Below are positions 1 to 64,000 of a stretch of DNA of 64,000 nucleotides, piece by piece. This DNA comes from Acidovorax sp. sif1233 (GTDB lineage Bacteria; Pseudomonadota; Gammaproteobacteria; Burkholderiales; Burkholderiaceae_C): assembly GCF_019218755.1 (NCBI RefSeq), contig NZ_JAHUWZ010000001.1, positions 1-64,000 on the forward strand, written 5' to 3'. Below the pieces are notes generated by a model. That model searched no databases and was not told where the DNA came from. It saw nothing but the letters and a program-made list of their open reading frames with translations. A program made the translations under genes and the position numbers. Positions within the stretch are counted from its first letter, which is position 1; each line of letters begins with the position of its first letter.

Positions 1-1
1 C

Positions 2-754
2 TCCCGTCCCGCCGCCACGCCCCCGCCGCCCGTAGCCGCGCCCCTGGTGGCGCCCGCGGTGCTGGCGGCGGCGTCCACCGCGTCCGCCGCGCAGGGGGCG
101 GCCGCGGCCACCATCCCGCCGGGGGCGCAACCTTCCGCGCTGGAGCAATTCGTGCTGGCGCAGCCCGCCAGCGATGCGCCAGCCTGGCAGGCGCTGGCCT
201 CGGCCTGGGGCGTGAAGCTGCCCGCGGGGGCGGACGCTTGCGCCACCTTGCCGCGCGAGGGGCTGCGCTGCTACCGCAACCGCCGCGCGGGCCTGAACTT
301 GGTGCGGCAGATCGACCGGCCCGTGCTGCTCGCGCTGTATCCGTCGGATGAAGCCGAGGCCCCGGTCTCCGTGCTGCTGCGCGGCCTGGACGGCGAGACC
401 GCCACGCTGGAAGGCGGCGGCCGCACGCTGCGGGTGCCTGTGGCCGAACTGGCGCAGGCGTGGCGCGGCGACATCGCCACGCTGTGGCGCGCCCCGGCCG
501 GCATGCCCGATCGCGGCGAGATCAGCGACACCCCGGCCGGCGCGGCCTGGCTGGACCAGCAACTGGCCAGCAAGGCGGCCGGCGGCACGGGCTCCGGAAG
601 CCGGCCGGTGACGCCCGCGCTGCGCCAGTCGCGCATCCACCGCTTCCAGCTGGCCCAGGGCGTGACGCCCGATGGCCGTGCCGGCCCCCTGACACTCATG
701 CTGCTCAACCGCGCCACGGGCGTGAACGAGCCGCGCCTGCGCAACGGAGACTGA
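2..754 (+). CDS. GspA/ExeA-like protein, C-terminal part (cut by window edge)
   Basis: The frame is open from the first bases of the window, so this is the 3' end of a longer gene; about 250 codons are visible. After an Ala/Pro-rich linker comes a conserved block of about 100 residues containing Cys-Ala-Thr-Leu and Arg-Cys-Tyr-Arg motifs. The last 45 residues look like a peptidoglycan-binding domain (RIHRFQLAQGVTPDGRAG). In ExeA/GspA the missing N-terminal half is an AAA ATPase, and the protein works with GspB to place the type II secretion secretin in the envelope. The stop is two bases from the gspB start, so the two genes are almost certainly cotranscribed. The identity rests on the C-terminal domain and the GspB neighbour. 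Confidence 0.75.
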   Translation, partial: SRPAATPPPPVAAPLVAPAVLAAASTASAAQGAAAATIPPGAQPSALEQFVLAQPASDAPAWQALASAWGVKLPAGADACATLPREGLRCYRNRRAGLNLVRQIDRPVLLALYPSDEAEAPVSVLLRGLDGETATLEGGGRTLRVPVAELAQAWRGDIATLWRAPAGMPDRGEISDTPAGAAWLDQQLASKAAGGTGSGSRPVTPALRQSRIHRFQLAQGVTPDGRAGPLTLMLLNRATGVNEPRLRNGD

Positions 755-756
755 CC

Positions 757-1617
757 ATGTCCTACATCCTTGATGCGCTGCGGCGTGCCGACGCCGAACG
801 CGGCCGGGGGGCCGTGCCGGGCCTGCACTCCCAGGCCGCGCCCGCGGCCGGGGAATTGCCCGCCGTCCACCGGGCGGCGCCGGCCCCGCTGTGGGCCGTG
901 GCGGCGGCGGTGGTGGGCGTGGCCGTGCTGGCGGCCGGAGGTACCTGGTGGGCCCTGCGGCCGCAGGCCCCGGTGGCGACGGCGATGGCCCCGGCCGCGC
1001 CCGCCGTGGTGGCGCCTGCCCCTGCCGCGCCCGCCACACCCGCAGCACCTGCCACGACGGCAGCTCCATTGGCGGCGCCGCCGCCCTTGGCTTCTTCCGT
1101 GCCCGCGCCAGCGCCGCCGCCAGAGCCCGCGCTCGCCCGGACGGCCCCGCCGGCGCCCGCACCCGAGCCGCGCCCGGCGGACAGCAAGCGCGCGGCGGAC
1201 AAGCGCGGCGGCACCGCGCGTGAGCGCGAGCGGCCTGTGGCCGCGGTGGTGGTGGCACCACCCGCCGCACGGGCGCCGGCGGCCGATCCGGCGCGCCCGC
1301 GTGAGTCGCTTGGCGCCCCGCTCCCAGCCAACGGGTCTGCCCCGCGCGCCACGCAGGACCCCGGCGCCGCGCCGCCGCCCGCGAGCCCGGTGTTCGCCCA
1401 GACCGACCTGCCGGACACCCTGCGCGCGCAGTTGCCCGCGCTCAAGGTCACGGGGGCCACGCATTCCAGCAACCCGGTGTACCGCATGGCCATCGTCAAC
1501 GGGCAGGTGCTGCACGAGGGCGACCAGGCCGCGCCGGGCCTGGTGCTGGAGAAGATCGAGCCGGGGCGCACGGTCTGGACCTTCCGCGGCTACCGGTACG
1601 CGGTGGCCGCGCAATAG
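757..1617 (+). CDS. gspB: GspB-like general secretion pathway protein
   Basis: The protein has 286 residues. It begins with the GspB-type cytoplasmic start MSYILDALRRADAER, followed by one membrane segment at about residues 46-66. A long Pro/Ala-rich linker of low complexity spans the periplasm. The compact C-terminal domain (about 218-286, LKVTGATHSSNPVYRMAIVNG) matches the GspB/T2SSB fold. In the family GspB pairs with the ATPase GspA to insert or anchor the type II secretion secretin through the cell wall. The start is the ATG two bases after the upstream stop. No other gsp genes are visible, so the core secretion operon must lie elsewhere or to the left. Confidence 0.85.
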   Translation: MSYILDALRRADAERGRGAVPGLHSQAAPAAGELPAVHRAAPAPLWAVAAAVVGVAVLAAGGTWWALRPQAPVATAMAPAAPAVVAPAPAAPATPAAPATTAAPLAAPPPLASSVPAPAPPPEPALARTAPPAPAPEPRPADSKRAADKRGGTARERERPVAAVVVAPPAARAPAADPARPRESLGAPLPANGSAPRATQDPGAAPPPASPVFAQTDLPDTLRAQLPALKVTGATHSSNPVYRMAIVNGQVLHEGDQAAPGLVLEKIEPGRTVWTFRGYRYAVAAQ

Positions 1618-2181
1618 GGCGTCCCCGGGGCGCCGGCACCCCCTGGGATGCCGGCCGGTGCGTCTGCATGACGCCTGCCGCTCCACCAGGGCCGCCCGTG
1701 GCGCGGCCGTGGACTCTTTTGCTCTCCTGGCGCGGGCCGCGCTGAGCGCGCTTTTGCGGGGCTGGCCGCCGCCGCAGGGCGGCGAACGCCTGGGTTCCGT
1801 GCGGGCCGGTGGACCGCGGTGCGCCACCGGGGGGGCCGCGCCGGTGCACGGGGCGGCCACGCCTTTCTGCCGCGCGCCGTGTTCGGGGTGGGTGGAGCGG
1901 GTCTTACGACCCGGCGCACAAGGTCGTAGGACATCAGTCGGATGGATTTGCCGCCCACCCCTTCGGACAATGGGCCCGGTGGCGGAGCGCTGCCTGCAAG
2001 GCCTGCGTTCCTGCCTGCCGCCGCCAAAGCGCCGTGCCTGCTGCCGGTATGAATCCAATAGCAAAGAATCAATATGGGACAAGCGTCAAAGCCACATTTG
2101 ATTCGGGAATCACACCGTTCTGCCGCGCGGCGTTTTTGTTTTCCTTTGCCCTTTGCCTTGTCTTCCAGGAGAAATTTCACC
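1618..2181. other. 564-base gap between gspB and the chitinase gene
   Basis: No convincing gene is present; the ORFs crossing it on both strands are GC-rich shadows. It becomes more AT-rich over its last 130 bases, as expected for a promoter of the downstream chitinase gene, but no clear -35/-10 pair stands out. It holds one long inverted repeat (annotated separately) and a good ribosome binding site, AGGAGA, at about 2167-2172. Confidence 0.6.
1901..1932. repeat. Inverted repeat GTCTTACGACC-N10-GGTCGTAGGAC
   Basis: The arms at 1901-1911 and 1922-1932 match at 10 of 11 positions around a 10-base centre. It lies about 250 bases before the chitinase start and is not followed by a T run, so a regulator binding site is more likely than a terminator. 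No known regulator is assigned. Confidence 0.5.
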
Positions 2182-4587
2182 ATGCCCCATCTACCAGCGG
2201 CGAGGGAGCGCGCAGCGCGCTCCTGGCGCATCCGGTCCCGCCATGCCGGGACCCTGCTGCGGCTATTGGCCGCCTCCTGGATGCTGGCCGGCGGCAGCGC
2301 GATGGCGCAGGCCAGTTGCGCGCCGGGCCAGTGGCTGGCGGAGTACTTTCCCAATACCGGACTGTCCGGCGCACCGGTGCTGACCCGCTGCGAGGAGGGG
2401 CCGATCGACCGCTACTGGATGACCGACAGCCCCGATCCCCGGCTGCCGGTGGACGGTTTCTCCGCGCGCTGGACGGCCTCGGTGCCCTTTGCGGCCGGCA
2501 CCGCCCGGTTCGTGACGTTCACCGACGATGGCGTGCGCGTGTTCGTCAACGGCCAGCGGGTGATCGACAACTGGACCCCGCACGGCATCACGATGGACGT
2601 GGCCGAACTGCCCCTGGCGGCCGGCAACCATACGGTGCGCATGGAGTATTTCGAGGCCGGCGGAGAAGGCCTGGCCCAGCTCGTCATCGAAGGCGGGGCC
2701 GAGCCGCCGCCGCCCGCGCCGCCACGCATCCTGTCGTTCGGGGCGGACCCGGGCACCATTGACGCTGGCGCCACGAGCACCCTGGCGTGGAGCACCGAGA
2801 ACGCCGCCACGTGCACGGCATCCGGCGGCTGGAGCGGCGACCGCCCCGTCAGCGGCACCGCCCCCGCCAGCCCGGTGGTGACGACCACCTACAGCCTGAG
2901 CTGCAGCAACGCGCAGGGAGACGCCACCGGGGCCTCCACGGTGATCCTCGTGCGCAACAGTCCGCCGCCGGTGCCCCCCACCATCGCCAGCTTCGCCGCG
3001 ACGCCCAGCCGCATCCGGCCGGGAGAAAGCGCGCGCCTGGACTGGCAGTCGCAGAACGCCTCCGGCTGCACCGCCTCGGGTGGCTGGAGCGGTGCGCGCC
3101 CGGTGCAGGGCAGCGAGCAGGTCAGTCCTGCCGCCAGCGCCGCCTACACGCTGGAGTGCGTCAACAGCGCGGGCCAGGCCACCAGCGCGCTCGTCAATGT
3201 GACGGTGGACGCAGGCAACCCGCTGCCCCCGGTGGGCGGCGTCACCGCCACGGCCACCCAGCAGGGCGTGCGTGTTGGCTGGAACCCCGTGACCAAGAGC
3301 GGCAAGTGGGTCAATGGCTACTACGCGGGCTGGTTCTGGAACCTGTTCCCGCCGGACGCCGTCGACATGACCACCATGACCCATTTCGTGTTCGGCCGCT
3401 ATGCGCCCGCCCTGGGCTCGCTGCCCGGCGGACAGGCGGGCGATCTGCTGGAGGGCGCCGGAACGGGCCACCTCGCCCATGTGGAGGATGCGCTGATCGC
3501 CAAGGCCCATGCGGCGGGCGTCAAGGCGGTGATGATGGTGGGCGGGGACAGCGATGGCGCGGGGTTCATCGCCGCCACGGCGAACCCCACGGTGCGCGCA
3601 CGCTTCATCAAGAACATCCTCGACAAGGCGGTGCAGAAAAACTACGACGGCGTGGACATCGACTGGGAAGAAAAGCTGGACACCGAGGCCGGCCGCGCCC
3701 AGGCCCTGGCGCTGCTGCGCGAGCTGCGCGCCGCCTCGGCGCTGCGTGCCCGCTACCAGGCGCCGAACGCGCCGCTGGAGCTGAGCTGGCCCGGCTTCTG
3801 GGTGAACAAGAACCAGCCGGACATCACGCCCTGGCACGCCCAGGTGGCCGAGCTGGTGGACCAGTACAACCTGATGACCTACAGCATGGCGGGCGACTGG
3901 GGCTGGAAGTCGTGGCACCACTCCCCCCTGTTCGGCGAGGGCGACCTGCACCCCACGTCCATCGCCTCCACGGTGCAGGCCTACCTGAACGCGGGCGTGC
4001 CGCGCACCAAGCTGGGCATTGGCATCGGGCTCTACGGCGTGTACTACCCCCGTCCGGTGACGGGGCCGCGCCAGGACCTCACGGGCATGCAGGGCTGGGT
4101 GGACAACGGCGACTGGATGAACAACTACCAGCGCCTGATGGAGGAAAACGCCTTCGGGCAGCCCGGCGCCGCCTATCGCTGGGACGACGTGGCCAAACAG
4201 GGGTACATCACGTACTCGCAGCCCTGGTACCGGGGCTCCACGCCGGTCACCTACCTGAGCTTCGAGGATGAGCGCTCCATCGCCGAGAAGGGCAAATGGG
4301 TGCGCGAGCAGGGCCTGGGCGGCACGCTGGTGTGGACCATCAACTACGGCTATCTGCCGCAGTCCGGCACCAACCCGCAGATGCAGGCGGTCAAGAAGTC
4401 CTTCATTGCAAGCAGTGCCGCCAGCTACCGGGTGTACCGCGACGGCGTGGCGATCGCCACGGTCACCGATCCGGCCTACACCGACACCACCGCGCCCAGC
4501 GGCAGCCACAGCTACCAGGTCAGCATGCTGGATGCGTCCGGCAACGAAGGCCCCCTGTCCGCCGCGGTGGTGGTTCAGGTGCCCTGA
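2182..4587 (+). CDS. Secreted multidomain GH18 chitinase
   Basis: The protein has 801 residues, starting at the ATG 10 bases after AGGAGA; an in-frame upstream start at 2074 lacks such a site. Residues 1-44 form a signal peptide ending GSAMAQA. In order: a PA14-like domain (about 45-172), two Ig-like repeats of about 84 residues sharing CTASGGWSG, then a GH18 catalytic domain (about 374-742) with the complete DxxDxDxE motif DGVDIDWE at 489-496, Glu496 being the expected acid. The flanking segments 344-371 and 746-801 read as two halves of one fibronectin III domain. GH18 enzymes cleave beta-1,4-linked N-acetylglucosamine polymers. It is probably exported by type II secretion, fitting the gspAB neighbour. 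Confidence 0.9.
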   Translation: MPHLPAARERAARSWRIRSRHAGTLLRLLAASWMLAGGSAMAQASCAPGQWLAEYFPNTGLSGAPVLTRCEEGPIDRYWMTDSPDPRLPVDGFSARWTASVPFAAGTARFVTFTDDGVRVFVNGQRVIDNWTPHGITMDVAELPLAAGNHTVRMEYFEAGGEGLAQLVIEGGAEPPPPAPPRILSFGADPGTIDAGATSTLAWSTENAATCTASGGWSGDRPVSGTAPASPVVTTTYSLSCSNAQGDATGASTVILVRNSPPPVPPTIASFAATPSRIRPGESARLDWQSQNASGCTASGGWSGARPVQGSEQVSPAASAAYTLECVNSAGQATSALVNVTVDAGNPLPPVGGVTATATQQGVRVGWNPVTKSGKWVNGYYAGWFWNLFPPDAVDMTTMTHFVFGRYAPALGSLPGGQAGDLLEGAGTGHLAHVEDALIAKAHAAGVKAVMMVGGDSDGAGFIAATANPTVRARFIKNILDKAVQKNYDGVDIDWEEKLDTEAGRAQALALLRELRAASALRARYQAPNAPLELSWPGFWVNKNQPDITPWHAQVAELVDQYNLMTYSMAGDWGWKSWHHSPLFGEGDLHPTSIASTVQAYLNAGVPRTKLGIGIGLYGVYYPRPVTGPRQDLTGMQGWVDNGDWMNNYQRLMEENAFGQPGAAYRWDDVAKQGYITYSQPWYRGSTPVTYLSFEDERSIAEKGKWVREQGLGGTLVWTINYGYLPQSGTNPQMQAVKKSFIASSAASYRVYRDGVAIATVTDPAYTDTTAPSGSHSYQVSMLDASGNEGPLSAAVVVQVP

Positions 4588-4669
4588 TTCCGCCCGCGCC
4601 ACGGGGCGGGCGGCGCCCGTCCGGTGGCCGGGGGAGGGCAGAACGGCCGAAGGCCGCCGAGGCCCGGGC

Positions 4670-5857
4670 TCAGCGCAGGAAGCGCCCGTCGCGCCCGACC
4701 AGCGTCAGCTCGACAAAACGCGAGGCGTTGCGGTCCGGGGTGGTGGCATGGATCTCGAAGCCGCCCAGGTCCCACTTCTTGAGGTTCCAGGTGGCATCGA
4801 TGAAGGCGGCGCGCGTGGCGTTGCGCCCCGCGCGCTGCAGTGCCTCGGCGAACACGCGGGCGTTGATGTAGCCCTCCAGCGCCAGGTGCGAAGGTTCTGC
4901 GGTGGCGCCCGCCGCCTTCCAGGCCGCCTGAAAGTCCCGCACCACCGGCATGACCGCATTGGAGGGCAGCGGGACGACCTGCGAGATCGCCATGCCCGTG
5001 GCGTCCGCGCCCAGGGCCTTCACGGTGGCGGGCGTGCCCATCACCGACAGCGCATACAGCGTCACGCCGCGCTTGATGGCGCGGAACGCCTTCACGAACT
5101 CCAGCGTGGGCTTGCCCGCCAGGCCGATCACGATGGCCTCGAGGTTGCCGCCCGCCAGCTTGGCCGCCGCCGTGCCCGCGTCCGAGGCATTGTTCTCCAC
5201 CGTCACGGTCAGCGCCTCGGGCAGCTTGAGGCGGTCCATCGACTGCTTGGCGGCGGTGAACACCTCTTTGCCGAACGAGTTGTTCTGGTAGACGATGCCG
5301 ATGCGCTGGATGCCGATGGTGGACAGGTGCTGCACCAGCTTTTCGGCCTCGTCGGCGTAGCTCGCGCGGATGTTGAACACGTTGCGGGCACTCTTGGTGC
5401 GGCTCAGCTGCGCGCCCGTGAACGGCGCGAAGAACGGGATCCCGCTGTCGACCACCTTGGGCAGCATGGCGTCGATCATGGGCGTGCCCATGCAGTTGAA
5501 CAGCGCGAAGGTGCCCGGATCGGCCAGGAACTGCGTCATGTTGGCCAGCGCCTTGGGCACGTCGTAGGTGTCGTCCTGGGTGACCAGCTCGATGGTCTTG
5601 CCGTGGATGCCGCCCCGTGCATTGATGCCCGCAAACGCCGCCTTGGCGCCCTGGTGCATGGCCGAGCCGAGATCGCCCAGCGGGCCGGTGAGGGCGGTGG
5701 ACTGTGCAATCCGGATGGCCCCTTCCTGCGCGCGGGCGCTGCCCAGTCCCAGCCAGGGCAGGCTGACGGCCGCGGCCAGCAGCTGGCGCCGGGCAAGGCG
5801 TGGCGAAGGGCGGATGGCTGGCCGTGCCAGGCCTGCGGGCGGGTGGTTGTCGGGCAT
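4670..5857 (-). CDS. Periplasmic ABC-type branched-chain amino acid/amide receptor (Peripla_BP_6)
   Basis: The protein has 395 residues. The ATG at 5857 is preceded by GAGGAGA, which decides it over longer in-frame starts. The N-terminus carries a twin-arginine-like signal (ARRQLLAAA...) with cleavage near SARA-Q. The mature part has the LivK/AmiC-type receptor fold: IAQSTALTGPLGDLG at its start, GINARGGIHGKTIEL, and DDTYDVPKALAN. It should bind a small amide, amino acid or aromatic acid for an ABC importer. No permease or ATPase genes are nearby, so it is an orphan receptor or feeds a transporter or sensor encoded elsewhere. It is divergent from the Crp/Fnr regulator and probably under its control. 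Confidence 0.88.
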   Translation of the reverse strand: MPDNHPPAGLARPAIRPSPRLARRQLLAAAVSLPWLGLGSARAQEGAIRIAQSTALTGPLGDLGSAMHQGAKAAFAGINARGGIHGKTIELVTQDDTYDVPKALANMTQFLADPGTFALFNCMGTPMIDAMLPKVVDSGIPFFAPFTGAQLSRTKSARNVFNIRASYADEAEKLVQHLSTIGIQRIGIVYQNNSFGKEVFTAAKQSMDRLKLPEALTVTVENNASDAGTAAAKLAGGNLEAIVIGLAGKPTLEFVKAFRAIKRGVTLYALSVMGTPATVKALGADATGMAISQVVPLPSNAVMPVVRDFQAAWKAAGATAEPSHLALEGYINARVFAEALQRAGRNATRAAFIDATWNLKKWDLGGFEIHATTPDRNASRFVELTLVGRDGRFLR

Positions 5858-5924
5858 GCGTGTCTCCTCGGGTGGCCCAGGCGGGCGCATCGGCTGCTGG
5901 GGAGGCGACATCATCCCGTCACAA

Positions 5925-5954
5925 TTGACATTTTTTTGTCGTTCTGACGACAAT
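5925..5954 (+). promoter_or_regulatory. Candidate promoter with embedded palindromic operator
   Basis: TTGACA at 5925-5930 and GACAAT at 5949-5954 are 18 bases apart, a plausible -35/-10 pair for the regulator gene starting at 6018. Within it TTGTCG (5936-5941) and CGACAA (5948-5953) form a perfect inverted repeat with a 6-base centre, the half-site spacing typical of Crp/Fnr-family operators. A protein bound here would cover the -10 box and suggest autorepression. This is an inference from position and symmetry. Confidence 0.6.
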
Positions 5955-6017
5955 CCGGGTCGTGGTATTCCCGCATCGCATGCCCCCTTTGTCGCTCTCC
6001 CCCGGACCCGCACCGCC

Positions 6018-6755
6018 ATGGACTCACGCATGAACCAGGATCTTTCGCTCCACCAGCGGCGCCGGCCGCCCACGGTGGACGAGCTCGGCGGCATACCCTG
6101 GCTGAGCCTGCTGCTGCCCGCCGAGCGCGAGCGGGCCGTGGCGTCGCTGCTGGTGGGGGACGCCAACGCGGGCGACTACGTCTGCCGGGTGGGGCGGCCG
6201 GTGACCTACTGGTTTGGCGTGGTGGAGGGCCTGCTCAAGATGAGCAGCGACAACGCCCAGGGGCAGACCATGACCTACGCCGGCCTGCCGCCCGGGGGCT
6301 GGTTTGGCGAGGGCACGGCCTTGAAGCGCGAGCCCTATCGCTACAACATCCAGGCGCTGCGCAAGAGCGTGGTGGCCGGGTTGCCGATCGACAGCTTCCA
6401 CTGGCTGCTGGACCACTCCATCGGCTTCAACCGCTTCGTGATGAACCAGCTCAACGAGCGGCTGGGCCAGTTCATCGCCGCGCGCGAGATCGACCGCCTG
6501 AACAACCCCGACGTGCGCGTGGCCCGCAGCCTGGCATCGCTGTTCAACCCGGTGCTGTACCCCGGCGTGGGGGAGGTGCTGCGCATCACGCAGCAGGAGC
6601 TGGCCTATCTGGTGGGCCTGTCGCGCCAGCGCGTGAACGAGGCGCTGGCGGCGCTGGAGGCGCAGGGCGCGATCCGGGTGGAATACGGCGGCCTGCGCGT
6701 GCTGGATCTGCTGGCGCTGCGCTCGAGCATCTTCCCGCTGCAGCAGGGCGTTTGA
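6018..6755 (+). CDS. Crp/Fnr family transcriptional regulator
   Basis: The protein has 245 residues. An N-terminal cyclic-nucleotide-binding-like beta barrel (about 25-150, with GLLKMSSDNAQG) is followed by a long dimer helix. The C-terminal winged helix-turn-helix contains ITQQELAYLVGLSRQRVNEAL, the typical Crp-class recognition helix. It has no N-terminal cysteine cluster, so it is not an oxygen-sensing FNR, and the ligand is unknown. A second in-frame Met lies 4 codons downstream of the chosen ATG. It is divergent from the periplasmic receptor gene, with a TTGTCG-N6-CGACAA palindrome between, so control of both itself and the receptor is likely. Confidence 0.88.
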   Translation: MDSRMNQDLSLHQRRRPPTVDELGGIPWLSLLLPAERERAVASLLVGDANAGDYVCRVGRPVTYWFGVVEGLLKMSSDNAQGQTMTYAGLPPGGWFGEGTALKREPYRYNIQALRKSVVAGLPIDSFHWLLDHSIGFNRFVMNQLNERLGQFIAAREIDRLNNPDVRVARSLASLFNPVLYPGVGEVLRITQQELAYLVGLSRQRVNEALAALEAQGAIRVEYGGLRVLDLLALRSSIFPLQQGV

Positions 6756-6768
6756 GCGGCGGCGGGCC

Positions 6769-8472
6769 TCAGCCCGGCAGCGAGGGTTGCTGGCCGCGCG
6801 AAGGGGGCTGCAGGCTGGCGCGCTGCGGGGGCGCCGGTACGGGCACCGGCGCGGGCGAGGCCGCGCCGCCGCTCCAGTGGTTCTCGCCGCCGCCATCGCG
6901 CGTGAGGCGGAAGGTGCCCACCATCTGGGTGAGGCGGCCCGCCTGGTCCTTGAGGCTGTCGGCCGCCGCGGCCCCTTCCTCCACGAGGGCGGCGTTCTGC
7001 TGCGTCATTTCCTCGAGTTCGCCCACCGAATGGCTCACGTGGCCGATGCGCTGGCTCTGTTCCTGCGTGGCGGCGGTGATCTCGCCCATGATGTCGGACA
7101 CGCGGCGCACCGACAGCACCAGCTCCTCGATGGTCTTGCCCGCGTGGTTCACCAGGGTGCTGCCCTCCTGCACCTGATCGACGCTGGCGCCGATCAGGGC
7201 CTTGATCTCGCGCGCGGCATTGGCCGAGCGGCCGGCCAGGCTGCGCACTTCGCCCGCCACGACGGCGAAGCCCCGGCCCTGTTCGCCGGCGCGGGCGGCT
7301 TCCACCGCGGCGTTGAGGGCCAGGATGTTGGTCTGGAAGGCGATGCCGTCGATCACGCTGATGATGTCGGCGATCTTGCGCGAACTGGCGCTGATGGTGT
7401 CCATGGTGCGCACGACCTGCGACACCACCTCGCCCCCGCGCGTGGCCGCGTCGGACGCGGTGGACGCGAGCTGGTTGGCCTGGCGGGCCGAGTCGGCGCT
7501 TTGCGACACGGTGCCGGTCAGGTCCACCAGCGCGGTGGCCGCGCCCTGCAGATTGTGCGAGGTCTGCTCGGTGCGCTGGCTCAGGTCCAGGTTGCCCGAG
7601 GCGACTTCCGAACTGGCCACGAGGATGGAGTCGGCGGTCTGGCCGATCTCGCCCACCAGCGTGCGCAGGCGCTCCTGCATGGCGGCGATGGCTTCCAGCA
7701 GGCGGCCGGTTTCGTCCTGGATGCGCACTTCCACCTGCGAGGTGAGGTCGCCGCGCGCGATGCGTTCCGCCACCACCACGGCGCGGCCGATGGGGGCGGT
7801 GATGCTGGCGGTGATGCGCCACGCGATCAGCGCGCCGAGCCCGATGGCCAGCAGCACCAGCAGGCCGCCCACCATGCGGGCGTTGCTCTGGGTCTGCTCG
7901 GCCGAGGCCGTGGCGTCGGCGTTGAGGCTGTTCTGCAGCTCGATGAGTTCGCGCAGCTTGGCGCGCCACGCGGTTTCCACGGGCGCCACGCGGGTCATCA
8001 GTGCCAGGGTCGCGCTCACCGTGTCGCCGTCGTCGGCCGATTTGATCGCGTTGTCGAGCTCGGGGCGCGCCTTGCGGCCCAGCGCCTGCACCTCGCCCAG
8101 CAGCTTGATCTCGGCGGGCGTGGCGCCGGCGGGGGTGAGGAGTTCGCCCAGGGCGGTTTCCTGGCGGCCGTATTCCTTGAGCGTCGCGGAAATGGCAGCG
8201 ATCTGTTCGTGTGCCTGCTTGGGGTCGATGTCGTTGAGCATGGCCGCCGAGCGGCTCTGGATGCCGATGGCGCTCACGCTCTCCAGCATGCCGTTGACGA
8301 GCTTGGACTTGCTGGCGCCGGCACCGGTGACCTGGCGCATCTGCTCATGCACCTTGCCCACGGAAAGCTGGCCCACGGCAGCGACGGCCACCACCAGCAC
8401 CAGCATGCAGCCGAAGCCCAGGCCGAGCCGGCTGGAGATCGACAGGGATTTGAGTGATGAAGCGGCCGGCAT
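6769..8472 (-). CDS. Methyl-accepting chemotaxis protein
   Basis: The protein has 567 residues. Membrane helix 1 is at about 17-36. A periplasmic four-helix-bundle-like sensor follows (about 40-195), then membrane helix 2 at about 200-221, a HAMP linker, and the long coiled-coil signalling domain with the conserved hairpin tip ([20 protein letters not shown]). The C-terminus is Pro/Gln-rich and shows no clear CheR-docking pentapeptide. The family relays ligand binding to CheA/CheW at the inner membrane. The chosen start follows AAGGA; longer starts would put a hydrophilic tail before the first membrane helix. It ends 13 bases from the convergent Crp/Fnr gene. The ligand cannot be predicted. 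Confidence 0.93.
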
Positions 8473-8866
8473 GGTGTTCCTTGAGGTCTCTGGGTGCAAT
8501 GGATCGGGATGCACAAGGCAAAGCAATAACGGGGCCCGCATCAGCCGGGCCGGCGGCCGCGCCCCGCACGCCGGCCCAGGGCAGTGTAGGCAGAATTGAC
8601 AAGAAGTGTCATGAGGCTTGCGGATGGCGCCATGCCCGTTGTGCATGGGTGTTTGTTACAAATGGCCTTCCAGGGCGTGCACCACTCCCGCAGGGCAGAA
8701 GGCGGGGTGGAGGCTGTGGAAAATGAGGGAAAATACGGCAAATCGGTGTACTGCATTGGGTTTTTTGCTATTTGATTGGTAGCACTTGACGGGTGCTTCG
8801 TTGGCCGGTGGCCCCCGGTGGCGCACCCCATCATGTATAAACCCGTTACAGATGTGAGGCCTCAGG
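8473..8866. other. 394-base divergent intergenic region
   Basis: It separates the chemoreceptor gene from the DUF4394 gene and must hold both promoters. I see no clear consensus promoter. TGACA-AGAAG-TGTCA at 8597-8611 is a short perfect inverted repeat. A T-rich stretch at about 8758-8782 resembles the flank of the dispersed repeat but lacks its core. No gene is supported here. Confidence 0.5.
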
Positions 8867-9757
8867 ATGAACCCGCTTTCCCTCCCCCTGGCGTGCCGCG
8901 CCGCCGCCGCCGCGCTGGTGGTCGCCGCGCTCGCCAGCTGCGCCACGGCACCCGCGCCGGACCAGCGCGAACTGGTCGTCGCGGTCACGGCGTCGCACGA
9001 GCTCATCACCTTCCATGCCGGCCAGCCGGAGCGCATCCTGGAGCGCCGCTCCGTGACGGGCCTGGCCCCGGGCGAGCGGCTGGTGGGCCTGGACTTTCGC
9101 GTGGCGCGCGGCGTGCTGTATGCGCTCTCGCAGGCGGGGCGGCTGTACACGCTCGACATCCCCACCGGGGCCCTGCGCCCCGTGGGCCCAACGCCGGCCG
9201 TCCTGGCCCTGCGGGGGACGGCCTTCGGCTTTGATTTCAACCCCGTGGCCGACCGCATCCGCGTCGTCTCGAACGCGGGCCAGAACCTGCGGCTGCACCC
9301 GGACACCGGCGCCGTGGTGGACGGCGACCCGGCCGTCGAGGGCGTGCAGCCCGACCCGGCCCTGCGCTATGCCTGGAGCGACACGAACGCCGGCCGCGCG
9401 CCCGATATCGCGGGCGCCGCCTATACCTACAACGCGCAGGACGGCAAGCTCACCACCAACTACGCCATCGACCGTGCGCTCGGCGTGCTGGTGACGCAGG
9501 GCTCGCGGGAAGGCGCCACGCCCGTGGTGTCGCCGAACACCGGCCAGCTGCGCACCGTGGGGCCGCTGGGCCTGGGGCCCCTGACCGATGTGTCGTTCGA
9601 CATCTCGGATGTCGGCAACACCGCGCTGATCGCCGTGCGCACGCCGGCCGACGGCCAGACGCGGCTGCACCTGGTGAACCTGGACACTGGCGCCACCCGT
9701 GCGCTGGGCAGGGTGGGCGAGGGCGCGCCCTTGCTGGGCATGGCCATCGAACCATGA
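8867..9757 (+). CDS. DUF4394 domain lipoprotein
   Basis: The protein has 296 residues. Residues 1-25 form a signal with a lipobox-like end (AALASC), so it is probably a lipoprotein. The rest has the repeated beta-rich pattern of DUF4394 proteins, including GTAFGFDFNPVADRIRVVSN and a tail GVLVTQGSREG. No catalytic motif is recognisable and the function is unknown. Its stop overlaps the next gene's start (ATGA), so it is translationally coupled to the cupredoxin-like protein and then the EAL protein. The family assignment is by recall of these motifs. Confidence 0.8.
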   Translation: MNPLSLPLACRAAAAALVVAALASCATAPAPDQRELVVAVTASHELITFHAGQPERILERRSVTGLAPGERLVGLDFRVARGVLYALSQAGRLYTLDIPTGALRPVGPTPAVLALRGTAFGFDFNPVADRIRVVSNAGQNLRLHPDTGAVVDGDPAVEGVQPDPALRYAWSDTNAGRAPDIAGAAYTYNAQDGKLTTNYAIDRALGVLVTQGSREGATPVVSPNTGQLRTVGPLGLGPLTDVSFDISDVGNTALIAVRTPADGQTRLHLVNLDTGATRALGRVGEGAPLLGMAIEP

Positions 9758-10404
9758 CGCATGCCTGCTTTCCCGCGCGCCGCACCGGGCGCCCGGTGGC
9801 CGCGTTCCTGCTGGCCGGCGCGTGCATGGCGGGCCTGGCCACGGCGGCGCGGGGTGCCACGGTGCAGGTGGACGTGCTGGACACCGCGGGCAAGCCGCTG
9901 GCCGACGCCGTGGTGTTCCTCGACTCGGCCGACGCGGCCCGGCAGGCCCGGCCGCTGGCCGGTGTGGAGATGGCGCAGGAGAAGCGAAGGTTCGTGCCCG
10001 GCGTGCTCGTGGTGCCGGTGGGCACCGAGGTGCGCTTTCCCAACCATGACTCGGTGCGCCACCACGTCTATTCGTTCTCGCCCGCCAAGAAATTCGAGCT
10101 CAAGCTCTACACCGGTACGCCCTCCAATCCCGTGCTGTTCGACCGGCCGGGCGTGGTGGTGCTCGGCTGCAACATCCACGACCAGATGGTGGGCTGGATA
10201 CTGGTGGTGGACACCCCGCACTACGCGCGCAGCTCCGCCGCCACGGGCAGGGCGCAGCTCGACAATGTGCCGCCCGGCACCTACACGCTGCGCGCCTGGC
10301 ACACGCGGCTGCCGGTGGGCGCCCCCGCGCAGGAGCAGGCGCTGACGGTGCCCGCCGCCGGCGGCGCCGCCGCGTCGGTGCGTTTGGCGGGGTTGCAGCC
10401 TTGA
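9754..10404 (+). CDS. Cupredoxin-like periplasmic protein ('methylamine utilization' type)
   Basis: The protein has 216 residues with an N-terminal signal (about 1-35). The core shows a blue-copper-like ligand pattern: NHDSVRHH (His103/104) and later GCNIHDQM with Cys139, His142 and Met145. The last 50 residues resemble a carboxypeptidase-regulatory-like beta domain (LDNVPPGTYTLRAWH). Such proteins are often labelled methylamine utilization protein, but no mau genes are present here, so that name should not be read as a function. A periplasmic copper-binding or redox role is inferred. It overlaps both neighbours (ATGA upstream, TGATG downstream), and the downstream protein is a membrane sensor that may listen to it. 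Confidence 0.8.
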   Translation: MTHACFPARRTGRPVAAFLLAGACMAGLATAARGATVQVDVLDTAGKPLADAVVFLDSADAARQARPLAGVEMAQEKRRFVPGVLVVPVGTEVRFPNHDSVRHHVYSFSPAKKFELKLYTGTPSNPVLFDRPGVVVLGCNIHDQMVGWILVVDTPHYARSSAATGRAQLDNVPPGTYTLRAWHTRLPVGAPAQEQALTVPAAGGAAASVRLAGLQP

Positions 10405-12749
10405 TGCAGCTGCGCCTGCTGCGGCGCAGCCTGATCCTGCGGCTGGTGGGACTCTCGCTGCTGCTGCTGCTCATCGTGCAGGCGGCGGGTTTTGCGGTGG
10501 TGCGCGCCACCATCGAGCGCAATGCGCGCGCCCAGATCGCCCAGGCCCTGGACCTGGACGAGAACGTCTGGCGCCGGCTCCTCGAACAGAACGCCGACAA
10601 GCTGCGCCAGGGCTCGGCCCTGCTCGCGGCCGACTACGGCTTTCGCTCCGCCGTGAATTCGGGCGACGAGGAAACCATCCAGTCCGTGCTGGAGAACCAC
10701 GGCAGCCGCATCGGCGCCGCCGTGACGGCGCTGCTGGGCACCGACCTCACGCTGCGCGCGGTCAGCCTGTCGGGCAGCATGGAGGCGTTTCCGGCCACCC
10801 TGCGCGAACTGGTGCCGCCGCTGGCCGCGCAGGCCCAGGGCAGCCAGATCGCGGTGATGGACGGCGTGCCCTACCAGTTCGTGATGGTGCCGCTGCGCGC
10901 ACCGGTGGTCATCGGCTGGGTGCTGATGGGCTTTCCCATCCACCAGCCGCTGGCCGACGAGATGCGGCAATTGCTGTCGGTGCATGTGGCGCTGGTCGTC
11001 CAGGGCGCGGACGGCTCGGTCCAGGTGCCCGTGAGCACGCTGCCGCCCGGCCCGCTGGCGCTGCTGCAGCGCCAGGGCATTGCTTCGGGTGAACTGCAGA
11101 CGCCGGAAGGCACCTTGCTGGCGCGCACCATCCGCCTGCACAGCGTGGGCGGCGAGGTGCAGGCGCTGCTGCTGCGCTCGGTGGACGAGGTGCTCGCGCC
11201 CTACCGCCAGCTGCAGGTGCTGCTGGCCATCATCACCGTCGCCGGCGTGCTGCTGTTCGCGGTGGGCACGGGGCTGGTGGCGCAGCGCCTGACCACGCCG
11301 CTGCGCTCGCTGCTGGCCGCCACGCAGCGCCTCTCGCGCGGCGAGTACGACGTGCCGCTGGCGCACACCGCCCGCAGCGACGAGATCGGCAACCTCGCGC
11401 GCTCGTTCGACCATATGCGCGTGGACATCGGCGCGCAGCAAACGGAAATCCGCCGCCTGGCCTACTGGGACCGGCTCACCGGACTGCCCAACCGGGAGCG
11501 CTTTCGCGAAGCGGTGGTGCAGGCGATCGCGGGCGCGGGCGGCGTGGCGGCAGGGCCACCGCAGCCGCTGGCCGTGCTCACGCTCGACCTGGACCGATTC
11601 AAGCATGTGAACGACGTGCTCGGCTATGCCTTTGGCGACCGCCTGCTGCAGGCCGTGGCCGAGCGCCTGCGCCAGCAGGTGCCGTTGCCCGGCCACATGG
11701 TGGCACGCCTGGGCGGCAACGAATTCGCCGTGCTGCTGCAGGGCGCCGATGCGGCCGCCGCCCACGACACCGCGCTGCGCATCACGCGCTCGTTCGAGGA
11801 GCCGCTGGCCTTCGAGGACCAGACGGTGGACCTGAGCGCCGGCATCGGCATTGCCTGCTGGCCAGGCGACGCGGACGATGCCGACACGCTGCTCAGCCGT
11901 TCCGAGATCGCCATGTACGCCGCCAAGCGCAAGCTCAGCGGGGCGCTGCAGTACGACGCGTCGTTCGATTCGGCCAGCACGCAGACCCTGTCCCTGCTGA
12001 CCGAACTGCGCCGCGCCGTCGAACACCGCGAACTGCGCCTGTACCTGCAGCCCAAGGTGGCGCTGCGCGGCCAGCCCGGCCTGGCCGCCGAGGCCCTGGT
12101 GCGCTGGCAGCATCCGCAGCGCGGCCTGGTGCCGCCCATGCAGTTCATCCCGTTCGCCGAGCAGACGGGCTTTGTGCGCCAGCTCACGCTGTGGATGTTC
12201 GAGGAGGTCGCGCGCCTGCTGGCCGACCCGCGCACCCGGGGCCTGCCGCTCAGGGTCTCGGTCAACCTGTCCACGCGCGACCTGCTGGACCCGGAGCTCA
12301 GCGCGCGGCTGGCCGACATCCTGGTACGCCATGGCGTGTCCGCCAGCGCCTTCTGCCTGGAGATCACCGAAAGCGCCATCATGGACGACCCCCAGCGCGC
12401 CGAGGCCATGCTCAACCGCCTGTCCCAGCAGGGCTTCAAGCTCTCCATCGACGATTTCGGCACGGGGTACTCCTCGCTGGCCTACCTCAAGCGCCTGCCG
12501 GTGGACGAGCTCAAGATCGACAAATCGTTCGTGATGGGCATGGCGGCGGGCGAGGACGACGCGATGATCGTGCGCTCGACCATCGACCTGGCGCACAACC
12601 TGGGGCTCAGCGTGGTGGCCGAGGGCGTGGAAACCGCGGACATCCTGGAGCGGCTGCGCTCACTGGCGTGCGACGAGGCGCAGGGCTACCACATTGCACG
12701 GCCCCTGCCCGTCGATGATTTCCTGGCCTGGCAGGCGCGCCAGGGGTAA
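10404..12749 (+). CDS. Membrane-bound HAMP-GGDEF(degenerate)-EAL c-di-GMP phosphodiesterase
   Basis: The protein has 781 residues. Membrane helix 1 (about 10-31) and helix 2 (about 268-291) enclose a periplasmic sensor domain, followed by HAMP. The GGDEF domain carries GGNEF (Asn439 replaces the metal-binding acid), so cyclase activity is probably lost. The EAL domain looks complete: EALVRW at 563, a conserved Asn in SVNLSTRD, LEITES, DDFGTGYSSL, an active-site Lys in LKID, and AEGVET. It should therefore hydrolyse c-di-GMP. The ATG overlaps the preceding stop, coupling its synthesis to the copper-protein-like gene and suggesting that the periplasmic partner modulates it. Confidence 0.9.
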   Translation: MQLRLLRRSLILRLVGLSLLLLLIVQAAGFAVVRATIERNARAQIAQALDLDENVWRRLLEQNADKLRQGSALLAADYGFRSAVNSGDEETIQSVLENHGSRIGAAVTALLGTDLTLRAVSLSGSMEAFPATLRELVPPLAAQAQGSQIAVMDGVPYQFVMVPLRAPVVIGWVLMGFPIHQPLADEMRQLLSVHVALVVQGADGSVQVPVSTLPPGPLALLQRQGIASGELQTPEGTLLARTIRLHSVGGEVQALLLRSVDEVLAPYRQLQVLLAIITVAGVLLFAVGTGLVAQRLTTPLRSLLAATQRLSRGEYDVPLAHTARSDEIGNLARSFDHMRVDIGAQQTEIRRLAYWDRLTGLPNRERFREAVVQAIAGAGGVAAGPPQPLAVLTLDLDRFKHVNDVLGYAFGDRLLQAVAERLRQQVPLPGHMVARLGGNEFAVLLQGADAAAAHDTALRITRSFEEPLAFEDQTVDLSAGIGIACWPGDADDADTLLSRSEIAMYAAKRKLSGALQYDASFDSASTQTLSLLTELRRAVEHRELRLYLQPKVALRGQPGLAAEALVRWQHPQRGLVPPMQFIPFAEQTGFVRQLTLWMFEEVARLLADPRTRGLPLRVSVNLSTRDLLDPELSARLADILVRHGVSASAFCLEITESAIMDDPQRAEAMLNRLSQQGFKLSIDDFGTGYSSLAYLKRLPVDELKIDKSFVMGMAAGEDDAMIVRSTIDLAHNLGLSVVAEGVETADILERLRSLACDEAQGYHIARPLPVDDFLAWQARQG

Positions 12750-12855
12750 GCTGTCCGGTTTTTCACCGGTGGCGGATGCCGCAGAGGCACCGCTGGCCGG
12801 CCTTTCCGCGCCGGGCCCGCAAGGCCCGTGCGGCCCACAGGCGAAAATACGCGCA

Positions 12856-13881
12856 ATGTCCTCTTCCAGTTCCCGTCCGCCCGCCGGCCCCGCAGCGGCT
12901 CCCGCCCCGGATGCCGGCGGCCCGTCCGCACCCGCGCCGCGCCCCGTGCTTCGCCGTCCCGTCATCGAAGCCAAGGCGGCCAAGGCAGCGCCCGCCCGTC
13001 CCGCGCCGCCGCCCCGGCCCTCCCGCGCGCCCGCACCGCCCACCTACCGCACGGCGTCGGGCGGCTTTGTCGCGCCGGTGCGGCAGGCACCCCCGCCTGC
13101 CGCACGCACCGTGGCACCCAACGGCCTGGTCAGCTCCCGCCTGAACAAGCGCATGGCCGAGCTGGGCATGTGCTCCCGGCGCGAGGCGGATGACTGGATC
13201 GCCCAGGGCTGGGTCAAGGTCAATGGCGAGGTCGCGGAGATGGGCGTGCAGGTGCTGCCCACCGACCGCATCGAGGTCGACAAGGTCGCCCAGGGGTTCC
13301 AGGAGCAGCGCGTCACCATCCTGCTGCACAAGCCCATGGGCTATGTGAGCGGGCAGGCCGAGGACGGCCACACGCCCGCCGTGGCGTTGATCAACCCCCG
13401 CACGCACTGGCGCGACGACCCCAGCCGCAACCGGTTCTCGCCGCCGCAGCTGCGTGGCCTGGCGCCGGCCGGGCGGCTGGACATCGATTCGGTGGGCCTG
13501 CTCGTTCTCACCCAGGACGGCCGTGTGGCGCGCCAGCTCATCGGCGAGGACTCCACGGTGGACAAGGAGTACCTCGTGCGCGTGCAGTACGGCGATGTCG
13601 CCACCGACGTGCAGTCGGCCTTCCCGCGCGAACAGCTCGCGCGGCTGTGCCACGGCCTGGCGCTCGACGGCCAGCCGCTCAAGCACGCCCAGGTCGACTG
13701 GCAGAACCCCGAGCAGCTGCGCTTCGTGCTCACCGAAGGCAAGAAGCGCCAGATCCGCCGCATGTGCGAGCTGGTGGGGCTCAAGGTGGTGGGGCTCAAG
13801 CGCATTCGCATCGGCCGTGTCACCCTGGGCAACCTGCCGGTCGGGCAGTGGCGCTACCTTTCTCCCGGCGAACGGTTCTGA
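12856..13881 (+). CDS. rRNA pseudouridine synthase, RsuA/RluB/RluF family
   Basis: The protein has 341 residues. The first 90 are Pro/Ala-rich low complexity and absent from E. coli RluF. An S4 RNA-binding domain follows (RLNKRMAELGMCSRREADDWI, about 95-160). The catalytic domain has GRLDIDSVGLL with the catalytic Asp at 209, KEYLVRV, and KKRQIRRMCE near the end. The sequence is closest in pattern to RluF, which modifies 23S rRNA uridines near the peptidyl transferase centre, but the exact target is uncertain. It starts 106 bases after the EAL gene and is probably transcribed separately. Confidence 0.88.
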   Translation: MSSSSSRPPAGPAAAPAPDAGGPSAPAPRPVLRRPVIEAKAAKAAPARPAPPPRPSRAPAPPTYRTASGGFVAPVRQAPPPAARTVAPNGLVSSRLNKRMAELGMCSRREADDWIAQGWVKVNGEVAEMGVQVLPTDRIEVDKVAQGFQEQRVTILLHKPMGYVSGQAEDGHTPAVALINPRTHWRDDPSRNRFSPPQLRGLAPAGRLDIDSVGLLVLTQDGRVARQLIGEDSTVDKEYLVRVQYGDVATDVQSAFPREQLARLCHGLALDGQPLKHAQVDWQNPEQLRFVLTEGKKRQIRRMCELVGLKVVGLKRIRIGRVTLGNLPVGQWRYLSPGERF

Positions 13882-13945
13882 CAGGCCGCGCGCCCCGGCT
13901 TCTTCCTGTGTCGCTTGACCATTCCTGAACGGAGCCTTTCCACCC

Positions 13946-15235
13946 ATGTCCCCATCACCGCGCCGCGGCGCCAATGCAGCCGGCCCCGGGGCAAGGCGCC
14001 CCGCCGAACCTTCCACGCCTGGCCCCCTGCGGCAGTTGCGCGTTTCCGACCTGCGCGGCGTGGCACGGCTGGCCACGCAGGCCACCACGGGCATCAGCCG
14101 CGTGGCCGAGGGCGTGCACCAGTCGGTGCTGGGCACCCTCGGTTTGCATGGCGGGGCGCAGCCCGGGCAGGCGCGGGGCCTCACGGGGCTGGTCTACCAG
14201 AGCATTCGGGGCGTGACATGGCTCGTGGATGCAGGGCTGCAGGCGGGCCTGGCGCGGCTGGAGCCGTTTTTCGAGCCTGCCGTGCCGCACACCGGCGTGC
14301 AGTGGGAGCGCGAGGCCGTGCTGGCCGCCCTCAACGGCGTGATGGGGGACCGCCTCCAGCGCGACGGCAACCCGCTGTGCACCCGCATGGGGTTCCACCG
14401 GGAGGGGCTGCCGCTCGACCTGCCCGCCCTGGCCGCCAGCGGCGCGGCCACCGGCAAGGTGCTGGTGCTGGTCCACGGCCTGTGCATGAACGATCTGCAG
14501 TGGCGGCACGGCGGCCATGACCATGGCGCCTACCTCGCGCAGGCGCTGGGCTGCACGCCGGTCTACCTGCGCTACAACACGGGCCTGCACACCTGCGCCA
14601 ATGGCGCGGAGCTCGCGGCGCAGCTGGAATCCCTCGTGAGGGACTGGCCGGTGCCCGTGACGGAGGTGGCGGTGCTGGCCCACAGCATGGGCGGGCTGGT
14701 CGCGCGCAGTGCGTGCCACCAGGCGGTGGCGCAGGGGCTGGGCTGGCCGGCGCTGCTGCGCCACCTGGTGTGCCTGGGCACGCCCCACCATGGCGCGCCG
14801 CTGGAAAAAGCCGGCCACTGGGTGGACATCCTGCTGGGCAGCACGCCGTATTCGCGCCCCTTCGCACGGCTGGCGCAGCTGCGCAGCGCGGGCATCACCG
14901 ACCTGCGCCACGGCCACGTGCTGGAATCCGACGGGCAGGGGCGCGACCGCTTTCACCGGCAGCCTGACCGGCGCGTTCCGGTGCCGCTGCCCGAGGGCGT
15001 GGCCTGCCATGCCGTCGCCGCCACGCTGGCCGCGCGGCGCAGTCCGGTGGCCGAGCGGCTGGTGGGCGACGGGTTGGTGCCGTTGCACAGTGCCCTGGGC
15101 ATCCACGATGATGCGCGGCGGACCCTGGGTTTTGCCAAGGATCGGCAGGCCGTGTTCCACCGGATGGGCCATCTGGCGCTGCTGGGCGATGCGGGCGTGG
15201 CGCGGCAGCTGGAGCAGTGGCTTCGGCCCGCGTGA
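13946..15235 (+). CDS. Alpha/beta hydrolase, lipase/PGAP1-like
   Basis: The protein has 429 residues. The oxyanion region LVHGLCMNDLQW and the nucleophile elbow AHSMGG (Ser247) mark an alpha/beta hydrolase; GTPHHGAPLEKAG follows as in triacylglycerol lipases and PGAP1-like esterases. The distal His is probably in the HRMGHL segment near the C-terminus. There is no signal peptide; the first 30 residues are basic and Pro-rich. The substrate is unknown, with polyester, membrane lipid or storage lipid esters all possible. It lies alone between the pseudouridine synthase and the DHH phosphoesterase genes. Confidence 0.82.
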   Translation: MSPSPRRGANAAGPGARRPAEPSTPGPLRQLRVSDLRGVARLATQATTGISRVAEGVHQSVLGTLGLHGGAQPGQARGLTGLVYQSIRGVTWLVDAGLQAGLARLEPFFEPAVPHTGVQWEREAVLAALNGVMGDRLQRDGNPLCTRMGFHREGLPLDLPALAASGAATGKVLVLVHGLCMNDLQWRHGGHDHGAYLAQALGCTPVYLRYNTGLHTCANGAELAAQLESLVRDWPVPVTEVAVLAHSMGGLVARSACHQAVAQGLGWPALLRHLVCLGTPHHGAPLEKAGHWVDILLGSTPYSRPFARLAQLRSAGITDLRHGHVLESDGQGRDRFHRQPDRRVPVPLPEGVACHAVAATLAARRSPVAERLVGDGLVPLHSALGIHDDARRTLGFAKDRQAVFHRMGHLALLGDAGVARQLEQWLRPA

Positions 15236-15249
15236 GCGGCAAAGGGAGG

Positions 15250-15274
15250 AAAGCGGTCCGGTGGTCCGCTTTTC
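15250..15274 (+). terminator. Possible weak terminator after the hydrolase gene
   Basis: AAAGCGG (15250-15256) and CCGCTTT (15266-15272) pair across a 9-base loop and are followed by only one more T, so it is at best a weak intrinsic terminator. Confidence 0.35.
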
Positions 15275-15346
15275 CACGCCAACGGCCTTGTGGGGCCTTG
15301 GCCCGCGGCTACCATGTGGCCATGAATATGTGACAAGGAGAAACTA

Positions 15347-16282
15347 GTGAGCGACGTGAAATACCGGCTGGTAACCCGCAGCGACTTCGACGGCCTCGTG
15401 TGTGCCGTGCTGCTCAATGAGCTCAATCTCATCGACGAGATCACCTTCGTGCACCCGAAGGACATGCAGGACGGCAAGATCGCCATCACCAGCCGCGACA
15501 TCACCACCAACCTGCCCTATGTGCCGGGGGCCCACCTGGTCTTCGACCACCACGAATCGGAAACCGTGCGCAACTCGGGCCGGCGCGACGAAAACCACAT
15601 CATCGAGGCCCATGCGCCGTCGGCGGCCCGCGTGGTCTACAACCACTACGGCGGCAAGGCGGCCTTTCCGCGCATCACCGACGAAATGATGGCGGCGGTG
15701 GACCAGGCCGACTCCGCCCAGTACTCCCGCGAAGACATCCTGGACCCCCAGGGCTGGGTGCTGCTGAACTACATGATGGATTCGCGCACGGGACTGGGGC
15801 GTTTCCGCGACTTCCGCATCAGCAACTATGCGCTGATGATGGACCTCATCCAGTATTGCCGCGACCACGACATCGCCGACATCCTGGCTCTGCCCGACGT
15901 GCAGGAGCGCGTGCAGCTGTACCGCGACCATGCCCCCAAGGCCCAGGAGCAGCTGCAGCGCTGCGCCATCCGCATCGGCAAGCTGGTGGTGCTGGACCTG
16001 CGCGAGGAAGAAACCATCTGGGCCACCAACCGCTTCATGATCTACGCGCTGTTCCCCCAGTGCAACATCTCCATCCACGTGATGTGGGGCCTGCAAAAGC
16101 AGAACACGGTGTTCGCCACGGGCAAGTCCATCCTCGACCGCAGCAGCCAGGTGCACATCGGCAACCTCATGCTGGAGTTTGGCGGCGGCGGGCATGCGGC
16201 CGCGGGCACCTGCCAGGTGGCCAACGACAAGGCCGACAAGATCCTGCAGACGCTGGTGCAGCGCATCACGATCGAGGGCTGA
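15347..16282 (+). CDS. DHH family phosphoesterase
   Basis: The protein has 311 residues and a GTG start 7 bases after AAGGAG. Motifs of the DHH superfamily are clear: SDFDG at 12-16, DHHE at 67-70, and the DHHA1-type GGGGHAAAG at about 281-289. Such enzymes use two Mn ions to cut phosphodiester or phosphoanhydride bonds (oligoribonucleotides, cyclic dinucleotides, polyphosphate). The substrate cannot be told from motifs. The family is often labelled exopolyphosphatase-like. It has no membrane segments and is probably cytoplasmic. The gene converges with aqpZ, 11 bases apart. Confidence 0.87.
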   Translation: MSDVKYRLVTRSDFDGLVCAVLLNELNLIDEITFVHPKDMQDGKIAITSRDITTNLPYVPGAHLVFDHHESETVRNSGRRDENHIIEAHAPSAARVVYNHYGGKAAFPRITDEMMAAVDQADSAQYSREDILDPQGWVLLNYMMDSRTGLGRFRDFRISNYALMMDLIQYCRDHDIADILALPDVQERVQLYRDHAPKAQEQLQRCAIRIGKLVVLDLREEETIWATNRFMIYALFPQCNISIHVMWGLQKQNTVFATGKSILDRSSQVHIGNLMLEFGGGGHAAAGTCQVANDKADKILQTLVQRITIEG

Positions 16283-16293
16283 AGCCCGCCCCC

Positions 16294-16989
16294 TCAGTCG
16301 TCGCTGAGCAGCGCGCGGTAGATGGCGGCGCCCAGCAGCGCGCCTGCGATGGGCGCTGCCCAGAACACCCACAGTTCCGACAGCGCATAGGCCGGGCCAA
16401 ACAGCGCCGGGCCGGTGCTGCGCGCGGGGTTGACCGAGGTGTTGGTCACCGGGATGGAGATCAGGTGGATGAGCGTGAGGCACAGGCCGATCGCCAGCCC
16501 GCCAAAGCCGCTGGCCGCGCGTTTGGCCGTGGCGCCCAGGATCACGATGAGGAACACGGCCGTCAGCACGACCTCCGTCACCACGGCGGCCACCAGGCCA
16601 TAGCCGCCGGGGGAGTGTTCGCCATAGCCGTTGGTGGCGAAACCCCCGATGTCCGCGCCCGGCTTGCCGGTGGCGATGAGGTACAGCACGCCCGCCGCGG
16701 CGATGGCGCCCAGCACCTGGGCCAGCACGTAGCCGGGCAGCTCGGACGCCTTGAAGCGGCCACCCAGCGCCAGCCCCACCGACACGGCGGGATTGAAGTG
16801 CCCGCCCGAGATCGGTCCCAGGGCATAGGCCCCCGTCAGCACCGTGAGGCCAAAGGCCAGGGACACGCCGACAAAACCAATGCCCAGCTGAGGAAAGGCC
16901 GCGGCCAGCACGGCGCTGCCGCAGCCGCCCAGGGTCAGCCAGAACGTGCCGAGGAACTCGGCGGACCATTTTTGAAGGGATGTGGGCAT
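16294..16989 (-). CDS. aqpZ: Aquaporin Z
   Basis: The protein has 231 residues, the same length as E. coli AqpZ. Six hydrophobic segments and two NPA boxes are visible (HFNPAV, Asn66; SVNPAR, Asn187). The water-selective ar/R filter residues are present: Phe46, His175, Thr184 and Arg190, matching F43, H174, T183 and R189 of AqpZ, so it should be a water channel and not a glycerol facilitator. The start is the ATG before MPTSLQKW; the longer in-frame start would add a non-homologous tail. It is divergent from htpG. Confidence 0.95.
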
Positions 16990-17204
16990 GGCAGGACGGC
17001 TCCGAAAGAAAAAAGGGCACAGGGTTCTGGAAGGCTGCTCCCTTCGGAACAGCGGCGGCGCGTGCATCTTATGGGGGGCAAATGACAAAAAATACTGCCA
17101 GTTGCCTGCAAATTGTCAACAATCTTCAGCGCCCGGCCCCGCCTGCCCGCCGTCTGCAGGGACGGACGGCAGGCCGCGCCGGAGGCCGCCGTGTGCGAAA
17201 CACC

Positions 17205-17231
17205 CTTGAAATCAGCCAGTCCGCCCCGAGG
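17205..17231 (+). promoter_or_regulatory. Sigma-32-like heat-shock promoter candidate for htpG
   Basis: CTTGAAA at 17205-17211 matches the sigma-32 -35 consensus exactly. It is followed after 12 bases by CCCCGAGG, which matches the first four bases of CCCCATNT. htpG is a sigma-32 target in enterobacteria, and the placement about 90 bases before the start codon fits. Confidence 0.6.
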
Positions 17232-17242
17232 TGAACACGCGC

Positions 17243-17285
17243 GAACGCCTTTCCTCGCCACCCCCGTGGCCCGTGAAAGGCGTTC
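17243..17285 (+). promoter_or_regulatory. Long hairpin in the htpG 5' leader
   Basis: GAACGCCTTTC (17243-17253) pairs perfectly with GAAAGGCGTTC (17275-17285). Inside it GCCAC (17257-17261) pairs with GTGGC (17266-17270) across a CCCC loop. The only unpaired parts are a CTC/CCGT internal loop and the tetraloop. It lies between the proposed promoter and the htpG start at 17319. There is no T run after it, and it does not include the ribosome binding site. Confidence 0.7.
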
Positions 17286-17318
17286 CCTTGCACCTTACAC
17301 AGCAATCTCCAAGACACC

Positions 17319-19295
<1,977 letters not shown>

Positions 19296-19317
19296 CGGGG
19301 ATGAAATAGGCTTCTGG

Positions 19318-19357
19318 AGACCGGCCATCAAGCGCCGGTAGCTATTAAAAATAGAGC
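19318..19357 (-). repeat. Dispersed palindromic repeat, copy A (degenerate)
   Basis: It contains the core half CATCAAGCGC followed by GGTAGCTATTAAAAATAG, equivalent to the right flank of the other copies. ACCGGC (19320-19325) pairs with GCCGGT (19334-19339). It lies between the htpG stop and the htpG terminator. Confidence 0.65.
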
Positions 19358-19359
19358 AA

Positions 19360-19394
19360 ACCCCGTCGATGCCAGGGCATCACGGGGTTTTTTT
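19360..19394 (+). terminator. Intrinsic terminator of htpG
   Basis: ACCCCG (19360-19365) pairs with CGGGGT (19383-19388) and GATGCC (19368-19373) with GGCATC (19376-19381), with a small mismatch between the two stems; seven T residues follow. Confidence 0.85.
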
Positions 19395-19441
19395 GCGCCG
19401 GCGCTGGCGTCCTCCGCGCCAGCGGGCGGGGGCGGTGCGCC

Positions 19442-19750
19442 TCAATCCTCCGGCCGCGCCTGCTCCAGCAGGCGGTCGTGCGCGCGGTTGCGCTCCTGCG
19501 GGTCGGCGTCGATCAGCTCCTTGAGCGCGCCCTGCGGCGCCAGCAGCCCCTTGCGCCGGTCATTCTTGACGGGCAGGTTGCGCCAGCCCGAGAGCACCAG
19601 CCAGTCCCAGAGCTCGGGCGGCACGGGGCAGGTGATCGCCATCTTGACCGGCCCCCGGATGATGAACGTGCCCACCGCCGGCAAGGGCCCCACCGGGGCA
19701 GGCCGGCGCTGCTGGCGGATGGAAAAGAGGTTGCGGAACAAATCCTTCAT
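19442..19750 (-). CDS. Conserved hypothetical protein, 102 residues
   Basis: I do not recognise a named family. The sequence reads as a real small protein: balanced composition, a basic N-terminal part (LFRNLFSIRQQRR), a central beta-like stretch FIIRGPVKMAITCPVPPELWDWLVLSGWR, and a charged helical C-terminus. The start is the ATG before KDLFRN; the longer in-frame start at 19867 would run through a region of different composition. There is no signal peptide or membrane segment. It converges with htpG and is divergent from the DUF11 gene. Function unknown. Confidence 0.6.
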   Translation of the reverse strand: MKDLFRNLFSIRQQRRPAPVGPLPAVGTFIIRGPVKMAITCPVPPELWDWLVLSGWRNLPVKNDRRKGLLAPQGALKELIDADPQERNRAHDRLLEQARPED

Positions 19751-20059
19751 GGCCGGGGCAACTCGCTGGGGATCTGGGATGGCGCAGCATAGCCCAGTGC
19801 CGTGGAACCGGTCCACTGTCCGGGGGCGCCTGCGCGCCACGGCCGGCGTGGTGGAAACAATACGCAATACGGTTCACGAACGTTAACGATTGTTTCTGCG
19901 CGGATTACGCCTGCCGCGCTCGATAAATTCAGGCCCTGCCTTTGCCCATGGCGGCCCAGGCGCGTTCACGCACTCCCTCGCATTTTTTGCCAGCCCTGAG
20001 GGGCCTGGTGAGGTCGCGGCGTGGCCGGAAGTTCGAGCCATCCACTTCAGGAGAATTCA
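19751..20059. other. 309-base region before the DUF11 gene
   Basis: No gene is supported. It is more AT-rich around 19855-19935, with the palindrome CGTTAACG at about 19880-19887, which could be part of a regulatory site. AGGAGAA at about 20049-20055 is the ribosome binding site of the next gene. No clear -35/-10 pair is visible. Confidence 0.5.
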
Positions 20060-23000
20060 ATGCCCTATCGATTGACGCGACTATGGACGAGCGGCCGCGC
20101 TCCCTGGCGCGCGCAGACATCCAGCGGGTCCATGCAGCCTGCCAGCGATGCCACCGCGCAGGCACGCGAGGTTCCTGCGGCTGCGCCCGCGCAGCGCGCC
20201 GTGCGCCGCTTCCGCTGGCTCTTGCTGGCCAGCGGGTTGTTTGCCGGGGCCGCCCTGGCGCAGTCCGCCGACCTGGTGGTGAACCATGCGGATTCCCCGG
20301 ACCCGGGGCCCGCCGGAGGCATCTTCACGTACACGCTGCGCATCGACAACAACGGCCCGAACGGCGCCACCGGCGTCACGCTGGTGGACACCCTTCCCGC
20401 GGGCTCCACGTTCATCGACGTGAACACCACGGCGGGCTCGTGCAGCGAGGCTGGCGGCACCGTCAACTGCGCCGTGGGCAACATCGCGTTCAACACCAAC
20501 CAGACCGTGACGATCCGCGTGCGGCTGCCTTCCGCGGGCGTGTGGACCAACACCGCCACGGCCTCCAGCGCCACGTCCGATCCCAACACCAGCAACAATG
20601 TCAACAGCGTGCAGGACACCACCGCCACGCAGGCGGCCGACCTGGCGCTCGTGGCCACGCCTTCCACGGCCAACGTGGTGGCCGGGCAGGCCTACAGCTA
20701 TGCGCTGCAGGCTGCGAACAACGGCCCGAATGCGGCCGATGGGAGCCAGCGCATCACCTTCACCGTGCCGGCCGGCGCCTCCATCACGTCGACGCCCACG
20801 GGCACGGGCTGGTCGTGCACGGCCTCGGGCGGTTACCCGCTGAACAGCGGCACGGTGACCTGCACCCGCGCGGGCACGCTCGCCAATGGAGCGTCCGCCG
20901 CCGTGCTGACGGTCCCCGCCGTGTCCAACGTCAACGGCACGGTGACCGCCGCATTCGCCATCGACGGCCTCAAGCCCGACAACTCGGCCATGCCGGACGG
21001 CAACACCTCCAACAACACCACCTCCGCCGACGTGACTTCCGCCTCCGGTGCCGATGTGGCCATCACCAAGAGCGCCGCCAGCTCCAATGTGGCCCAGGGC
21101 ACCAACGTGGTGTACACGCTCACGCCGCGCCTCAATGGCGGGGAGTCGCTGGTGGGCCGGCCCGTCACGGTGACCGATACGCTGGGCGCGGGGCTCACCT
21201 TCGTGTCCGCCGTGGGCACGGGCTGGACCTGTGACGCCACGATCACCTGCACGCGCACGGAGTACACCGGTGCCAACTTCACCAACATGCCCGTCATCAC
21301 CGTGACCGCCACGGCCAACAGCGCGGGCACGCTGGGCAACACGGCCGCCGTCAACACGCCGCTGGCCGACCCGGTGCCCGCGAACAACTCGGACTCGGTC
21401 AACGTGACGGCCAGCAACGATGCGGACATGCAGCTGACCAAGACGGCCAGCATCAACCCGGTAGTGCCGGGCCAGGCGTTCAACTACACGCTGACGGCGC
21501 GCAACACCGGCCCCTTGGCGGTACCCAACGGCCAGGCGATCACCATCTCCGACGTGGTGCCTGCCGGTGTGACGCTCAACAGCCTTGTCAGCGCCACGGG
21601 CTGGACCTGCGATGCACTGCCCTTTGTCGGCAACGGCGTGGCAGCCTGGAACTGCACCCGCTCCACGGGCCTGAACGCGAACTCCAATGCGCCTGCCGTC
21701 ACGGTGTCCGGCGTGCTGGCCAGCGCGGGTACCGTCACCAACAATGCCTGCGTGGCGCTGGGGGGAGGTGCGCGAGTGGACAGCAACGGGACGAACAACT
21801 GCGTGGGCGTGGGCGTCACCGCCACCGCCACCCAGGCCGACCTGCGCGTCGTGTCCAAGACCGCAGCGCCGGACCCCGTGGTCGCGGGCCAGAACCTGAC
21901 CTACGTCATCACGGTCGACAACGTCGGCCCGGCGGCCGCCAGCAATGTCATCGTGTCGGACACGCTGGCCAGCCTGGTGACCACCGGCGGCTTCCAGTCC
22001 GCTGTGGCCTCGCAGGGCAGCTGCACGCCCAACGGCGTCACCAACGGCACCTCGCAGAACCTGAGCTGCAACCTGGGCACGCTGAACTCCGGCGCGCAGG
22101 CCACGGTGACCGTGGTGGTGCGCCCCAGCATCGCCGCCACCGGCCCGCGCACCAACATCGCCACCGTGCGTTCCGCCGACGTGGGCGACCCCAACCAGGC
22201 CAACAACAGCGGCAGCGTGACCAGCCAGGTCACGGCCATCGTGGACGTGACCGCCGCCAAGACGGCCACGCCCTCCACGGTCGCGGCCGGTGCGCCCATC
22301 ACCTTCGTGGCGACCATCGGCAACACGGGGCCTTCCACGGCACAGACCGTGCAGATGGTGGACACCCTGCCGTCCAATGCCGCCTTTATCGACGTGGTGA
22401 GCGTGAGCGGGGGCGGCAGCTGCGTCCCCATCGCGGCAGGCACGGTGGGCGGAACGCTCACCTGCAACTGGGCCAGCATCAATGCCGGCGTGCAGCAGAC
22501 GGTGAACTACCGCATGCGTCCCCTGGGCAACGCGGCAGGCAGCAGCGTGGTCAACAGCGTCGCTGCGACCACGGCCACCACCGAGTCGAGCCTGGCCAAC
22601 AACAGCGCCACCACCACGACGCCCGTCACGGCGCCGCAGCTGGACATCCTGGTGAACAAGGTGGACAGCTCCGACCCGGTGGACCTGGGGCAGTCGACGA
22701 CGTACACGATCACGGTGAACAACAGCGGCCCGTCCTTCGGCACCAACGTGGTGATGACCGACGTGTTCCCCGCGCCGGGCTCCTCGCCGACGGCCACCTT
22801 CAGCTACCGGGGCTCGCTCACGGTGAATGCGGGCGGCTCCTGCACCGAGCCCGCGGTGGGTGCGACCAGCGGCACGCTGATCTGCTCCTTCCCAGGGCTC
22901 AGCAGCGGCCAGAGCGCCACCATCACCTACGTGATGCGCGCTGAAACCCTCACCGTCGCGGGGGCCACGAGCGGCACCGCGTTCAACCAGGCGAGCGTGG

Positions 23001-23542
23001 TGGTGGAGGAAACCGAGACCACGCTGGCCAACAACGTGGTGACGCATGACACGACCGCGCGCCGCTTCACCGTGGCCACGGACCTGGCCCTGACCAAGAC
23101 GGCGCCCGCAGGCCCGATCGCACCGGGCGCGGCGCTGGACTACACGCTGGTGGTGACCAACAACGGCCCGCTGGCCAGCGATGGCGCGCAGGTGGTGGAT
23201 GTGCTGCCGGCGGGTGTCAACTTCGTCTCCGCTGCCGGGTGCGTCAATGCCTCGGGCACCGTGCGCTGTGCGGTCGGCCCACTGGCGGTAGGGGCTTCGC
23301 GCACCTTCACGATCAGCACCATGCTGTCGTCCCCCTACAGCGGCGCACGTCCGCTGGTGAACTCCGCCACCGTGGATGCGCCGGGCGATACCAACCCGCC
23401 CAACAACACGGCCAGCGCCACGACCACGGTGTCCAACACCACCAGCAGCATCCCCACGCTGTCCGAGTGGGGCCTGATCCTGCTGGCGGTCCTGCTGGGG
23501 CTGATGGCCTGGCAGCACCCTGCCGTGGGTCGCCGCCGGTAG
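20060..23542 (+). CDS. Large DUF11-repeat surface protein with IPTL-CTERM sorting signal
   Basis: The protein has 1160 residues. The ATG follows AGGAGAA. A long basic N-terminus leads into a hydrophobic signal (WLLLASGLFAGAALA, about 54-68). Eight DUF11-type beta-sandwich repeats follow, each about 120-150 residues, with repeated NNGP, VDTLPAG and NTA patterns and Thr/Asn/Ser-rich linkers. The C-terminus is IPTLSEWGLILLAVLLG followed by a basic tail, the IPTL-CTERM form of the exosortase sorting signal. The protein should be processed at the inner membrane and displayed or released outside. No exosortase gene is visible here. A strong terminator follows. Confidence 0.9.
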   Translation: MPYRLTRLWTSGRAPWRAQTSSGSMQPASDATAQAREVPAAAPAQRAVRRFRWLLLASGLFAGAALAQSADLVVNHADSPDPGPAGGIFTYTLRIDNNGPNGATGVTLVDTLPAGSTFIDVNTTAGSCSEAGGTVNCAVGNIAFNTNQTVTIRVRLPSAGVWTNTATASSATSDPNTSNNVNSVQDTTATQAADLALVATPSTANVVAGQAYSYALQAANNGPNAADGSQRITFTVPAGASITSTPTGTGWSCTASGGYPLNSGTVTCTRAGTLANGASAAVLTVPAVSNVNGTVTAAFAIDGLKPDNSAMPDGNTSNNTTSADVTSASGADVAITKSAASSNVAQGTNVVYTLTPRLNGGESLVGRPVTVTDTLGAGLTFVSAVGTGWTCDATITCTRTEYTGANFTNMPVITVTATANSAGTLGNTAAVNTPLADPVPANNSDSVNVTASNDADMQLTKTASINPVVPGQAFNYTLTARNTGPLAVPNGQAITISDVVPAGVTLNSLVSATGWTCDALPFVGNGVAAWNCTRSTGLNANSNAPAVTVSGVLASAGTVTNNACVALGGGARVDSNGTNNCVGVGVTATATQADLRVVSKTAAPDPVVAGQNLTYVITVDNVGPAAASNVIVSDTLASLVTTGGFQSAVASQGSCTPNGVTNGTSQNLSCNLGTLNSGAQATVTVVVRPSIAATGPRTNIATVRSADVGDPNQANNSGSVTSQVTAIVDVTAAKTATPSTVAAGAPITFVATIGNTGPSTAQTVQMVDTLPSNAAFIDVVSVSGGGSCVPIAAGTVGGTLTCNWASINAGVQQTVNYRMRPLGNAAGSSVVNSVAATTATTESSLANNSATTTTPVTAPQLDILVNKVDSSDPVDLGQSTTYTITVNNSGPSFGTNVVMTDVFPAPGSSPTATFSYRGSLTVNAGGSCTEPAVGATSGTLICSFPGLSSGQSATITYVMRAETLTVAGATSGTAFNQASVVVEETETTLANNVVTHDTTARRFTVATDLALTKTAPAGPIAPGAALDYTLVVTNNGPLASDGAQVVDVLPAGVNFVSAAGCVNASGTVRCAVGPLAVGASRTFTISTMLSSPYSGARPLVNSATVDAPGDTNPPNNTASATTTVSNTTSSIPTLSEWGLILLAVLLGLMAWQHPAVGRRR

Positions 23543-23607
23543 TGCGCGCGTGGCAGCGGCTATCGCGGTGATCGCGCCGGGATAGCCTGCTGCTCGCGGC
23601 CCGGTCC

Positions 23608-23643
23608 AAGGCCAGCACGCTGCCTGCGTGCTGGCCTTTTTTC
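23608..23643 (+). terminator. Intrinsic terminator of the DUF11 gene
   Basis: A perfect 13-base stem, AAGGCCAGCACGC (23608-23620) with GCGTGCTGGCCTT (23626-23638), has a 5-base loop and a T run after it. Confidence 0.9.
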
Positions 23644-23752
23644 ATTCCGGGATGCGTGTGGGGTGCGGGAGGTCCGCCGGGTGTGTGCCGCGGGCTGCGT
23701 GTGCGCCGCGTGGGCCGGCCCGCACGCTGGCGGGGGAGGGCGCGGGGGCCGT

Positions 23753-24445
23753 CTAGCCGCGCGAATCCGCGGCGTCCAGCCGGTAGCCCATGCCGTAGAT
23801 CGCGGTGATCGTGTAGCCGTTGCCCGGGGTCAGCTGCAGCTTGGCGCGCAGGCGCGATACATGGGTGTCGAGCGAGCGCGAAGCCGCCTCGCTGATTTCG
23901 CCCCACACGACTTCGCGCAGGTGCGCGCGGGACAGCAGCCGCCCCGCGTTGCGGAACATGAACAGGGCCAGTTCGTACTCGCGGTTCTTCAGCGCCAGCG
24001 GAGCGCCGTGCAGGGTCAGCAGCCGCCGCTCCGCGTCGAAGCGGTAGGGGCCGAAGACCAGCGCCTCGCCCATGGTCTGCGGGTAGGCCCGCCGCAGCAG
24101 GGCCGAGACGCGTGCCACCAGCTCGCCCATGCGCACCGGCTTGGTCATGAAGTCGTCGGCGCCCCGGTTGAGGGCCTCGATCACGTCGCGCTCCTCGTTG
24201 CGCCGGGTGACCAGCAGGATGGGAAGCTGGTGCCCGATCATCTCGCGCATGCGCTGTATGACCTCGATCCCGTTCATGTCGGGAAGATGCCAGTCTGCGA
24301 TCAGCAGATCGAAGGTCTCGTGGCGCACGTCCTTGAGCAGGCTCGCGCCGCTGGCATAGAAGTGGCACACGTGGTGGAGGCGCTCGAGGGCGCCCTTGAT
24401 CATGTCGGGCAGGAGGGGGTCGTCGTTGAGGACGGCAATGCGCAT
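23753..24445 (-). CDS. OmpR-type response regulator without a neighbouring kinase
   Basis: The protein has 230 residues. The receiver domain has NDD at 8-9, phosphoacceptor Asp51 (LLIADWHLPDMNG), a conserved Thr in LLVTRR, and TKPV with the conserved Lys near 104. The C-terminal OmpR/PhoB winged helix has VSRLRAKL and NGYTITAIYGMGYRL. The start before RIAVLNDDP is chosen because it begins the receiver fold directly; the longer start at 24598 adds an unrelated tail. No histidine kinase is adjacent, so the partner is encoded elsewhere. The targets are unknown; the IPTL-CTERM gene next door, convergent with it, is one possibility. Confidence 0.9.
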   Translation of the reverse strand: MRIAVLNDDPLLPDMIKGALERLHHVCHFYASGASLLKDVRHETFDLLIADWHLPDMNGIEVIQRMREMIGHQLPILLVTRRNEERDVIEALNRGADDFMTKPVRMGELVARVSALLRRAYPQTMGEALVFGPYRFDAERRLLTLHGAPLALKNREYELALFMFRNAGRLLSRAHLREVVWGEISEAASRSLDTHVSRLRAKLQLTPGNGYTITAIYGMGYRLDAADSRG

Positions 24446-24644
24446 GGTGGTGTGAGTCTTCGGGCCTGGAGGCCCTTCGCAAGTCAGAAAAATGCCCTTC
24501 TTGAAGGTCGTTTTTCTGATGGTGCGCGACATCGCACCCGCGTGCACACGGGTTGACAATCGTTTGCAATGAAGAGGCGCCAAGGGCATCGCCGGCACCC
24601 GCGGCGTGAACCCCGTGGCGCGGCACGCAGGCCGCGGGGCTGCC

Positions 24645-25709
24645 TCAGGCGGACAGGGGCTCTTCCTGCATGGCCTCGATCTGCTCGATCAGCATGTCCA
24701 CCTGCCCGCGCCAGTAGTCGCTGGTGCCGAACCACGGGAAGTTGACCGGGAAGATCGGGTCCTGCCAGCGGCGCGCGAGCCAGGCGCTGTAGTGGATCAG
24801 GCGCAGCGTGCGCAGCGGCTCGATGAGCGCCAGCTCGCGGCGGTCGAAGCCGCGGAACTGCTCGTAGCCGTCGATCAGGGCGCCGAGCTGGTGGGTGCGC
24901 TGGCGCCGGTCGCCCGACAGCAGCATCCACAGATCCTGCACGGCCGGGCCCATGCGGGCGTCGTCCAGGTCCACGAAGTGCGGGCCGCCCCGGCCCCATT
25001 CGTCCAGCGGCGTCCAGAGGATGTTGCCGGGGTGGCAGTCGCCGTGCAGGCGGATGGGGGTGGCATCTTTCAAGCTAAATGGGGCTCCAGCGCTTGATGG
25101 ATAAGCGCTGGCAGCTATCAATTCAAGAGCTTTTTCGCACTGGGCCTTCCACTGGGCCTGCATGTCGAGCGGGATGATTTCCCGGGCAAGCAGCCAGTCG
25201 TACGACGCCGTGCCAAAGGTCTGCACGTCCAGCAGCGGGCGGTGCACAAACGGCCGGGCCGCGCCCACGGTATGGATGCGGGCGAGAAAGCGGCCGATCC
25301 ATTCGAGCACCTCGAAGTCATCCAGCTCGGGCTGGCGGCCGCCGCGCCAGGGGCTGACCGAAAACGCAAACCCGTCGTGCTGGTGCAAGGTGCTGCCGTT
25401 CAGCACCAGGGGCCCCACGGCGGGCACCTCGGCGGCCATCAGCTCGGCGGCAAAGGCGTGCTCTTCCAGGATCTGCGCCTCGCTCCAGCGGCCCGGGCGG
25501 TAGAACTTGGCCACCACGCGCTCGCCGTCTTCCAGCGTGACTTGGTACACCCGGTTTTCGTACGACGACAGGGCCATGAGGCGCCCGTCGCCATACAGGC
25601 CCACGCCGGCCAGCGCGTCCAGCACCTGGTCGGGAGTGAGGCGGGCGTAGGGGTGCTGGTCGGCGGGGGGGCGAGTGTCGGGCGCGGTGTCGGGAGGCAA
25701 TGGGGTCAT
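24645..25709 (-). CDS. srkA: SrkA/YihE-like stress-response kinase with an in-frame repeat insertion
   Basis: The protein has 354 residues. It belongs to the APH/choline-kinase-like fold: SYENRVYQV loop, VVAKFYRPGRW with the ATP-binding Lys, catalytic loop LHGDCHPGNILW (Asp224, Asn229) and DLDDA (about 247-251). E. coli SrkA is a cytosolic Ser/Thr kinase that protects cells from envelope and MazEF-linked stress. Residues about 194-214, just before the catalytic loop, are encoded by one copy of the dispersed palindromic repeat found elsewhere in this window. The reading frame stays open through it, so the protein carries about 20 extra residues in a loop region. It is probably still functional, since all catalytic residues remain. 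Confidence 0.88.
   Translation of the reverse strand: MTPLPPDTAPDTRPPADQHPYARLTPDQVLDALAGVGLYGDGRLMALSSYENRVYQVTLEDGERVVAKFYRPGRWSEAQILEEHAFAAELMAAEVPAVGPLVLNGSTLHQHDGFAFSVSPWRGGRQPELDDFEVLEWIGRFLARIHTVGAARPFVHRPLLDVQTFGTASYDWLLAREIIPLDMQAQWKAQCEKALELIAASAYPSSAGAPFSLKDATPIRLHGDCHPGNILWTPLDEWGRGGPHFVDLDDARMGPAVQDLWMLLSGDRRQRTHQLGALIDGYEQFRGFDRRELALIEPLRTLRLIHYSAWLARRWQDPIFPVNFPWFGTSDYWRGQVDMLIEQIEAMQEEPLSA
25068..25130 (+). repeat. Dispersed palindromic repeat, copy B (inside srkA)
   Basis: The core GCGCTTGATGGATAAGCGC is at 25090-25108. The full stem CCAGCGCTT (25087-25095) / AAGCGCTGG (25103-25111) is perfect with a 7-base loop, and AGCTATCAATTC follows as in other copies. It is visibly richer in AT than the surrounding coding sequence. 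Confidence 0.85.
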
Positions 25710-25754
25710 GCCCCATTGTCGCCGCCCGCCCCGGCATGTCCCGCGCGTTGCGTG

Positions 25755-26855
25755 TCAGCGGGGCAGCATGGTGGCGATGTGCCCGGCGCGCGGGTCGCCG
25801 CTGCCGGCCAGCACGGCGGCAAACAGCGCCTGCGTGGCCTCGGGCCCCTCATGGTTGTGCACCACCAGCCAGGGGTTGGAGGCGGTCTGTACGGCGGCGC
25901 TGAACTGGTTCCAGGCCGCCACCAGGCGGTCGTTGAGGCCCTGCGCACCCCAGTCGGTGTGGCGCTTCTTGACCTGGGCGGGCGCGAAGAACATCACCGG
26001 GCGCGGGCCGGGCAGTTGGCCGGCGCCGCCCAGATCGCCCACATGACTTGCACCCACCGAGCAGCTGTAGGCCAGGCCCGTGAAGTGGGCGTGGATGCGC
26101 TGGCGCAGGCCCACGCTGCCCGCGAAGTCGATGTACACGCTGGGCGTGGCGCCGTCGAGCTGCGATTCCAGCGCGTCGTAGGTGACCACGCGGTCGTAGC
26201 AGCCCAGGCTTTCGCAGAAGGCCACATTGCCCGGCGACGTCAGCCCCACGACCTCGATGCCGCCCCGTTGCGCCAGCTGGAACGCGGTGCCGTAGGCCGT
26301 CTTGCTCGACGCGCTGGACAGCAGCATGCGCCTGGCGCCGAAGAACTGCTGGTCTGCCAGAAAGTCGTCGATGAGCCACGAGGTGATGAACAGCGGCCGC
26401 AGCAGCGCCTGCACGTCCTCGTTGTCGGCGCGGTACAGCGGGTCGGTGCGGGTGCGCAGGTAGTGGTTGTAGACGGCGTGCAGGCCCGCGCGGTGGGGGG
26501 CACCATCGCTGAAGCCGGCCGCGTTGGCGCGCTGGGGCGAGAGCACCGCCTGGGTGCCCATGGGCCAGTAGCCGTACAGCCGCTCGCCCACCGCCACGTC
26601 GGGGTGCGATGACTCGGTCACCGTGCCAAACCCCCACACGGGTACGATGCCCCAGCCGGGCTCGCTGGTGGGGAAGAACTGCCAGTAGTTGAGCATGTTC
26701 CCCAGCGCGGCGTAGGTGATGTTGTTGGACGTGAGGGCGAACTGTTCGACCCGCACGCGGACCTGGCCCCCGGCGAGTGCGGGTTCTTCGGCGGCCCACT
26801 GGCGGGTGGTGGCCAGCTGGTCCTGGCGCACGAGGAGGGTGGTGGTGGTGCTCAT
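25755..26855 (-). CDS. DUF2855 family protein, MDR-like
   Basis: The protein has 366 residues. The pattern is that of DUF2855: LTSNNITYAALGNML near residue 40, VPVWGFGTVTES, GERLYGYWPMG and a C-terminal LVVHNHEGPEATQALF. The architecture recalls zinc-free medium-chain dehydrogenase/quinone reductases, with a possible dinucleotide region around SSASSKTAYGTA, but no catalytic activity is established for this family. There is no signal peptide. The gene lies 45 bases upstream of srkA on the same strand, so the two may be cotranscribed. Confidence 0.85.
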   Translation of the reverse strand: MSTTTTLLVRQDQLATTRQWAAEEPALAGGQVRVRVEQFALTSNNITYAALGNMLNYWQFFPTSEPGWGIVPVWGFGTVTESSHPDVAVGERLYGYWPMGTQAVLSPQRANAAGFSDGAPHRAGLHAVYNHYLRTRTDPLYRADNEDVQALLRPLFITSWLIDDFLADQQFFGARRMLLSSASSKTAYGTAFQLAQRGGIEVVGLTSPGNVAFCESLGCYDRVVTYDALESQLDGATPSVYIDFAGSVGLRQRIHAHFTGLAYSCSVGASHVGDLGGAGQLPGPRPVMFFAPAQVKKRHTDWGAQGLNDRLVAAWNQFSAAVQTASNPWLVVHNHEGPEATQALFAAVLAGSGDPRAGHIATMLPR

Positions 26856-26929
26856 GCCGCGACGCTAAACGAAACCCCCCACCGGCTCAAGATGCCCGCG
26901 CCGCCTGCGCGACAGCGCGGCCCGGCCGC

Positions 26930-28381
26930 TCAGCCGCCCAGGGGGTGCGCCAGCTGCTCGAACGGAAGCGACTGCTTGACCAGGATGACGGTGCAGGGCG
27001 CGTCGCGCGCCACGCGCATGGGCACCGTCGCGATGAAGCGCTGGGTGTGCAGGCCGTGGGTGGCCGCGCCCAGGATCATCATGCTCACGTGGTTGCTGGC
27101 GGCGTAGCGCACCAGCGCCTGGGCCACGTCGCTGGCTTCCAGCACGTGGTAGCTCGCGTGGTGGCCCGACAGGTCCAGCCCCTGCGCCCATTGCCGCAGG
27201 CGCGCCATGTGCTGGCGGTGCAGCGTGGTCTCGCTGCGTTCGCTGTCGCTCGTGCTGCTGGCCGAGGGCGAGATCACCGTCACGCAGGCCAGGCGCGCGC
27301 CGGGCCGGATGCCCAGCGAGCGCGCGACCGCTTGGCGCAGCGAATACAGCGTGGCATCGCTCACGTCGGCATGTGGCACGGCCACCATGAGGATGGGAGT
27401 CTCCTCGATCTGCTGCGCGGGCAGGGGGCTGGGCTGGTAGTGCATGCCCGCCGCGCGCACCCAGCGGCGCAGGTGCGTGGTGAGCGGCGTGCCCTGCGTG
27501 CGCTGGCCGCGCGCGGTGATGGGCACCTGCGCCGGGTGGGTCAGGTCGAACGCCAGGTGGGCGGCCGAGGGGTAGCGGCTGGCGGCCTCGGGCTCCAGGC
27601 AGCGCAGGATGGCTTCCTGCAGCCAGGGCGGGATGTCGGCGCGGTGCTTGCGGGGGGGCGCGGGCGTCATCCACAGCCGCTGGCGCAGGCCGCCCTGCGT
27701 GGTGGGCGAGCCAAAGGGCAGCTCGCCGGTGGCCAGCTCGTACAGCATCACGCCGATGGCGAAGATGTCGCTGCGCGGGTCGCCGCGCACGCCCACCACC
27801 TGTTCGGGGGCGATCCAGGTGGGCGAACCCACGGCCTGGCGCATTTCCTCGGCCAGCAGGTCGGGGTAGTGCGCGTGGCACGAGAGCCCGAAGTCCAGCA
27901 GCACGGCGTCGCCGTCGCTCTTGATGAGCACGTTGGCCGGCTTGAGGTCGAGGTGGCAGACGTTCTGCTGGTGCAGGCTGTGCGCGGCGTGGGCAATGGC
28001 CGCGCCCAGCCGCGCAATGGTCTCTGGCGGGGTGGGCGCCATGCCCGGACCGGCGGCGCCGTCCAGCCAGTGCTGCAGCGTCTGGCCCGGCACGTATTCC
28101 ATGACGAGGTAGGGCAGGCGCACCAGGTCGCCGGCGGCGACGAAGCGCGGCACGTGGGGGCCGGTGAGGACCGGAAGGATCTGCAGTTCGACCTCGAAGC
28201 CCACGATGTTCTCCGCGCCGTCGCCCGCGGTCATGCGCGGGATCTTCATCGCCATCGGAAAGCCGGGGCTGCGGCCTGCCTGCGCGTACTCCACGGCATA
28301 GATATGCGCCATCCCGCCCGCGTGGATGCATTCGGCCACGCGAAAGCCGTCGATCTCGGTGCCGGGCTCAAGCAGTTTCAT
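26930..28381 (-). CDS. Ser/Thr protein kinase fused to a universal stress protein domain
   Basis: The protein has 483 residues. The Hanks-type kinase domain (about 10-290) has Lys46 in MAMKIP, the catalytic loop HLDLKPAN (Asp145, Asn150; Leu replaces the usual Arg of HRD), DFG at 163-165, and the APEQ motif. The missing HRD Arg suggests activation without activation-loop phosphorylation. After a linker, residues about 326-472 form a UspA-like domain (ETPILMVAVPHA... and SMMILGAATHG), whose ATP-binding Gly motif is only partly conserved. It has no membrane segment and is probably cytoplasmic. A metallophosphatase gene lies 111 bases upstream on the same strand, giving a kinase/phosphatase pair by position. 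Confidence 0.9.
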   Translation of the reverse strand: MKLLEPGTEIDGFRVAECIHAGGMAHIYAVEYAQAGRSPGFPMAMKIPRMTAGDGAENIVGFEVELQILPVLTGPHVPRFVAAGDLVRLPYLVMEYVPGQTLQHWLDGAAGPGMAPTPPETIARLGAAIAHAAHSLHQQNVCHLDLKPANVLIKSDGDAVLLDFGLSCHAHYPDLLAEEMRQAVGSPTWIAPEQVVGVRGDPRSDIFAIGVMLYELATGELPFGSPTTQGGLRQRLWMTPAPPRKHRADIPPWLQEAILRCLEPEAASRYPSAAHLAFDLTHPAQVPITARGQRTQGTPLTTHLRRWVRAAGMHYQPSPLPAQQIEETPILMVAVPHADVSDATLYSLRQAVARSLGIRPGARLACVTVISPSASSTSDSERSETTLHRQHMARLRQWAQGLDLSGHHASYHVLEASDVAQALVRYAASNHVSMMILGAATHGLHTQRFIATVPMRVARDAPCTVILVKQSLPFEQLAHPLGG

Positions 28382-28492
28382 GTTGATTTTCCCTTGCGCC
28401 GCGTGCCGCGCTGGCGCCGTCCCCCTGCCCGCATCCCCCAGCGATGCGGGGGCGGGAGAAGCGGCGCGGCCGCTCAGGGGGGTGTTTCATCC

Positions 28493-29251
28493 CTACTGGC
28501 CTTTTTCCAGGCGGTCCGCATAGAAGCCGGGCAGGCCCGCCGCGCGGATGGCCGCCGCGGCGGCCAGGTGGTCGTACGGCACCCGGTGGAAGGTGATCTG
28601 CGCCGCCGCGTCGTCGAACAGCGCGTACATGGCGCGTGCGTCGCCGTCGCGCGGCTGGCCCACGGAGCCCACGATGGCGAGCCACTGGCGGTGCGGCGGC
28701 ACGGGCACGGGCACGCCGGGCTCGGGCGCAAAGCGCATGAGCTTGGCGGTGGGCGTGAGGAAGTACAGCACCTGCTCGTGCACATGGCCGCAGAACACAT
28801 AGCGGATGGCGGGGTCGATGGCCTGCGCCGCCATCATGCAGCGCTCGGCCGCGTTGGAGTCGTCCACGTAGCGCCACTGGGCAGGTGCGTCGGCGCTGGC
28901 GTGCACGAGCAGGGCGTTGCCGCCCAGCCGCGCGGTCAGCGGCAAGGCCTGCAGGAAGGCGTGGTGCCGCGACGCGAGGCGGTCGTGTGTCCACCGCGCG
29001 CCCAGCTCTGCGCGGTTGCGGGGCGTCGCGGGCGGCGCGAGCGCCATGGCGTCGTGGTTGCCCAGCACGCACAGCGCGCCATTCTGCGCGAGCGCCATGG
29101 CCTGGTCTGCCACGGCCACGGGGTCGCCGCCGTAGCCCACGAGGTCGCCCAGCAGGGCGAATCGCTGGGCGCCCTGCGCGCGGGCATGCTGCAGGCAGGC
29201 GTCCAGGGCCTGGCGGTTGGCGTGGATGTCGGAGAGGAGGGCGGTCTTCAT
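28493..29251 (-). CDS. Metallophosphoesterase (YfcE/calcineurin-like)
   Basis: The protein has 252 residues. It has all metal-binding motifs of the calcineurin-like superfamily: SDIHAN (Asp8, His10), GDLVGYGGDP, GNHDAM, a His in LLVHASAD and GHVHEQ. The fold resembles phosphodiesterases of the YfcE or bacterial PPM-independent protein phosphatase type; the substrate is not determined. The start before KTALLSD is chosen since it begins the first beta strand. The gene precedes the kinase-USP fusion on the same strand, so removing phosphate from its targets is an attractive but unproven role. Confidence 0.87.
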   Translation of the reverse strand: MKTALLSDIHANRQALDACLQHARAQGAQRFALLGDLVGYGGDPVAVADQAMALAQNGALCVLGNHDAMALAPPATPRNRAELGARWTHDRLASRHHAFLQALPLTARLGGNALLVHASADAPAQWRYVDDSNAAERCMMAAQAIDPAIRYVFCGHVHEQVLYFLTPTAKLMRFAPEPGVPVPVPPHRQWLAIVGSVGQPRDGDARAMYALFDDAAAQITFHRVPYDHLAAAAAIRAAGLPGFYADRLEKGQ

Positions 29252-29342
29252 GGCGCGAGTATTGGGCACCATCATCGCGCGCGTGGCTGAATGCCAGCTT
29301 GCAGCGCGCGGGCCGGGCGCCGGGGAGCGCCATGCCGCACGT

Positions 29343-29401
29343 AAAAATAGCTTCCAACGCTTGGCTGGCAAGCGCTGGAAGCTATGATTTTTGTAGCTAT
29401 T
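29343..29401. repeat. Dispersed palindromic repeat, copy C
   Basis: The arms ATAGCTTCCAACGCTT (29347-29362) and AAGCGCTGGAAGCTAT (29370-29385) pair at 15 of 16 positions around GGCTGGC. The right flank TGTAGCTA includes the stop codon of the DUF1304 gene on the minus strand. Confidence 0.85.
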
Positions 29402-29783
29402 GCAGGCTGCGCTGGCGCGCTGGCTTGTCCAGGGCCAGCACCAGGGCCAGGGCGATGATGGCCGGCAGCGCCTGGGTGAAGAAGATCTTGGGCACGGCGG
29501 TGGCGGCGCCGAAGACCCCGGCCACGATCACGCAGCCCAGGAAGAAGATCTTGAACAGCCGGTTGCCGGTGAACAGCCCCCAGAACAGCCCGGCGGCCAG
29601 GAAGCCGTTGTACAGCCCCTGGTTGGCCGCCAGCGTCACGGTGGCATCGGCCAGCTCCTGGGTCAGGTTGAAGGTCTTCAGGCCCAGGGGCTTGTTCCAG
29701 AAGAACATCTCCAGCACCAGGATGTACACATGCTCGATGGCCACGAGGGCCACCGCGATGCGGGGAAGCAGCAGCCGGCCCAT
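29397..29783 (-). CDS. DUF1304 small integral membrane protein
   Basis: The protein has 128 residues with four hydrophobic segments, fitting DUF1304: an N-terminal VALVAIEHVYILVLEMFFW helix with His and Glu, NQGLYNGFLAAGLFWG, and two further helices. Function unknown. The TAG stop lies inside the edge of repeat copy C, so the repeat probably set or altered the C-terminus. It follows ohr on the same strand after 3 bases and is likely cotranscribed with ohrR-ohr. Confidence 0.85.
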   Translation of the reverse strand: MGRLLLPRIAVALVAIEHVYILVLEMFFWNKPLGLKTFNLTQELADATVTLAANQGLYNGFLAAGLFWGLFTGNRLFKIFFLGCVIVAGVFGAATAVPKIFFTQALPAIIALALVLALDKPARQRSLQ

Positions 29784-29786
29784 GGC

Positions 29787-30203
29787 TTACACCAGCGTGA
29801 TGGTCACGTCGATGTTGCCGCGCGTGGCGTTGGAGTAGGGGCAGACCTGGTGGGCTGCGTCCACCAGCTTCTGGGCCGTGGCCTTGTCCAGGCCGGGCAG
29901 GCTGATGGCCAGGCGCGCGGCGATGCCGTAGGCGTTCGGGATGGGGCCCAGGTCCACTTCGGCGTCGATGGACACGTCCTGCGGCACGGGGATGCCGATC
30001 TTGCCGCCCACGGCCTTCATCGCGCCGATGAAGCAGGCTGCGTAGCCCGAGGCGAACAGCTGCTCGGGGTTGGTGCCGGTACCGGAGGTGCCGGGCGAGG
30101 ACAGCTTGACGTCCAGGCGGCCGTCATCGGTCTTGGCGGCACCGTCACGGCCACCGGTCACGTGGGCCTTGGCGGTGTAGAGGACTTTTTCGAGTTGCGT
30201 CAT
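29787..30203 (-). CDS. ohr: Organic hydroperoxide resistance protein Ohr
   Basis: The protein has 138 residues, typical for Ohr. The two redox cysteines are present in their family contexts, GYAACF (Cys57) and HQVCPYS (Cys121), with the activating Arg/Glu region around EQLFASGYA. It reduces fatty-acid and other organic hydroperoxides using dihydrolipoyl proteins. ohrR lies 77 bases upstream on the same strand. The pair is probably read from the ohrR promoter, which carries the OhrR operator; I see no second operator in the gap. Confidence 0.95.
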   Translation of the reverse strand: MTQLEKVLYTAKAHVTGGRDGAAKTDDGRLDVKLSSPGTSGTGTNPEQLFASGYAACFIGAMKAVGGKIGIPVPQDVSIDAEVDLGPIPNAYGIAARLAISLPGLDKATAQKLVDAAHQVCPYSNATRGNIDVTITLV

Positions 30204-30280
30204 GGTGTCTTCCTTTGCAGTGGGTCAATGAATGTCCGCGATGCGGACGGGGGGTGGAAACGAACGGTGAAAGAAAAGGG

Positions 30281-30745
30281 TCAGCGCGGCGGGTTGATCC
30301 GGTCGCGGAAGGTCTTGAGCTGGCCGGTCAGGGCGGTCAGCTCGGGCAGGGTGCACTGGCTGCTTTCGAGCACGCAGGGCGGAATGCTTTCCGCCTTGTC
30401 GCGCAGCGCCCGGCCCGGGGCCGTGAGGCTGATGCGCACGCGGCGCTCGTCCTGCGCATCGCGGATGCGGGCGATCAGGCCCGAGGTTTCCAGGCGCTTG
30501 AGCAGCGGGGTGAGCGTGCCCGAGTCGAGGAACAGGCGCTCGCCGAGGTCGGAGACGGTCACGCCATCCTGCTCCCACAGCACCAGCATCACGAGGTACT
30601 GGGGGTAGGTCAGGCCCACGGCCTCCAGCAGGGGCTTGTACAGCTTGGTCATCGCCAGCGAGGCGGAATACAGCGCGAAACACACCTGGTTGTCCAGGCG
30701 CAGCGCTGCCGGGCTGGGGGTGGTGGAAGTGTTGCTGCGTGCCAT
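30281..30745 (-). CDS. ohrR: OhrR, MarR-family organic peroxide sensor
   Basis: The protein has 154 residues. The winged helix MarR fold is clear ([25 protein letters not shown] and [14 protein letters not shown]). Cys22 in [10 protein letters not shown] is the peroxide-sensing residue of the family, and Cys124 and Cys131 near the C-terminus make a 2-Cys mechanism possible. Oxidation releases it from DNA and induces ohr. The start ARSNTST is chosen because it puts Cys22 in its usual place. A perfect 11-base inverted repeat lies 18-44 bases upstream. Confidence 0.93.
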
Positions 30746-30763
30746 GGGGTGGATTGTGCGGTG

Positions 30764-30789
30764 CAATTCAATTGTGCGCAATTGAATTG
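30764..30789 (-). promoter_or_regulatory. OhrR operator
   Basis: CAATTCAATTG (30764-30774) and CAATTGAATTG (30779-30789) are a perfect inverted repeat around TGCG. The AT-rich ACAATT/AATTG pattern matches known OhrR boxes. It lies just upstream of ohrR, so OhrR should repress its own gene and ohr. Confidence 0.85.
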
Positions 30790-30930
30790 TGTAATCTTTT
30801 GTTGCTGGATTGGTTTTTGCGGACGGACGCGGCGGCCTTTCGCCTGCGGTGCTATCCGCGCGCAGCGCGCGTGCCATCAAGGCGCAAGAGGCCCGGCCCG
30901 GCCCGGCCTGGCCGCGGCCTCTGCGGGCCG

Positions 30931-31752
30931 TCAACGCCCGGTGAAACGCGCGGGCCGCTTTTCAACGAAGGCGCGCACGCCCTCGGCCGCATCCTCGCTG
31001 TTGGCCAGCTGCTTCTGCACGGGAATGAAATCGGCCACCGCGGCGGCCTGCCCCTGCTCGATGGCCTTGAGCACGTTGAGCCGCGTGGCCACCACGGCCC
31101 GTGGCGCCTGGGCCTCGATGCGCCGGGCGATGGCGATGGCCTCGTCCAGCACCTGCGCGGCGGGCACCACCTTCTGCACGAAGTTCAGGCGCAGCGCCTC
31201 GCTGCTTCCGAACTCGTCGGCGGTCAGCAAATGCAGCAGCGCATTGCCGGTGCCCGCGCGTTCGGCCATGCGCAGCGTGGCGCCGCCCGTGGCCATGATG
31301 CCGCGCTGCACCTCCATCTGCGAGAAACGGCAGTCATCGGCGGCGACCACGATGTCGGCGCCCAGCATGAGCTCGATGCCCACCGTGAAGCAGATGCCCT
31401 TGACCGCCACCACCATGGGCTTGCTGCGGCGCCGGTAGCCGGGCAGGCCGTAGTCGTGGGGCTCCACCAGGCCTTCGGGGATGGCTTTTTCGCCGCGCTG
31501 CATGTAGGCGCTCACGGCGGGCAGGTCCAGCCCGGCGGTGAAGTGGTCGCCAAAGGCATGCAGCACGCCCACGCGCAGCTCTGGGTCATCGTCGAGCCGG
31601 GTGTAGGCCTCGGCCAGTTGGCGGAACATGGGCGGCGTCCAGCCATTGCGCTTGGCCGGGCGGTTGATGCCGATCAGCAGGATGTGGCCGAGCACCTGGG
31701 TGTCGATGCAGCCTTCGGCCGGGGGCGTGGTGGGGGTGATGCTGCTGGTCAT
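30931..31752 (-). CDS. Enoyl-CoA hydratase/isomerase family protein
   Basis: The protein has 273 residues. The crotonase fold is shown by [14 protein letters not shown] (oxyanion region), [22 protein letters not shown] and a C-terminal helix rich in charged residues. The second catalytic Glu position seems to be altered compared with classic hydratases, so the exact reaction (hydration, isomerisation or other acyl-CoA chemistry) is open. AAGGAG sits about 10 bases before the ATG at 31752, which selects it over the start 8 codons upstream that overlaps this site. It lies downstream of the hydroxyacyl-CoA dehydrogenase on the same strand, suggesting a beta-oxidation-type unit. Confidence 0.9.
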
Positions 31753-31835
31753 GGGCGCAAATGTCTCCTTGCCCATGATTGAAAACCCAACGCGATGGGC
31801 GCGCCGTCCCCGGGGGGACAGCGCGCCTGGGGTCC

Positions 31836-32684
31836 TCAGTAGGTGTAAACGCCCTGGCCGGTCTTGCGGCCCAGGCGGCCGGCGGCCACCATTTCCTTGA
31901 GCAGCGGGCAGGGGCGGTACTTGCTGTCGCCGAACTCGGTGAGGTAGACGTCCATCACCGCCAGGCAGACATCCAGGCCGATCATGTCGGCCAGCGCCAG
32001 CGGGCCGATGGGCTGGTTGCAGCCGAGCTTCATGCCCGCGTCGATGTCCTCGGGCGTGGCCAGGCCCTCGGCCAGCACGAAGAAGGCCTCGTTGATCATC
32101 GGCACCAGGATGCGGTTCACCACGAAGCCGGGCGCGTTCTTCACGGTGATGGGGCTCTTGCCCAGGGCCTCGGCCAGGGCCTTCACGGCGTCGTGCGTGG
32201 CATCGCTGGTCTGCAGGCCGCGGATGATCTCCACCAGCGCCATCATGGGCACGGGGTTGAAGAAGTGCATGCCGATGAAGCGGTCGGCACGCGACGTGGC
32301 GGCGGCCAGCTTGGTGATGGAGATCGAGGAGGTGTTCGAGGCGATCAGCACCTCGGGCGCGACCAGCGCATCCACCTGCTTCAGGATCTTGAGCTTGAGC
32401 TCGTAGTTCTCGGTGGCGGCCTCGATCACGAGCTGCGCGGCCTTGAGGTCGTCGTAGCTGGTGGAGACCTTGATGCGCGCCAGCGCCGCGTCCTTGTCGG
32501 CCGCCGTGATCTTGTCCTTCTTGATCAGGCGGTCCAGGCTGCCCGACACCGTGGCCAGGCCTTTTTGCACCGCGGCATCGGAGATGTCGACCATCACCAC
32601 ATCGATGCCAGAGACCGCGCAGGCCTGTGCAATGCCATTGCCCATGGTGCCCGCGCCGATGATGCCAACCGTTCGAATCGTCAT
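31836..32684 (-). CDS. 3-hydroxybutyryl-CoA dehydrogenase
   Basis: The protein has 282 residues, the usual size for Hbd/PaaH. The Rossmann motif GAGTMGNGIAQ starts at residue 10; EAATENYELK, SNTSSISIT and GMHFFNPVPMM with the catalytic His are all present, as is the C-terminal dimer domain PIGPLALADMIGLD. It oxidises (S)-3-hydroxyacyl-CoA with NAD(P). It may work in beta-oxidation, in PHB-linked metabolism or in phenylacetate breakdown; the paa genes are absent here, so hbd-like use is more likely. It is divergent from the GMC oxidoreductase gene. Confidence 0.93.
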   Translation of the reverse strand: MTIRTVGIIGAGTMGNGIAQACAVSGIDVVMVDISDAAVQKGLATVSGSLDRLIKKDKITAADKDAALARIKVSTSYDDLKAAQLVIEAATENYELKLKILKQVDALVAPEVLIASNTSSISITKLAAATSRADRFIGMHFFNPVPMMALVEIIRGLQTSDATHDAVKALAEALGKSPITVKNAPGFVVNRILVPMINEAFFVLAEGLATPEDIDAGMKLGCNQPIGPLALADMIGLDVCLAVMDVYLTEFGDSKYRPCPLLKEMVAAGRLGRKTGQGVYTY

Positions 32685-32800
32685 ATAGAGAGCTCTCTTC
32701 AAAGTGAAACAGACGGGCAGCATGGTAAAGCGAATCGAACGCCCGTTCGGTTATCGTGCCTCCACACCGCCGCCATGTACGGCGCAGGAGGCAACACAAC

Positions 32801-34390
32801 ATGTTCGATTACATCGTCATTGGCGGCGGTTCGGCGGGCTCCGTCCTGGCGGGCCGGCTGACCGAGGACCCCGCCGTGCGGGTCTGCCTGCTCGAAGCAG
32901 GCCCGGCCGACAGCAGCGTGCTCATCCATTGCCCCGCGGGGCTGGCCGTGATGGCCAAGTTCGAACTCAACGGCTGGGGCTTCAACACCACGCCGCAGGC
33001 CGCGCTGAACCACCGCAGCGGCTACCAGCCGCGCGGCAAGGTGCTCGGGGGCTCCAGCTCGATCAACGCGATGGTCTATATCCGGGGCCAGCATGCCGAC
33101 TACGACCATTGGGCCGCCCAGGGCAATCCCGGCTGGGGCTGGGAGGATGTGAAACCCTACTTCCTGCGTGCCGAGAACAACGAGCGCGGCGCCGATGCCT
33201 GGCATGCCCAGGGCGGCCCCTTCAACGTGGCGGACCTGCGCGCGCCAAACCGCTTCAGCCAGTACTTCGCCGACGCGGGGGTGCAGGCCGGGCATCCGTA
33301 CAACCCCGACTTCAACGGTGCCACGCAGGAGGGCGTGGGGCCGTACCAGGTCACGCACAAGAACGGCGAGCGCCACAGCGCCGCCAAGGGCTACCTCACG
33401 CCGCATCTGGCACGGCCCAACCTCCAGGTCGTCACCGGCGCGCAGGCCACCCGCATCCTGTTTGACGGCCGGCGCGCCGTGGGCGTGGAATACCGCCAGG
33501 GCGGCGCGCTGCGGCAGGTGAAGGCCTCGCGCGAGGTGCTGCTGAGCGCGGGGGCGCTGCTGTCGCCGCAGCTGCTCATGCTCTCCGGCGTGGGGCCGGG
33601 CGCGCAGCTGCAAAGCCACGGCATCCCGGTGCTGCATGGCCTGCCCGGCGTGGGCGCGCACCTGCACGACCATCCCGACGTGGTGCAGGTCATGGATGCG
33701 CCCGCGCTCAAGGACCTGTTCGGGCTGTCGCTCTCGGGCATGGCGCAAACCCTGCGCGGCATCCGCGAATGGCGGCGCAGCCGCACGGGCATGCTGACCA
33801 CCAACTTCGCCGAGGCCGGTGGCTTCATCAAGAGCGATCCGTCCGAACCCGCGCCCGACCTGCAGCTGCACTTCGTGATCGGCAAGCTCGTGGACCACGG
33901 CCGCAAGACGGTGTTCGGCCACGGCTACTCGGCCCACGTGTGCCTGCTGCAGCCGCGCAGCCGGGGCTCGGTGACGCTGGCGAGCAAAGACCCCATGGCC
34001 CTGCCGCTGGTGGACCCGCAGTTCCTCGCCGACCCCGATGACATGCGGCGCATGGTGCGCGGCTTCCAGCGCACGCGCGAGATCCTCGCGCAGCCTGCGC
34101 TGGCGAAGTTCGGCGCCAAGGAGCTGGCGGCATCCGCCAACGCGCGCACCGACGTGGAGATCGAGCAGTTCATCCGCCAGTACGCCGACACCATCTACCA
34201 CCCCGTGGGAACCTGCCGCATGGGGACGGGGCCCATGGACGTGGTGGATGCCGAACTGCGCGTGCATGGCCTGTCGGGCCTTCGCGTGGTGGACGCGTCC
34301 ATCATGCCTCGCATCGTGAGCGGCAATACCAACGCACCGACGGTGATGATCGCGGAGAAGGCGGTGGACCTGCTGCGTGCGCGGGTGTGA
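32801..34390 (+). CDS. GMC-family FAD oxidoreductase (choline dehydrogenase-like)
   Basis: The protein has 529 residues. The start MFDYIVIGGGSAGSV lies 10 bases after GCAGGAGG. FAD-binding and GMC signatures are present: GGGSAGSVLAGRL, GKVLGGSSSINAM, and the C-terminal HPVGTCRMG with the catalytic His, followed by NTNAPTVMIAEKA. Members oxidise primary or secondary alcohols. The substrate is not defined, and there is no betaine pathway gene nearby. It is divergent from the hydroxyacyl-CoA dehydrogenase gene, so an alcohol-to-acid route for a fatty or aliphatic alcohol is possible. Confidence 0.92.
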   Translation: MFDYIVIGGGSAGSVLAGRLTEDPAVRVCLLEAGPADSSVLIHCPAGLAVMAKFELNGWGFNTTPQAALNHRSGYQPRGKVLGGSSSINAMVYIRGQHADYDHWAAQGNPGWGWEDVKPYFLRAENNERGADAWHAQGGPFNVADLRAPNRFSQYFADAGVQAGHPYNPDFNGATQEGVGPYQVTHKNGERHSAAKGYLTPHLARPNLQVVTGAQATRILFDGRRAVGVEYRQGGALRQVKASREVLLSAGALLSPQLLMLSGVGPGAQLQSHGIPVLHGLPGVGAHLHDHPDVVQVMDAPALKDLFGLSLSGMAQTLRGIREWRRSRTGMLTTNFAEAGGFIKSDPSEPAPDLQLHFVIGKLVDHGRKTVFGHGYSAHVCLLQPRSRGSVTLASKDPMALPLVDPQFLADPDDMRRMVRGFQRTREILAQPALAKFGAKELAASANARTDVEIEQFIRQYADTIYHPVGTCRMGTGPMDVVDAELRVHGLSGLRVVDASIMPRIVSGNTNAPTVMIAEKAVDLLRARV

Positions 34391-34503
34391 AGGAATTCAC
34401 ATTTGCGGCACTGAACGCGGTTTTTAAGGTTCGAAGAAGGTCTGCTTAAGGAGTTTTTAACAGGCAAACCGGCCGCGCTTTTCTAGACTTCTTTTCATGG
34501 AAG

Positions 34504-34522
34504 CGGGTGCATGGTGCACCCG
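34504..34522. promoter_or_regulatory. Perfect palindrome upstream of the hemerythrin-like gene
   Basis: CGGGTGCA (34504-34511) and TGCACCCG (34515-34522) pair around TGG, 58 bases before the start codon. It could be an operator or a leader hairpin. Confidence 0.5.
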
Positions 34523-34580
34523 GCCCGGCACCCCTAGAAGCAAGGTGTTGAGAGGCCCCACGAGGCCATGAAAGAAGCAG

Positions 34581-35318
34581 ATGAAGATTGATGCCCGCGA
34601 AATTGCCGCACTGACCCAAGCCCAGCCCGCCGCTCCCCGCATGGACATGTACGCCAGCATCCACAAGGCGCTGCGCGCCTTCATGGCCGACACGCTGCTG
34701 GGCCTGGGTCGCATGGATGTGGAGGACGACCTGGAGTTCGCCCACACCTGCGACCGTGTGATGCAGCTGCTGGACCTGTGCCGCGCGCACCTGCACCACG
34801 AGAACCAGTTTGTGCACGCCGCCATGGAGGCGCGCCAGCCCGGCTCCAGCCAGAGCATTGCGGGTGAGCATGTGGAGCACGAACAGGCCATCACGGCCTT
34901 GGCAGACGGGGTGAACCACCTCATGGCCTGTGCCAAGCCCGCACGGGCTGCGGCCACCCTGGCCCTGTACCGCCAGCTGGCGCTGTTTGTGGCACACAAC
35001 TTCGAGCACATGCACGAGGAAGAGACTGCGCACAACCGCGTGCTCTGGCAGTGCTACACCGACGCGGAACTGGCGGGTGTGCACGATGCGCTGGTGGCCT
35101 CGATCCCGCCGCACGAAATGATGATGGTAGCCCGCTGGATGGTGCCCTACATGTCACCGGCCGAGCGCACGGCCATGCTGTCGGACATGCAGCAGCATGC
35201 GCCCGCCCCCGTGCTGGCCGCCGTGCTGGCGCAAGTGCAGCCGCACCTCACGCAGCCCGAGTGGACCAAGCTGATGCGCAGCCTGGGCCTGCCGGTGGTG
35301 CCTGGTCTGGTGCACTGA
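34581..35318 (+). CDS. Hemerythrin-like (HHE domain) protein
   Basis: The protein has 245 residues. Several His/Glu clusters fit a diiron four-helix bundle: IHKALR, CRAHLHHENQFVH, GEHVEHEQ and HNFEHMHEEETAHN. Hemerythrin domains bind oxygen, nitric oxide or iron. The C-terminal 90 residues are helical with no recognised domain. There is no signal peptide. A perfect palindrome lies upstream. The gene converges with the FMN-barrel/GAF protein gene, ending 5 bases from it; the shared redox/gas theme suggests but does not prove a connection. Confidence 0.82.
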   Translation: MKIDAREIAALTQAQPAAPRMDMYASIHKALRAFMADTLLGLGRMDVEDDLEFAHTCDRVMQLLDLCRAHLHHENQFVHAAMEARQPGSSQSIAGEHVEHEQAITALADGVNHLMACAKPARAAATLALYRQLALFVAHNFEHMHEEETAHNRVLWQCYTDAELAGVHDALVASIPPHEMMMVARWMVPYMSPAERTAMLSDMQQHAPAPVLAAVLAQVQPHLTQPEWTKLMRSLGLPVVPGLVH

Positions 35319-35322
35319 GGCG

Positions 35323-36678
35323 TCAGGCGTCTTCCAGCACCACGGGGCGCAGCACGCACAGCCGAAAACGCCCGCGCCCTGTTTTTTCGATATGGATGTG
35401 CGGGCAGTTCTCCTGCAGGCGGCGCTGCAGCAACAGCAGGCGGGCCTCCAGGTTATCGGCCACATCGGGCAGGCGCAGGGTGGGGTCCAGCCGCAGTTCG
35501 CGGTTGGTGAAGTCCACGCGCCCGGTGTGCTGGTGGTCGCGCAGCAGCTTCCAGATGATGGCTCCTGCCACCCCCTTGATCAGGTAGTCGTCGTTGATGA
35601 ACACGCTGTCATTGGCCGCAAAGTGGCGCACCCGCAGCGCGCTGCCGCTCACTGGCGTTGCTACAGCGGGGGCGGGCAGGGGCTCGGTCGCATCGGGCGC
35701 TGCCTGCAGCAGGTCGGTGGCGGCAGCCAGCTGGCCCGCAATGGCCACCAGCAGGTCTTCATCCTCGGAGCCAAAGCGCATGTCCTGGGGGCTTTCGGCA
35801 AACAGCACGCCCAGCGGGCGCCCGGCGGACATCAGGGGCACCGCCACCTGGCTGTGCGGCTGGGCCAGGCCCGGGTAGGGAATGTCCAGGCCGCGGGCGG
35901 GCTGGGGATCGCTGGTGCCGGCATGGGCATCCAGGCTCTCGCGGATGGCGTGGCTGTAGCGGGCGGCATTGGTGAAATGGCTGATGCGCACGGGTGTCCC
36001 TTCCTGGGCCGCGACGCCGATCACCCCCTGGCCGAGGCGGATCTCCGATCCGACGCCCGAGGTTGCGTAGCCGCAGCTGGCCACCGTGTAGAGCTGGCTG
36101 GAAGGCGCGTCGAGCAGGAGCACCATCGCGTGCTCGATGTCCAGCTGCTCGCGCAATGCGGCCAGGGTGCATTGCAGCAGCTCGTCGAGCGCGGTGCAGC
36201 GGGCCATGCGCTCGCTGCAGGCCCGCAGCGCGTGCAGCATGCCGGGGCGCGGCGCTGGCGGAGGCAGGCTCTCGCCCGCCACGGATTCGATGCGGCCCAC
36301 CGCGTAGATGTCGGCCCCCTTGAGTTCGAAGACGCCCGCCATTCCCGCGTGCGAGGCAATGCCCGCCAGCTGCGCGCGCATGCTCTCGAACACCGGGCCC
36401 GTGGCTTCCGTGCGCTGGTAGACGAGGTGCAGGCGGTAGAAGCTGGCCGTGCGCGGGTCCAGGACCAGCACCGAGGCGCGGGGGTTGCGCAGGATGTTCT
36501 GGCGCGTCTTGTTGAAGAACTGGAACGACAGGGCGACATGCCCTTCGTCCACGTACACCGCCTGCGAGATGTAGGCGACGTTGGGGGTTCCATCGGCGTC
36601 GCAGGTGGCCATGACGGCCGGTATCGCTCCTTCCAGGCAGGGGCGGATCGTGTGCAGGGACAGGAGGGGCTGGCTCAT
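35323..36678 (-). CDS. FMN split-barrel (PNPOx-like)-GAF-winged helix regulatory protein
   Basis: The protein has 451 residues. Residues 1-125 resemble a pyridoxamine-phosphate-oxidase-like FMN barrel (IPAVMATCDADGTPNVAYIS, NILRNPRASVLVLD). Residues about 150-320 form a GAF domain (LDIEHAMVLLLD, IRLGQGVIGVAAQEG, SQVAVPLMSAGRPLGVLF). The C-terminal 100 residues (FTNRELRLDPTLRL ... RLLLLQRRLQ ... IEKTGRGRFRL) have the spacing of an OmpR-type winged helix. The whole would be a flavin- and ligand-sensing transcription factor, though the DNA-binding role is my inference. The ATG overlaps the stop of the upstream FMN-barrel gene (ATGA), so the two are coupled. Confidence 0.75.
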   Translation of the reverse strand: MSQPLLSLHTIRPCLEGAIPAVMATCDADGTPNVAYISQAVYVDEGHVALSFQFFNKTRQNILRNPRASVLVLDPRTASFYRLHLVYQRTEATGPVFESMRAQLAGIASHAGMAGVFELKGADIYAVGRIESVAGESLPPPAPRPGMLHALRACSERMARCTALDELLQCTLAALREQLDIEHAMVLLLDAPSSQLYTVASCGYATSGVGSEIRLGQGVIGVAAQEGTPVRISHFTNAARYSHAIRESLDAHAGTSDPQPARGLDIPYPGLAQPHSQVAVPLMSAGRPLGVLFAESPQDMRFGSEDEDLLVAIAGQLAAATDLLQAAPDATEPLPAPAVATPVSGSALRVRHFAANDSVFINDDYLIKGVAGAIIWKLLRDHQHTGRVDFTNRELRLDPTLRLPDVADNLEARLLLLQRRLQENCPHIHIEKTGRGRFRLCVLRPVVLEDA

Positions 36679-37169
36679 GGCTGCGGCGCGGGCAGCGCGG
36701 CGCCCGCGCGCGGCCCCGGTGTCTGGTCAAAGGCCCTGGCCGGCGTGAAGCTGACGGCGACCACGTCCGCCAGCGGCGCTGCCAGCATCGCGCCCACGTA
36801 GCGCGGACCGTACCCCACCAGGCCCACCTCGTGTTCCATGGAGCGCAGGTACGCCTCCAGCAGCGGCGCGTCGGCGGCGGCGGCCGGGCGCTGCACCGCC
36901 CGGCTGGCCTTGAGCTGCAGCGTGCGGTGCGTGGACGGCTCGCTGAAGACGACGGCGATCTGCCCTGTCTCGGCAATGTCCTGCAGCAGTTGCCGCGACT
37001 GGCTGCGGCGCAGGAAGACGGTGACCTGATGCCCGTCCGCGCTGATGTGGGAGCCGACCGCGCGCATGATGCTCGGCTGCAGCTGGGCGTTGCACGATGC
37101 CACGATGGCCGACACGCCCTTGGCGACCATGGCCATGCGGTCCGAATCCAGCAGCGGGGGAAGGGCCAT
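36675..37169 (-). CDS. Pyridoxamine 5'-phosphate oxidase-like FMN split-barrel protein
   Basis: The protein has 164 residues. The single-barrel pattern is visible: VSAIVASCNAQLQPSIMRAVGSHIS, then VFLRRSQSRQLLQDI and QIAVVFSEPSTHRTLQLKA. It lacks the residues expected of true PdxH, so binding FMN, F420 or heme is possible and vitamin B6 synthesis is unlikely. Its last four bases overlap the start of the barrel-GAF-winged helix gene. The two proteins may form a heteromeric sensor or an enzyme plus its regulator. Confidence 0.78.
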   Translation of the reverse strand: MALPPLLDSDRMAMVAKGVSAIVASCNAQLQPSIMRAVGSHISADGHQVTVFLRRSQSRQLLQDIAETGQIAVVFSEPSTHRTLQLKASRAVQRPAAAADAPLLEAYLRSMEHEVGLVGYGPRYVGAMLAAPLADVVAVSFTPARAFDQTPGPRAGAALPAPQP

Positions 37170-37185
37170 GGCGGGTGCCGCCGGT

Positions 37186-38040
37186 TCAGGCCTTGAAGCG
37201 CCTGCGCGTGAGCGCCAGGGCCACCCAGAAGGCCACCACCGTGGTCATCACCAGCACCAGCCCGTGGCGCAGCGCATTGGCAGGCCACTGGTCCATGAAC
37301 AGGGGCCGCACCAGCTCGACCGCATTGGTCAGCGGCAGCCAGTCCGAGATGGCGCGCACGATGGGCGGCAGCTGCTCGCGCGGGAAAAACACCCCCGACA
37401 GGAACATCATGGGCGTGAGCACCAGCGTGAAGTAGTAGGTGAAGAAGTCGTAGCCCTTGGCGAGCGCGTTGAAGATGAGCGCGATGCTGGAGAACATGAT
37501 GCCGACGAAGAGCAGCACCGGCCAGGCCACGAGCAGCTTGGGGCTGTGGCTGATGGAGAGCGCGAGCATCACGCCCAGGATGGCCGTCACCGTGAACAGC
37601 GCCTTGAAGGCGGCCCACAGCATTTCGGCGAGCACCACGTCGTCAAGCCGCACCGGCGCGTTCATGATGCCGTCCCAGGTCTTTTGCACATGCATGCGCG
37701 AGAAGGCGGAGTACAGCGCCTCGAAACTGGCGGCGTTCATCGCGCTCATGCAGATCGAGCCACTGGCCAGGAACAGGATGTACGGCACCTGCGTCGTCGC
37801 GCCGCCCGCCGTCCCCACGTTCACCTGTCCCACCAGGGCGCCCATGCCGTAGCCAAACGCCACCAGCCACATCAGCGGCTCGGCGATGTTGCCCACCAGG
37901 CTGGGGATGGCCAGCTTGCGCCAGACCAGCAGGTTTCGCAGGAACACGGGCCACCAGCGCGCCGAGAGGCTGGGCGCGCGCCAGACGGAGGCAAGGGGCG
38001 GGGCGGCAGCGGTTGCCGTGGAGGGGGATACGGATTGCAT
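37186..38040 (-). CDS. ABC-2 type transporter permease, NodJ-like
   Basis: The protein has 284 residues with six hydrophobic segments. It starts before QSVSPSTATA. The NodJ/ABC-2 pattern is clear: RNLLVWRKLAIPSLVGNIAEPLMWLVAFGYGMG and the conserved MFLSGVFFPREQLP loop between late helices. It is expected to dimerise and work with a NodI-type ATPase in export of a lipid-linked or oligosaccharide-type substrate. The likely ATPase partner is encoded on the same strand 2.8 kb upstream (40882-41841), separated by three unrelated genes. Confidence 0.88.
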   Translation of the reverse strand: MQSVSPSTATAAAPPLASVWRAPSLSARWWPVFLRNLLVWRKLAIPSLVGNIAEPLMWLVAFGYGMGALVGQVNVGTAGGATTQVPYILFLASGSICMSAMNAASFEALYSAFSRMHVQKTWDGIMNAPVRLDDVVLAEMLWAAFKALFTVTAILGVMLALSISHSPKLLVAWPVLLFVGIMFSSIALIFNALAKGYDFFTYYFTLVLTPMMFLSGVFFPREQLPPIVRAISDWLPLTNAVELVRPLFMDQWPANALRHGLVLVMTTVVAFWVALALTRRRFKA

Positions 38041-38182
38041 GGGCTTATTGTGCTGTGTCGGGCCGGGGGTGGATAGGTGGCCGTGTCCACCGCCCCACGG
38101 GCCCGTGGGGCCGGCAGGCACGGGCATTGCTTGCGGTCGTGCCATAGCGCACTGATCCGACACCCGCCCCCAAGGAGCCCCC

Positions 38183-38626
38183 ATGAACCGCAACGACGTC
38201 ACCGAGAAGATCATCAGCACCAAGGTCGCCAAGGGCCTGCAATGGGATGCCATTGCCAGGAAGGTCGGCCAGTCCAAGGAGTGGACCACCGCCCTGTGCC
38301 TGGGCCAGATGACCGCATCGCCCGGGCAGGCCAAGGTGCTGGGCAAGATCTTCGGCCTCACGGCCGAGGAGCAGAAGTGGCTGCAGGTCGTGCCCTACAA
38401 GGGCTCGCTGCCCACGCCCGTGCCCACCGACCCGCTGATCTACCGCTGGTACGAGATCGTGAGCGTGTATGGCACGACCATCAAGGAACTGATCCACGAG
38501 GAGTTCGGCGACGGCATCATGAGCGCCATCGACTTCAGCATGGACATCACGCGCGAGGCCGACCCCAAGGGTGACCGCGTGAAGGTGGTGCTGTCGGGCA
38601 AGTTCCTGCCGTACAAGCAGTACTAG
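38183..38626 (+). CDS. cynS: Cyanate hydratase (cyanase)
   Basis: The protein has 147 residues, close to E. coli CynS. An N-terminal helical domain (MNRNDVTEKIISTKVAKGL) is followed by the catalytic domain with YRWYEIVSVYGTTIKELIHEEFGDGIMSAIDF, which contains the active-site Arg, Glu and Ser. It converts cyanate and bicarbonate to ammonia and carbon dioxide. cynT and cynR are not adjacent. It lies divergent from the ABC permease, without obvious operon partners. Confidence 0.96.
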   Translation: MNRNDVTEKIISTKVAKGLQWDAIARKVGQSKEWTTALCLGQMTASPGQAKVLGKIFGLTAEEQKWLQVVPYKGSLPTPVPTDPLIYRWYEIVSVYGTTIKELIHEEFGDGIMSAIDFSMDITREADPKGDRVKVVLSGKFLPYKQY

Positions 38627-38714
38627 GGCGTGCCATCAATCCCTACCCCCCCCCGCGCTGGCCCCGCAATGCGGATGGATGCGCGAAGCGGTGCGCGGCG
38701 GGGCGGGCAGCGGC

Positions 38715-39290
38715 CTACGCCGCTTTCCAGAAGATGTAGTCGGCCTGGTACTTCACGGTCTGGCGCTCGCCCTTGTTGGCGGTCGCACAGGGCGAGGCAG
38801 GCGCCACGCCGCCCTTCAAGGCCACGCGTTGGATGAAGGTCACCCCTGTCATGGCGCCGCTGCCCATGGCGGGGTTGGCCTTGACCAGCTGGTAGGGCAG
38901 GTTGCCTGCACCCGATGGCGCCACGGCCAACTGGGTGGCCGTCAGCTTGGAGCCATCGGCCGACTCCCAGGTGGCGGGTGGGCCGTAGTAGGTGCCCACT
39001 TGCTTGCCGCTGCGGTCGTTCAGTACCGCCTTGGGGCCCACGAACACCCATTCGGTCTGGCCGGGCGCGTTGGCCTTGTCGCGGCATTCATAGGTGATGT
39101 CGCCCACGCCGACGGTTTCCATGGCGACCCGGTTGCCGGCGGGTACCTTGATGGCGTCCGGCAGGCTGTCCTGCGAAAACATGGGGCTGGGGGTGGGCTG
39201 CTTCATCGCCCCGCAGGCGGCCAGCAGGGCCGTGGCGGCAAATGCGCCCGTCAGGGCCGCGAAACGGGAGCGCAATGGCTGGGTGTGCAT
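38715..39290 (-). CDS. DUF3455 lipoprotein
   Basis: The protein has 191 residues. The signal ends at a lipobox (LLAACG), Cys26. The rest matches DUF3455: VPAGNRVAMETVGVGDITYECR, WVFVGPKAVLNDRSGKQVG, and the C-terminal YQADYIFWKA. It is probably an envelope lipoprotein of unknown function. It converges with cynS and is divergent from purT. Confidence 0.88.
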   Translation of the reverse strand: MHTQPLRSRFAALTGAFAATALLAACGAMKQPTPSPMFSQDSLPDAIKVPAGNRVAMETVGVGDITYECRDKANAPGQTEWVFVGPKAVLNDRSGKQVGTYYGPPATWESADGSKLTATQLAVAPSGAGNLPYQLVKANPAMGSGAMTGVTFIQRVALKGGVAPASPCATANKGERQTVKYQADYIFWKAA

Positions 39291-39522
39291 GGTATTTCCC
39301 TTTTCTTCAGTGGGTTGAAAAAGCGCAGCGGTCCCAAGAACGGTCTGCTGCCCCTGGGAGTACGCGCGCCAGCGCCGCCTGGATCCACCCGGCGCAAAAA
39401 ATAGTCCGCACGCCCTGTGGCCGGGGTGGCGGGGCGCGCAACCCGTGCATTAAAGTTGGCCGATCGCCGCGGCTTCACGACCCTTTCTGCCGCCCGTCCT
39501 CACTTTTTTCTGGAAACCTCCC

Positions 39523-40725
39523 ATGACCACCCTCGGAACCCCGCTGTCGCCCCATGCCACCAAAGTCATGCTGCTGGGCTCGGGCGAGCTGGGCAAGGAG
39601 GTGCTGATCGCGCTGCAGCGCCTGGGTGTGGAAACCATCGCCGTGGACCGGTACGAGAACGCCCCCGGCCAGCAGGTGGCCCACCACCAGCGCACCATCA
39701 CGATGAGCGACCCGGCCCAGCTCAAGGCCCTGGTCGAGGCCGAGAAACCCCACCTGGTGGTGCCCGAGATCGAAGCCATCGCCACGCCCATGCTCGAAGA
39801 GCTGGAAGCCGCCGGCACCGTGCGCGTGATCCCCACCGCCCGCGCCGCGCGCCTGACCATGGACCGTGAAGGCATCCGTGTGCTGGCCGCCGAGACGCTG
39901 GGCCTGCCCACCAGCCCGTACAAGTTCTGCAACTCGCTTGAGGAACTGCAGGCGGCCATCGATGCCGGAATCGGCTACCCCTGCATCGTCAAGCCCGTGA
40001 TGAGCAGCTCCGGCAAGGGCCAGAGCAAGATCGATGGCCCCGCCGACGTGCAAAAGGCCTGGGACTACGCCATGGCCGGCGGCCGCGTGAGCCATGGCCG
40101 TGTCATCGTCGAGGGCTTCATCGACTTCGACTACGAGATCACCCAGCTCACCGTGCGTTCGGTGGGCGCGGACGGCCAGATCGCCACCAGCTTCTGCGAC
40201 CCCATCGGCCATGTGCAGGTGAGCGGTGACTACGTGGAAAGCTGGCAGCCCCACCCCATGCACCCGGCCGCGCTGGAGAAGTCGCGCCAGATCGCCAAGG
40301 CGGTCACGGACAACCTGGGTGGCCAGGGCCTGTTCGGCGTGGAGCTGTTCGTCAAGGGCGAGCAGGTGTGGTTCAGCGAGGTGAGCCCGCGCCCGCACGA
40401 CACCGGCCTGGTCACGCTGTGCACCCAGCACCAGAGCGAGTTCGAGCTGCACGCCCGCGCCATCCTGGGCCTGCCAGTCGATACCAGCCTGCGCAACCCC
40501 GGCGCCAGCGCCGTCATCTACGGCGGCGTGGAGGCCCAGGGCATCGTGTTCGACGGCGTGGACGAGGCCCTCGCCGTGCCTGGCACCGACCTGCGCCTGT
40601 TCGGCAAGCCCGAGAGCTTTGCCAAGCGCCGCATGGGCGTGGCACTGGCGCGTGCGGCCGAGGTGGAGACGGCGCGCACCAATGCCAAGCTGGCGGCCAG
40701 CAAGGTGAAACCACGCACCCCCTGA
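39523..40725 (+). CDS. purT: Formate-dependent phosphoribosylglycinamide formyltransferase
   Basis: The protein has 400 residues. It has the PurT N-terminal domain ([21 protein letters not shown]), the [10 protein letters not shown] motif, and an ATP-grasp domain ([42 protein letters not shown]). It adds formate to GAR with ATP in purine synthesis without folate. The start is the first ATG after the stop-rich leader, in line with E. coli PurT. It lies between the DUF3455 lipoprotein and ABC ATPase genes and is probably monocistronic. Confidence 0.97.
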
Positions 40726-40881
40726 GCCGCTTCGCGCCTTCCCTCTGTCTCGCTTCGCGGGAGGGGGGCGCCACCCGTGGCCTGGCAAAGCCAGTTCCAC
40801 GGTGGCACCGGCTTGCGCTGCGTCAGTTTTCGCCGTTGCGTGAAGCGTGGCGCACCGGAGTGCACTGATCCAGACTTCAGT

Positions 40882-41841
40882 TCAGCCATCCTCGCGGATC
40901 TGCCGCCCCGTGAGCTTGAGGAACAGGTCCTCCAGGTTGGCCGGCCGGTGCAGGGTGCGCAGGTGCGGGTGCGCGCCCAGCGCCTGCAGCAGGGGCCCTG
41001 CGTTCTGGGTGTAGAAGAACACCGTCTCGCCGCTGATCTCCACGCGCGCCGCCAGGGCCCGCAGGGCGGCATTCTCGGCCAGCGCCACGGCGCCCACGCC
41101 GAACACTTCCACCACGTCCGGCTCCAGGTGCTGCGCGATCAGTTCGCGCGGGCGGCCCTCGGCGATCTTCTTGCCGTGGTCCAGCACCAGGAGGCGCGAG
41201 CACAGGCGCTCGGCCTCGTCCATGAAGTGGGTGGTCAGCAGGATGGACTTGCCCTGCTGGAGCAGCAACTGCAGGCGCTCCCACATGAGGTGGCGGGCCT
41301 GCGGGTCCAACCCCGTGGTGGGTTCGTCCAGCAGCAGCAGGCGCGGGTCGTTGACGAGTGCGCGGGCCAGGCTCAGGCGCCGCTTCATGCCCCCCGAGAG
41401 TTCGCCCGGCTTGGCGTTCGCCTTGTGCGTGAGCGCCGCGAAGTCGAGCAGGCGCGGCACGCGCTCGTCCATCACCGGGCCCTTGAGCCCGAAATAGCGG
41501 CCGAACACGCGCAGGTTCTCGGCGCAGGTGAAGTCGGGGTCCAGGGTGTCGAACTGGGTCACCACGCCCAGCTGGGCCTTGATGGCGAGGGCATCGCGCG
41601 GCATGTGCAGCGGGGCGCCGCCCGGCGCGGGTGTGAAGTGCACCGCACCGCCGTCGGGCGCCGTCAGGCCCAGGCACATGCGGATGGTGGTGGTCTTGCC
41701 CGCGCCGTTCGGGCCGATGACGCCCAGGCATTCGCCGGGAGCGATGGAAAAGGAGACATCGTCCACCACGGTGGTGTTGCCATAGCGCTTGCGCAGTTGC
41801 AGGGCTTCGAAGAGTGCGGTCATGGCCCGATTGTGTGCCAT
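40882..41841 (-). CDS. ABC transporter ATP-binding protein, NodI-like
   Basis: The protein has 319 residues. Walker A (GPNGAGKTT), the signature LSGGMKRR, Walker B (LLLLDEP) and the switch His are all present. The extended C-terminal part ([21 protein letters not shown] and [11 protein letters not shown]) is typical of NodI and related exporters. GAGGTG lies 7 bases before the ATG at 41841; an alternative ATG 6 codons later (41823) is also possible. The natural partner is the NodJ-like permease 2.8 kb downstream. It is divergent from the AraC-type gene. Confidence 0.9.
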
Positions 41842-41932
41842 GCTGGCACCTCGGGCCGCGCGGCGGATGATGGCCGCCCCCCCGCAGAGCGCCCGCCCCT
41901 TTGAACGAGAAATGCGCCATCCTGCCTGCACC

Positions 41933-42739
41933 ATGAAACCCAGCCCCGCCGATACCAGCTATGTCGAATTGCCACTGGACGCCCTGGATGCGACCCGGAT
42001 CGAAGCCGTCTGGCGCTACGACGCGGCGGCCCAAGGCCGGCAACTGGTGCTGCCGGACGGCAGGATGGACCTGGTGGTGCATTGCGCCCTGCGGCACGAT
42101 GGCACGGTGGCGTCGGTCTGGCCGGTGATCGCGGGCCCCGCCGACCAGCCTGCGTTCGTGAGCCTGCGCGCCGCGACGGTCGTCCTCGGGGTGCGTTTTC
42201 ACATGGGCTGGGGCGGCGCCTGCCTGGGCACGGCGCCCGGGGCGCTGCGCAACCGGACGGTTTTCGGCGCCGAGGCCGCGCGGATGCTGGGTCCTTCTTG
42301 TGCCACCAATCCCTTGCTGCAGGCGCGCACGCTGCGGGGCGTGGAGCAGGCCTTGCGCTCCACCGCCCGCGCGCTGGCGGCCCGGGCCTCGGTGGCGGCG
42401 GCCCAGGGTCGGGCGCTCGCGGCCATCGAGCAGATGGTGCGGCAGGGCCAGACCGTGGAGGAAGGCGGTGGCGGCTGGGCCGTACCCTCCTCGCGCACGC
42501 TGCGCCGGGACATGGCGGTGGTGGCGGGCTTGCCCCTGCGGAGCCTGGCGGGCATCCTGCGCTTTCAGCGCGCCATGGACCTGCTGCAGGCCGGCCGCCC
42601 TTCGCTGGGCGAGGTCGCCTTGGCGGCGGGCTATGCCGATCAGGCGCACATGACCCGCGAGTTCCGCCGCTACGGGGGCTTCACGCCCGCCGCGCCGGCA
42701 CCGGCGCCGCTGGTCCGGCGGGCGCCCTGCTTGCCCTGA
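41933..42739 (+). CDS. AraC family transcriptional regulator
   Basis: The protein has 268 residues. The N-terminal part (about 1-140) is a DUF6597-like ligand region ([20 protein letters not shown]). The C-terminal AraC helix-turn-helix pair is visible: [49 protein letters not shown]. The start is uncertain: the ATG at 41912 adds seven residues and follows a weak GAGA. It is followed by a PaiB-like gene on the same strand after 73 bases, which it may control. Confidence 0.85.
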
Positions 42740-42812
42740 CGGCGTTGGCCGAAACCTTCAAGACGCGCGCGTGCGCAACGGCCAGACTTCCCTCTTTTTT
42801 TGAGCCCGTGCG

Positions 42813-43439
42813 ATGTACAGCCAATCCCTCTTCTCCATCGACGATGTCCGCGAACTGCAGGGCCTGGTGCGCTCCTACCCCCTGGCGACCGTGGTCGCGG
42901 CGGCGCACGCGGGCCTGGAGGCCCACCTGCTTCCGCTTCTGCTGCTGGCCGAAGGCGGCGGCCTGGGGCTGCTTCAGGGCCATGTGGCGCGCATGCACAC
43001 GCTGGCGCGGTCTGTCCCGCAGGGCGCGGAGGTGCTCGCGGTGTTCCAGAGTCCCAATGCCTATATTTCTCCGCGCTGGTACGTGAACGGCCAGCGCAGC
43101 GCGCGCCTGGCCCCCAGCTGGAACTATGTGGCGGTGGAAGTCAGGGGGCGAATCCGTTTCGTCGACGACGGCGGCTGGATGAGGGACCACCTTGCCGCGC
43201 TCACGGCGTCCCAGGAGGCGCACCGCGCGCAGCCGTGGTCCCTGCACGATGCCTCGCCCGCCTTCATCGACGAGGCGGCGCTGCATCTGCGGGGCTTCGA
43301 GATCGAAGTCACCCGCCTCGAGGGCAAGCGCTTCCTGTCCCAGCAGCGCACGCCCGCGGACCGGTCCAGCCTCGTCGCGCACCTGGCGCTGGAGCGCCAG
43401 GGGGCGGCGCACGATGTCGCGGCGCTGATCGTTCCCTGA
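42813..43439 (+). CDS. FMN-binding negative regulator, PaiB family
   Basis: The protein has 208 residues, the usual PaiB length. Motifs include YSQSLFSIDDVRELQGLV at the N-terminus, AEGGGLGLLQGHVARMH, the beta strand AYISPRWY, and SWNYVAVEVRG. PaiB proteins are FMN split-barrel proteins first described in Bacillus as regulators of sporulation and protease genes; in proteobacteria their role is unclear. It lies downstream of the AraC-type gene and converges with the diguanylate cyclase gene. Confidence 0.9.
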   Translation: MYSQSLFSIDDVRELQGLVRSYPLATVVAAAHAGLEAHLLPLLLLAEGGGLGLLQGHVARMHTLARSVPQGAEVLAVFQSPNAYISPRWYVNGQRSARLAPSWNYVAVEVRGRIRFVDDGGWMRDHLAALTASQEAHRAQPWSLHDASPAFIDEAALHLRGFEIEVTRLEGKRFLSQQRTPADRSSLVAHLALERQGAAHDVAALIVP

Positions 43440-43466
43440 CCGCCTGCCGTTGCCCGGAGGTGGTCT

Positions 43467-44603
<1,137 letters not shown>

Positions 44604-44633
44604 GGGAGACGGGGCGCTGCTTCTTTCTTGTCG

Positions 44634-46115
44634 TCACTGGAAGGCGACTTCGGCAAAGCTGCGCAGCTTGCGGCTGTGCAGCCTGTCCACGCCGCCGTTG
44701 CGCAGGATCTCGATGGCGCGCATGCCGATGCGCAGGTGCTGGTCCACGCGCTCGCGGTAGAAGTGGTTGGCCATGCCCGGCAGCTTGATCTCGCCGTGCA
44801 GCGGCTTGTCGGAGACGCACAGCAGGGTGCCATACGGCACGCGGAAGCGAAAGCCGTTGGCCGCGATGGTGGCGCTTTCCATGTCCAGCGCCACGGCGCG
44901 GCTCTGGCTGAACCGGCGCTGGGGCATGTTGTCGGGCAGCAGTTCCCAGTTGCGGTTGTCGGTGCTGGCCACGGTGCCGGTGCGCATGATGCGCTTGAGC
45001 TGGTCCTCCGGCACCCGCGTCACGTCGGCGACGGCCTGCTGCAGCGCCATCTGGATCTCGGCCAGCGCCGGGATGGGCACCCACAGCGGCAGCTCCTCGT
45101 CCAGCACGTGGTCCTCGCGCACGTAGGCGTGGGCCAGCACATAGTCGCCCAGCTGCTGGCTGTTGCGCAGGCCCGCGCAATGGCCCAGCATCATCCACGC
45201 GTGCGGGCGCAGCACGGCGATGTGGTCGGTGATGGTCTTGGCGTTGGCCGGCCCCACGCCGATGTTGACCATGCTGATGCCGCTCGCGTCCTTGCGCACC
45301 AGGTGGTAGCCGGGCATCTGCGGCAGGCGCGGCGGGGCGATGCCCAGCTCGTCGCCCGGCTGCGCGGGCAGGCCCGCGCGGCGAGTGACCACGTTGCCGG
45401 GCTCGATGAAGGCCACGTACTCGCTGTCTTCCCTGGCCATCTCGGCGTGGCCCAGGCGCACGAACTCGTCGATGTAGAACTGGTAGTTGGTGAACAGCAC
45501 GAAGTTCTGGAACCATTCGGGCGCGGTGCCCGTGTAGTGGCGCAGGCGGTGCAGCGAGTAGTCCACGCGCGGCGCGGTGAACAGCGACAGCGGCTGCGCC
45601 TCGCCCGGGCGCGCCTGCCAGGTGCCGTTGGCGATGCCGTCGTCCATGGCCGCGAGGTCCGGCAGGTCGAACACGTCGCGCATCAGCATGCGGCGCTCGG
45701 CCGTGAGCGTGCCCTCGATGTGGTCGTGCTCGGCGAACGAGAAGTGGATGGGGATGGGGTGCGCGCTGGTGCCCACCTCCAGCTCGACGTTGTGGCTGGC
45801 CCGCAGCAGGCGGAACTGCTCGGCGTAGTAGTTGGCGAACAGGTCGGGGCGGGTGAGGGTGGTTTCGTACCGCCCGGGGCCTTCCACGAAGCCGTAGGCC
45901 AGCTTGGAATCCGCCCGTGCCACCGTGGTGGTGTGCACCCGCACGAAGGGATAGAACGCGCGCACCGCGCTTTCGGGCGTCTCGCCCGCCACGAAGCGCT
46001 GCATGGCATCGCGCAGGTGGCCGATCTGTTGCTGGTAGATGCGCTGCACCTGGGCCAGCGCTTCGGCCGGGTCGGTGTGGCGGGTGGGGGCGATGAAGTC
46101 GGGAATGAGGGGCAT
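44634..46115 (-). CDS. amn: AMP nucleosidase
   Basis: The protein has 493 residues, close to E. coli Amn (484). The N-terminal AMN domain (about 10-180, SKLAYGFVEGPGRYETTLTRP) precedes the nucleoside-phosphorylase-like catalytic domain with MVNIGVGPANAKTITDHIAVLRPHAWMMLGHCAGLR and AVALDMESATIAANGFRF. It splits AMP to adenine and ribose-5-phosphate. I chose the ATG at 46115 over the in-frame GTG 5 codons earlier; both have weak ribosome sites. Confidence 0.95.
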   Translation of the reverse strand: MPLIPDFIAPTRHTDPAEALAQVQRIYQQQIGHLRDAMQRFVAGETPESAVRAFYPFVRVHTTTVARADSKLAYGFVEGPGRYETTLTRPDLFANYYAEQFRLLRASHNVELEVGTSAHPIPIHFSFAEHDHIEGTLTAERRMLMRDVFDLPDLAAMDDGIANGTWQARPGEAQPLSLFTAPRVDYSLHRLRHYTGTAPEWFQNFVLFTNYQFYIDEFVRLGHAEMAREDSEYVAFIEPGNVVTRRAGLPAQPGDELGIAPPRLPQMPGYHLVRKDASGISMVNIGVGPANAKTITDHIAVLRPHAWMMLGHCAGLRNSQQLGDYVLAHAYVREDHVLDEELPLWVPIPALAEIQMALQQAVADVTRVPEDQLKRIMRTGTVASTDNRNWELLPDNMPQRRFSQSRAVALDMESATIAANGFRFRVPYGTLLCVSDKPLHGEIKLPGMANHFYRERVDQHLRIGMRAIEILRNGGVDRLHSRKLRSFAEVAFQ

Positions 46116-46181
46116 GCCCCTATTGTCCACAAGCCGGGAACGTGTTTGTGTGACGGGCTGGCGCCGGGGCCGCGGAGGGCC

Positions 46182-48278
46182 TCAGGAATTGACCGCCAGC
46201 AGGGGCTCCAGGCCGTGGAAGTCGCGCATCCAGCGCAGGATGGACGCGGCGTCCCGGGGCACCGACACCACATGGCCCTGGATCAGGTCGCACCCCAGGC
46301 CCGCCAGCAGATCCACCTGCGCCTGTGTCTCCACCCCCTCGGCCACGGTCCTGATCTGCAGGCTGCGGCCCATCTGGATGATGGCGGTGACGATGGCCAC
46401 GTCGTCGGCGTTGTCCGGGGTGTCGACCACGAAGGAGCGGTCGATCTTGAGCTTGTCGATCGGGTAGCGCTTGAGGTAGGCCAGCGATGAGTACCCGGTG
46501 CCGAAATCATCGATGGAGATTCCGACGCCGAGTGCCTTGAGGGCATTGAGGGTGTCCAGCACCTGGCCCGTCTGGTGCATCAGCACGGATTCGGTGAGTT
46601 CGATCTCCAGGTACTGCGGTGCCAGCCCGGTCTCGTGCAGCATGGCCGCGATCTCGCCCGCCACGTCGCGCTGGCGGAATTCGAGGGCCGACAGGTTCAC
46701 CGCCACCGGCACCATGGCCAAGCCCTGGTCCTGCCACTCCCGGAGCTGGCGGCAGGCCTCGCGCATCACCCAGCGGCCAATGGGGGTGATGAGGCCGCGG
46801 GATTCCGAGAAGGTGATGAACTCATCCGGCCCGACCAGGCCGCGCTGGGGATGGCGCCAGCGCACCAGGGCCTCGAAGCCGCGCAGCGAGCCGTCTTCCA
46901 GGCAGATCTGGGGCTGGTAGTGCAGCACGAAGGCGTTGTGGACGATGGCCTCGCGCAGCAGCCGCTCGTGCTGCAGCACATCGATGGCGCTGGCCTCCAT
47001 GCTGGGTTCGTAGAACTGGCGGTTGCCCCGGCCGCTTTCCTTGGCGTGGTGCATGGCCGCGTCGGCGCAGCGCAGCAGCGCGTCGCCGGTGGCGGCATGC
47101 TCCGGAAAGAGGCTGATGCCGATGGACGGCGAGACGGTCAGCGGCACCTGGTCGAGCGTGAACACGCCGTGCATGGAGTCGAGCAGCTTGTCGGCCACCC
47201 TGGCGGCGTCATCGGGGCTTTGCACGTCGGTCAGGACCACCACGAACTCATCGCCGCCCAGCCGCGCCACCACGTCGGCATCGCGCACGCCCTGGCGCAG
47301 ACGCTCGGCCACATTGCACAGCAACTGGTCGCCCGCGTGGTGGCCGAGCGAGTCGTTCACCGTCTTGAAATGGTCCAGGTTCACGAACAGCACGGCCGCG
47401 CGGCCGTGGCGCCTGCGCGCCAGCGACAGCACCTGCGACAGCTGCTCCATCAGGAAATGCCGGTTGGGCAACTGCGTGAGGGTGTCGTGCAGCGCGATGA
47501 AGGCCTCGCGCTCCTGCGCCTGCTTGCGCGCGGTGATGTCCCGCACCACCACGATGCGGTAGTCCGCATGGTGCAGCGGCATGGTCTTGCCCACCACCTC
47601 GACGGGGATGGCATGCCCGTCCTTGTGGCGGATGGTCACTTCGTAGGGGTCTTCGCGCCCGCTGCGGGTGTAGTCCAGCGCCACGGCCCGCCATTCGGGA
47701 CTGATGAAGTGGAAGATCGAGACCCCCAGCACCTCCTGCAGCCCGTAGCCCACCAGGCGGGTGAGCGCCTCGTTGCCGTCCGTGATGATGCCGTCGCGGT
47801 GGAACACGATGGCCTCGTCCGTGGCCTCGGTGAACTTGCGCATGCGCTCTTCGCTCTGGCGCACCTGGCGTTCCGCGCGCCAGCGCTCGGTGATGTCGGT
47901 GATCAGCACGAACGAGCCCAGCTGCTGCGAGCCGGCGCCGAAGTGCGGGATCAGGTTGACCTCGATCATGCGCGTCTCGCCATTGGGCAGGATCTGCTCG
48001 CGCGTGTACTTCACGTGCTCGCGGCGCGTGGAGCGCTCCACATGCGGCTGGATCACCTGCCAGGCCTTGTCGCCAATGGCTTCCTGCACCGTGAGCCCCA
48101 GGATCGATTCGGTCGTGTGGCCGTTGTAGGCGGCGTAGCCCTGGTTGGCGAACTGGCAGCGCAGGCCGGGCAGGTCGAAGTACGCCATCAATGCGGGCAC
48201 GGAATCGGCGATCAGGCGCAGCAGCGAGTCGCTGGAGCCCCCCTGGCGGGCGTTGGCTGCGTTGATTGAATCTGGCAT
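46182..48278 (-). CDS. PAS-PAS-GGDEF-EAL cyclic-di-GMP protein
   Basis: The protein has 698 residues and no membrane segment. Two PAS domains (about 20-145 and 155-270; VPALMAYFDLPGLRCQFANQG and NEALTRLVGYG) lead into a GGDEF domain with an intact GGDEF motif and DLDHFKTVND-type sequence (NLDHFKTVNDSLGHHAGD). The EAL domain has EALVRWRHP, SVNLSALEF-type NLSALEF, ELTESVL, DDFGTGYSS and AEGVET. Both synthesis and breakdown of c-di-GMP are possible, and the net activity cannot be told. The start is chosen at PDSINAANARQ; the longer start overlaps the dbpA promoter region. It is divergent from dbpA. Confidence 0.93.
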   Translation of the reverse strand: MPDSINAANARQGGSSDSLLRLIADSVPALMAYFDLPGLRCQFANQGYAAYNGHTTESILGLTVQEAIGDKAWQVIQPHVERSTRREHVKYTREQILPNGETRMIEVNLIPHFGAGSQQLGSFVLITDITERWRAERQVRQSEERMRKFTEATDEAIVFHRDGIITDGNEALTRLVGYGLQEVLGVSIFHFISPEWRAVALDYTRSGREDPYEVTIRHKDGHAIPVEVVGKTMPLHHADYRIVVVRDITARKQAQEREAFIALHDTLTQLPNRHFLMEQLSQVLSLARRRHGRAAVLFVNLDHFKTVNDSLGHHAGDQLLCNVAERLRQGVRDADVVARLGGDEFVVVLTDVQSPDDAARVADKLLDSMHGVFTLDQVPLTVSPSIGISLFPEHAATGDALLRCADAAMHHAKESGRGNRQFYEPSMEASAIDVLQHERLLREAIVHNAFVLHYQPQICLEDGSLRGFEALVRWRHPQRGLVGPDEFITFSESRGLITPIGRWVMREACRQLREWQDQGLAMVPVAVNLSALEFRQRDVAGEIAAMLHETGLAPQYLEIELTESVLMHQTGQVLDTLNALKALGVGISIDDFGTGYSSLAYLKRYPIDKLKIDRSFVVDTPDNADDVAIVTAIIQMGRSLQIRTVAEGVETQAQVDLLAGLGCDLIQGHVVSVPRDAASILRWMRDFHGLEPLLAVNS

Positions 48279-48417
48279 GTCCCACCCGGTGCTGAGAAGG
48301 TGTGGCGGTCTGCACGCGGCCCCGTGGAGATCGCCAGCACGTTCTTCCGTTATAGCCGATAGACCTTGCGCGCGTGCAAGGTAGTTGCCCGGATACCCTG
48401 GGCGGGATAATCGGGCC

Positions 48418-49821
<1,404 letters not shown>

Positions 49822-49864
49822 TGGTGGCTTGCCGAGGGGGCACCCCCCATCAGGATGGCAAATG

Positions 49865-49893
49865 CCGCTGGACCTTGTCCGGCGGTTTTTTTT
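49865..49893 (+). terminator. Intrinsic terminator of dbpA
   Basis: CCGCTGGAC (49865-49873) pairs with GTCCGGCGG (49877-49885), one G-T pair included, with a 3-base loop and eight T residues. Confidence 0.9.
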
Positions 49894-49981
49894 GCTCCTT
49901 TTTGTGGGTAGCTGATCGTCCGCAACGGGACCCCCATTCCGAAGCCTGGGCATCCGCCGCCGTGTTTGTGGTATTCACTTA

Positions 49982-50010
49982 TTGTGTAAAGACCTATAGA
50001 GGACTATAGT
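49982..50010 (+). promoter_or_regulatory. Promoter and candidate operator of the GntR-type gene
   Basis: TTGTGT (49982-49987) and TATAGT (50005-50010) are 17 bases apart. Two CTATAG hexamers (49994-49999 and 50004-50009) are exactly 10 bases apart, one helical turn, and the second overlaps the -10 box. The expected start of transcription is only 2-4 bases before the ATG at 50019, and no Shine-Dalgarno sequence is visible, so the message may be nearly leaderless. Confidence 0.6.
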
Positions 50011-50018
50011 TCTTTGCC

Positions 50019-50762
50019 ATGATCTCCCCTTCAAAAGTCGTGGCGCTGGATTCCTCCCCGGGCCTGAGCCGGTACGCCGCCCTGGCGGCTGCACTGCGTG
50101 CACGCGTGGTGGCCGGCGAATGGCCGCCCGGCTCGGCCCTGCCGGCAGAAAGCCTGCTGGCCACGGAGCACCAGGTGGCGCTGGGCACCATGCGCCGTGC
50201 GCTGGAACTCCTGGTGGCGCAAGGGCTGGTGGAGCGCATCCACGGCCGGGGCACCTTTGTGCGCCAGGGCATTGCCGGCGCCTCGATGCTGCGGTTTTTC
50301 CGGTTTGACAGCGGCGGCGGCGAAATGCCGCGCTCGCGCATCCTGTCGCGCCAGCGCATGGCGGCCCCGGCCGCCGTGGCCCGCAGGCTGGGCCTGGCGA
50401 CGGGCGAGATGGTGCTGCGGCTGCAGCGCCTGCGCCTGCTGGCCGACCAGCCCTGCCTGCTGGAAGACCTGTGGCTGCCGCTGGATGTGTTTGCGCCCCT
50501 GGCAGAAGGAAACACCGCCGAGTGGGACGACCTGCTGTACCCCATGTTCGCGCGCCGCTGCGGTGTGCATGTGCACCGGGCCGTGGACGACATTGGCTTT
50601 GCCATGCTGACAGCCCCGCAGGCCGTCCACCTGGGGCTGGCCGCAGGCCATCCGGGCGTGGTGGTGCAACGGGCCGCCTACGACCTGGGCGGGCGCTGCA
50701 TCGAATGGCGCACCACGCGCGGCGATGCCCACGCCTTTCACTACACCGTGACCATTACATGA
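50019..50762 (+). CDS. GntR/HutC family transcriptional regulator
   Basis: The protein has 247 residues. The N-terminal winged helix (YAALAAALRARVVAGEWPPGSALPAESLL ... VALGTMRRALELLVAQGLVERIHGRGTFVR) is followed by a UTRA ligand domain (about 95-245, LRLQRLRLLADQPCLLEDLWLP). It probably controls the TctC-type receptor and amidohydrolase genes that follow on the same strand, and its own gene through the CTATAG repeat. The inducer is unknown but likely a carboxylate related to the receptor's ligand. Confidence 0.9.
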   Translation: MISPSKVVALDSSPGLSRYAALAAALRARVVAGEWPPGSALPAESLLATEHQVALGTMRRALELLVAQGLVERIHGRGTFVRQGIAGASMLRFFRFDSGGGEMPRSRILSRQRMAAPAAVARRLGLATGEMVLRLQRLRLLADQPCLLEDLWLPLDVFAPLAEGNTAEWDDLLYPMFARRCGVHVHRAVDDIGFAMLTAPQAVHLGLAAGHPGVVVQRAAYDLGGRCIEWRTTRGDAHAFHYTVTIT

Positions 50763-50764
50763 AC

Positions 50765-50804
50765 GGCACCCCTGTGCGGTGCCACGGGCCTGGCAAGACC
50801 CGTG
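50765..50804 (+). repeat. Two adjacent stem-loops between the regulator and receptor genes
   Basis: GGCACC (50765-50770)/GGTGCC (50778-50783) and CACGGG (50783-50788)/CCCGTG (50799-50804) form two short hairpins that share a base. There is no T run after them, so they may slow polymerase or protect the mRNA instead of stopping transcription. Confidence 0.4.
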
Positions 50805-50884
50805 CCGCTGCGCCTGCCGGCCTGGGGCGCGCCGCTCCCGGCGCACTCCCATGAACGACTGAAGACGAAACCAAGGAGACCCGT

Positions 50885-51895
50885 ATGCACCATCTATCCG
50901 ATCCTCAGAATTCACCAGATCTGTCGCGCCGTGCGGCGCTGGCTGCCGTGGGTGTCACGCTGGCAGCGCCCTGGGTGCGCACCCACGCTGCGGGCGTGGG
51001 GGGCGGGCGCACCGTGACCCTGGTCGTCTCCTACCCCGCAGGCGGCGGCGCCGACCTGATGGCGCGCATCATCGCGCCCCGCATGGCCGAGGCGCTGGGG
51101 CAAGGCGTGGTGGTGGACAACAAGCCCGGCGCCAGCGGCCAGCTGGCCGCATCGGCCGTGGCCCGCGCCGCGCCCGATGGCACGACCCTGCTGCTCGATG
51201 CGTCGTCGTTCGCCGTCAATCCATCGCTGTATCCCAAGCTGCCCTACGACAGCAACACCGCCTTTGTGCCGCTGGCCGTGCTGGCGACCTTTCCGAACGT
51301 GCTGGTGTGCCACCCGGGCTTCGGTGTCAATTCCGTCAAGGAAGTCATCGCGCGCGCCAAGGCCAAGCCCGAGGACGTGGCCTATGCGTCGTCCGGCAAT
51401 GGCTCGGCCCAGCATCTGGCCGGGGCGCTGTTTGAAGAGCGCACGGGCGTGCGCCTGTCCCACATTCCTTACCGGGGGGGCGGCCCCGCCATGAACGACG
51501 TGATGGGCGGGCAGGTGCCGCTGTTCTTTGCCAATGTGGCCTCGTCCCTGGGCCACATCCAGGCGGGCAAGCTGCGGCCGCTGGCGGTAACCAGTGCGCT
51601 GCGCGCCCGATCGCTGCCGGATGTGCCCACCATGGCGCAGGCCGGCGTGGCCGACTACGAAGTGCTGGAGTGGAACCCAGTTTTGGCCCCGGCGGGCATT
51701 GCGCCCGAGGTGCGCACGCAGCTGGTCAACGCCATCCGCAAGGCGCTGGCCGACCCCGAGGTGCTGGGCCGCATCCGCGCGCTGGGCGGCGATGCCTTTC
51801 CCGACGCGACCCAGGCCAGCGCGGGCAGGTTCATCCAGGCCCAGCAAGCGCAATGGGGCAAGGTCATCCGAGAGCGCAAGATCGTGGTGGGCTGA
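50885..51895 (+). CDS. Bug/TctC-type tripartite tricarboxylate transporter receptor
   Basis: The protein has 336 residues. The N-terminus carries a Tat-like signal (LSRRAALAAVGVTLAAPW). The mature protein has the Bug signatures VVSYPAGGGADLMARIIAPRM, NKPGASGQLAASAVARA, and IPYRGGGPAMNDVMGGQVP. Such receptors bind carboxylates for TctAB permeases or sensors; Comamonadaceae carry many orphan copies. No tctA/tctB is adjacent. The amidohydrolase gene begins 3 bases downstream, suggesting a shared substrate. Confidence 0.93.
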   Translation: MHHLSDPQNSPDLSRRAALAAVGVTLAAPWVRTHAAGVGGGRTVTLVVSYPAGGGADLMARIIAPRMAEALGQGVVVDNKPGASGQLAASAVARAAPDGTTLLLDASSFAVNPSLYPKLPYDSNTAFVPLAVLATFPNVLVCHPGFGVNSVKEVIARAKAKPEDVAYASSGNGSAQHLAGALFEERTGVRLSHIPYRGGGPAMNDVMGGQVPLFFANVASSLGHIQAGKLRPLAVTSALRARSLPDVPTMAQAGVADYEVLEWNPVLAPAGIAPEVRTQLVNAIRKALADPEVLGRIRALGGDAFPDATQASAGRFIQAQQAQWGKVIRERKIVVG

Positions 51896-51898
51896 CCC

Positions 51899-52717
51899 AT
51901 GGGTGCGCTGGACCCCTCCGCGCCGTTGCGGGATGTCCCGGAGGGATGGGACACGCACGTCCATGTCTTTGATGCCGCCGCCCCGGTCCAGGCCGGGCAT
52001 TACCAGCCCGCGCACCAGCCCCTCGAACGCATTGAGGCCGAAGCCGCGAGGCTGGGCGTGGGGCACCTCGTGCTGGTGCAGCCCAGCGTGTACGGCACCG
52101 ACAACCGGCTTGTGCTCGAGGCCCTGGCGCGCGAGCCGGGTCGGCACCGCGCGGTGGTCGTGGTGGATACCGACATTGCCGATGACGCGCTGCAGACCAT
52201 GCACACGCTGGGCGTGCGCGGCGTGCGTTTCAATCTGGTGTCCCCGGTGGGCAACGGGGCGCAGGCCATGCAGTCGCTGGCGCCCCGCCTGAAGGCGCTG
52301 GGCTGGCATGTGCAGTGGTATGCGGCGCCTGCCCAGCTGGCGCAGATCGCCCAGCTGCATGCGCAAACGGGCCTGCCCTGCGTGCTGGACCACCTGGCGG
52401 GCATGCATGCGGCCCTGGCGCTGGACGATGCGGCCTGGCAGGCTCTGGCAAGGCTGGCCGGCCTGGGGGCGTGGATCAAGCTGTCAGGCTGGTACCGCCT
52501 GCAGGCCGCGGCGCCCTACGCCGAACTGCACGATGCGATCCGCCGCGTGGCCGGGCTGGCGGGGGAGCGGCTGGTGTGGGGTTCGGACTGGCCGCATACC
52601 GCATTTGCACCGGACTCCATGCCCGCCTACGCGAGTGTGTGGGAGCCGGTGGTGAATGCCCTGGGCGCGGTACGCGCCGACAGGGTGCGCATGGCGGGCG
52701 CAGCGCTGTACCGCTGA
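51899..52717 (+). CDS. Amidohydrolase (LigI/2-pyrone-4,6-dicarboxylate lactonase-like)
   Basis: The protein has 272 residues. The TIM-barrel amidohydrolase signature is present: DTHVHVFD with His20 and His22, PSVYGTDNRLVLEAL, and the C-terminal VWGSDWPHT with the catalytic Asp. These proteins open lactones or hydrolyse dicarboxylates such as pyrone dicarboxylate. The gene is coupled to the TctC-like receptor gene (3-base gap) and likely acts on the same imported acid. The substrate is inferred only from context. Confidence 0.88.
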   Translation: MGALDPSAPLRDVPEGWDTHVHVFDAAAPVQAGHYQPAHQPLERIEAEAARLGVGHLVLVQPSVYGTDNRLVLEALAREPGRHRAVVVVDTDIADDALQTMHTLGVRGVRFNLVSPVGNGAQAMQSLAPRLKALGWHVQWYAAPAQLAQIAQLHAQTGLPCVLDHLAGMHAALALDDAAWQALARLAGLGAWIKLSGWYRLQAAAPYAELHDAIRRVAGLAGERLVWGSDWPHTAFAPDSMPAYASVWEPVVNALGAVRADRVRMAGAALYR

Positions 52718-52769
52718 AGTGGGGGCAGTGCGCCCGCACGGGTGCATCCCGCATCCGCTGGCTACCTAC

Positions 52770-53462
52770 CTACCTGGCGCCCGATGCTTCCAGCATCCGC
52801 ACCATCTCGCTGAAGCCCCGCTGGCGGGCCAGCTGCAGTGGCGTGTTGCCCTGCCGGTCGGTCAGCGAATGGCTGGCGCCGGCCTGCAGCAGCGCCTGCA
52901 GCGTGGCCTGGTGGCGCGGGCCTCCGTCGCCCAGCACGATGGACTCGATCAGCGCCGTCCAGTGCAGGTTGTTCACATGGTCCAGCGGAGCGCCGGCGGC
53001 GATCAGCTGGCGCACCACGCCGTCGTGCCCCAGGTGGGCCGCGGCGATCAGTGCCGTGCCGTCGTACCGGCTCGTCACCTGCCCGGCGCGGGCGCCCAGG
53101 GCCAGCAGCAGGCGCAGGGTGTCTTCGTCGTCCGCCACCGCCGCGATGGTCACGGCGTCGTAGCGGTCGTTCTCCAGCGCATTCACATCGGCCCGGGCCT
53201 GCACCAGCTGCCGGATCACATCGCGCTGGCGGGCGAACGCGGCCACGTGCAGCGGCGTGCGGCCGTGGGCATCGCGGGCATTCACATCGGCGCGTGCCGC
53301 CACGAGCTTTTGCAGCATGCCCACATCGCCGCGCGCGGCGGCGGCGTGCAGGCCCTGGTAGGCCGCCGTTTGCGCCGCGGTGGGCGCCACCTGCGCCTGG
53401 GCGGGCTGCGCCAGCAGCAGGGCAGCGGCCAGGGCCAGGGGCATTGCGGTGTGTCGGTTCAT
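52770..53462 (-). CDS. Periplasmic ankyrin repeat protein
   Basis: The protein has 230 residues with a signal peptide ending QPAQAQ. About five ankyrin repeats follow, with the consensus GRTPLHVAAFARQRDVIRQLVQARADVNA and later GNTPLQLARQRGF. It is probably periplasmic and mediates protein contacts. The ATG before NRHTAMP is chosen because it starts the signal peptide; the longer start has no signal. It lies 86 bases downstream of the GlcG-like gene on the same strand, which suggests a two-gene unit. Confidence 0.9.
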   Translation of the reverse strand: MNRHTAMPLALAAALLLAQPAQAQVAPTAAQTAAYQGLHAAAARGDVGMLQKLVAARADVNARDAHGRTPLHVAAFARQRDVIRQLVQARADVNALENDRYDAVTIAAVADDEDTLRLLLALGARAGQVTSRYDGTALIAAAHLGHDGVVRQLIAAGAPLDHVNNLHWTALIESIVLGDGGPRHQATLQALLQAGASHSLTDRQGNTPLQLARQRGFSEMVRMLEASGAR

Positions 53463-53548
53463 GGCGTGTCCCTTCAGCGGTTCGTGGTGCTTTGGCGGGT
53501 GTCTGCGCAGCGGGCGAGCGCCCCAGGACGGGGCGCTGCGCTGTGGGC

Positions 53549-54046
53549 TTACTTCAGCTGGTCCGCCACCTTGGCGATGGCGGCCATGGCGCATTGCTCG
53601 TCCAGGTGGCCGCCGGGCGCGCCGCCCACGCCCACGGCGCCGATGACTTCATTGCCCACCTTCAGGGGCACGCCGCCGCCCAGCAGCAGGTAGCCGGGGA
53701 TCTGGCCCAGGTTGGCGGCGGCGGGGTTCTTCTGCGAGCCTTCCATGATGGCCAGCGTGGTGTTCTTGGCCGATGCCGAGGTGTAGGCCTTCAGGCGGCT
53801 GGCTTCCAGGGTGTGGGGGCCGGCGTTGTCGGCACGCTGCACGGCGCGCACGGTGCCGGCGCGGTCCACCACGGTGGCGGTCACGTTGTAGCCGGAGGCC
53901 GTGCACGCGGCCACGGTGTGGGCGGCGATCTGGTTGGCCAGGTCCAGCGAGATGTTCTTTTCGGTGCGCACGCCTTCGGCGCTGGCGGCGGCGCAGGCGG
54001 CCAGGGACAGGGTGAGGGCGGCGGCTTTGGCAAGGGTGTTCTGCAT
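53549..54046 (-). CDS. GlcG/HbpS-family heme-binding-like protein
   Basis: The protein has 165 residues with a signal peptide (LSLAACAAASAEG). The Haem_degrading/GlcG fold is visible: ISLDLANQIAAHTVAAC, VVDRAGTVRAVQRADNAGPHTLEASRLKAYTSASAKNTT and GGVPLKVGNEVIGAVGVGGAPGGHLDEQCA. Related HbpS proteins bind heme or iron and modulate two-component systems in Streptomyces. A histidine kinase and regulator lie directly upstream on the same strand (185 bases away), which makes an extracytoplasmic accessory role tempting but unproven. Confidence 0.87.
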   Translation of the reverse strand: MQNTLAKAAALTLSLAACAAASAEGVRTEKNISLDLANQIAAHTVAACTASGYNVTATVVDRAGTVRAVQRADNAGPHTLEASRLKAYTSASAKNTTLAIMEGSQKNPAAANLGQIPGYLLLGGGVPLKVGNEVIGAVGVGGAPGGHLDEQCAMAAIAKVADQLK

Positions 54047-54231
54047 GGTGTTCTCCGTGGGCGTTCGGTGGTTTCGGGTCCGGTGCCACCCGTTGTGGCG
54101 CCGTGGGAGAACTGTAGGAAACGGCGTGGATTCCGGCCATTCGTACGCCTACGCCAGAGCCTCCGTAGAACTACGCAGTGCCCGCCAGGCGGTGGGCGGG
54201 ATGAAGGCCGCATCCGCAGCCCGCGGGCTGG

Positions 54232-54855
54232 CTATTGCACCAGGGCGGCGTAGTGCCGGATCAGTTGCGCCAGCGACTCGGCCCCGAGCTTGGCGAACAG
54301 GTTGGCGCGGTGGGTTTCCACCGTGCGGGGCGAGAGTGCCAGCACCCGGCCGATTTCCTTGTTGGTCAGGCCCTCGACGATGAGGCCCAGCACCTCGCGC
54401 TCGCGGCCCGAGAGCTGGGCGTAGCGCTCGCGGGCTTGCTGGTCGGCCTGGTGGCGTTCGCGCGAACGCACATGCTGGCGCACGGCGTTCTGCAGGGCTT
54501 CGATCAGCACCTCGTCATCCACCGGTTTTTCCAGGAACTCCGCCGCGCCTGTCTTGAAGGCGCGGCGGCACATCTCCACCGTGCCGTGGCCGGTGAGCAG
54601 GACCACAGGCTGGTCCACGCCCTGCGCCAGCAGCTGCTCCAGCACCGCGAGGCCGCTGATGCCGGGCATGCGCACATCCAGCACGATGGCGCCGATGCTG
54701 GCCCGGTCAAATCCGGCCATGAAGGCATGCGGGTCGGCCCAGGTCTGCACGCGCAGCCCGACGGTGCTGATGAGCAGGCCCAGGCTGTCGCGCACGGCGG
54801 CGTCGTCGTCCACCAGGTGAATGAGGGGGGAAAGGGACGTGGCGCTGTCGCTCAT
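54232..54855 (-). CDS. FixJ/NarL-type response regulator
   Basis: The protein has 207 residues. The receiver has VDDDAA, phosphoacceptor Asp60 (IVLDVRMPGISG), LLTGHG and EKPVDDEVL. The LuxR-type helix-turn-helix is SGREREVLGLIVEGLTNKEIGRVLALSPRTVETHRANLFAKLGAESLAQLIR. Its ATG overlaps the kinase stop (ATGA). The FixJ-like phospho-switch should activate nearby or distant genes; the GlcG-like gene downstream is a candidate. Confidence 0.94.
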   Translation of the reverse strand: MSDSATSLSPLIHLVDDDAAVRDSLGLLISTVGLRVQTWADPHAFMAGFDRASIGAIVLDVRMPGISGLAVLEQLLAQGVDQPVVLLTGHGTVEMCRRAFKTGAAEFLEKPVDDEVLIEALQNAVRQHVRSRERHQADQQARERYAQLSGREREVLGLIVEGLTNKEIGRVLALSPRTVETHRANLFAKLGAESLAQLIRHYAALVQ

Positions 54856-56441
54856 GGCTGCGGAGAGGGGGGCGCGGCGGCAGGGGTGCCAGGCGCCGCG
54901 GGCAGCACCAGCACGAACTCGGCGCCGCGTTGGGCGGCGGCGTTGCCTGGCGCCGCAGGGGCCAGTTCCAGGCTGGCGCCCATGGCCTGGGCAAGGCTTT
55001 CGCACAGTGTCAGGCCCAGCCCCAGGCCGCCCGAGCGCGTGGTGAAGAAGGGCTCGAACAGATGCTCGCGGGCTTCGGGCGGCACGCCGGGGCCGTGGTC
55101 GCGAACCGACAGGGCGATCCGCGTGCCATCCCGCGCCGACAGCCGCAGCGTGAGCCGGCGTTCGGCGGGGGGAACCTGCTCCATGGCCTGCATGGCGTTC
55201 ATCAGCAGGTTGTGGATGATCTGCTGCAAGGCCACGGGCTCGGCCAGCACGGGCGCCAGGTCGGGCGCCACCGTCACCTCGGCCGCGATGGCGCGCTGCG
55301 CCAGCTCGGGCTCCAGCAGGTGCAGCACATCCTGCAGCGCCGTGGCCAGGTGCAGCGGCTGGGCCTGCGCCGACAGGTCGGGTCGCTCCACCAGGCGGCG
55401 CAGGCGGCCCACCACCGTGGAGGCACGCCGGGCCTGCTCCACCGCGCGCGCCATGGCTGTCTGGGCCGTCTCCAGATCCGGCGGGTCGTCCGCCAGCAGC
55501 CGCTGTGCGGCCTGGGTGCTGGACAGCAGCGCCGTGAGCGGCTGGTTCAGCTCGTGGGCCATGCCCGCGGCCAGCTCGCCCAGGGTGTTCAGGCGGGCGA
55601 CCTGGCCGAGCCGCAGCAGCTCTTCCGCCCGCTGGCGCGCAATGCGCTGGCGCCACAGCGCCCGGCCCGCCGCCCACAGCGCGGCGGTCAGCACGCACCA
55701 GCCCAGCATGCCCAGCCAGGGAAGCTCGCGCAGGCCCACATGGCGCTGCGCCACCACATCCAGGGGCTGGCTCGGCGCCGCGAGCAGCTTGTGAAAACCA
55801 TACGACCAGCCCAGGCCCCAGCGGCCCGGTTCCGTGCGGCCCGGCTGCACGACGAAGGCCGTGCCGCCCTGGGCGAGCGTGACGCGCACCGGGCTGCTGT
55901 CCATGGCCATCGGCCATTCGTCCCGGGGGATGGTCATGCGCAGGTCGATCTGCAGCGCATAGCTTGCGGGGGTGCTGGCCAGCACCAGGTGGTAGCGGCC
56001 CGCAGGCAGGTCGGGCAGCGCCATTTCGGCATGGCCTGACTGGCGCGATGCGGCCTCGGCGGCCGCCAGGGCCGGCTGCAGCGCGGTGGGCCATGCGCCC
56101 CCCGCAGGCCGCTGCAGCACGGAAAGGATCTGCGGGTAGACCGAAGGCAGGCGCGGCAGCGGGGAGGCTGCCGTGGCCTCTTCGGTGGCGCGCGCGGCAT
56201 CCGGGGTGGCGCCTGGCTCCGGAGGCTGCAGCAGGGCCAGGGTGGCCATCACCGCGTCGTGCTGCACCACGCGCTGGCTCAGGAGCCGGTGCACGATGCG
56301 GGCATCGGTCTCGAAGGCCTCCCGCAGCTGCTGCAGGCGCGCGTGAACCAGCCAGCCCGCGCCCGCGCAGGCCACCACGGCCCACAGTAGCAGGCCGGTG
56401 AAATGAACCCGCGCGAAACGGCGGCGCCATGCCCTGGTCAT
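54852..56441 (-). CDS. Membrane sensor histidine kinase
   Basis: The protein has 529 residues. Two membrane helices (about 14-33 and 242-263) flank a periplasmic domain of about 200 residues that I do not recognise, with LPAGRYHLVLAS as a beta-like stretch. The DHp domain has the phosphorylated His296 in GMAHELNQPLTALLSSTQAAQ. The ATPase domain has NLLMNAMQAM, VRDHGPGVPPEAREHLFEPFFTTR and GLGLGLTL. It is a FixL/TtrS-like kinase without PAS or heme motifs. The start at TRAWRRR is chosen so that a basic N-terminus precedes the first helix. It is coupled to the FixJ-type regulator. Confidence 0.9.
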   Translation of the reverse strand: MTRAWRRRFARVHFTGLLLWAVVACAGAGWLVHARLQQLREAFETDARIVHRLLSQRVVQHDAVMATLALLQPPEPGATPDAARATEEATAASPLPRLPSVYPQILSVLQRPAGGAWPTALQPALAAAEAASRQSGHAEMALPDLPAGRYHLVLASTPASYALQIDLRMTIPRDEWPMAMDSSPVRVTLAQGGTAFVVQPGRTEPGRWGLGWSYGFHKLLAAPSQPLDVVAQRHVGLRELPWLGMLGWCVLTAALWAAGRALWRQRIARQRAEELLRLGQVARLNTLGELAAGMAHELNQPLTALLSSTQAAQRLLADDPPDLETAQTAMARAVEQARRASTVVGRLRRLVERPDLSAQAQPLHLATALQDVLHLLEPELAQRAIAAEVTVAPDLAPVLAEPVALQQIIHNLLMNAMQAMEQVPPAERRLTLRLSARDGTRIALSVRDHGPGVPPEAREHLFEPFFTTRSGGLGLGLTLCESLAQAMGASLELAPAAPGNAAAQRGAEFVLVLPAAPGTPAAAPPSPQP

Positions 56442-56559
56442 GCGCCGATTCTGGCATGGGGCCCTGGCGGTGGCTGCGCGGCGCAGCCTCTCTGGCTCTG
56501 GTGTAATCGGCTGCGCTCGCCGGTTTCCGTTTCCCCTGTCGCGTCTGGATGCCTCTCTC

Positions 56560-57510
56560 ATGCCTGCAACTGCCCCCGTGGTCCATCGCTGGTTCTCGCC
56601 CCGCAACCTGCTGTGGGCTTCCGTGGCGGTGGCCGTGGTCACCATCCTGCTCAAGACCCTGGCCTGGCTGGTGACAGGGTCGGTCGGGCTGCTGTCGGAT
56701 GCGATGGAGTCGTTCGTCAACCTGGCCAGCGCGATGTTCGCGCTGGCGATGGTGACCGTGGCGCAGCGCCCGGCGGACGACGACCATCCCTATGGCCACC
56801 ACAAGGCCGAATACTTCTCGTCGGGGTTCGAGGGCATCCTGATCGTGGGCGTGTCCGTGGGCATCCTGTGGGCGGCGGGCCACCGCCTGGTGGCGCCCCA
56901 GCCCCTGGAGCAGGTCGGCTGGGGCCTGGGCCTGTCGGTGCTCAGCTCGGTGCTCAATGGCCTGCTGGCCTGGCTCATGTTCCGTTCGGCGCGCGAGCAC
57001 CGCTCCATCGCGCTGGAGGCCGATGCCCGCCACCTTGTCACCGATGTGTGGACCTCCGCCGGCGTGCTAATGGGCATCGCCGGCGCGGCCCTGACCGGCT
57101 GGCTGTGGCTGGATGCGCTGGCGGCGATCGTGGTGGCGCTGAACATCCTGAAAGAGGGTCTGGAGCTGGTCTGGCGCTCGTCCCAGGGCCTCATGGATTC
57201 GGCGGTGGAACCCGAGGCGCAAGCCACCATCGACGCCACCTTGCAGCAGTTCGTGCAATCGCAGGCGCCCGGCGCCGTGCGGTTCGACCATGTCTCCACC
57301 CGCCGTGCGGGCCAGCGCCGGTTTGTGGACATGCACCTGCACATGCCCGCCCACTGGACCCTGCGCCACGCCGCCGAGCTGCGCGGCCAGGTCGAGCGCG
57401 CGCTGATGGCCGCCGTGCCCGGCCTGCGCGCCACCATCGAGCTGCTGCCCATCGATGTGGAGGCGCATTTCGACGACCCCCGTGACGATTTGAAGGATGC
57501 CGTGAAGTGA
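56560..57510 (+). CDS. Cation diffusion facilitator family transporter
   Basis: The protein has 316 residues with six membrane helices. The metal site is seen as [11 protein letters not shown] in helix II and [13 protein letters not shown] (HxxxD) in helix V. A cytoplasmic C-terminal domain ([29 protein letters not shown]) matches the CDF fold. It exports divalent metal (zinc, cobalt, iron or cadmium) against protons. The TGA stop overlaps the dtd GTG start, so translation is coupled. Confidence 0.93.
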
Positions 57511-57959
57511 TCAGCGTATTGCAACGTGTGCGCGAAGCGCGCGTGGAGGTGGACGGGCAGACCGTGGGCGCCATCGGCGCAGGCCTGCTGGTGCTGGTGT
57601 GTGCCGAACGCGGTGACACGGAGATGGAGGCCGACAAGCTGCTGGCCAAGATCCTCAAGCTGCGCATTTTTTCGGACGCCGCAGGCAAGATGAACCAGAG
57701 CGTGCAGGACACCGGTGGCGGCCTGCTCCTGGTCAGCCAGTTCACCCTGGCGGCAGACACCACCGGCGGCAACCGCCCCAGCTTCACCCAGGCGGCTGCA
57801 CCCGATGAGGGGCGGCGGCTGTACGACTATGTGGTTGCCCAGGCGCGCAAGGTGCACCCCGAGGTGGCCACGGGCCAGTTTGCCGCCGATATGCAGGTGC
57901 ATCTCATCAATGACGGCCCGGTGACCATCCCGCTGCGGATACCTCCTAGAGCGGCTTGA
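57507..57959 (+). CDS. dtd: D-aminoacyl-tRNA deacylase
   Basis: The protein has 150 residues. The GTG start overlaps the CDF stop (GTGA). The two Dtd signature loops are present: SQFTLAAD (usual SQFTL) and [11 protein letters not shown] (usual NxGPVT). It removes D-amino acids from tRNA, and Gly mischarged on tRNA-Ala. The C-terminus is a few residues longer than in E. coli. Repeat copy D begins right after the stop. Confidence 0.95.
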
Positions 57960-58005
57960 TAGTCAAAAAAGATAGCATTCAGCGCTTGATGGATAAGCGC
58001 TATGA
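57958..58005 (+). repeat. Dispersed palindromic repeat, copy D
   Basis: AGCGCTT (57981-57987) / AAGCGCT (57995-58001) form a perfect stem with the GATGGAT loop, an exact match to the core of copy B. ATAGCATTC precedes it. The TAG stop of the convergent MFS gene (58000-58002, minus strand) lies within it. Confidence 0.85.
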
Positions 58006-59304
58006 CCCTGTTTTCTTCTTGTTTTCGAGGGAGACCAAGGGCGACACCGGCAGCACCCGGAACCCTGCCGACGCCAGCGCCAGCCAAGTGGCAATGGCCA
58101 GCATGACGGCCGTGTAGGCATCCCATCCCTGGCGCTGCGCCCAGGTGGCGACGATGCCAGTGAACCACTGCATCAGCGCTACCCCCAGGAACATCGCCAT
58201 GGTGTAGGCCGACAGTGCCCGGCCTGTGAGCGTGGGCGGATAGGAGGCCCGCACATCGGCGTACTGCAGCACGCCGTAGCCCGACAGCAGGCCCATCAGC
58301 AAAATCAGCACCACGCTGGCCCAAGCGTTCCCGTGCAGGAACGCCAGCACGATGAACAGGCTCGCCATGAGCAGCGAGGCATTGCCGATCCAGCGTCTGC
58401 GGCGGGCGATGCCCGGGTCCAGCCGACCGCCCAGACCCGGCGCGAAGAGGGCAATCAGCGAGAGACCCAGCGCAACGTTGCCACTGTCTACCAGCGAGAG
58501 GTGGTAGCGGTCCATCAGCAGCGGTGCCAGCCACAGGCCGCGCAATGACAGAAACGCGGCGTAGCCCGACATGCCCAGCAGCAGGATGCCCCAGGTGTGC
58601 GGCACCGTGAGCAATTGGCCAAAGCCCAGCAGCGCCTGGCCCCAGGTTTCGCGCTGCGCCGGGGGCGGCACCAGCGGGGTGGGCTCGTGCACGCGCAGCC
58701 AGATCAGCAGCCACGACAGCGCGCTGAGCACCGCCAACACGGCATAACCCGTGCGCCAGCCGCCGCCGTGTTGCACCAGCCAGGCCAGCGGCGTGCCGGT
58801 GAACAGCAGGCCCAGGCCACCCACACCCATCGCCACGCCCGACAGGTAGGCAAACCGCTCTGCCGGAAAATGCCGCGCAATGAACAGCGTGCAGGCCAGA
58901 AACGCGGGCGAGCAGCCCACGCCGATCAGCAATTGCCCTGCCATCAGCCAGGGGTAGGCCGGCGCGGTGGCCGAGAGCGCCGACCCTGCAACCGCCAGCG
59001 GAAACGCCGTGAGTACCGTGCGCCGCAGGCCGTACAGGTCCAGCCCCACGCCCATCAGCAACTGGGCCACGCCGAAGGAAAGGCCAAACAGCCCCGCAAA
59101 CGCGCCCAGCGACCCTGGCGAGAGCCCGAAGTCCGCCGTCAGTCCCTGGGCCACCATGGCCGTGGTGGTGCGAAAGGCCTGGCTCAGTGCAAACCCGCTG
59201 AGCAGCGCAAGCAGCATGGCCCACAGCGCACGCGGTAATGGCCGGCCGCTGCCCGCGGGCAAGGATGGAGGCGCCGACGAGGACGGCAGGGGATTGCCGC
59301 TCAC
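58000..59304 (-). CDS. Major facilitator superfamily transporter
   Basis: The protein has 434 residues with twelve hydrophobic segments. Signatures include GLDLYGLRRTVLTAFPLAV after helix II and the LYGxxR-type loop. A GTG at 59304 overlaps the stop of the TSUP gene (GTGA), so translation looks coupled; an upstream ATG would overlap the TSUP gene more heavily. The stop codon lies in the repeat copy D element. The substrate is unknown (a solute exporter or carboxylate/sugar importer). Confidence 0.9.
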   Translation of the reverse strand: MSGNPLPSSSAPPSLPAGSGRPLPRALWAMLLALLSGFALSQAFRTTTAMVAQGLTADFGLSPGSLGAFAGLFGLSFGVAQLLMGVGLDLYGLRRTVLTAFPLAVAGSALSATAPAYPWLMAGQLLIGVGCSPAFLACTLFIARHFPAERFAYLSGVAMGVGGLGLLFTGTPLAWLVQHGGGWRTGYAVLAVLSALSWLLIWLRVHEPTPLVPPPAQRETWGQALLGFGQLLTVPHTWGILLLGMSGYAAFLSLRGLWLAPLLMDRYHLSLVDSGNVALGLSLIALFAPGLGGRLDPGIARRRRWIGNASLLMASLFIVLAFLHGNAWASVVLILLMGLLSGYGVLQYADVRASYPPTLTGRALSAYTMAMFLGVALMQWFTGIVATWAQRQGWDAYTAVMLAIATWLALASAGFRVLPVSPLVSLENKKKTGS

Positions 59305-60041
59305 TGCCGCCAGAAGAACAGAGCGGCCATGACCAGCCCGGTAGCCACAATGCCCCAGCGCAGCACGTTGGCAGGCAGCTTGCGCGCTACGCGTGCACCG
59401 CCGTACCCGCCAGCGGTGGCGGCCACCATCATCATCAGCGCCTGCGGCCACAGCACCACGCCACCCGCCGCATAGATGAGCACGGCAATGGCTGTGAGCA
59501 GGGCCGACACCCAGTTCTTGAGGCCGTTCATGGCGTTCAGGTTCGTCTGCCCGAGCAGGCCGAACAGCGCCAGCAGAAGGATGCCCAGCCCGCCGTTGAA
59601 GTAGCCGCCATAGGCGGCCACCGCCAGCACGCCCACCGTGGCCTTGGCGGTGGAGGGTTTGCCGCCCGCCAGCATCCGGCGCAGCTGAGGCCCGAATGCA
59701 AACAGCGCCGTGGCCGCCAGCAGCAGCCAGGGCACCACGCGGCGGAAGGTGGCGTCGGGCGTGACCAGCAGCAGCGCCGCACCCGCCGCGCCGCCGATGA
59801 GCGACAACACCACCAGCAGCCGCATCGACAGCCCTGGCGGCGGTGCCGTGTCCTCTCGAAACCCCCATGCGCCGGCCATGTAGCCCGGCAGCAGCGCGAC
59901 CGTGCCCGTGGCATTGGCCACCACGGGCGGCACGCCGGTGAAGACCAGGGCGGGAAGGGTCAGGAAGCTGCCGCCTCCGGCGACGGCGTTGAGGGCGCCG
60001 GCGACGAAGGCGGCGGTGAGCAGCAAAGGGGTGTCGAGCAT
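59301..60041 (-). CDS. TSUP (TauE/SafE) family membrane transporter
   Basis: The protein has 246 residues with about seven hydrophobic segments. The N-terminal AAFVAGALNAVAGGGSFLTLPALVFTGVPPVVANATGTVALLPGYM is the TauE/SafE signature, and AAYGGYFNGGLGILLLALFGLLG is the second repeat. The family moves sulfite, sulfoacetate, taurine-related or other organic anions. The start MLDTPLL is chosen over two longer in-frame starts with hydrophilic N-termini. It is coupled to the MFS gene. Confidence 0.92.
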   Translation of the reverse strand: MLDTPLLLTAAFVAGALNAVAGGGSFLTLPALVFTGVPPVVANATGTVALLPGYMAGAWGFREDTAPPPGLSMRLLVVLSLIGGAAGAALLLVTPDATFRRVVPWLLLAATALFAFGPQLRRMLAGGKPSTAKATVGVLAVAAYGGYFNGGLGILLLALFGLLGQTNLNAMNGLKNWVSALLTAIAVLIYAAGGVVLWPQALMMMVAATAGGYGGARVARKLPANVLRWGIVATGLVMAALFFWRQ

Positions 60042-60173
60042 GCACCGATGGTAGGGGGTGGCGCTGCCGCCATTGGCGACGGCGCGGATGCAACACTTTT
60101 GCTTGCGACCACGTCGATGGGTGCCGGTTGCCATTGCGGCCAAGGCCGCACAACGACCGGCGCTTTCAGCGCC

Positions 60174-61979
60174 TCAGTACAGATAGGCTGCGTTGGGCAC
60201 GGCGGGTGTTACGCCATCCGTAGCGCTGCTGGTGCCCACGGCCAGGGTGCTGGCATCACCGGAAAGCGCTACGCCAGCGCCGAAGCTCGCGAGTGCTTGC
60301 GGTTGGGGGGGCTTGAGATAGGCGCGGTGGCCCCAAGTCGTGCCGTCGCGGCGGTAGACATTGACGGCTCCGGCTGAATATAAGGCCTGGTTGTTGGGGT
60401 TGCCATTGATGCCAGAGGCGTTGCTGGCATCGTTGAGGTCGCCCACGGCGAGCGTGCGGCCGTCCGCAGAAAGCGACAACATGACACTGTTTGTAAAGAA
60501 CCCGCCGGCAGCCTTGACCGGCAGTGCGGGCTGCTGCGTCCAGGCGTCCCCCGCCGTGCGTGTGAATGTTCGCAGCTGAACGTCAGTACCTCCAGAGCGG
60601 TCCAAGACGGCCAGTGTGCTTCCGTCCCTGGACATTGCAAAGGGATTGTGCGAAGCCGGTAGCACACCGGCGGCTGGAACGCGCCACACCTGCGTGGGTG
60701 CACTCCAGGCACCGCCGAGATGGGTCAGGACCGAGACGTCCTTGTCGGTGTTCGCCGCAAGCACGGTTCCGTCGCTGGACAGGGCTACAACCGCCCCGAA
60801 GCGGGCCATGGTCGGGTCGGCGCTGCTGCCTGGCAGGTGCGCCTGCTCGGCCCAGCCGCCGTTGTTGCGGGCAAAGGTGTGAACGGCTCCCACGCCGCCC
60901 CCAAAAATGGTTTCGCCGGTGAAGGAGAGCCCACCCAACACGGCGGCAGACCCCGGGGTGAAGTTAGCGCCTTCTTCGGGCGCTCCTACCGCCAGCAGGT
61001 TCCCGTCGGCTGACAGAGCCACGCTGAAGCCAAAGTGTTGGGGGGTGCAGGGAAATATAGCCGTGCCCATGATGTCCAGGCGGCTACAGGTTTCGACTTT
61101 CGCAGGCGTGTTGCGGGACTTGATGTAGGCCTGCTGGCTCCAGGTGCTGCCGTTGTCCATGAAGATATACGCAGCCCCCGCGCCATACGCGTCGCGGTTG
61201 GCCGCATCGCCGTTGATGCCGCGTGCATTGCTTCTTTCCTCTGGTGCACCCACTGCCAGCGTGCGACCGTTGGCCGATAGTGCCAGGCTGGCGCCAAAGG
61301 CCATCTTTGCGGCGGGACTGCTGCCTTCCAGTCGCGCCCGCAGACCCCAGGCAGGGGTTGGCATGCCAATACCCGGCATGCTGCGGCTGAAGATGTACAC
61401 CGCGCCCGCCCCTGCCAGGTCACCTGAACGGCCCTCGCGGGGCGAACCGACGGCCAGCGTTGCACCGTCGGCCGACAGGGCAATTGCGTTCGTGTAGGCA
61501 CCAAATCGCTTGGTCGGATCGCCGCCAGCAAGGTCGAAGCGTCCTATGGCCTGGGTGAGGTCGGGTGTTACCGCGGCAGTGAACGGGCCGCAGCCGCTCG
61601 CGTCGCAGGCGCGCAGCCGGTAACTCGCGTTCACCCGCTCGTGCAGCAGCCCCCCAATCTGTAGAGGGAAGCTGGTGGCGTTGTTGGCGTTGGCGCTGCC
61701 GAACAGCGATTCGGATTGGGGGCCTCCCGCGCCATCAGGGTCCTCGAACAGTTCGTAGCGCATCGCGCCCGGGGTGACGGCCCAACCGAAGTTGTAGGTC
61801 TTGGGGCCGTAGCTCGCCACGCTGAAGCCGGAAGGGGCCGAGAGTCCGGCGGACTCCGATTCGCCACTGCCACCCCCGCACGCCGCCAGAACGAGTGGCG
61901 CCGCCAGCAGCAATGCGCGATGCAAGGATGGGAGGCCCGAATTTGCCATGGGGGCAGGGTGCCGCGGGAAATTGGTCAC
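60174..61979 (-). CDS. FG-GAP/beta-propeller-like lipoprotein
   Basis: The protein has 601 residues. A GTG at 61979 with AGGAG 8 bases upstream decides the start; an internal ATG 10 codons later (61949) lacks a good site. The signal ends at LVLAACGGG, so it should be a lipoprotein. After a fibronectin-like beginning (SGFSVASYGPKTYNFGW) come five or six repeats such as FGASLALSANGRTLAVGAPEE and GVALSGDASTLAVGTSS, as in FG-GAP/integrin-type propellers. Codon and base composition look lower in GC than the neighbours (by eye), suggesting a later arrival. It is probably an exposed binding protein; ligand unknown. Confidence 0.85.
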   Translation of the reverse strand: MTNFPRHPAPMANSGLPSLHRALLLAAPLVLAACGGGSGESESAGLSAPSGFSVASYGPKTYNFGWAVTPGAMRYELFEDPDGAGGPQSESLFGSANANNATSFPLQIGGLLHERVNASYRLRACDASGCGPFTAAVTPDLTQAIGRFDLAGGDPTKRFGAYTNAIALSADGATLAVGSPREGRSGDLAGAGAVYIFSRSMPGIGMPTPAWGLRARLEGSSPAAKMAFGASLALSANGRTLAVGAPEERSNARGINGDAANRDAYGAGAAYIFMDNGSTWSQQAYIKSRNTPAKVETCSRLDIMGTAIFPCTPQHFGFSVALSADGNLLAVGAPEEGANFTPGSAAVLGGLSFTGETIFGGGVGAVHTFARNNGGWAEQAHLPGSSADPTMARFGAVVALSSDGTVLAANTDKDVSVLTHLGGAWSAPTQVWRVPAAGVLPASHNPFAMSRDGSTLAVLDRSGGTDVQLRTFTRTAGDAWTQQPALPVKAAGGFFTNSVMLSLSADGRTLAVGDLNDASNASGINGNPNNQALYSAGAVNVYRRDGTTWGHRAYLKPPQPQALASFGAGVALSGDASTLAVGTSSATDGVTPAVPNAAYLY

Positions 61980-62168
61980 AGAGAAGACTCCTGAAAGAAT
62001 GGGGGAAGACAGGCAGGGCGCGCGGCGGGAGTGCTGGCAGGTCTGCGAGACGCCCACTGGAGGAGTCAATCCTCACTTATCAAGGCAACGCCAAGCCCCG
62101 GCAGATGCGAGCACTTTGTACCAAATGGTAAAAAACTGCGCCACTGCCCGCGGCAATAGGGATGGCGT

Positions 62169-62630
62169 TCAGGAGGTCGCGTACGGATCGGCAAATCCCA
62201 GCTCCCGCAGGATGTCGGTTTCGTACGACTCCATCTCCAGGGCATCCGCCTCGCTCGTCTCGTGGTCCCAGCCCTGGGCATGCAGCGTGCCGTGCACCAG
62301 CATGTGGGCGTAGTGTTCTTCCAGGCTCTTGTTTTGCTCCTTCGCCTCGCGCTCGATCACGGGGGCGCACAGCACCAGGTCGGCGGTCACCACGGGCTCC
62401 TGCGTGTAGTCGAAGGTGAGCACGTTGGTGGCGTAGTCCTTCTTGCGGTACGCGTGGTTGAGCTGGCGGCCCTCGTCCTCACCCACGATGCGCACGGTGA
62501 TCTCGGCGTCGGTGGCCAGGGCGTGGCGAATCCAGCGCGTGACCTTGTGGCGCGGCAGCACGGCGCGGTGTGCCGCCGCGCCGTCAAATGCACCGAATTG
62601 CAGCGACAGGGAGAGGTGGTTCAAGGGCAT
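62169..62630 (-). CDS. ybeY: Endoribonuclease YbeY
   Basis: The protein has 153 residues. The zinc site HGTLHAQGWDH (His113, His117, His123) and RxLN-type RQLNHAYRKKDYATNVLTFDY are present. It is needed for 16S rRNA 3'-end maturation and ribosome quality control. It follows phoH on the same strand; copy E of the repeat sits in the gap. Confidence 0.96.
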   Translation of the reverse strand: MPLNHLSLSLQFGAFDGAAAHRAVLPRHKVTRWIRHALATDAEITVRIVGEDEGRQLNHAYRKKDYATNVLTFDYTQEPVVTADLVLCAPVIEREAKEQNKSLEEHYAHMLVHGTLHAQGWDHETSEADALEMESYETDILRELGFADPYATS

Positions 62631-62637
62631 TGGGGCC

Positions 62638-62682
62638 TCAGGCGCTTGATTGGAAAGCGCGGATAGCTATAGAAACAGGAGC
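62638..62682 (+). repeat. Dispersed palindromic repeat, copy E
   Basis: GCGCTT (62642-62647) / AAGCGC (62655-62660) pair around GATTGGA. GGATAGCTATAGAAACAGGAGC follows in the manner of copies A and B. It lies between ybeY and phoH in the operon. Confidence 0.75.
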
Positions 62683-62687
62683 AATGC

Positions 62688-63641
<954 letters not shown>

Positions 63642-63722
63642 GCGGATAATTCCAGTCAGGCAACGGAAAAACAGCAAGAACGACGGCGCAGGGTGTCATG
63701 CCAGCGGCGTCAAAGGACATCA

Positions 63723-64000
63723 ATGATAGGCAAATTGACCGGCACCCTGCTGGAGAAGAATCCCCCCGAGGTGCTGCTGGACTGCCACGGCGTGGGCTAT
63801 GAGGTGAATGTGCCCATGAGCACGTTCTACAACCTGCCCGCCGTGGGCGAGCGGGTGAGCCTGCTCACCCAGTTCATTGTGCGCGAGGACGCGCAGCTGC
63901 TGTATGGCTTCGCCACGGCGCCGGAGCGCCAGGCATTTCGCGAGTTGATCAAGATTTCGGGCGTGGGGCCGCGCACTGCGCTGTCCATCCTGTCCGGCAT
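63723..64000 (+). CDS. ruvA: Holliday junction DNA helicase subunit RuvA (cut by window edge)
   Basis: The first 92 codons are visible. [31 protein letters not shown] and the following OB-fold residues are typical RuvA, then [21 protein letters not shown] is the first helix-hairpin-helix. It binds four-way junctions and recruits RuvB. The rest of the gene lies beyond the window. Confidence 0.97.

Follow-up and report, generated by a model that had tools for sequence, protein, structure and literature searches.

The srkA gene of Acidovorax sp. sif1233 was found to contain, at positions 25068-25130 (minus strand), a full-length copy of a dispersed repeat of about 63 nt that is rich in AT and forms an imperfect palindrome. 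The copy encodes exactly residues 194 to 214 of SrkA, ALELIAASAYPSSAGAPFSLK, and the catalytic loop follows soon after. Judging from the open frame and its conservation, this repeat-derived peptide is presumably translated in frame as part of SrkA. It is very probable that the segment as a whole represents a translated dispersed repeat that was acquired ancestrally in srkA, tolerated, inherited and eroded, and that at least six other proteins have had the same history. Positions refer to the window, the whole 64,000-nucleotide stretch that was analyzed. The features of the srkA locus are as follows.

24645-25709, minus strand: coding sequence of the SrkA-like kinase, 354 aa
25023-25046, minus strand: catalytic loop HGDCHPGN, residues 222 to 229 (H222, G223, D224, H226, and N229 invariant in 28 sequences)
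25087-25095: left palindrome arm of the srkA copy, CCAGCGCTT
25103-25111: right palindrome arm of the srkA copy, AAGCGCTGG

The 354-aa open reading frame (ORF) was identified as SrkA by the NCBIfam equivalog model (498 bits; cut-off, 194), and the protein has the APH fold and HGDxHxxN, which we take to be the catalytic motif of SrkA kinases. The two palindrome arms are perfect over 9 bp and enclose a loop of 7 nt (25096-25102). A nucleotide profile built from 95 other repeat copies, with the srkA copy excluded, matched positions 25130-25068 of the minus strand with 57.6 bits (E = 3.9e-17; model positions 2 to 64 of 66). The first-pass annotation had placed a palindromic repeat in frame at about residues 194 to 214, before the catalytic loop, and its coordinates, frame, and residues proved exact. 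It had also proposed a peptide derived from a repeat, similar in idea to the Rickettsia palindromic elements (RPEs); the profile match, which corresponds to codons 194 to 214 of the open frame, agrees with this proposal.

Several controls addressed chance. Synonymous recoding of srkA (300 recodings) gave at most 12.9 bits, compared to the 57.6 bits observed. Across the 1.76 Mb of retrieved loci, no match above 6.9 bits was found in reversed DNA, compared to 281 matches of at least 30 bits in forward DNA. The two-arm palindrome pattern occurred once in the 64-kb window and in none of 100 shuffles. In the 64-kb window alone, the 15-nt core of the repeat at up to three mismatches was found 13 times with 7.35 expected, and 5 of 100 shuffles had as many, which is unremarkable. 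The folding energy of the srkA stretch, calculated for the plus strand and not the mRNA strand, was likewise unremarkable (z = -1.39; equaled or surpassed by 20 of 200 shuffles).

The repeat family was characterized in the 5.76-Mb genome of sif1233. The core 15-mer AGCGCTNGCAGCTAT was present at 207 sites with up to one mismatch, 84 of them exact, and the reversed pattern at none. In the genome sequence examined, 108 core sites with a palindrome partner were located at 96 distinct places. Alignment of these 96 copies defined a length of about 63 nt for the element; informative positions extend from about -38 to +27 relative to the core. The GC content is 46.3%, compared to 68.9% in the flanks. 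Among 60 genomes including that of sif1233, the exact core was present in 34 of 36 from the genus set and in none of the 24 that represent other families of the order; in a set of 60 genomes that sampled different genera of the family, again including sif1233, it was present in 13. The profile also matched the following positions in the window.

29340-29397, minus strand: second repeat copy, nearly symmetric, 46.1 bits, at the 5' end of a predicted ORF (29398-28493, minus strand)
57965-58016, plus strand: weaker repeat copy, 24.2 bits, crossed by a single long frame without coding composition
62628-62682, minus strand: weaker repeat copy, 20.7 bits, intergenic between two ORFs, with no frame above 80 aa across it
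19301-19357, minus strand: weaker repeat copy, 20.3 bits, between two ORFs

The copy at 29340-29397 has no supported coding frame across it. Nearly symmetric copies (this one and those at L019, L027, and L029) have AT-rich tails on both sides and resemble two-way terminators. No Rfam family matched window positions 24600-25800 at E ≤ 1.

The family was compared with known systems as these are described in the cited papers. Palindromes that code for protein are known chiefly from Rickettsia and Wolbachia (titles cited in PMC2229807). RPEs are Rickettsia-specific palindromic repeats of 105 to 146 bp (PMC2229807) that are translated in frame within conserved proteins (PMC2229807, PMC10969869). 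The Acidovorax repeat is also palindromic and lies in frame within conserved genes, where it is presumably translated, but it is about 63 nt long, belongs to Comamonadaceae, occupies an in-frame position within a gene at 6 of the 96 places studied, and adds less than its own span. ERIC sequences of enterobacteria (127 bp) belong to the small mobile repeats (ERIC/MITE) that are fused in frame to host ORFs (PMC2229807); the Acidovorax repeat is likewise fused in frame with host ORFs, with about 63 nt versus 127 bp. BREs are about 90 bp long, have a mean GC content of 69% in Bordetella, are sometimes arranged in tandem, and include some copies within coding sequences, with 1 and 4 copies in two listed Acidovorax genomes (PMC3110155). 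They share with the Acidovorax repeat their occurrence in betaproteobacteria, Comamonadaceae included, and some copies inside coding sequences. The length of about 63 nt, the GC content of 46%, the 84 exact cores, and the dispersed arrangement set the Acidovorax repeat apart from BREs by description.

Intragenic REPs are described in PMC3733652 as many-copy short palindromes with GTAG/CGTC, which are mostly intergenic and in some cases lie in ORFs and encode 20 to 30 residues; REPs within ORFs were reported there for Thauera. The Acidovorax repeat is similarly a short multicopy palindrome with some copies in ORFs, and its 207 near-matching and 84 exact cores correspond to the copy number of more than 100 per genome given for REP/RAYT systems (PMC2817692). 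However, inspection by eye revealed no GTAG/CGTC at either end of the 96-copy consensus. The RAYT gene is described as flanked by two inverted REPs (PMC2817692), whereas the genome search gave a single Y1_Tnp (RAYT-like) gene (L161, G000:C11:463445-463726), which has no flanking Acidovorax repeat and whose 3.3-kb locus does not contain the core at up to two mismatches. The missing flanking copies led to the rejection of a RAYT-driven REP. The words Acidovorax, Comamon-, Polaromonas, and Delftia are absent from the main text of PMC3733652, and in the open-access PMC literature searched, no description of the repeat was recognized by title or abstract start. On the features tested, the repeat appears to be a separate family outside the described REP/RAYT, RPE, and BRE systems. 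The earlier remark that such cases are rarely reported in betaproteobacteria needs softening in view of the intra-ORF REPs of Thauera (PMC3733652) and the BREs within coding sequences (PMC3110155).

The srkA copy was followed among relatives. In the Acidovorax-like genus set, a match at the same place was found at E < 1e-3 in 22 of 35 rows and was weak in 4, and all stages of decay were represented, which indicates an old feature. A strain-specific recent insertion was therefore rejected, since the genus set shares the site, and the view of the copy as a local event gave way to that of an old feature of this set. A profile search restricted to the coding strand in 130 SrkA genes (128 rows used; the duplicate L081 and the misaligned L157 were dropped) gave 30 matches at E < 1e-3, 9 at E < 1, and none in 89 rows, all matches being at the same place; outside the aligned segment, the profile matched only at E values of 0.0011 (L058) and 0.85 (L121). 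By sequence identity, the closest named SrkA loci are, among others, those of Acidovorax, Giesbergeria, Paracidovorax, Comamonas, and Rhodoferax. In a quick SrkA tree computed with the trait columns left out, 26 of the 30 positives fell within a single 40-row group of Acidovorax/Comamonas/Giesbergeria (support 81, open fork), and the other four were three Rhodoferax-like rows and L100. The tree requires at least nine changes over the 119 non-weak rows; many of its forks are weak, and it does not separate gain from loss. Genomes G004 and G031 fell in a five-member group that includes three positives (support 95), and their srkA segment has only 16 residues. This nested position among positives suggests that their repeat-free state is due to loss.

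G004 and G031 have one exact core each, and the repeat is missing from their srkA, HemD, YhhN, HI0933-like, and MATE genes; they form a natural repeat-poor lineage within a repeat-rich genus set. G030 (L065) is filed in the same genus and has no exact core. Its SrkA groups with Variovorax/Xenophilus-like rows, so that it is perhaps a misplaced genome.

The interval between A194 and R220 (A194 to I219) comprises 26 residues in sif1233 and in all 22 repeat-positive genus rows, compared to 18 residues in 14 of 15 order-level homologues and 24 in the remaining one. The 21 repeat codons thus correspond to a net gain of 8 residues, which indicates that the srkA copy is not a pure insertion. The comparison of homologues proposed by the first-pass annotation showed the segment to be absent where genomes lack the repeat, as in these order-level genomes. 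The outcome that the annotation had named as refuting, with homologues free of the repeat elsewhere all keeping the segment as conserved protein sequence, was not observed. The interval ranged from 15 to 59 residues in repeat-negative named rows, a few of which come from outside the family, and from 15 to 75 among named SrkA loci, mostly of the family. Of the 13 genus rows with a weak match or none, 10 retained the length of 26. G011, G027, and G032 (8, 40, and 75 exact cores) have no recognizable srkA repeat and still have 26 residues, and G001 has no core copy yet has 26 residues and a weak srkA match of 12.9 bits. These exceptions indicate that copy number does not predict in any simple way whether srkA has the repeat.

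Constraint on the segment was analyzed in 34 genus-set sequences. GC3 of the repeat window was 0.46, compared to 0.86 elsewhere (0 of 307 windows as low), and amino acid identity was 0.50 versus 0.86 (20 of 307 other windows as low). Synonymous conservation was not raised in the genus set: codon identity given the same residue was 0.66, compared to 0.70 in the rest of the gene. Higher synonymous conservation in the 12 best srkA copies is circular. An AF2 model (28 sequences; mean pLDDT, 84.8) predicted a helix at residues 181 to 200, followed by a linker up to the catalytic loop; residues 194 to 200 form the helix end, and residues 201 to 214 are mostly linker, with a pLDDT of about 70 at 201 to 210. 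In this model, the segment looks like a tolerated linker and not like a conserved functional peptide. The srkA arms had 99 broken pairs, compared to a mean of 117.7 for shuffled arms (0 of 500 as low, with relatedness not controlled), and all nine arm pairs were kept in only 6 of 32 distinct srkA sequences. The HI0933-like and NuoF-like copies showed no pairing excess, as 371 and 287 of 500 shuffles had as few broken pairs. Selection for a hairpin was rejected because of the missing excess in these two copies, the small share of fully paired srkA sequences, and the uncontrolled kinship in srkA.

The repeat was found in frame in at least six further proteins. Testing of 88 open frames at 108 sites left 10 frames at 8 sites that passed a two-sided coding-composition filter; six of these sites were kept, L167 and L216 were left out, and the antisense frame of L192 was rejected. 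The six kept sites lie in clear Pfam families, namely, SrkA, HemD, an HI0933-like flavoprotein, a NuoF-like protein, a MATE transporter, and an FA_hydroxylase-YhhN fusion. A further copy was found in the flanks, beside the NuoF-like gene, in a protein resembling formate dehydrogenase alpha (FdhA; L282:1080-1145), whose name rests on its sequence and this location and not on a family search. Among the best 30 loci per protein, same-place matches at E < 1e-3 were found in 25 for the HI0933-like protein, 23 for YhhN, 25 for the NuoF-like protein (tallied by hand), 23 for HemD, and 20 for MATE. These sets include the sif1233 genome and one of the same species, and one YhhN row and one MATE row were not alignable. 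The FdhA segment was present in 28 of 29 aligned rows and absent in L307. Three registers are used: xLIAxSAYPSSAxGxF in the three unrelated proteins SrkA, YhhN, and FdhA, SAPGADPSSAGSYQID in the HI0933-like protein, and a peptide like ALxxxxQALAAI in the NuoF-like protein, HemD, and MATE.

In all four genes tested (SrkA, YhhN, HI0933-like, and NuoF-like), the repeat window had the lowest GC3 of the gene. Recoding (300 per gene) never reached the observed scores, with 51.8 bits versus a maximum of 27.2 for the HI0933-like gene, 49.4 versus 21.4 for the NuoF-like gene, 44.2 versus 14.3 for YhhN, 31.8 versus 15.4 for MATE, and 55.3 versus 36.8 for HemD. One Comamonadaceae repeat is present in frame in at least seven proteins, and most of the genus set shares these sites. 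HemD, one of the seven, is a haem-synthesis enzyme. This recurrence suggests that such repeats can rewrite proteins in free-living bacteria, as in Rickettsia. Every stage was seen, from near-consensus copies to erosion beyond recognition, so that the birth and fading of repeat-derived peptides become measurable.

Length comparison across the seven proteins revealed net gains of 0 to 16 residues, less than the repeat length of about 19 to 21 codons. FdhA gained 16 residues relative to the repeat-free L307, and HemD (loci L341-L370, L456, and L457) gained 8 relative to the repeat-free G004 and G031. The HI0933-like protein gained 8 residues relative to 14 of 27 order-level rows (5 to 9 relative to 25, 1 relative to one, and one not alignable), 7 relative to L313, and 3 relative to G031 and G004. 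No length change was found for YhhN relative to G031 and G004, for the NuoF-like protein relative to L307, or for MATE. The MATE repeat (L371, G000:C1:64849-66213; also L402 and L403) covers a segment that sequence and family predict to be a transmembrane helix. All 34 rows, with identities as low as about 39%, aligned here without a gap, and 28 of them had no match at E < 1e-3. L410, which has no MATE repeat match at all, has nearly the same residues (GFRLSALMALAFAALLFIAR) as L373 (GFRLSALIGIALAAILLIAK). Coverage of a helix at unchanged length suggests that some copies replaced host codons, and this gapless copy calls into question the usual assumption that such repeats arrive by insertion. 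Pure insertion would not easily fit the MATE site, whereas replacement by annealing or conversion, or a selected DNA motif, could. The repeat ends in SrkA (ALxLI) and in the HI0933-like protein (xYxIDT) encode residues present in several repeat-free homologues, which would fit a replacement of similar host codons by the ends. Joined-flank probes detected no exact empty site (0 of 204), the comparison of separate flanks gave length differences only, and no close empty/filled pair with exact junctions or target duplication was found.

In the preferred reading, the srkA segment would be translated from one copy of a REP-like palindromic repeat that is dispersed in Comamonadaceae and non-autonomous. 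An ancestor of the Acidovorax-like clade would have gained it in a stop-free, in-frame register, with about 13 host codons lost or overwritten and the ends probably replacing host sequence. The copy would have been tolerated because it forms a helix end and a surface linker ahead of the catalytic loop, and would since have been passed on to descendants while its codons eroded one at a time. In-frame copies in at least six other proteins would have arisen by the same process, with tolerance acting as the filter; the direction of change is one that we infer. Counting against this reading are the net gain of 8 residues in place of 21, the failure to find a close empty/filled pair, the Y1 transposase gene without flanking repeats, and the genomes in which copy number and the state of srkA disagree. 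As for the manner of arrival, a repeat copy, perhaps single stranded, may anneal to partly similar host DNA, replace codons by ectopic conversion or template switching, and refresh old copies. We regard such overwriting as a real possibility with less than even chances. The MATE copy, which none of 300 recodings matched in score, is the strongest hint of it, and the unchanged lengths of YhhN and the NuoF-like protein and the small gains of the HI0933-like protein, HemD, and FdhA point the same way. However, the repeat-free state of G004 and G031 may be secondary, that of L307 may be original or secondary, and no donor/acceptor pair was identified. The number of exact cores also correlated with the genic repeat score (Spearman 0.63 for SrkA [n = 34], 0.80 for YhhN [n = 25], 0.75 for HI0933 [n = 27], and 0.53 for NuoF [n = 26]), but relatedness confounds this and the profile comes from one genome; a relatedness check left only 4 independent pairs on starred branches (2.9 in the same direction, 0 opposite; median p, 0.25), and G032, G027, and G011 are counterexamples for srkA. 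That more core copies go with better-preserved genic copies is thus suggestive only. An extended version of overwriting, in which the family spreads by landing where its own translation resembles native residues (even in a transmembrane helix without length change), old copies are renewed from the pool of the genome, and they fade once the pool is lost, is speculative and in our judgment rather unlikely.

Alternatively, a selected DNA motif, protein binding or similar to an uptake sequence, might have formed in place within and between genes through point mutation or biased uptake. Such a motif would explain the zero-length MATE site and the sites kept across species with GC-poor codons, and would agree with the excess pairing of the srkA arms, for which relatedness was not controlled. 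It is nevertheless quite improbable, as 63 nt in defined order is long for an in situ origin, SrkA, HI0933, and FdhA became longer, decay has affected many of the orthologous copies, and the HI0933 and NuoF copies lack the pairing excess. The first-pass annotation spoke of domestication, and the peptide might now serve SrkA through linker length, regulation, or partner binding. The 26-residue length kept despite erosion favors this, but the segment is weakly conserved in amino acid identity and decayed in many relatives, lengths at named loci vary widely, and G004 and G031, nested in the clade, have 16 residues; a selected function is therefore very unlikely. A native protein that resembles the repeat by chance could be suspected from E. 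coli SrkA, which has ELIAA at about the same place, and from the likeness of the helix end to the first codons of the repeat. The full-length 57.6-bit match and the recoding control rule out such an origin, and with the difference in segment length from order-level homologues, its probability is close to nil.

Elsewhere in the window, positions 20021-23542 contain a long ORF with repeated domains. Its end, SIPTLSEWGLILLAVLLGLMAWQ, resembles what we take to be an IPTL-type C-terminal sorting signal.
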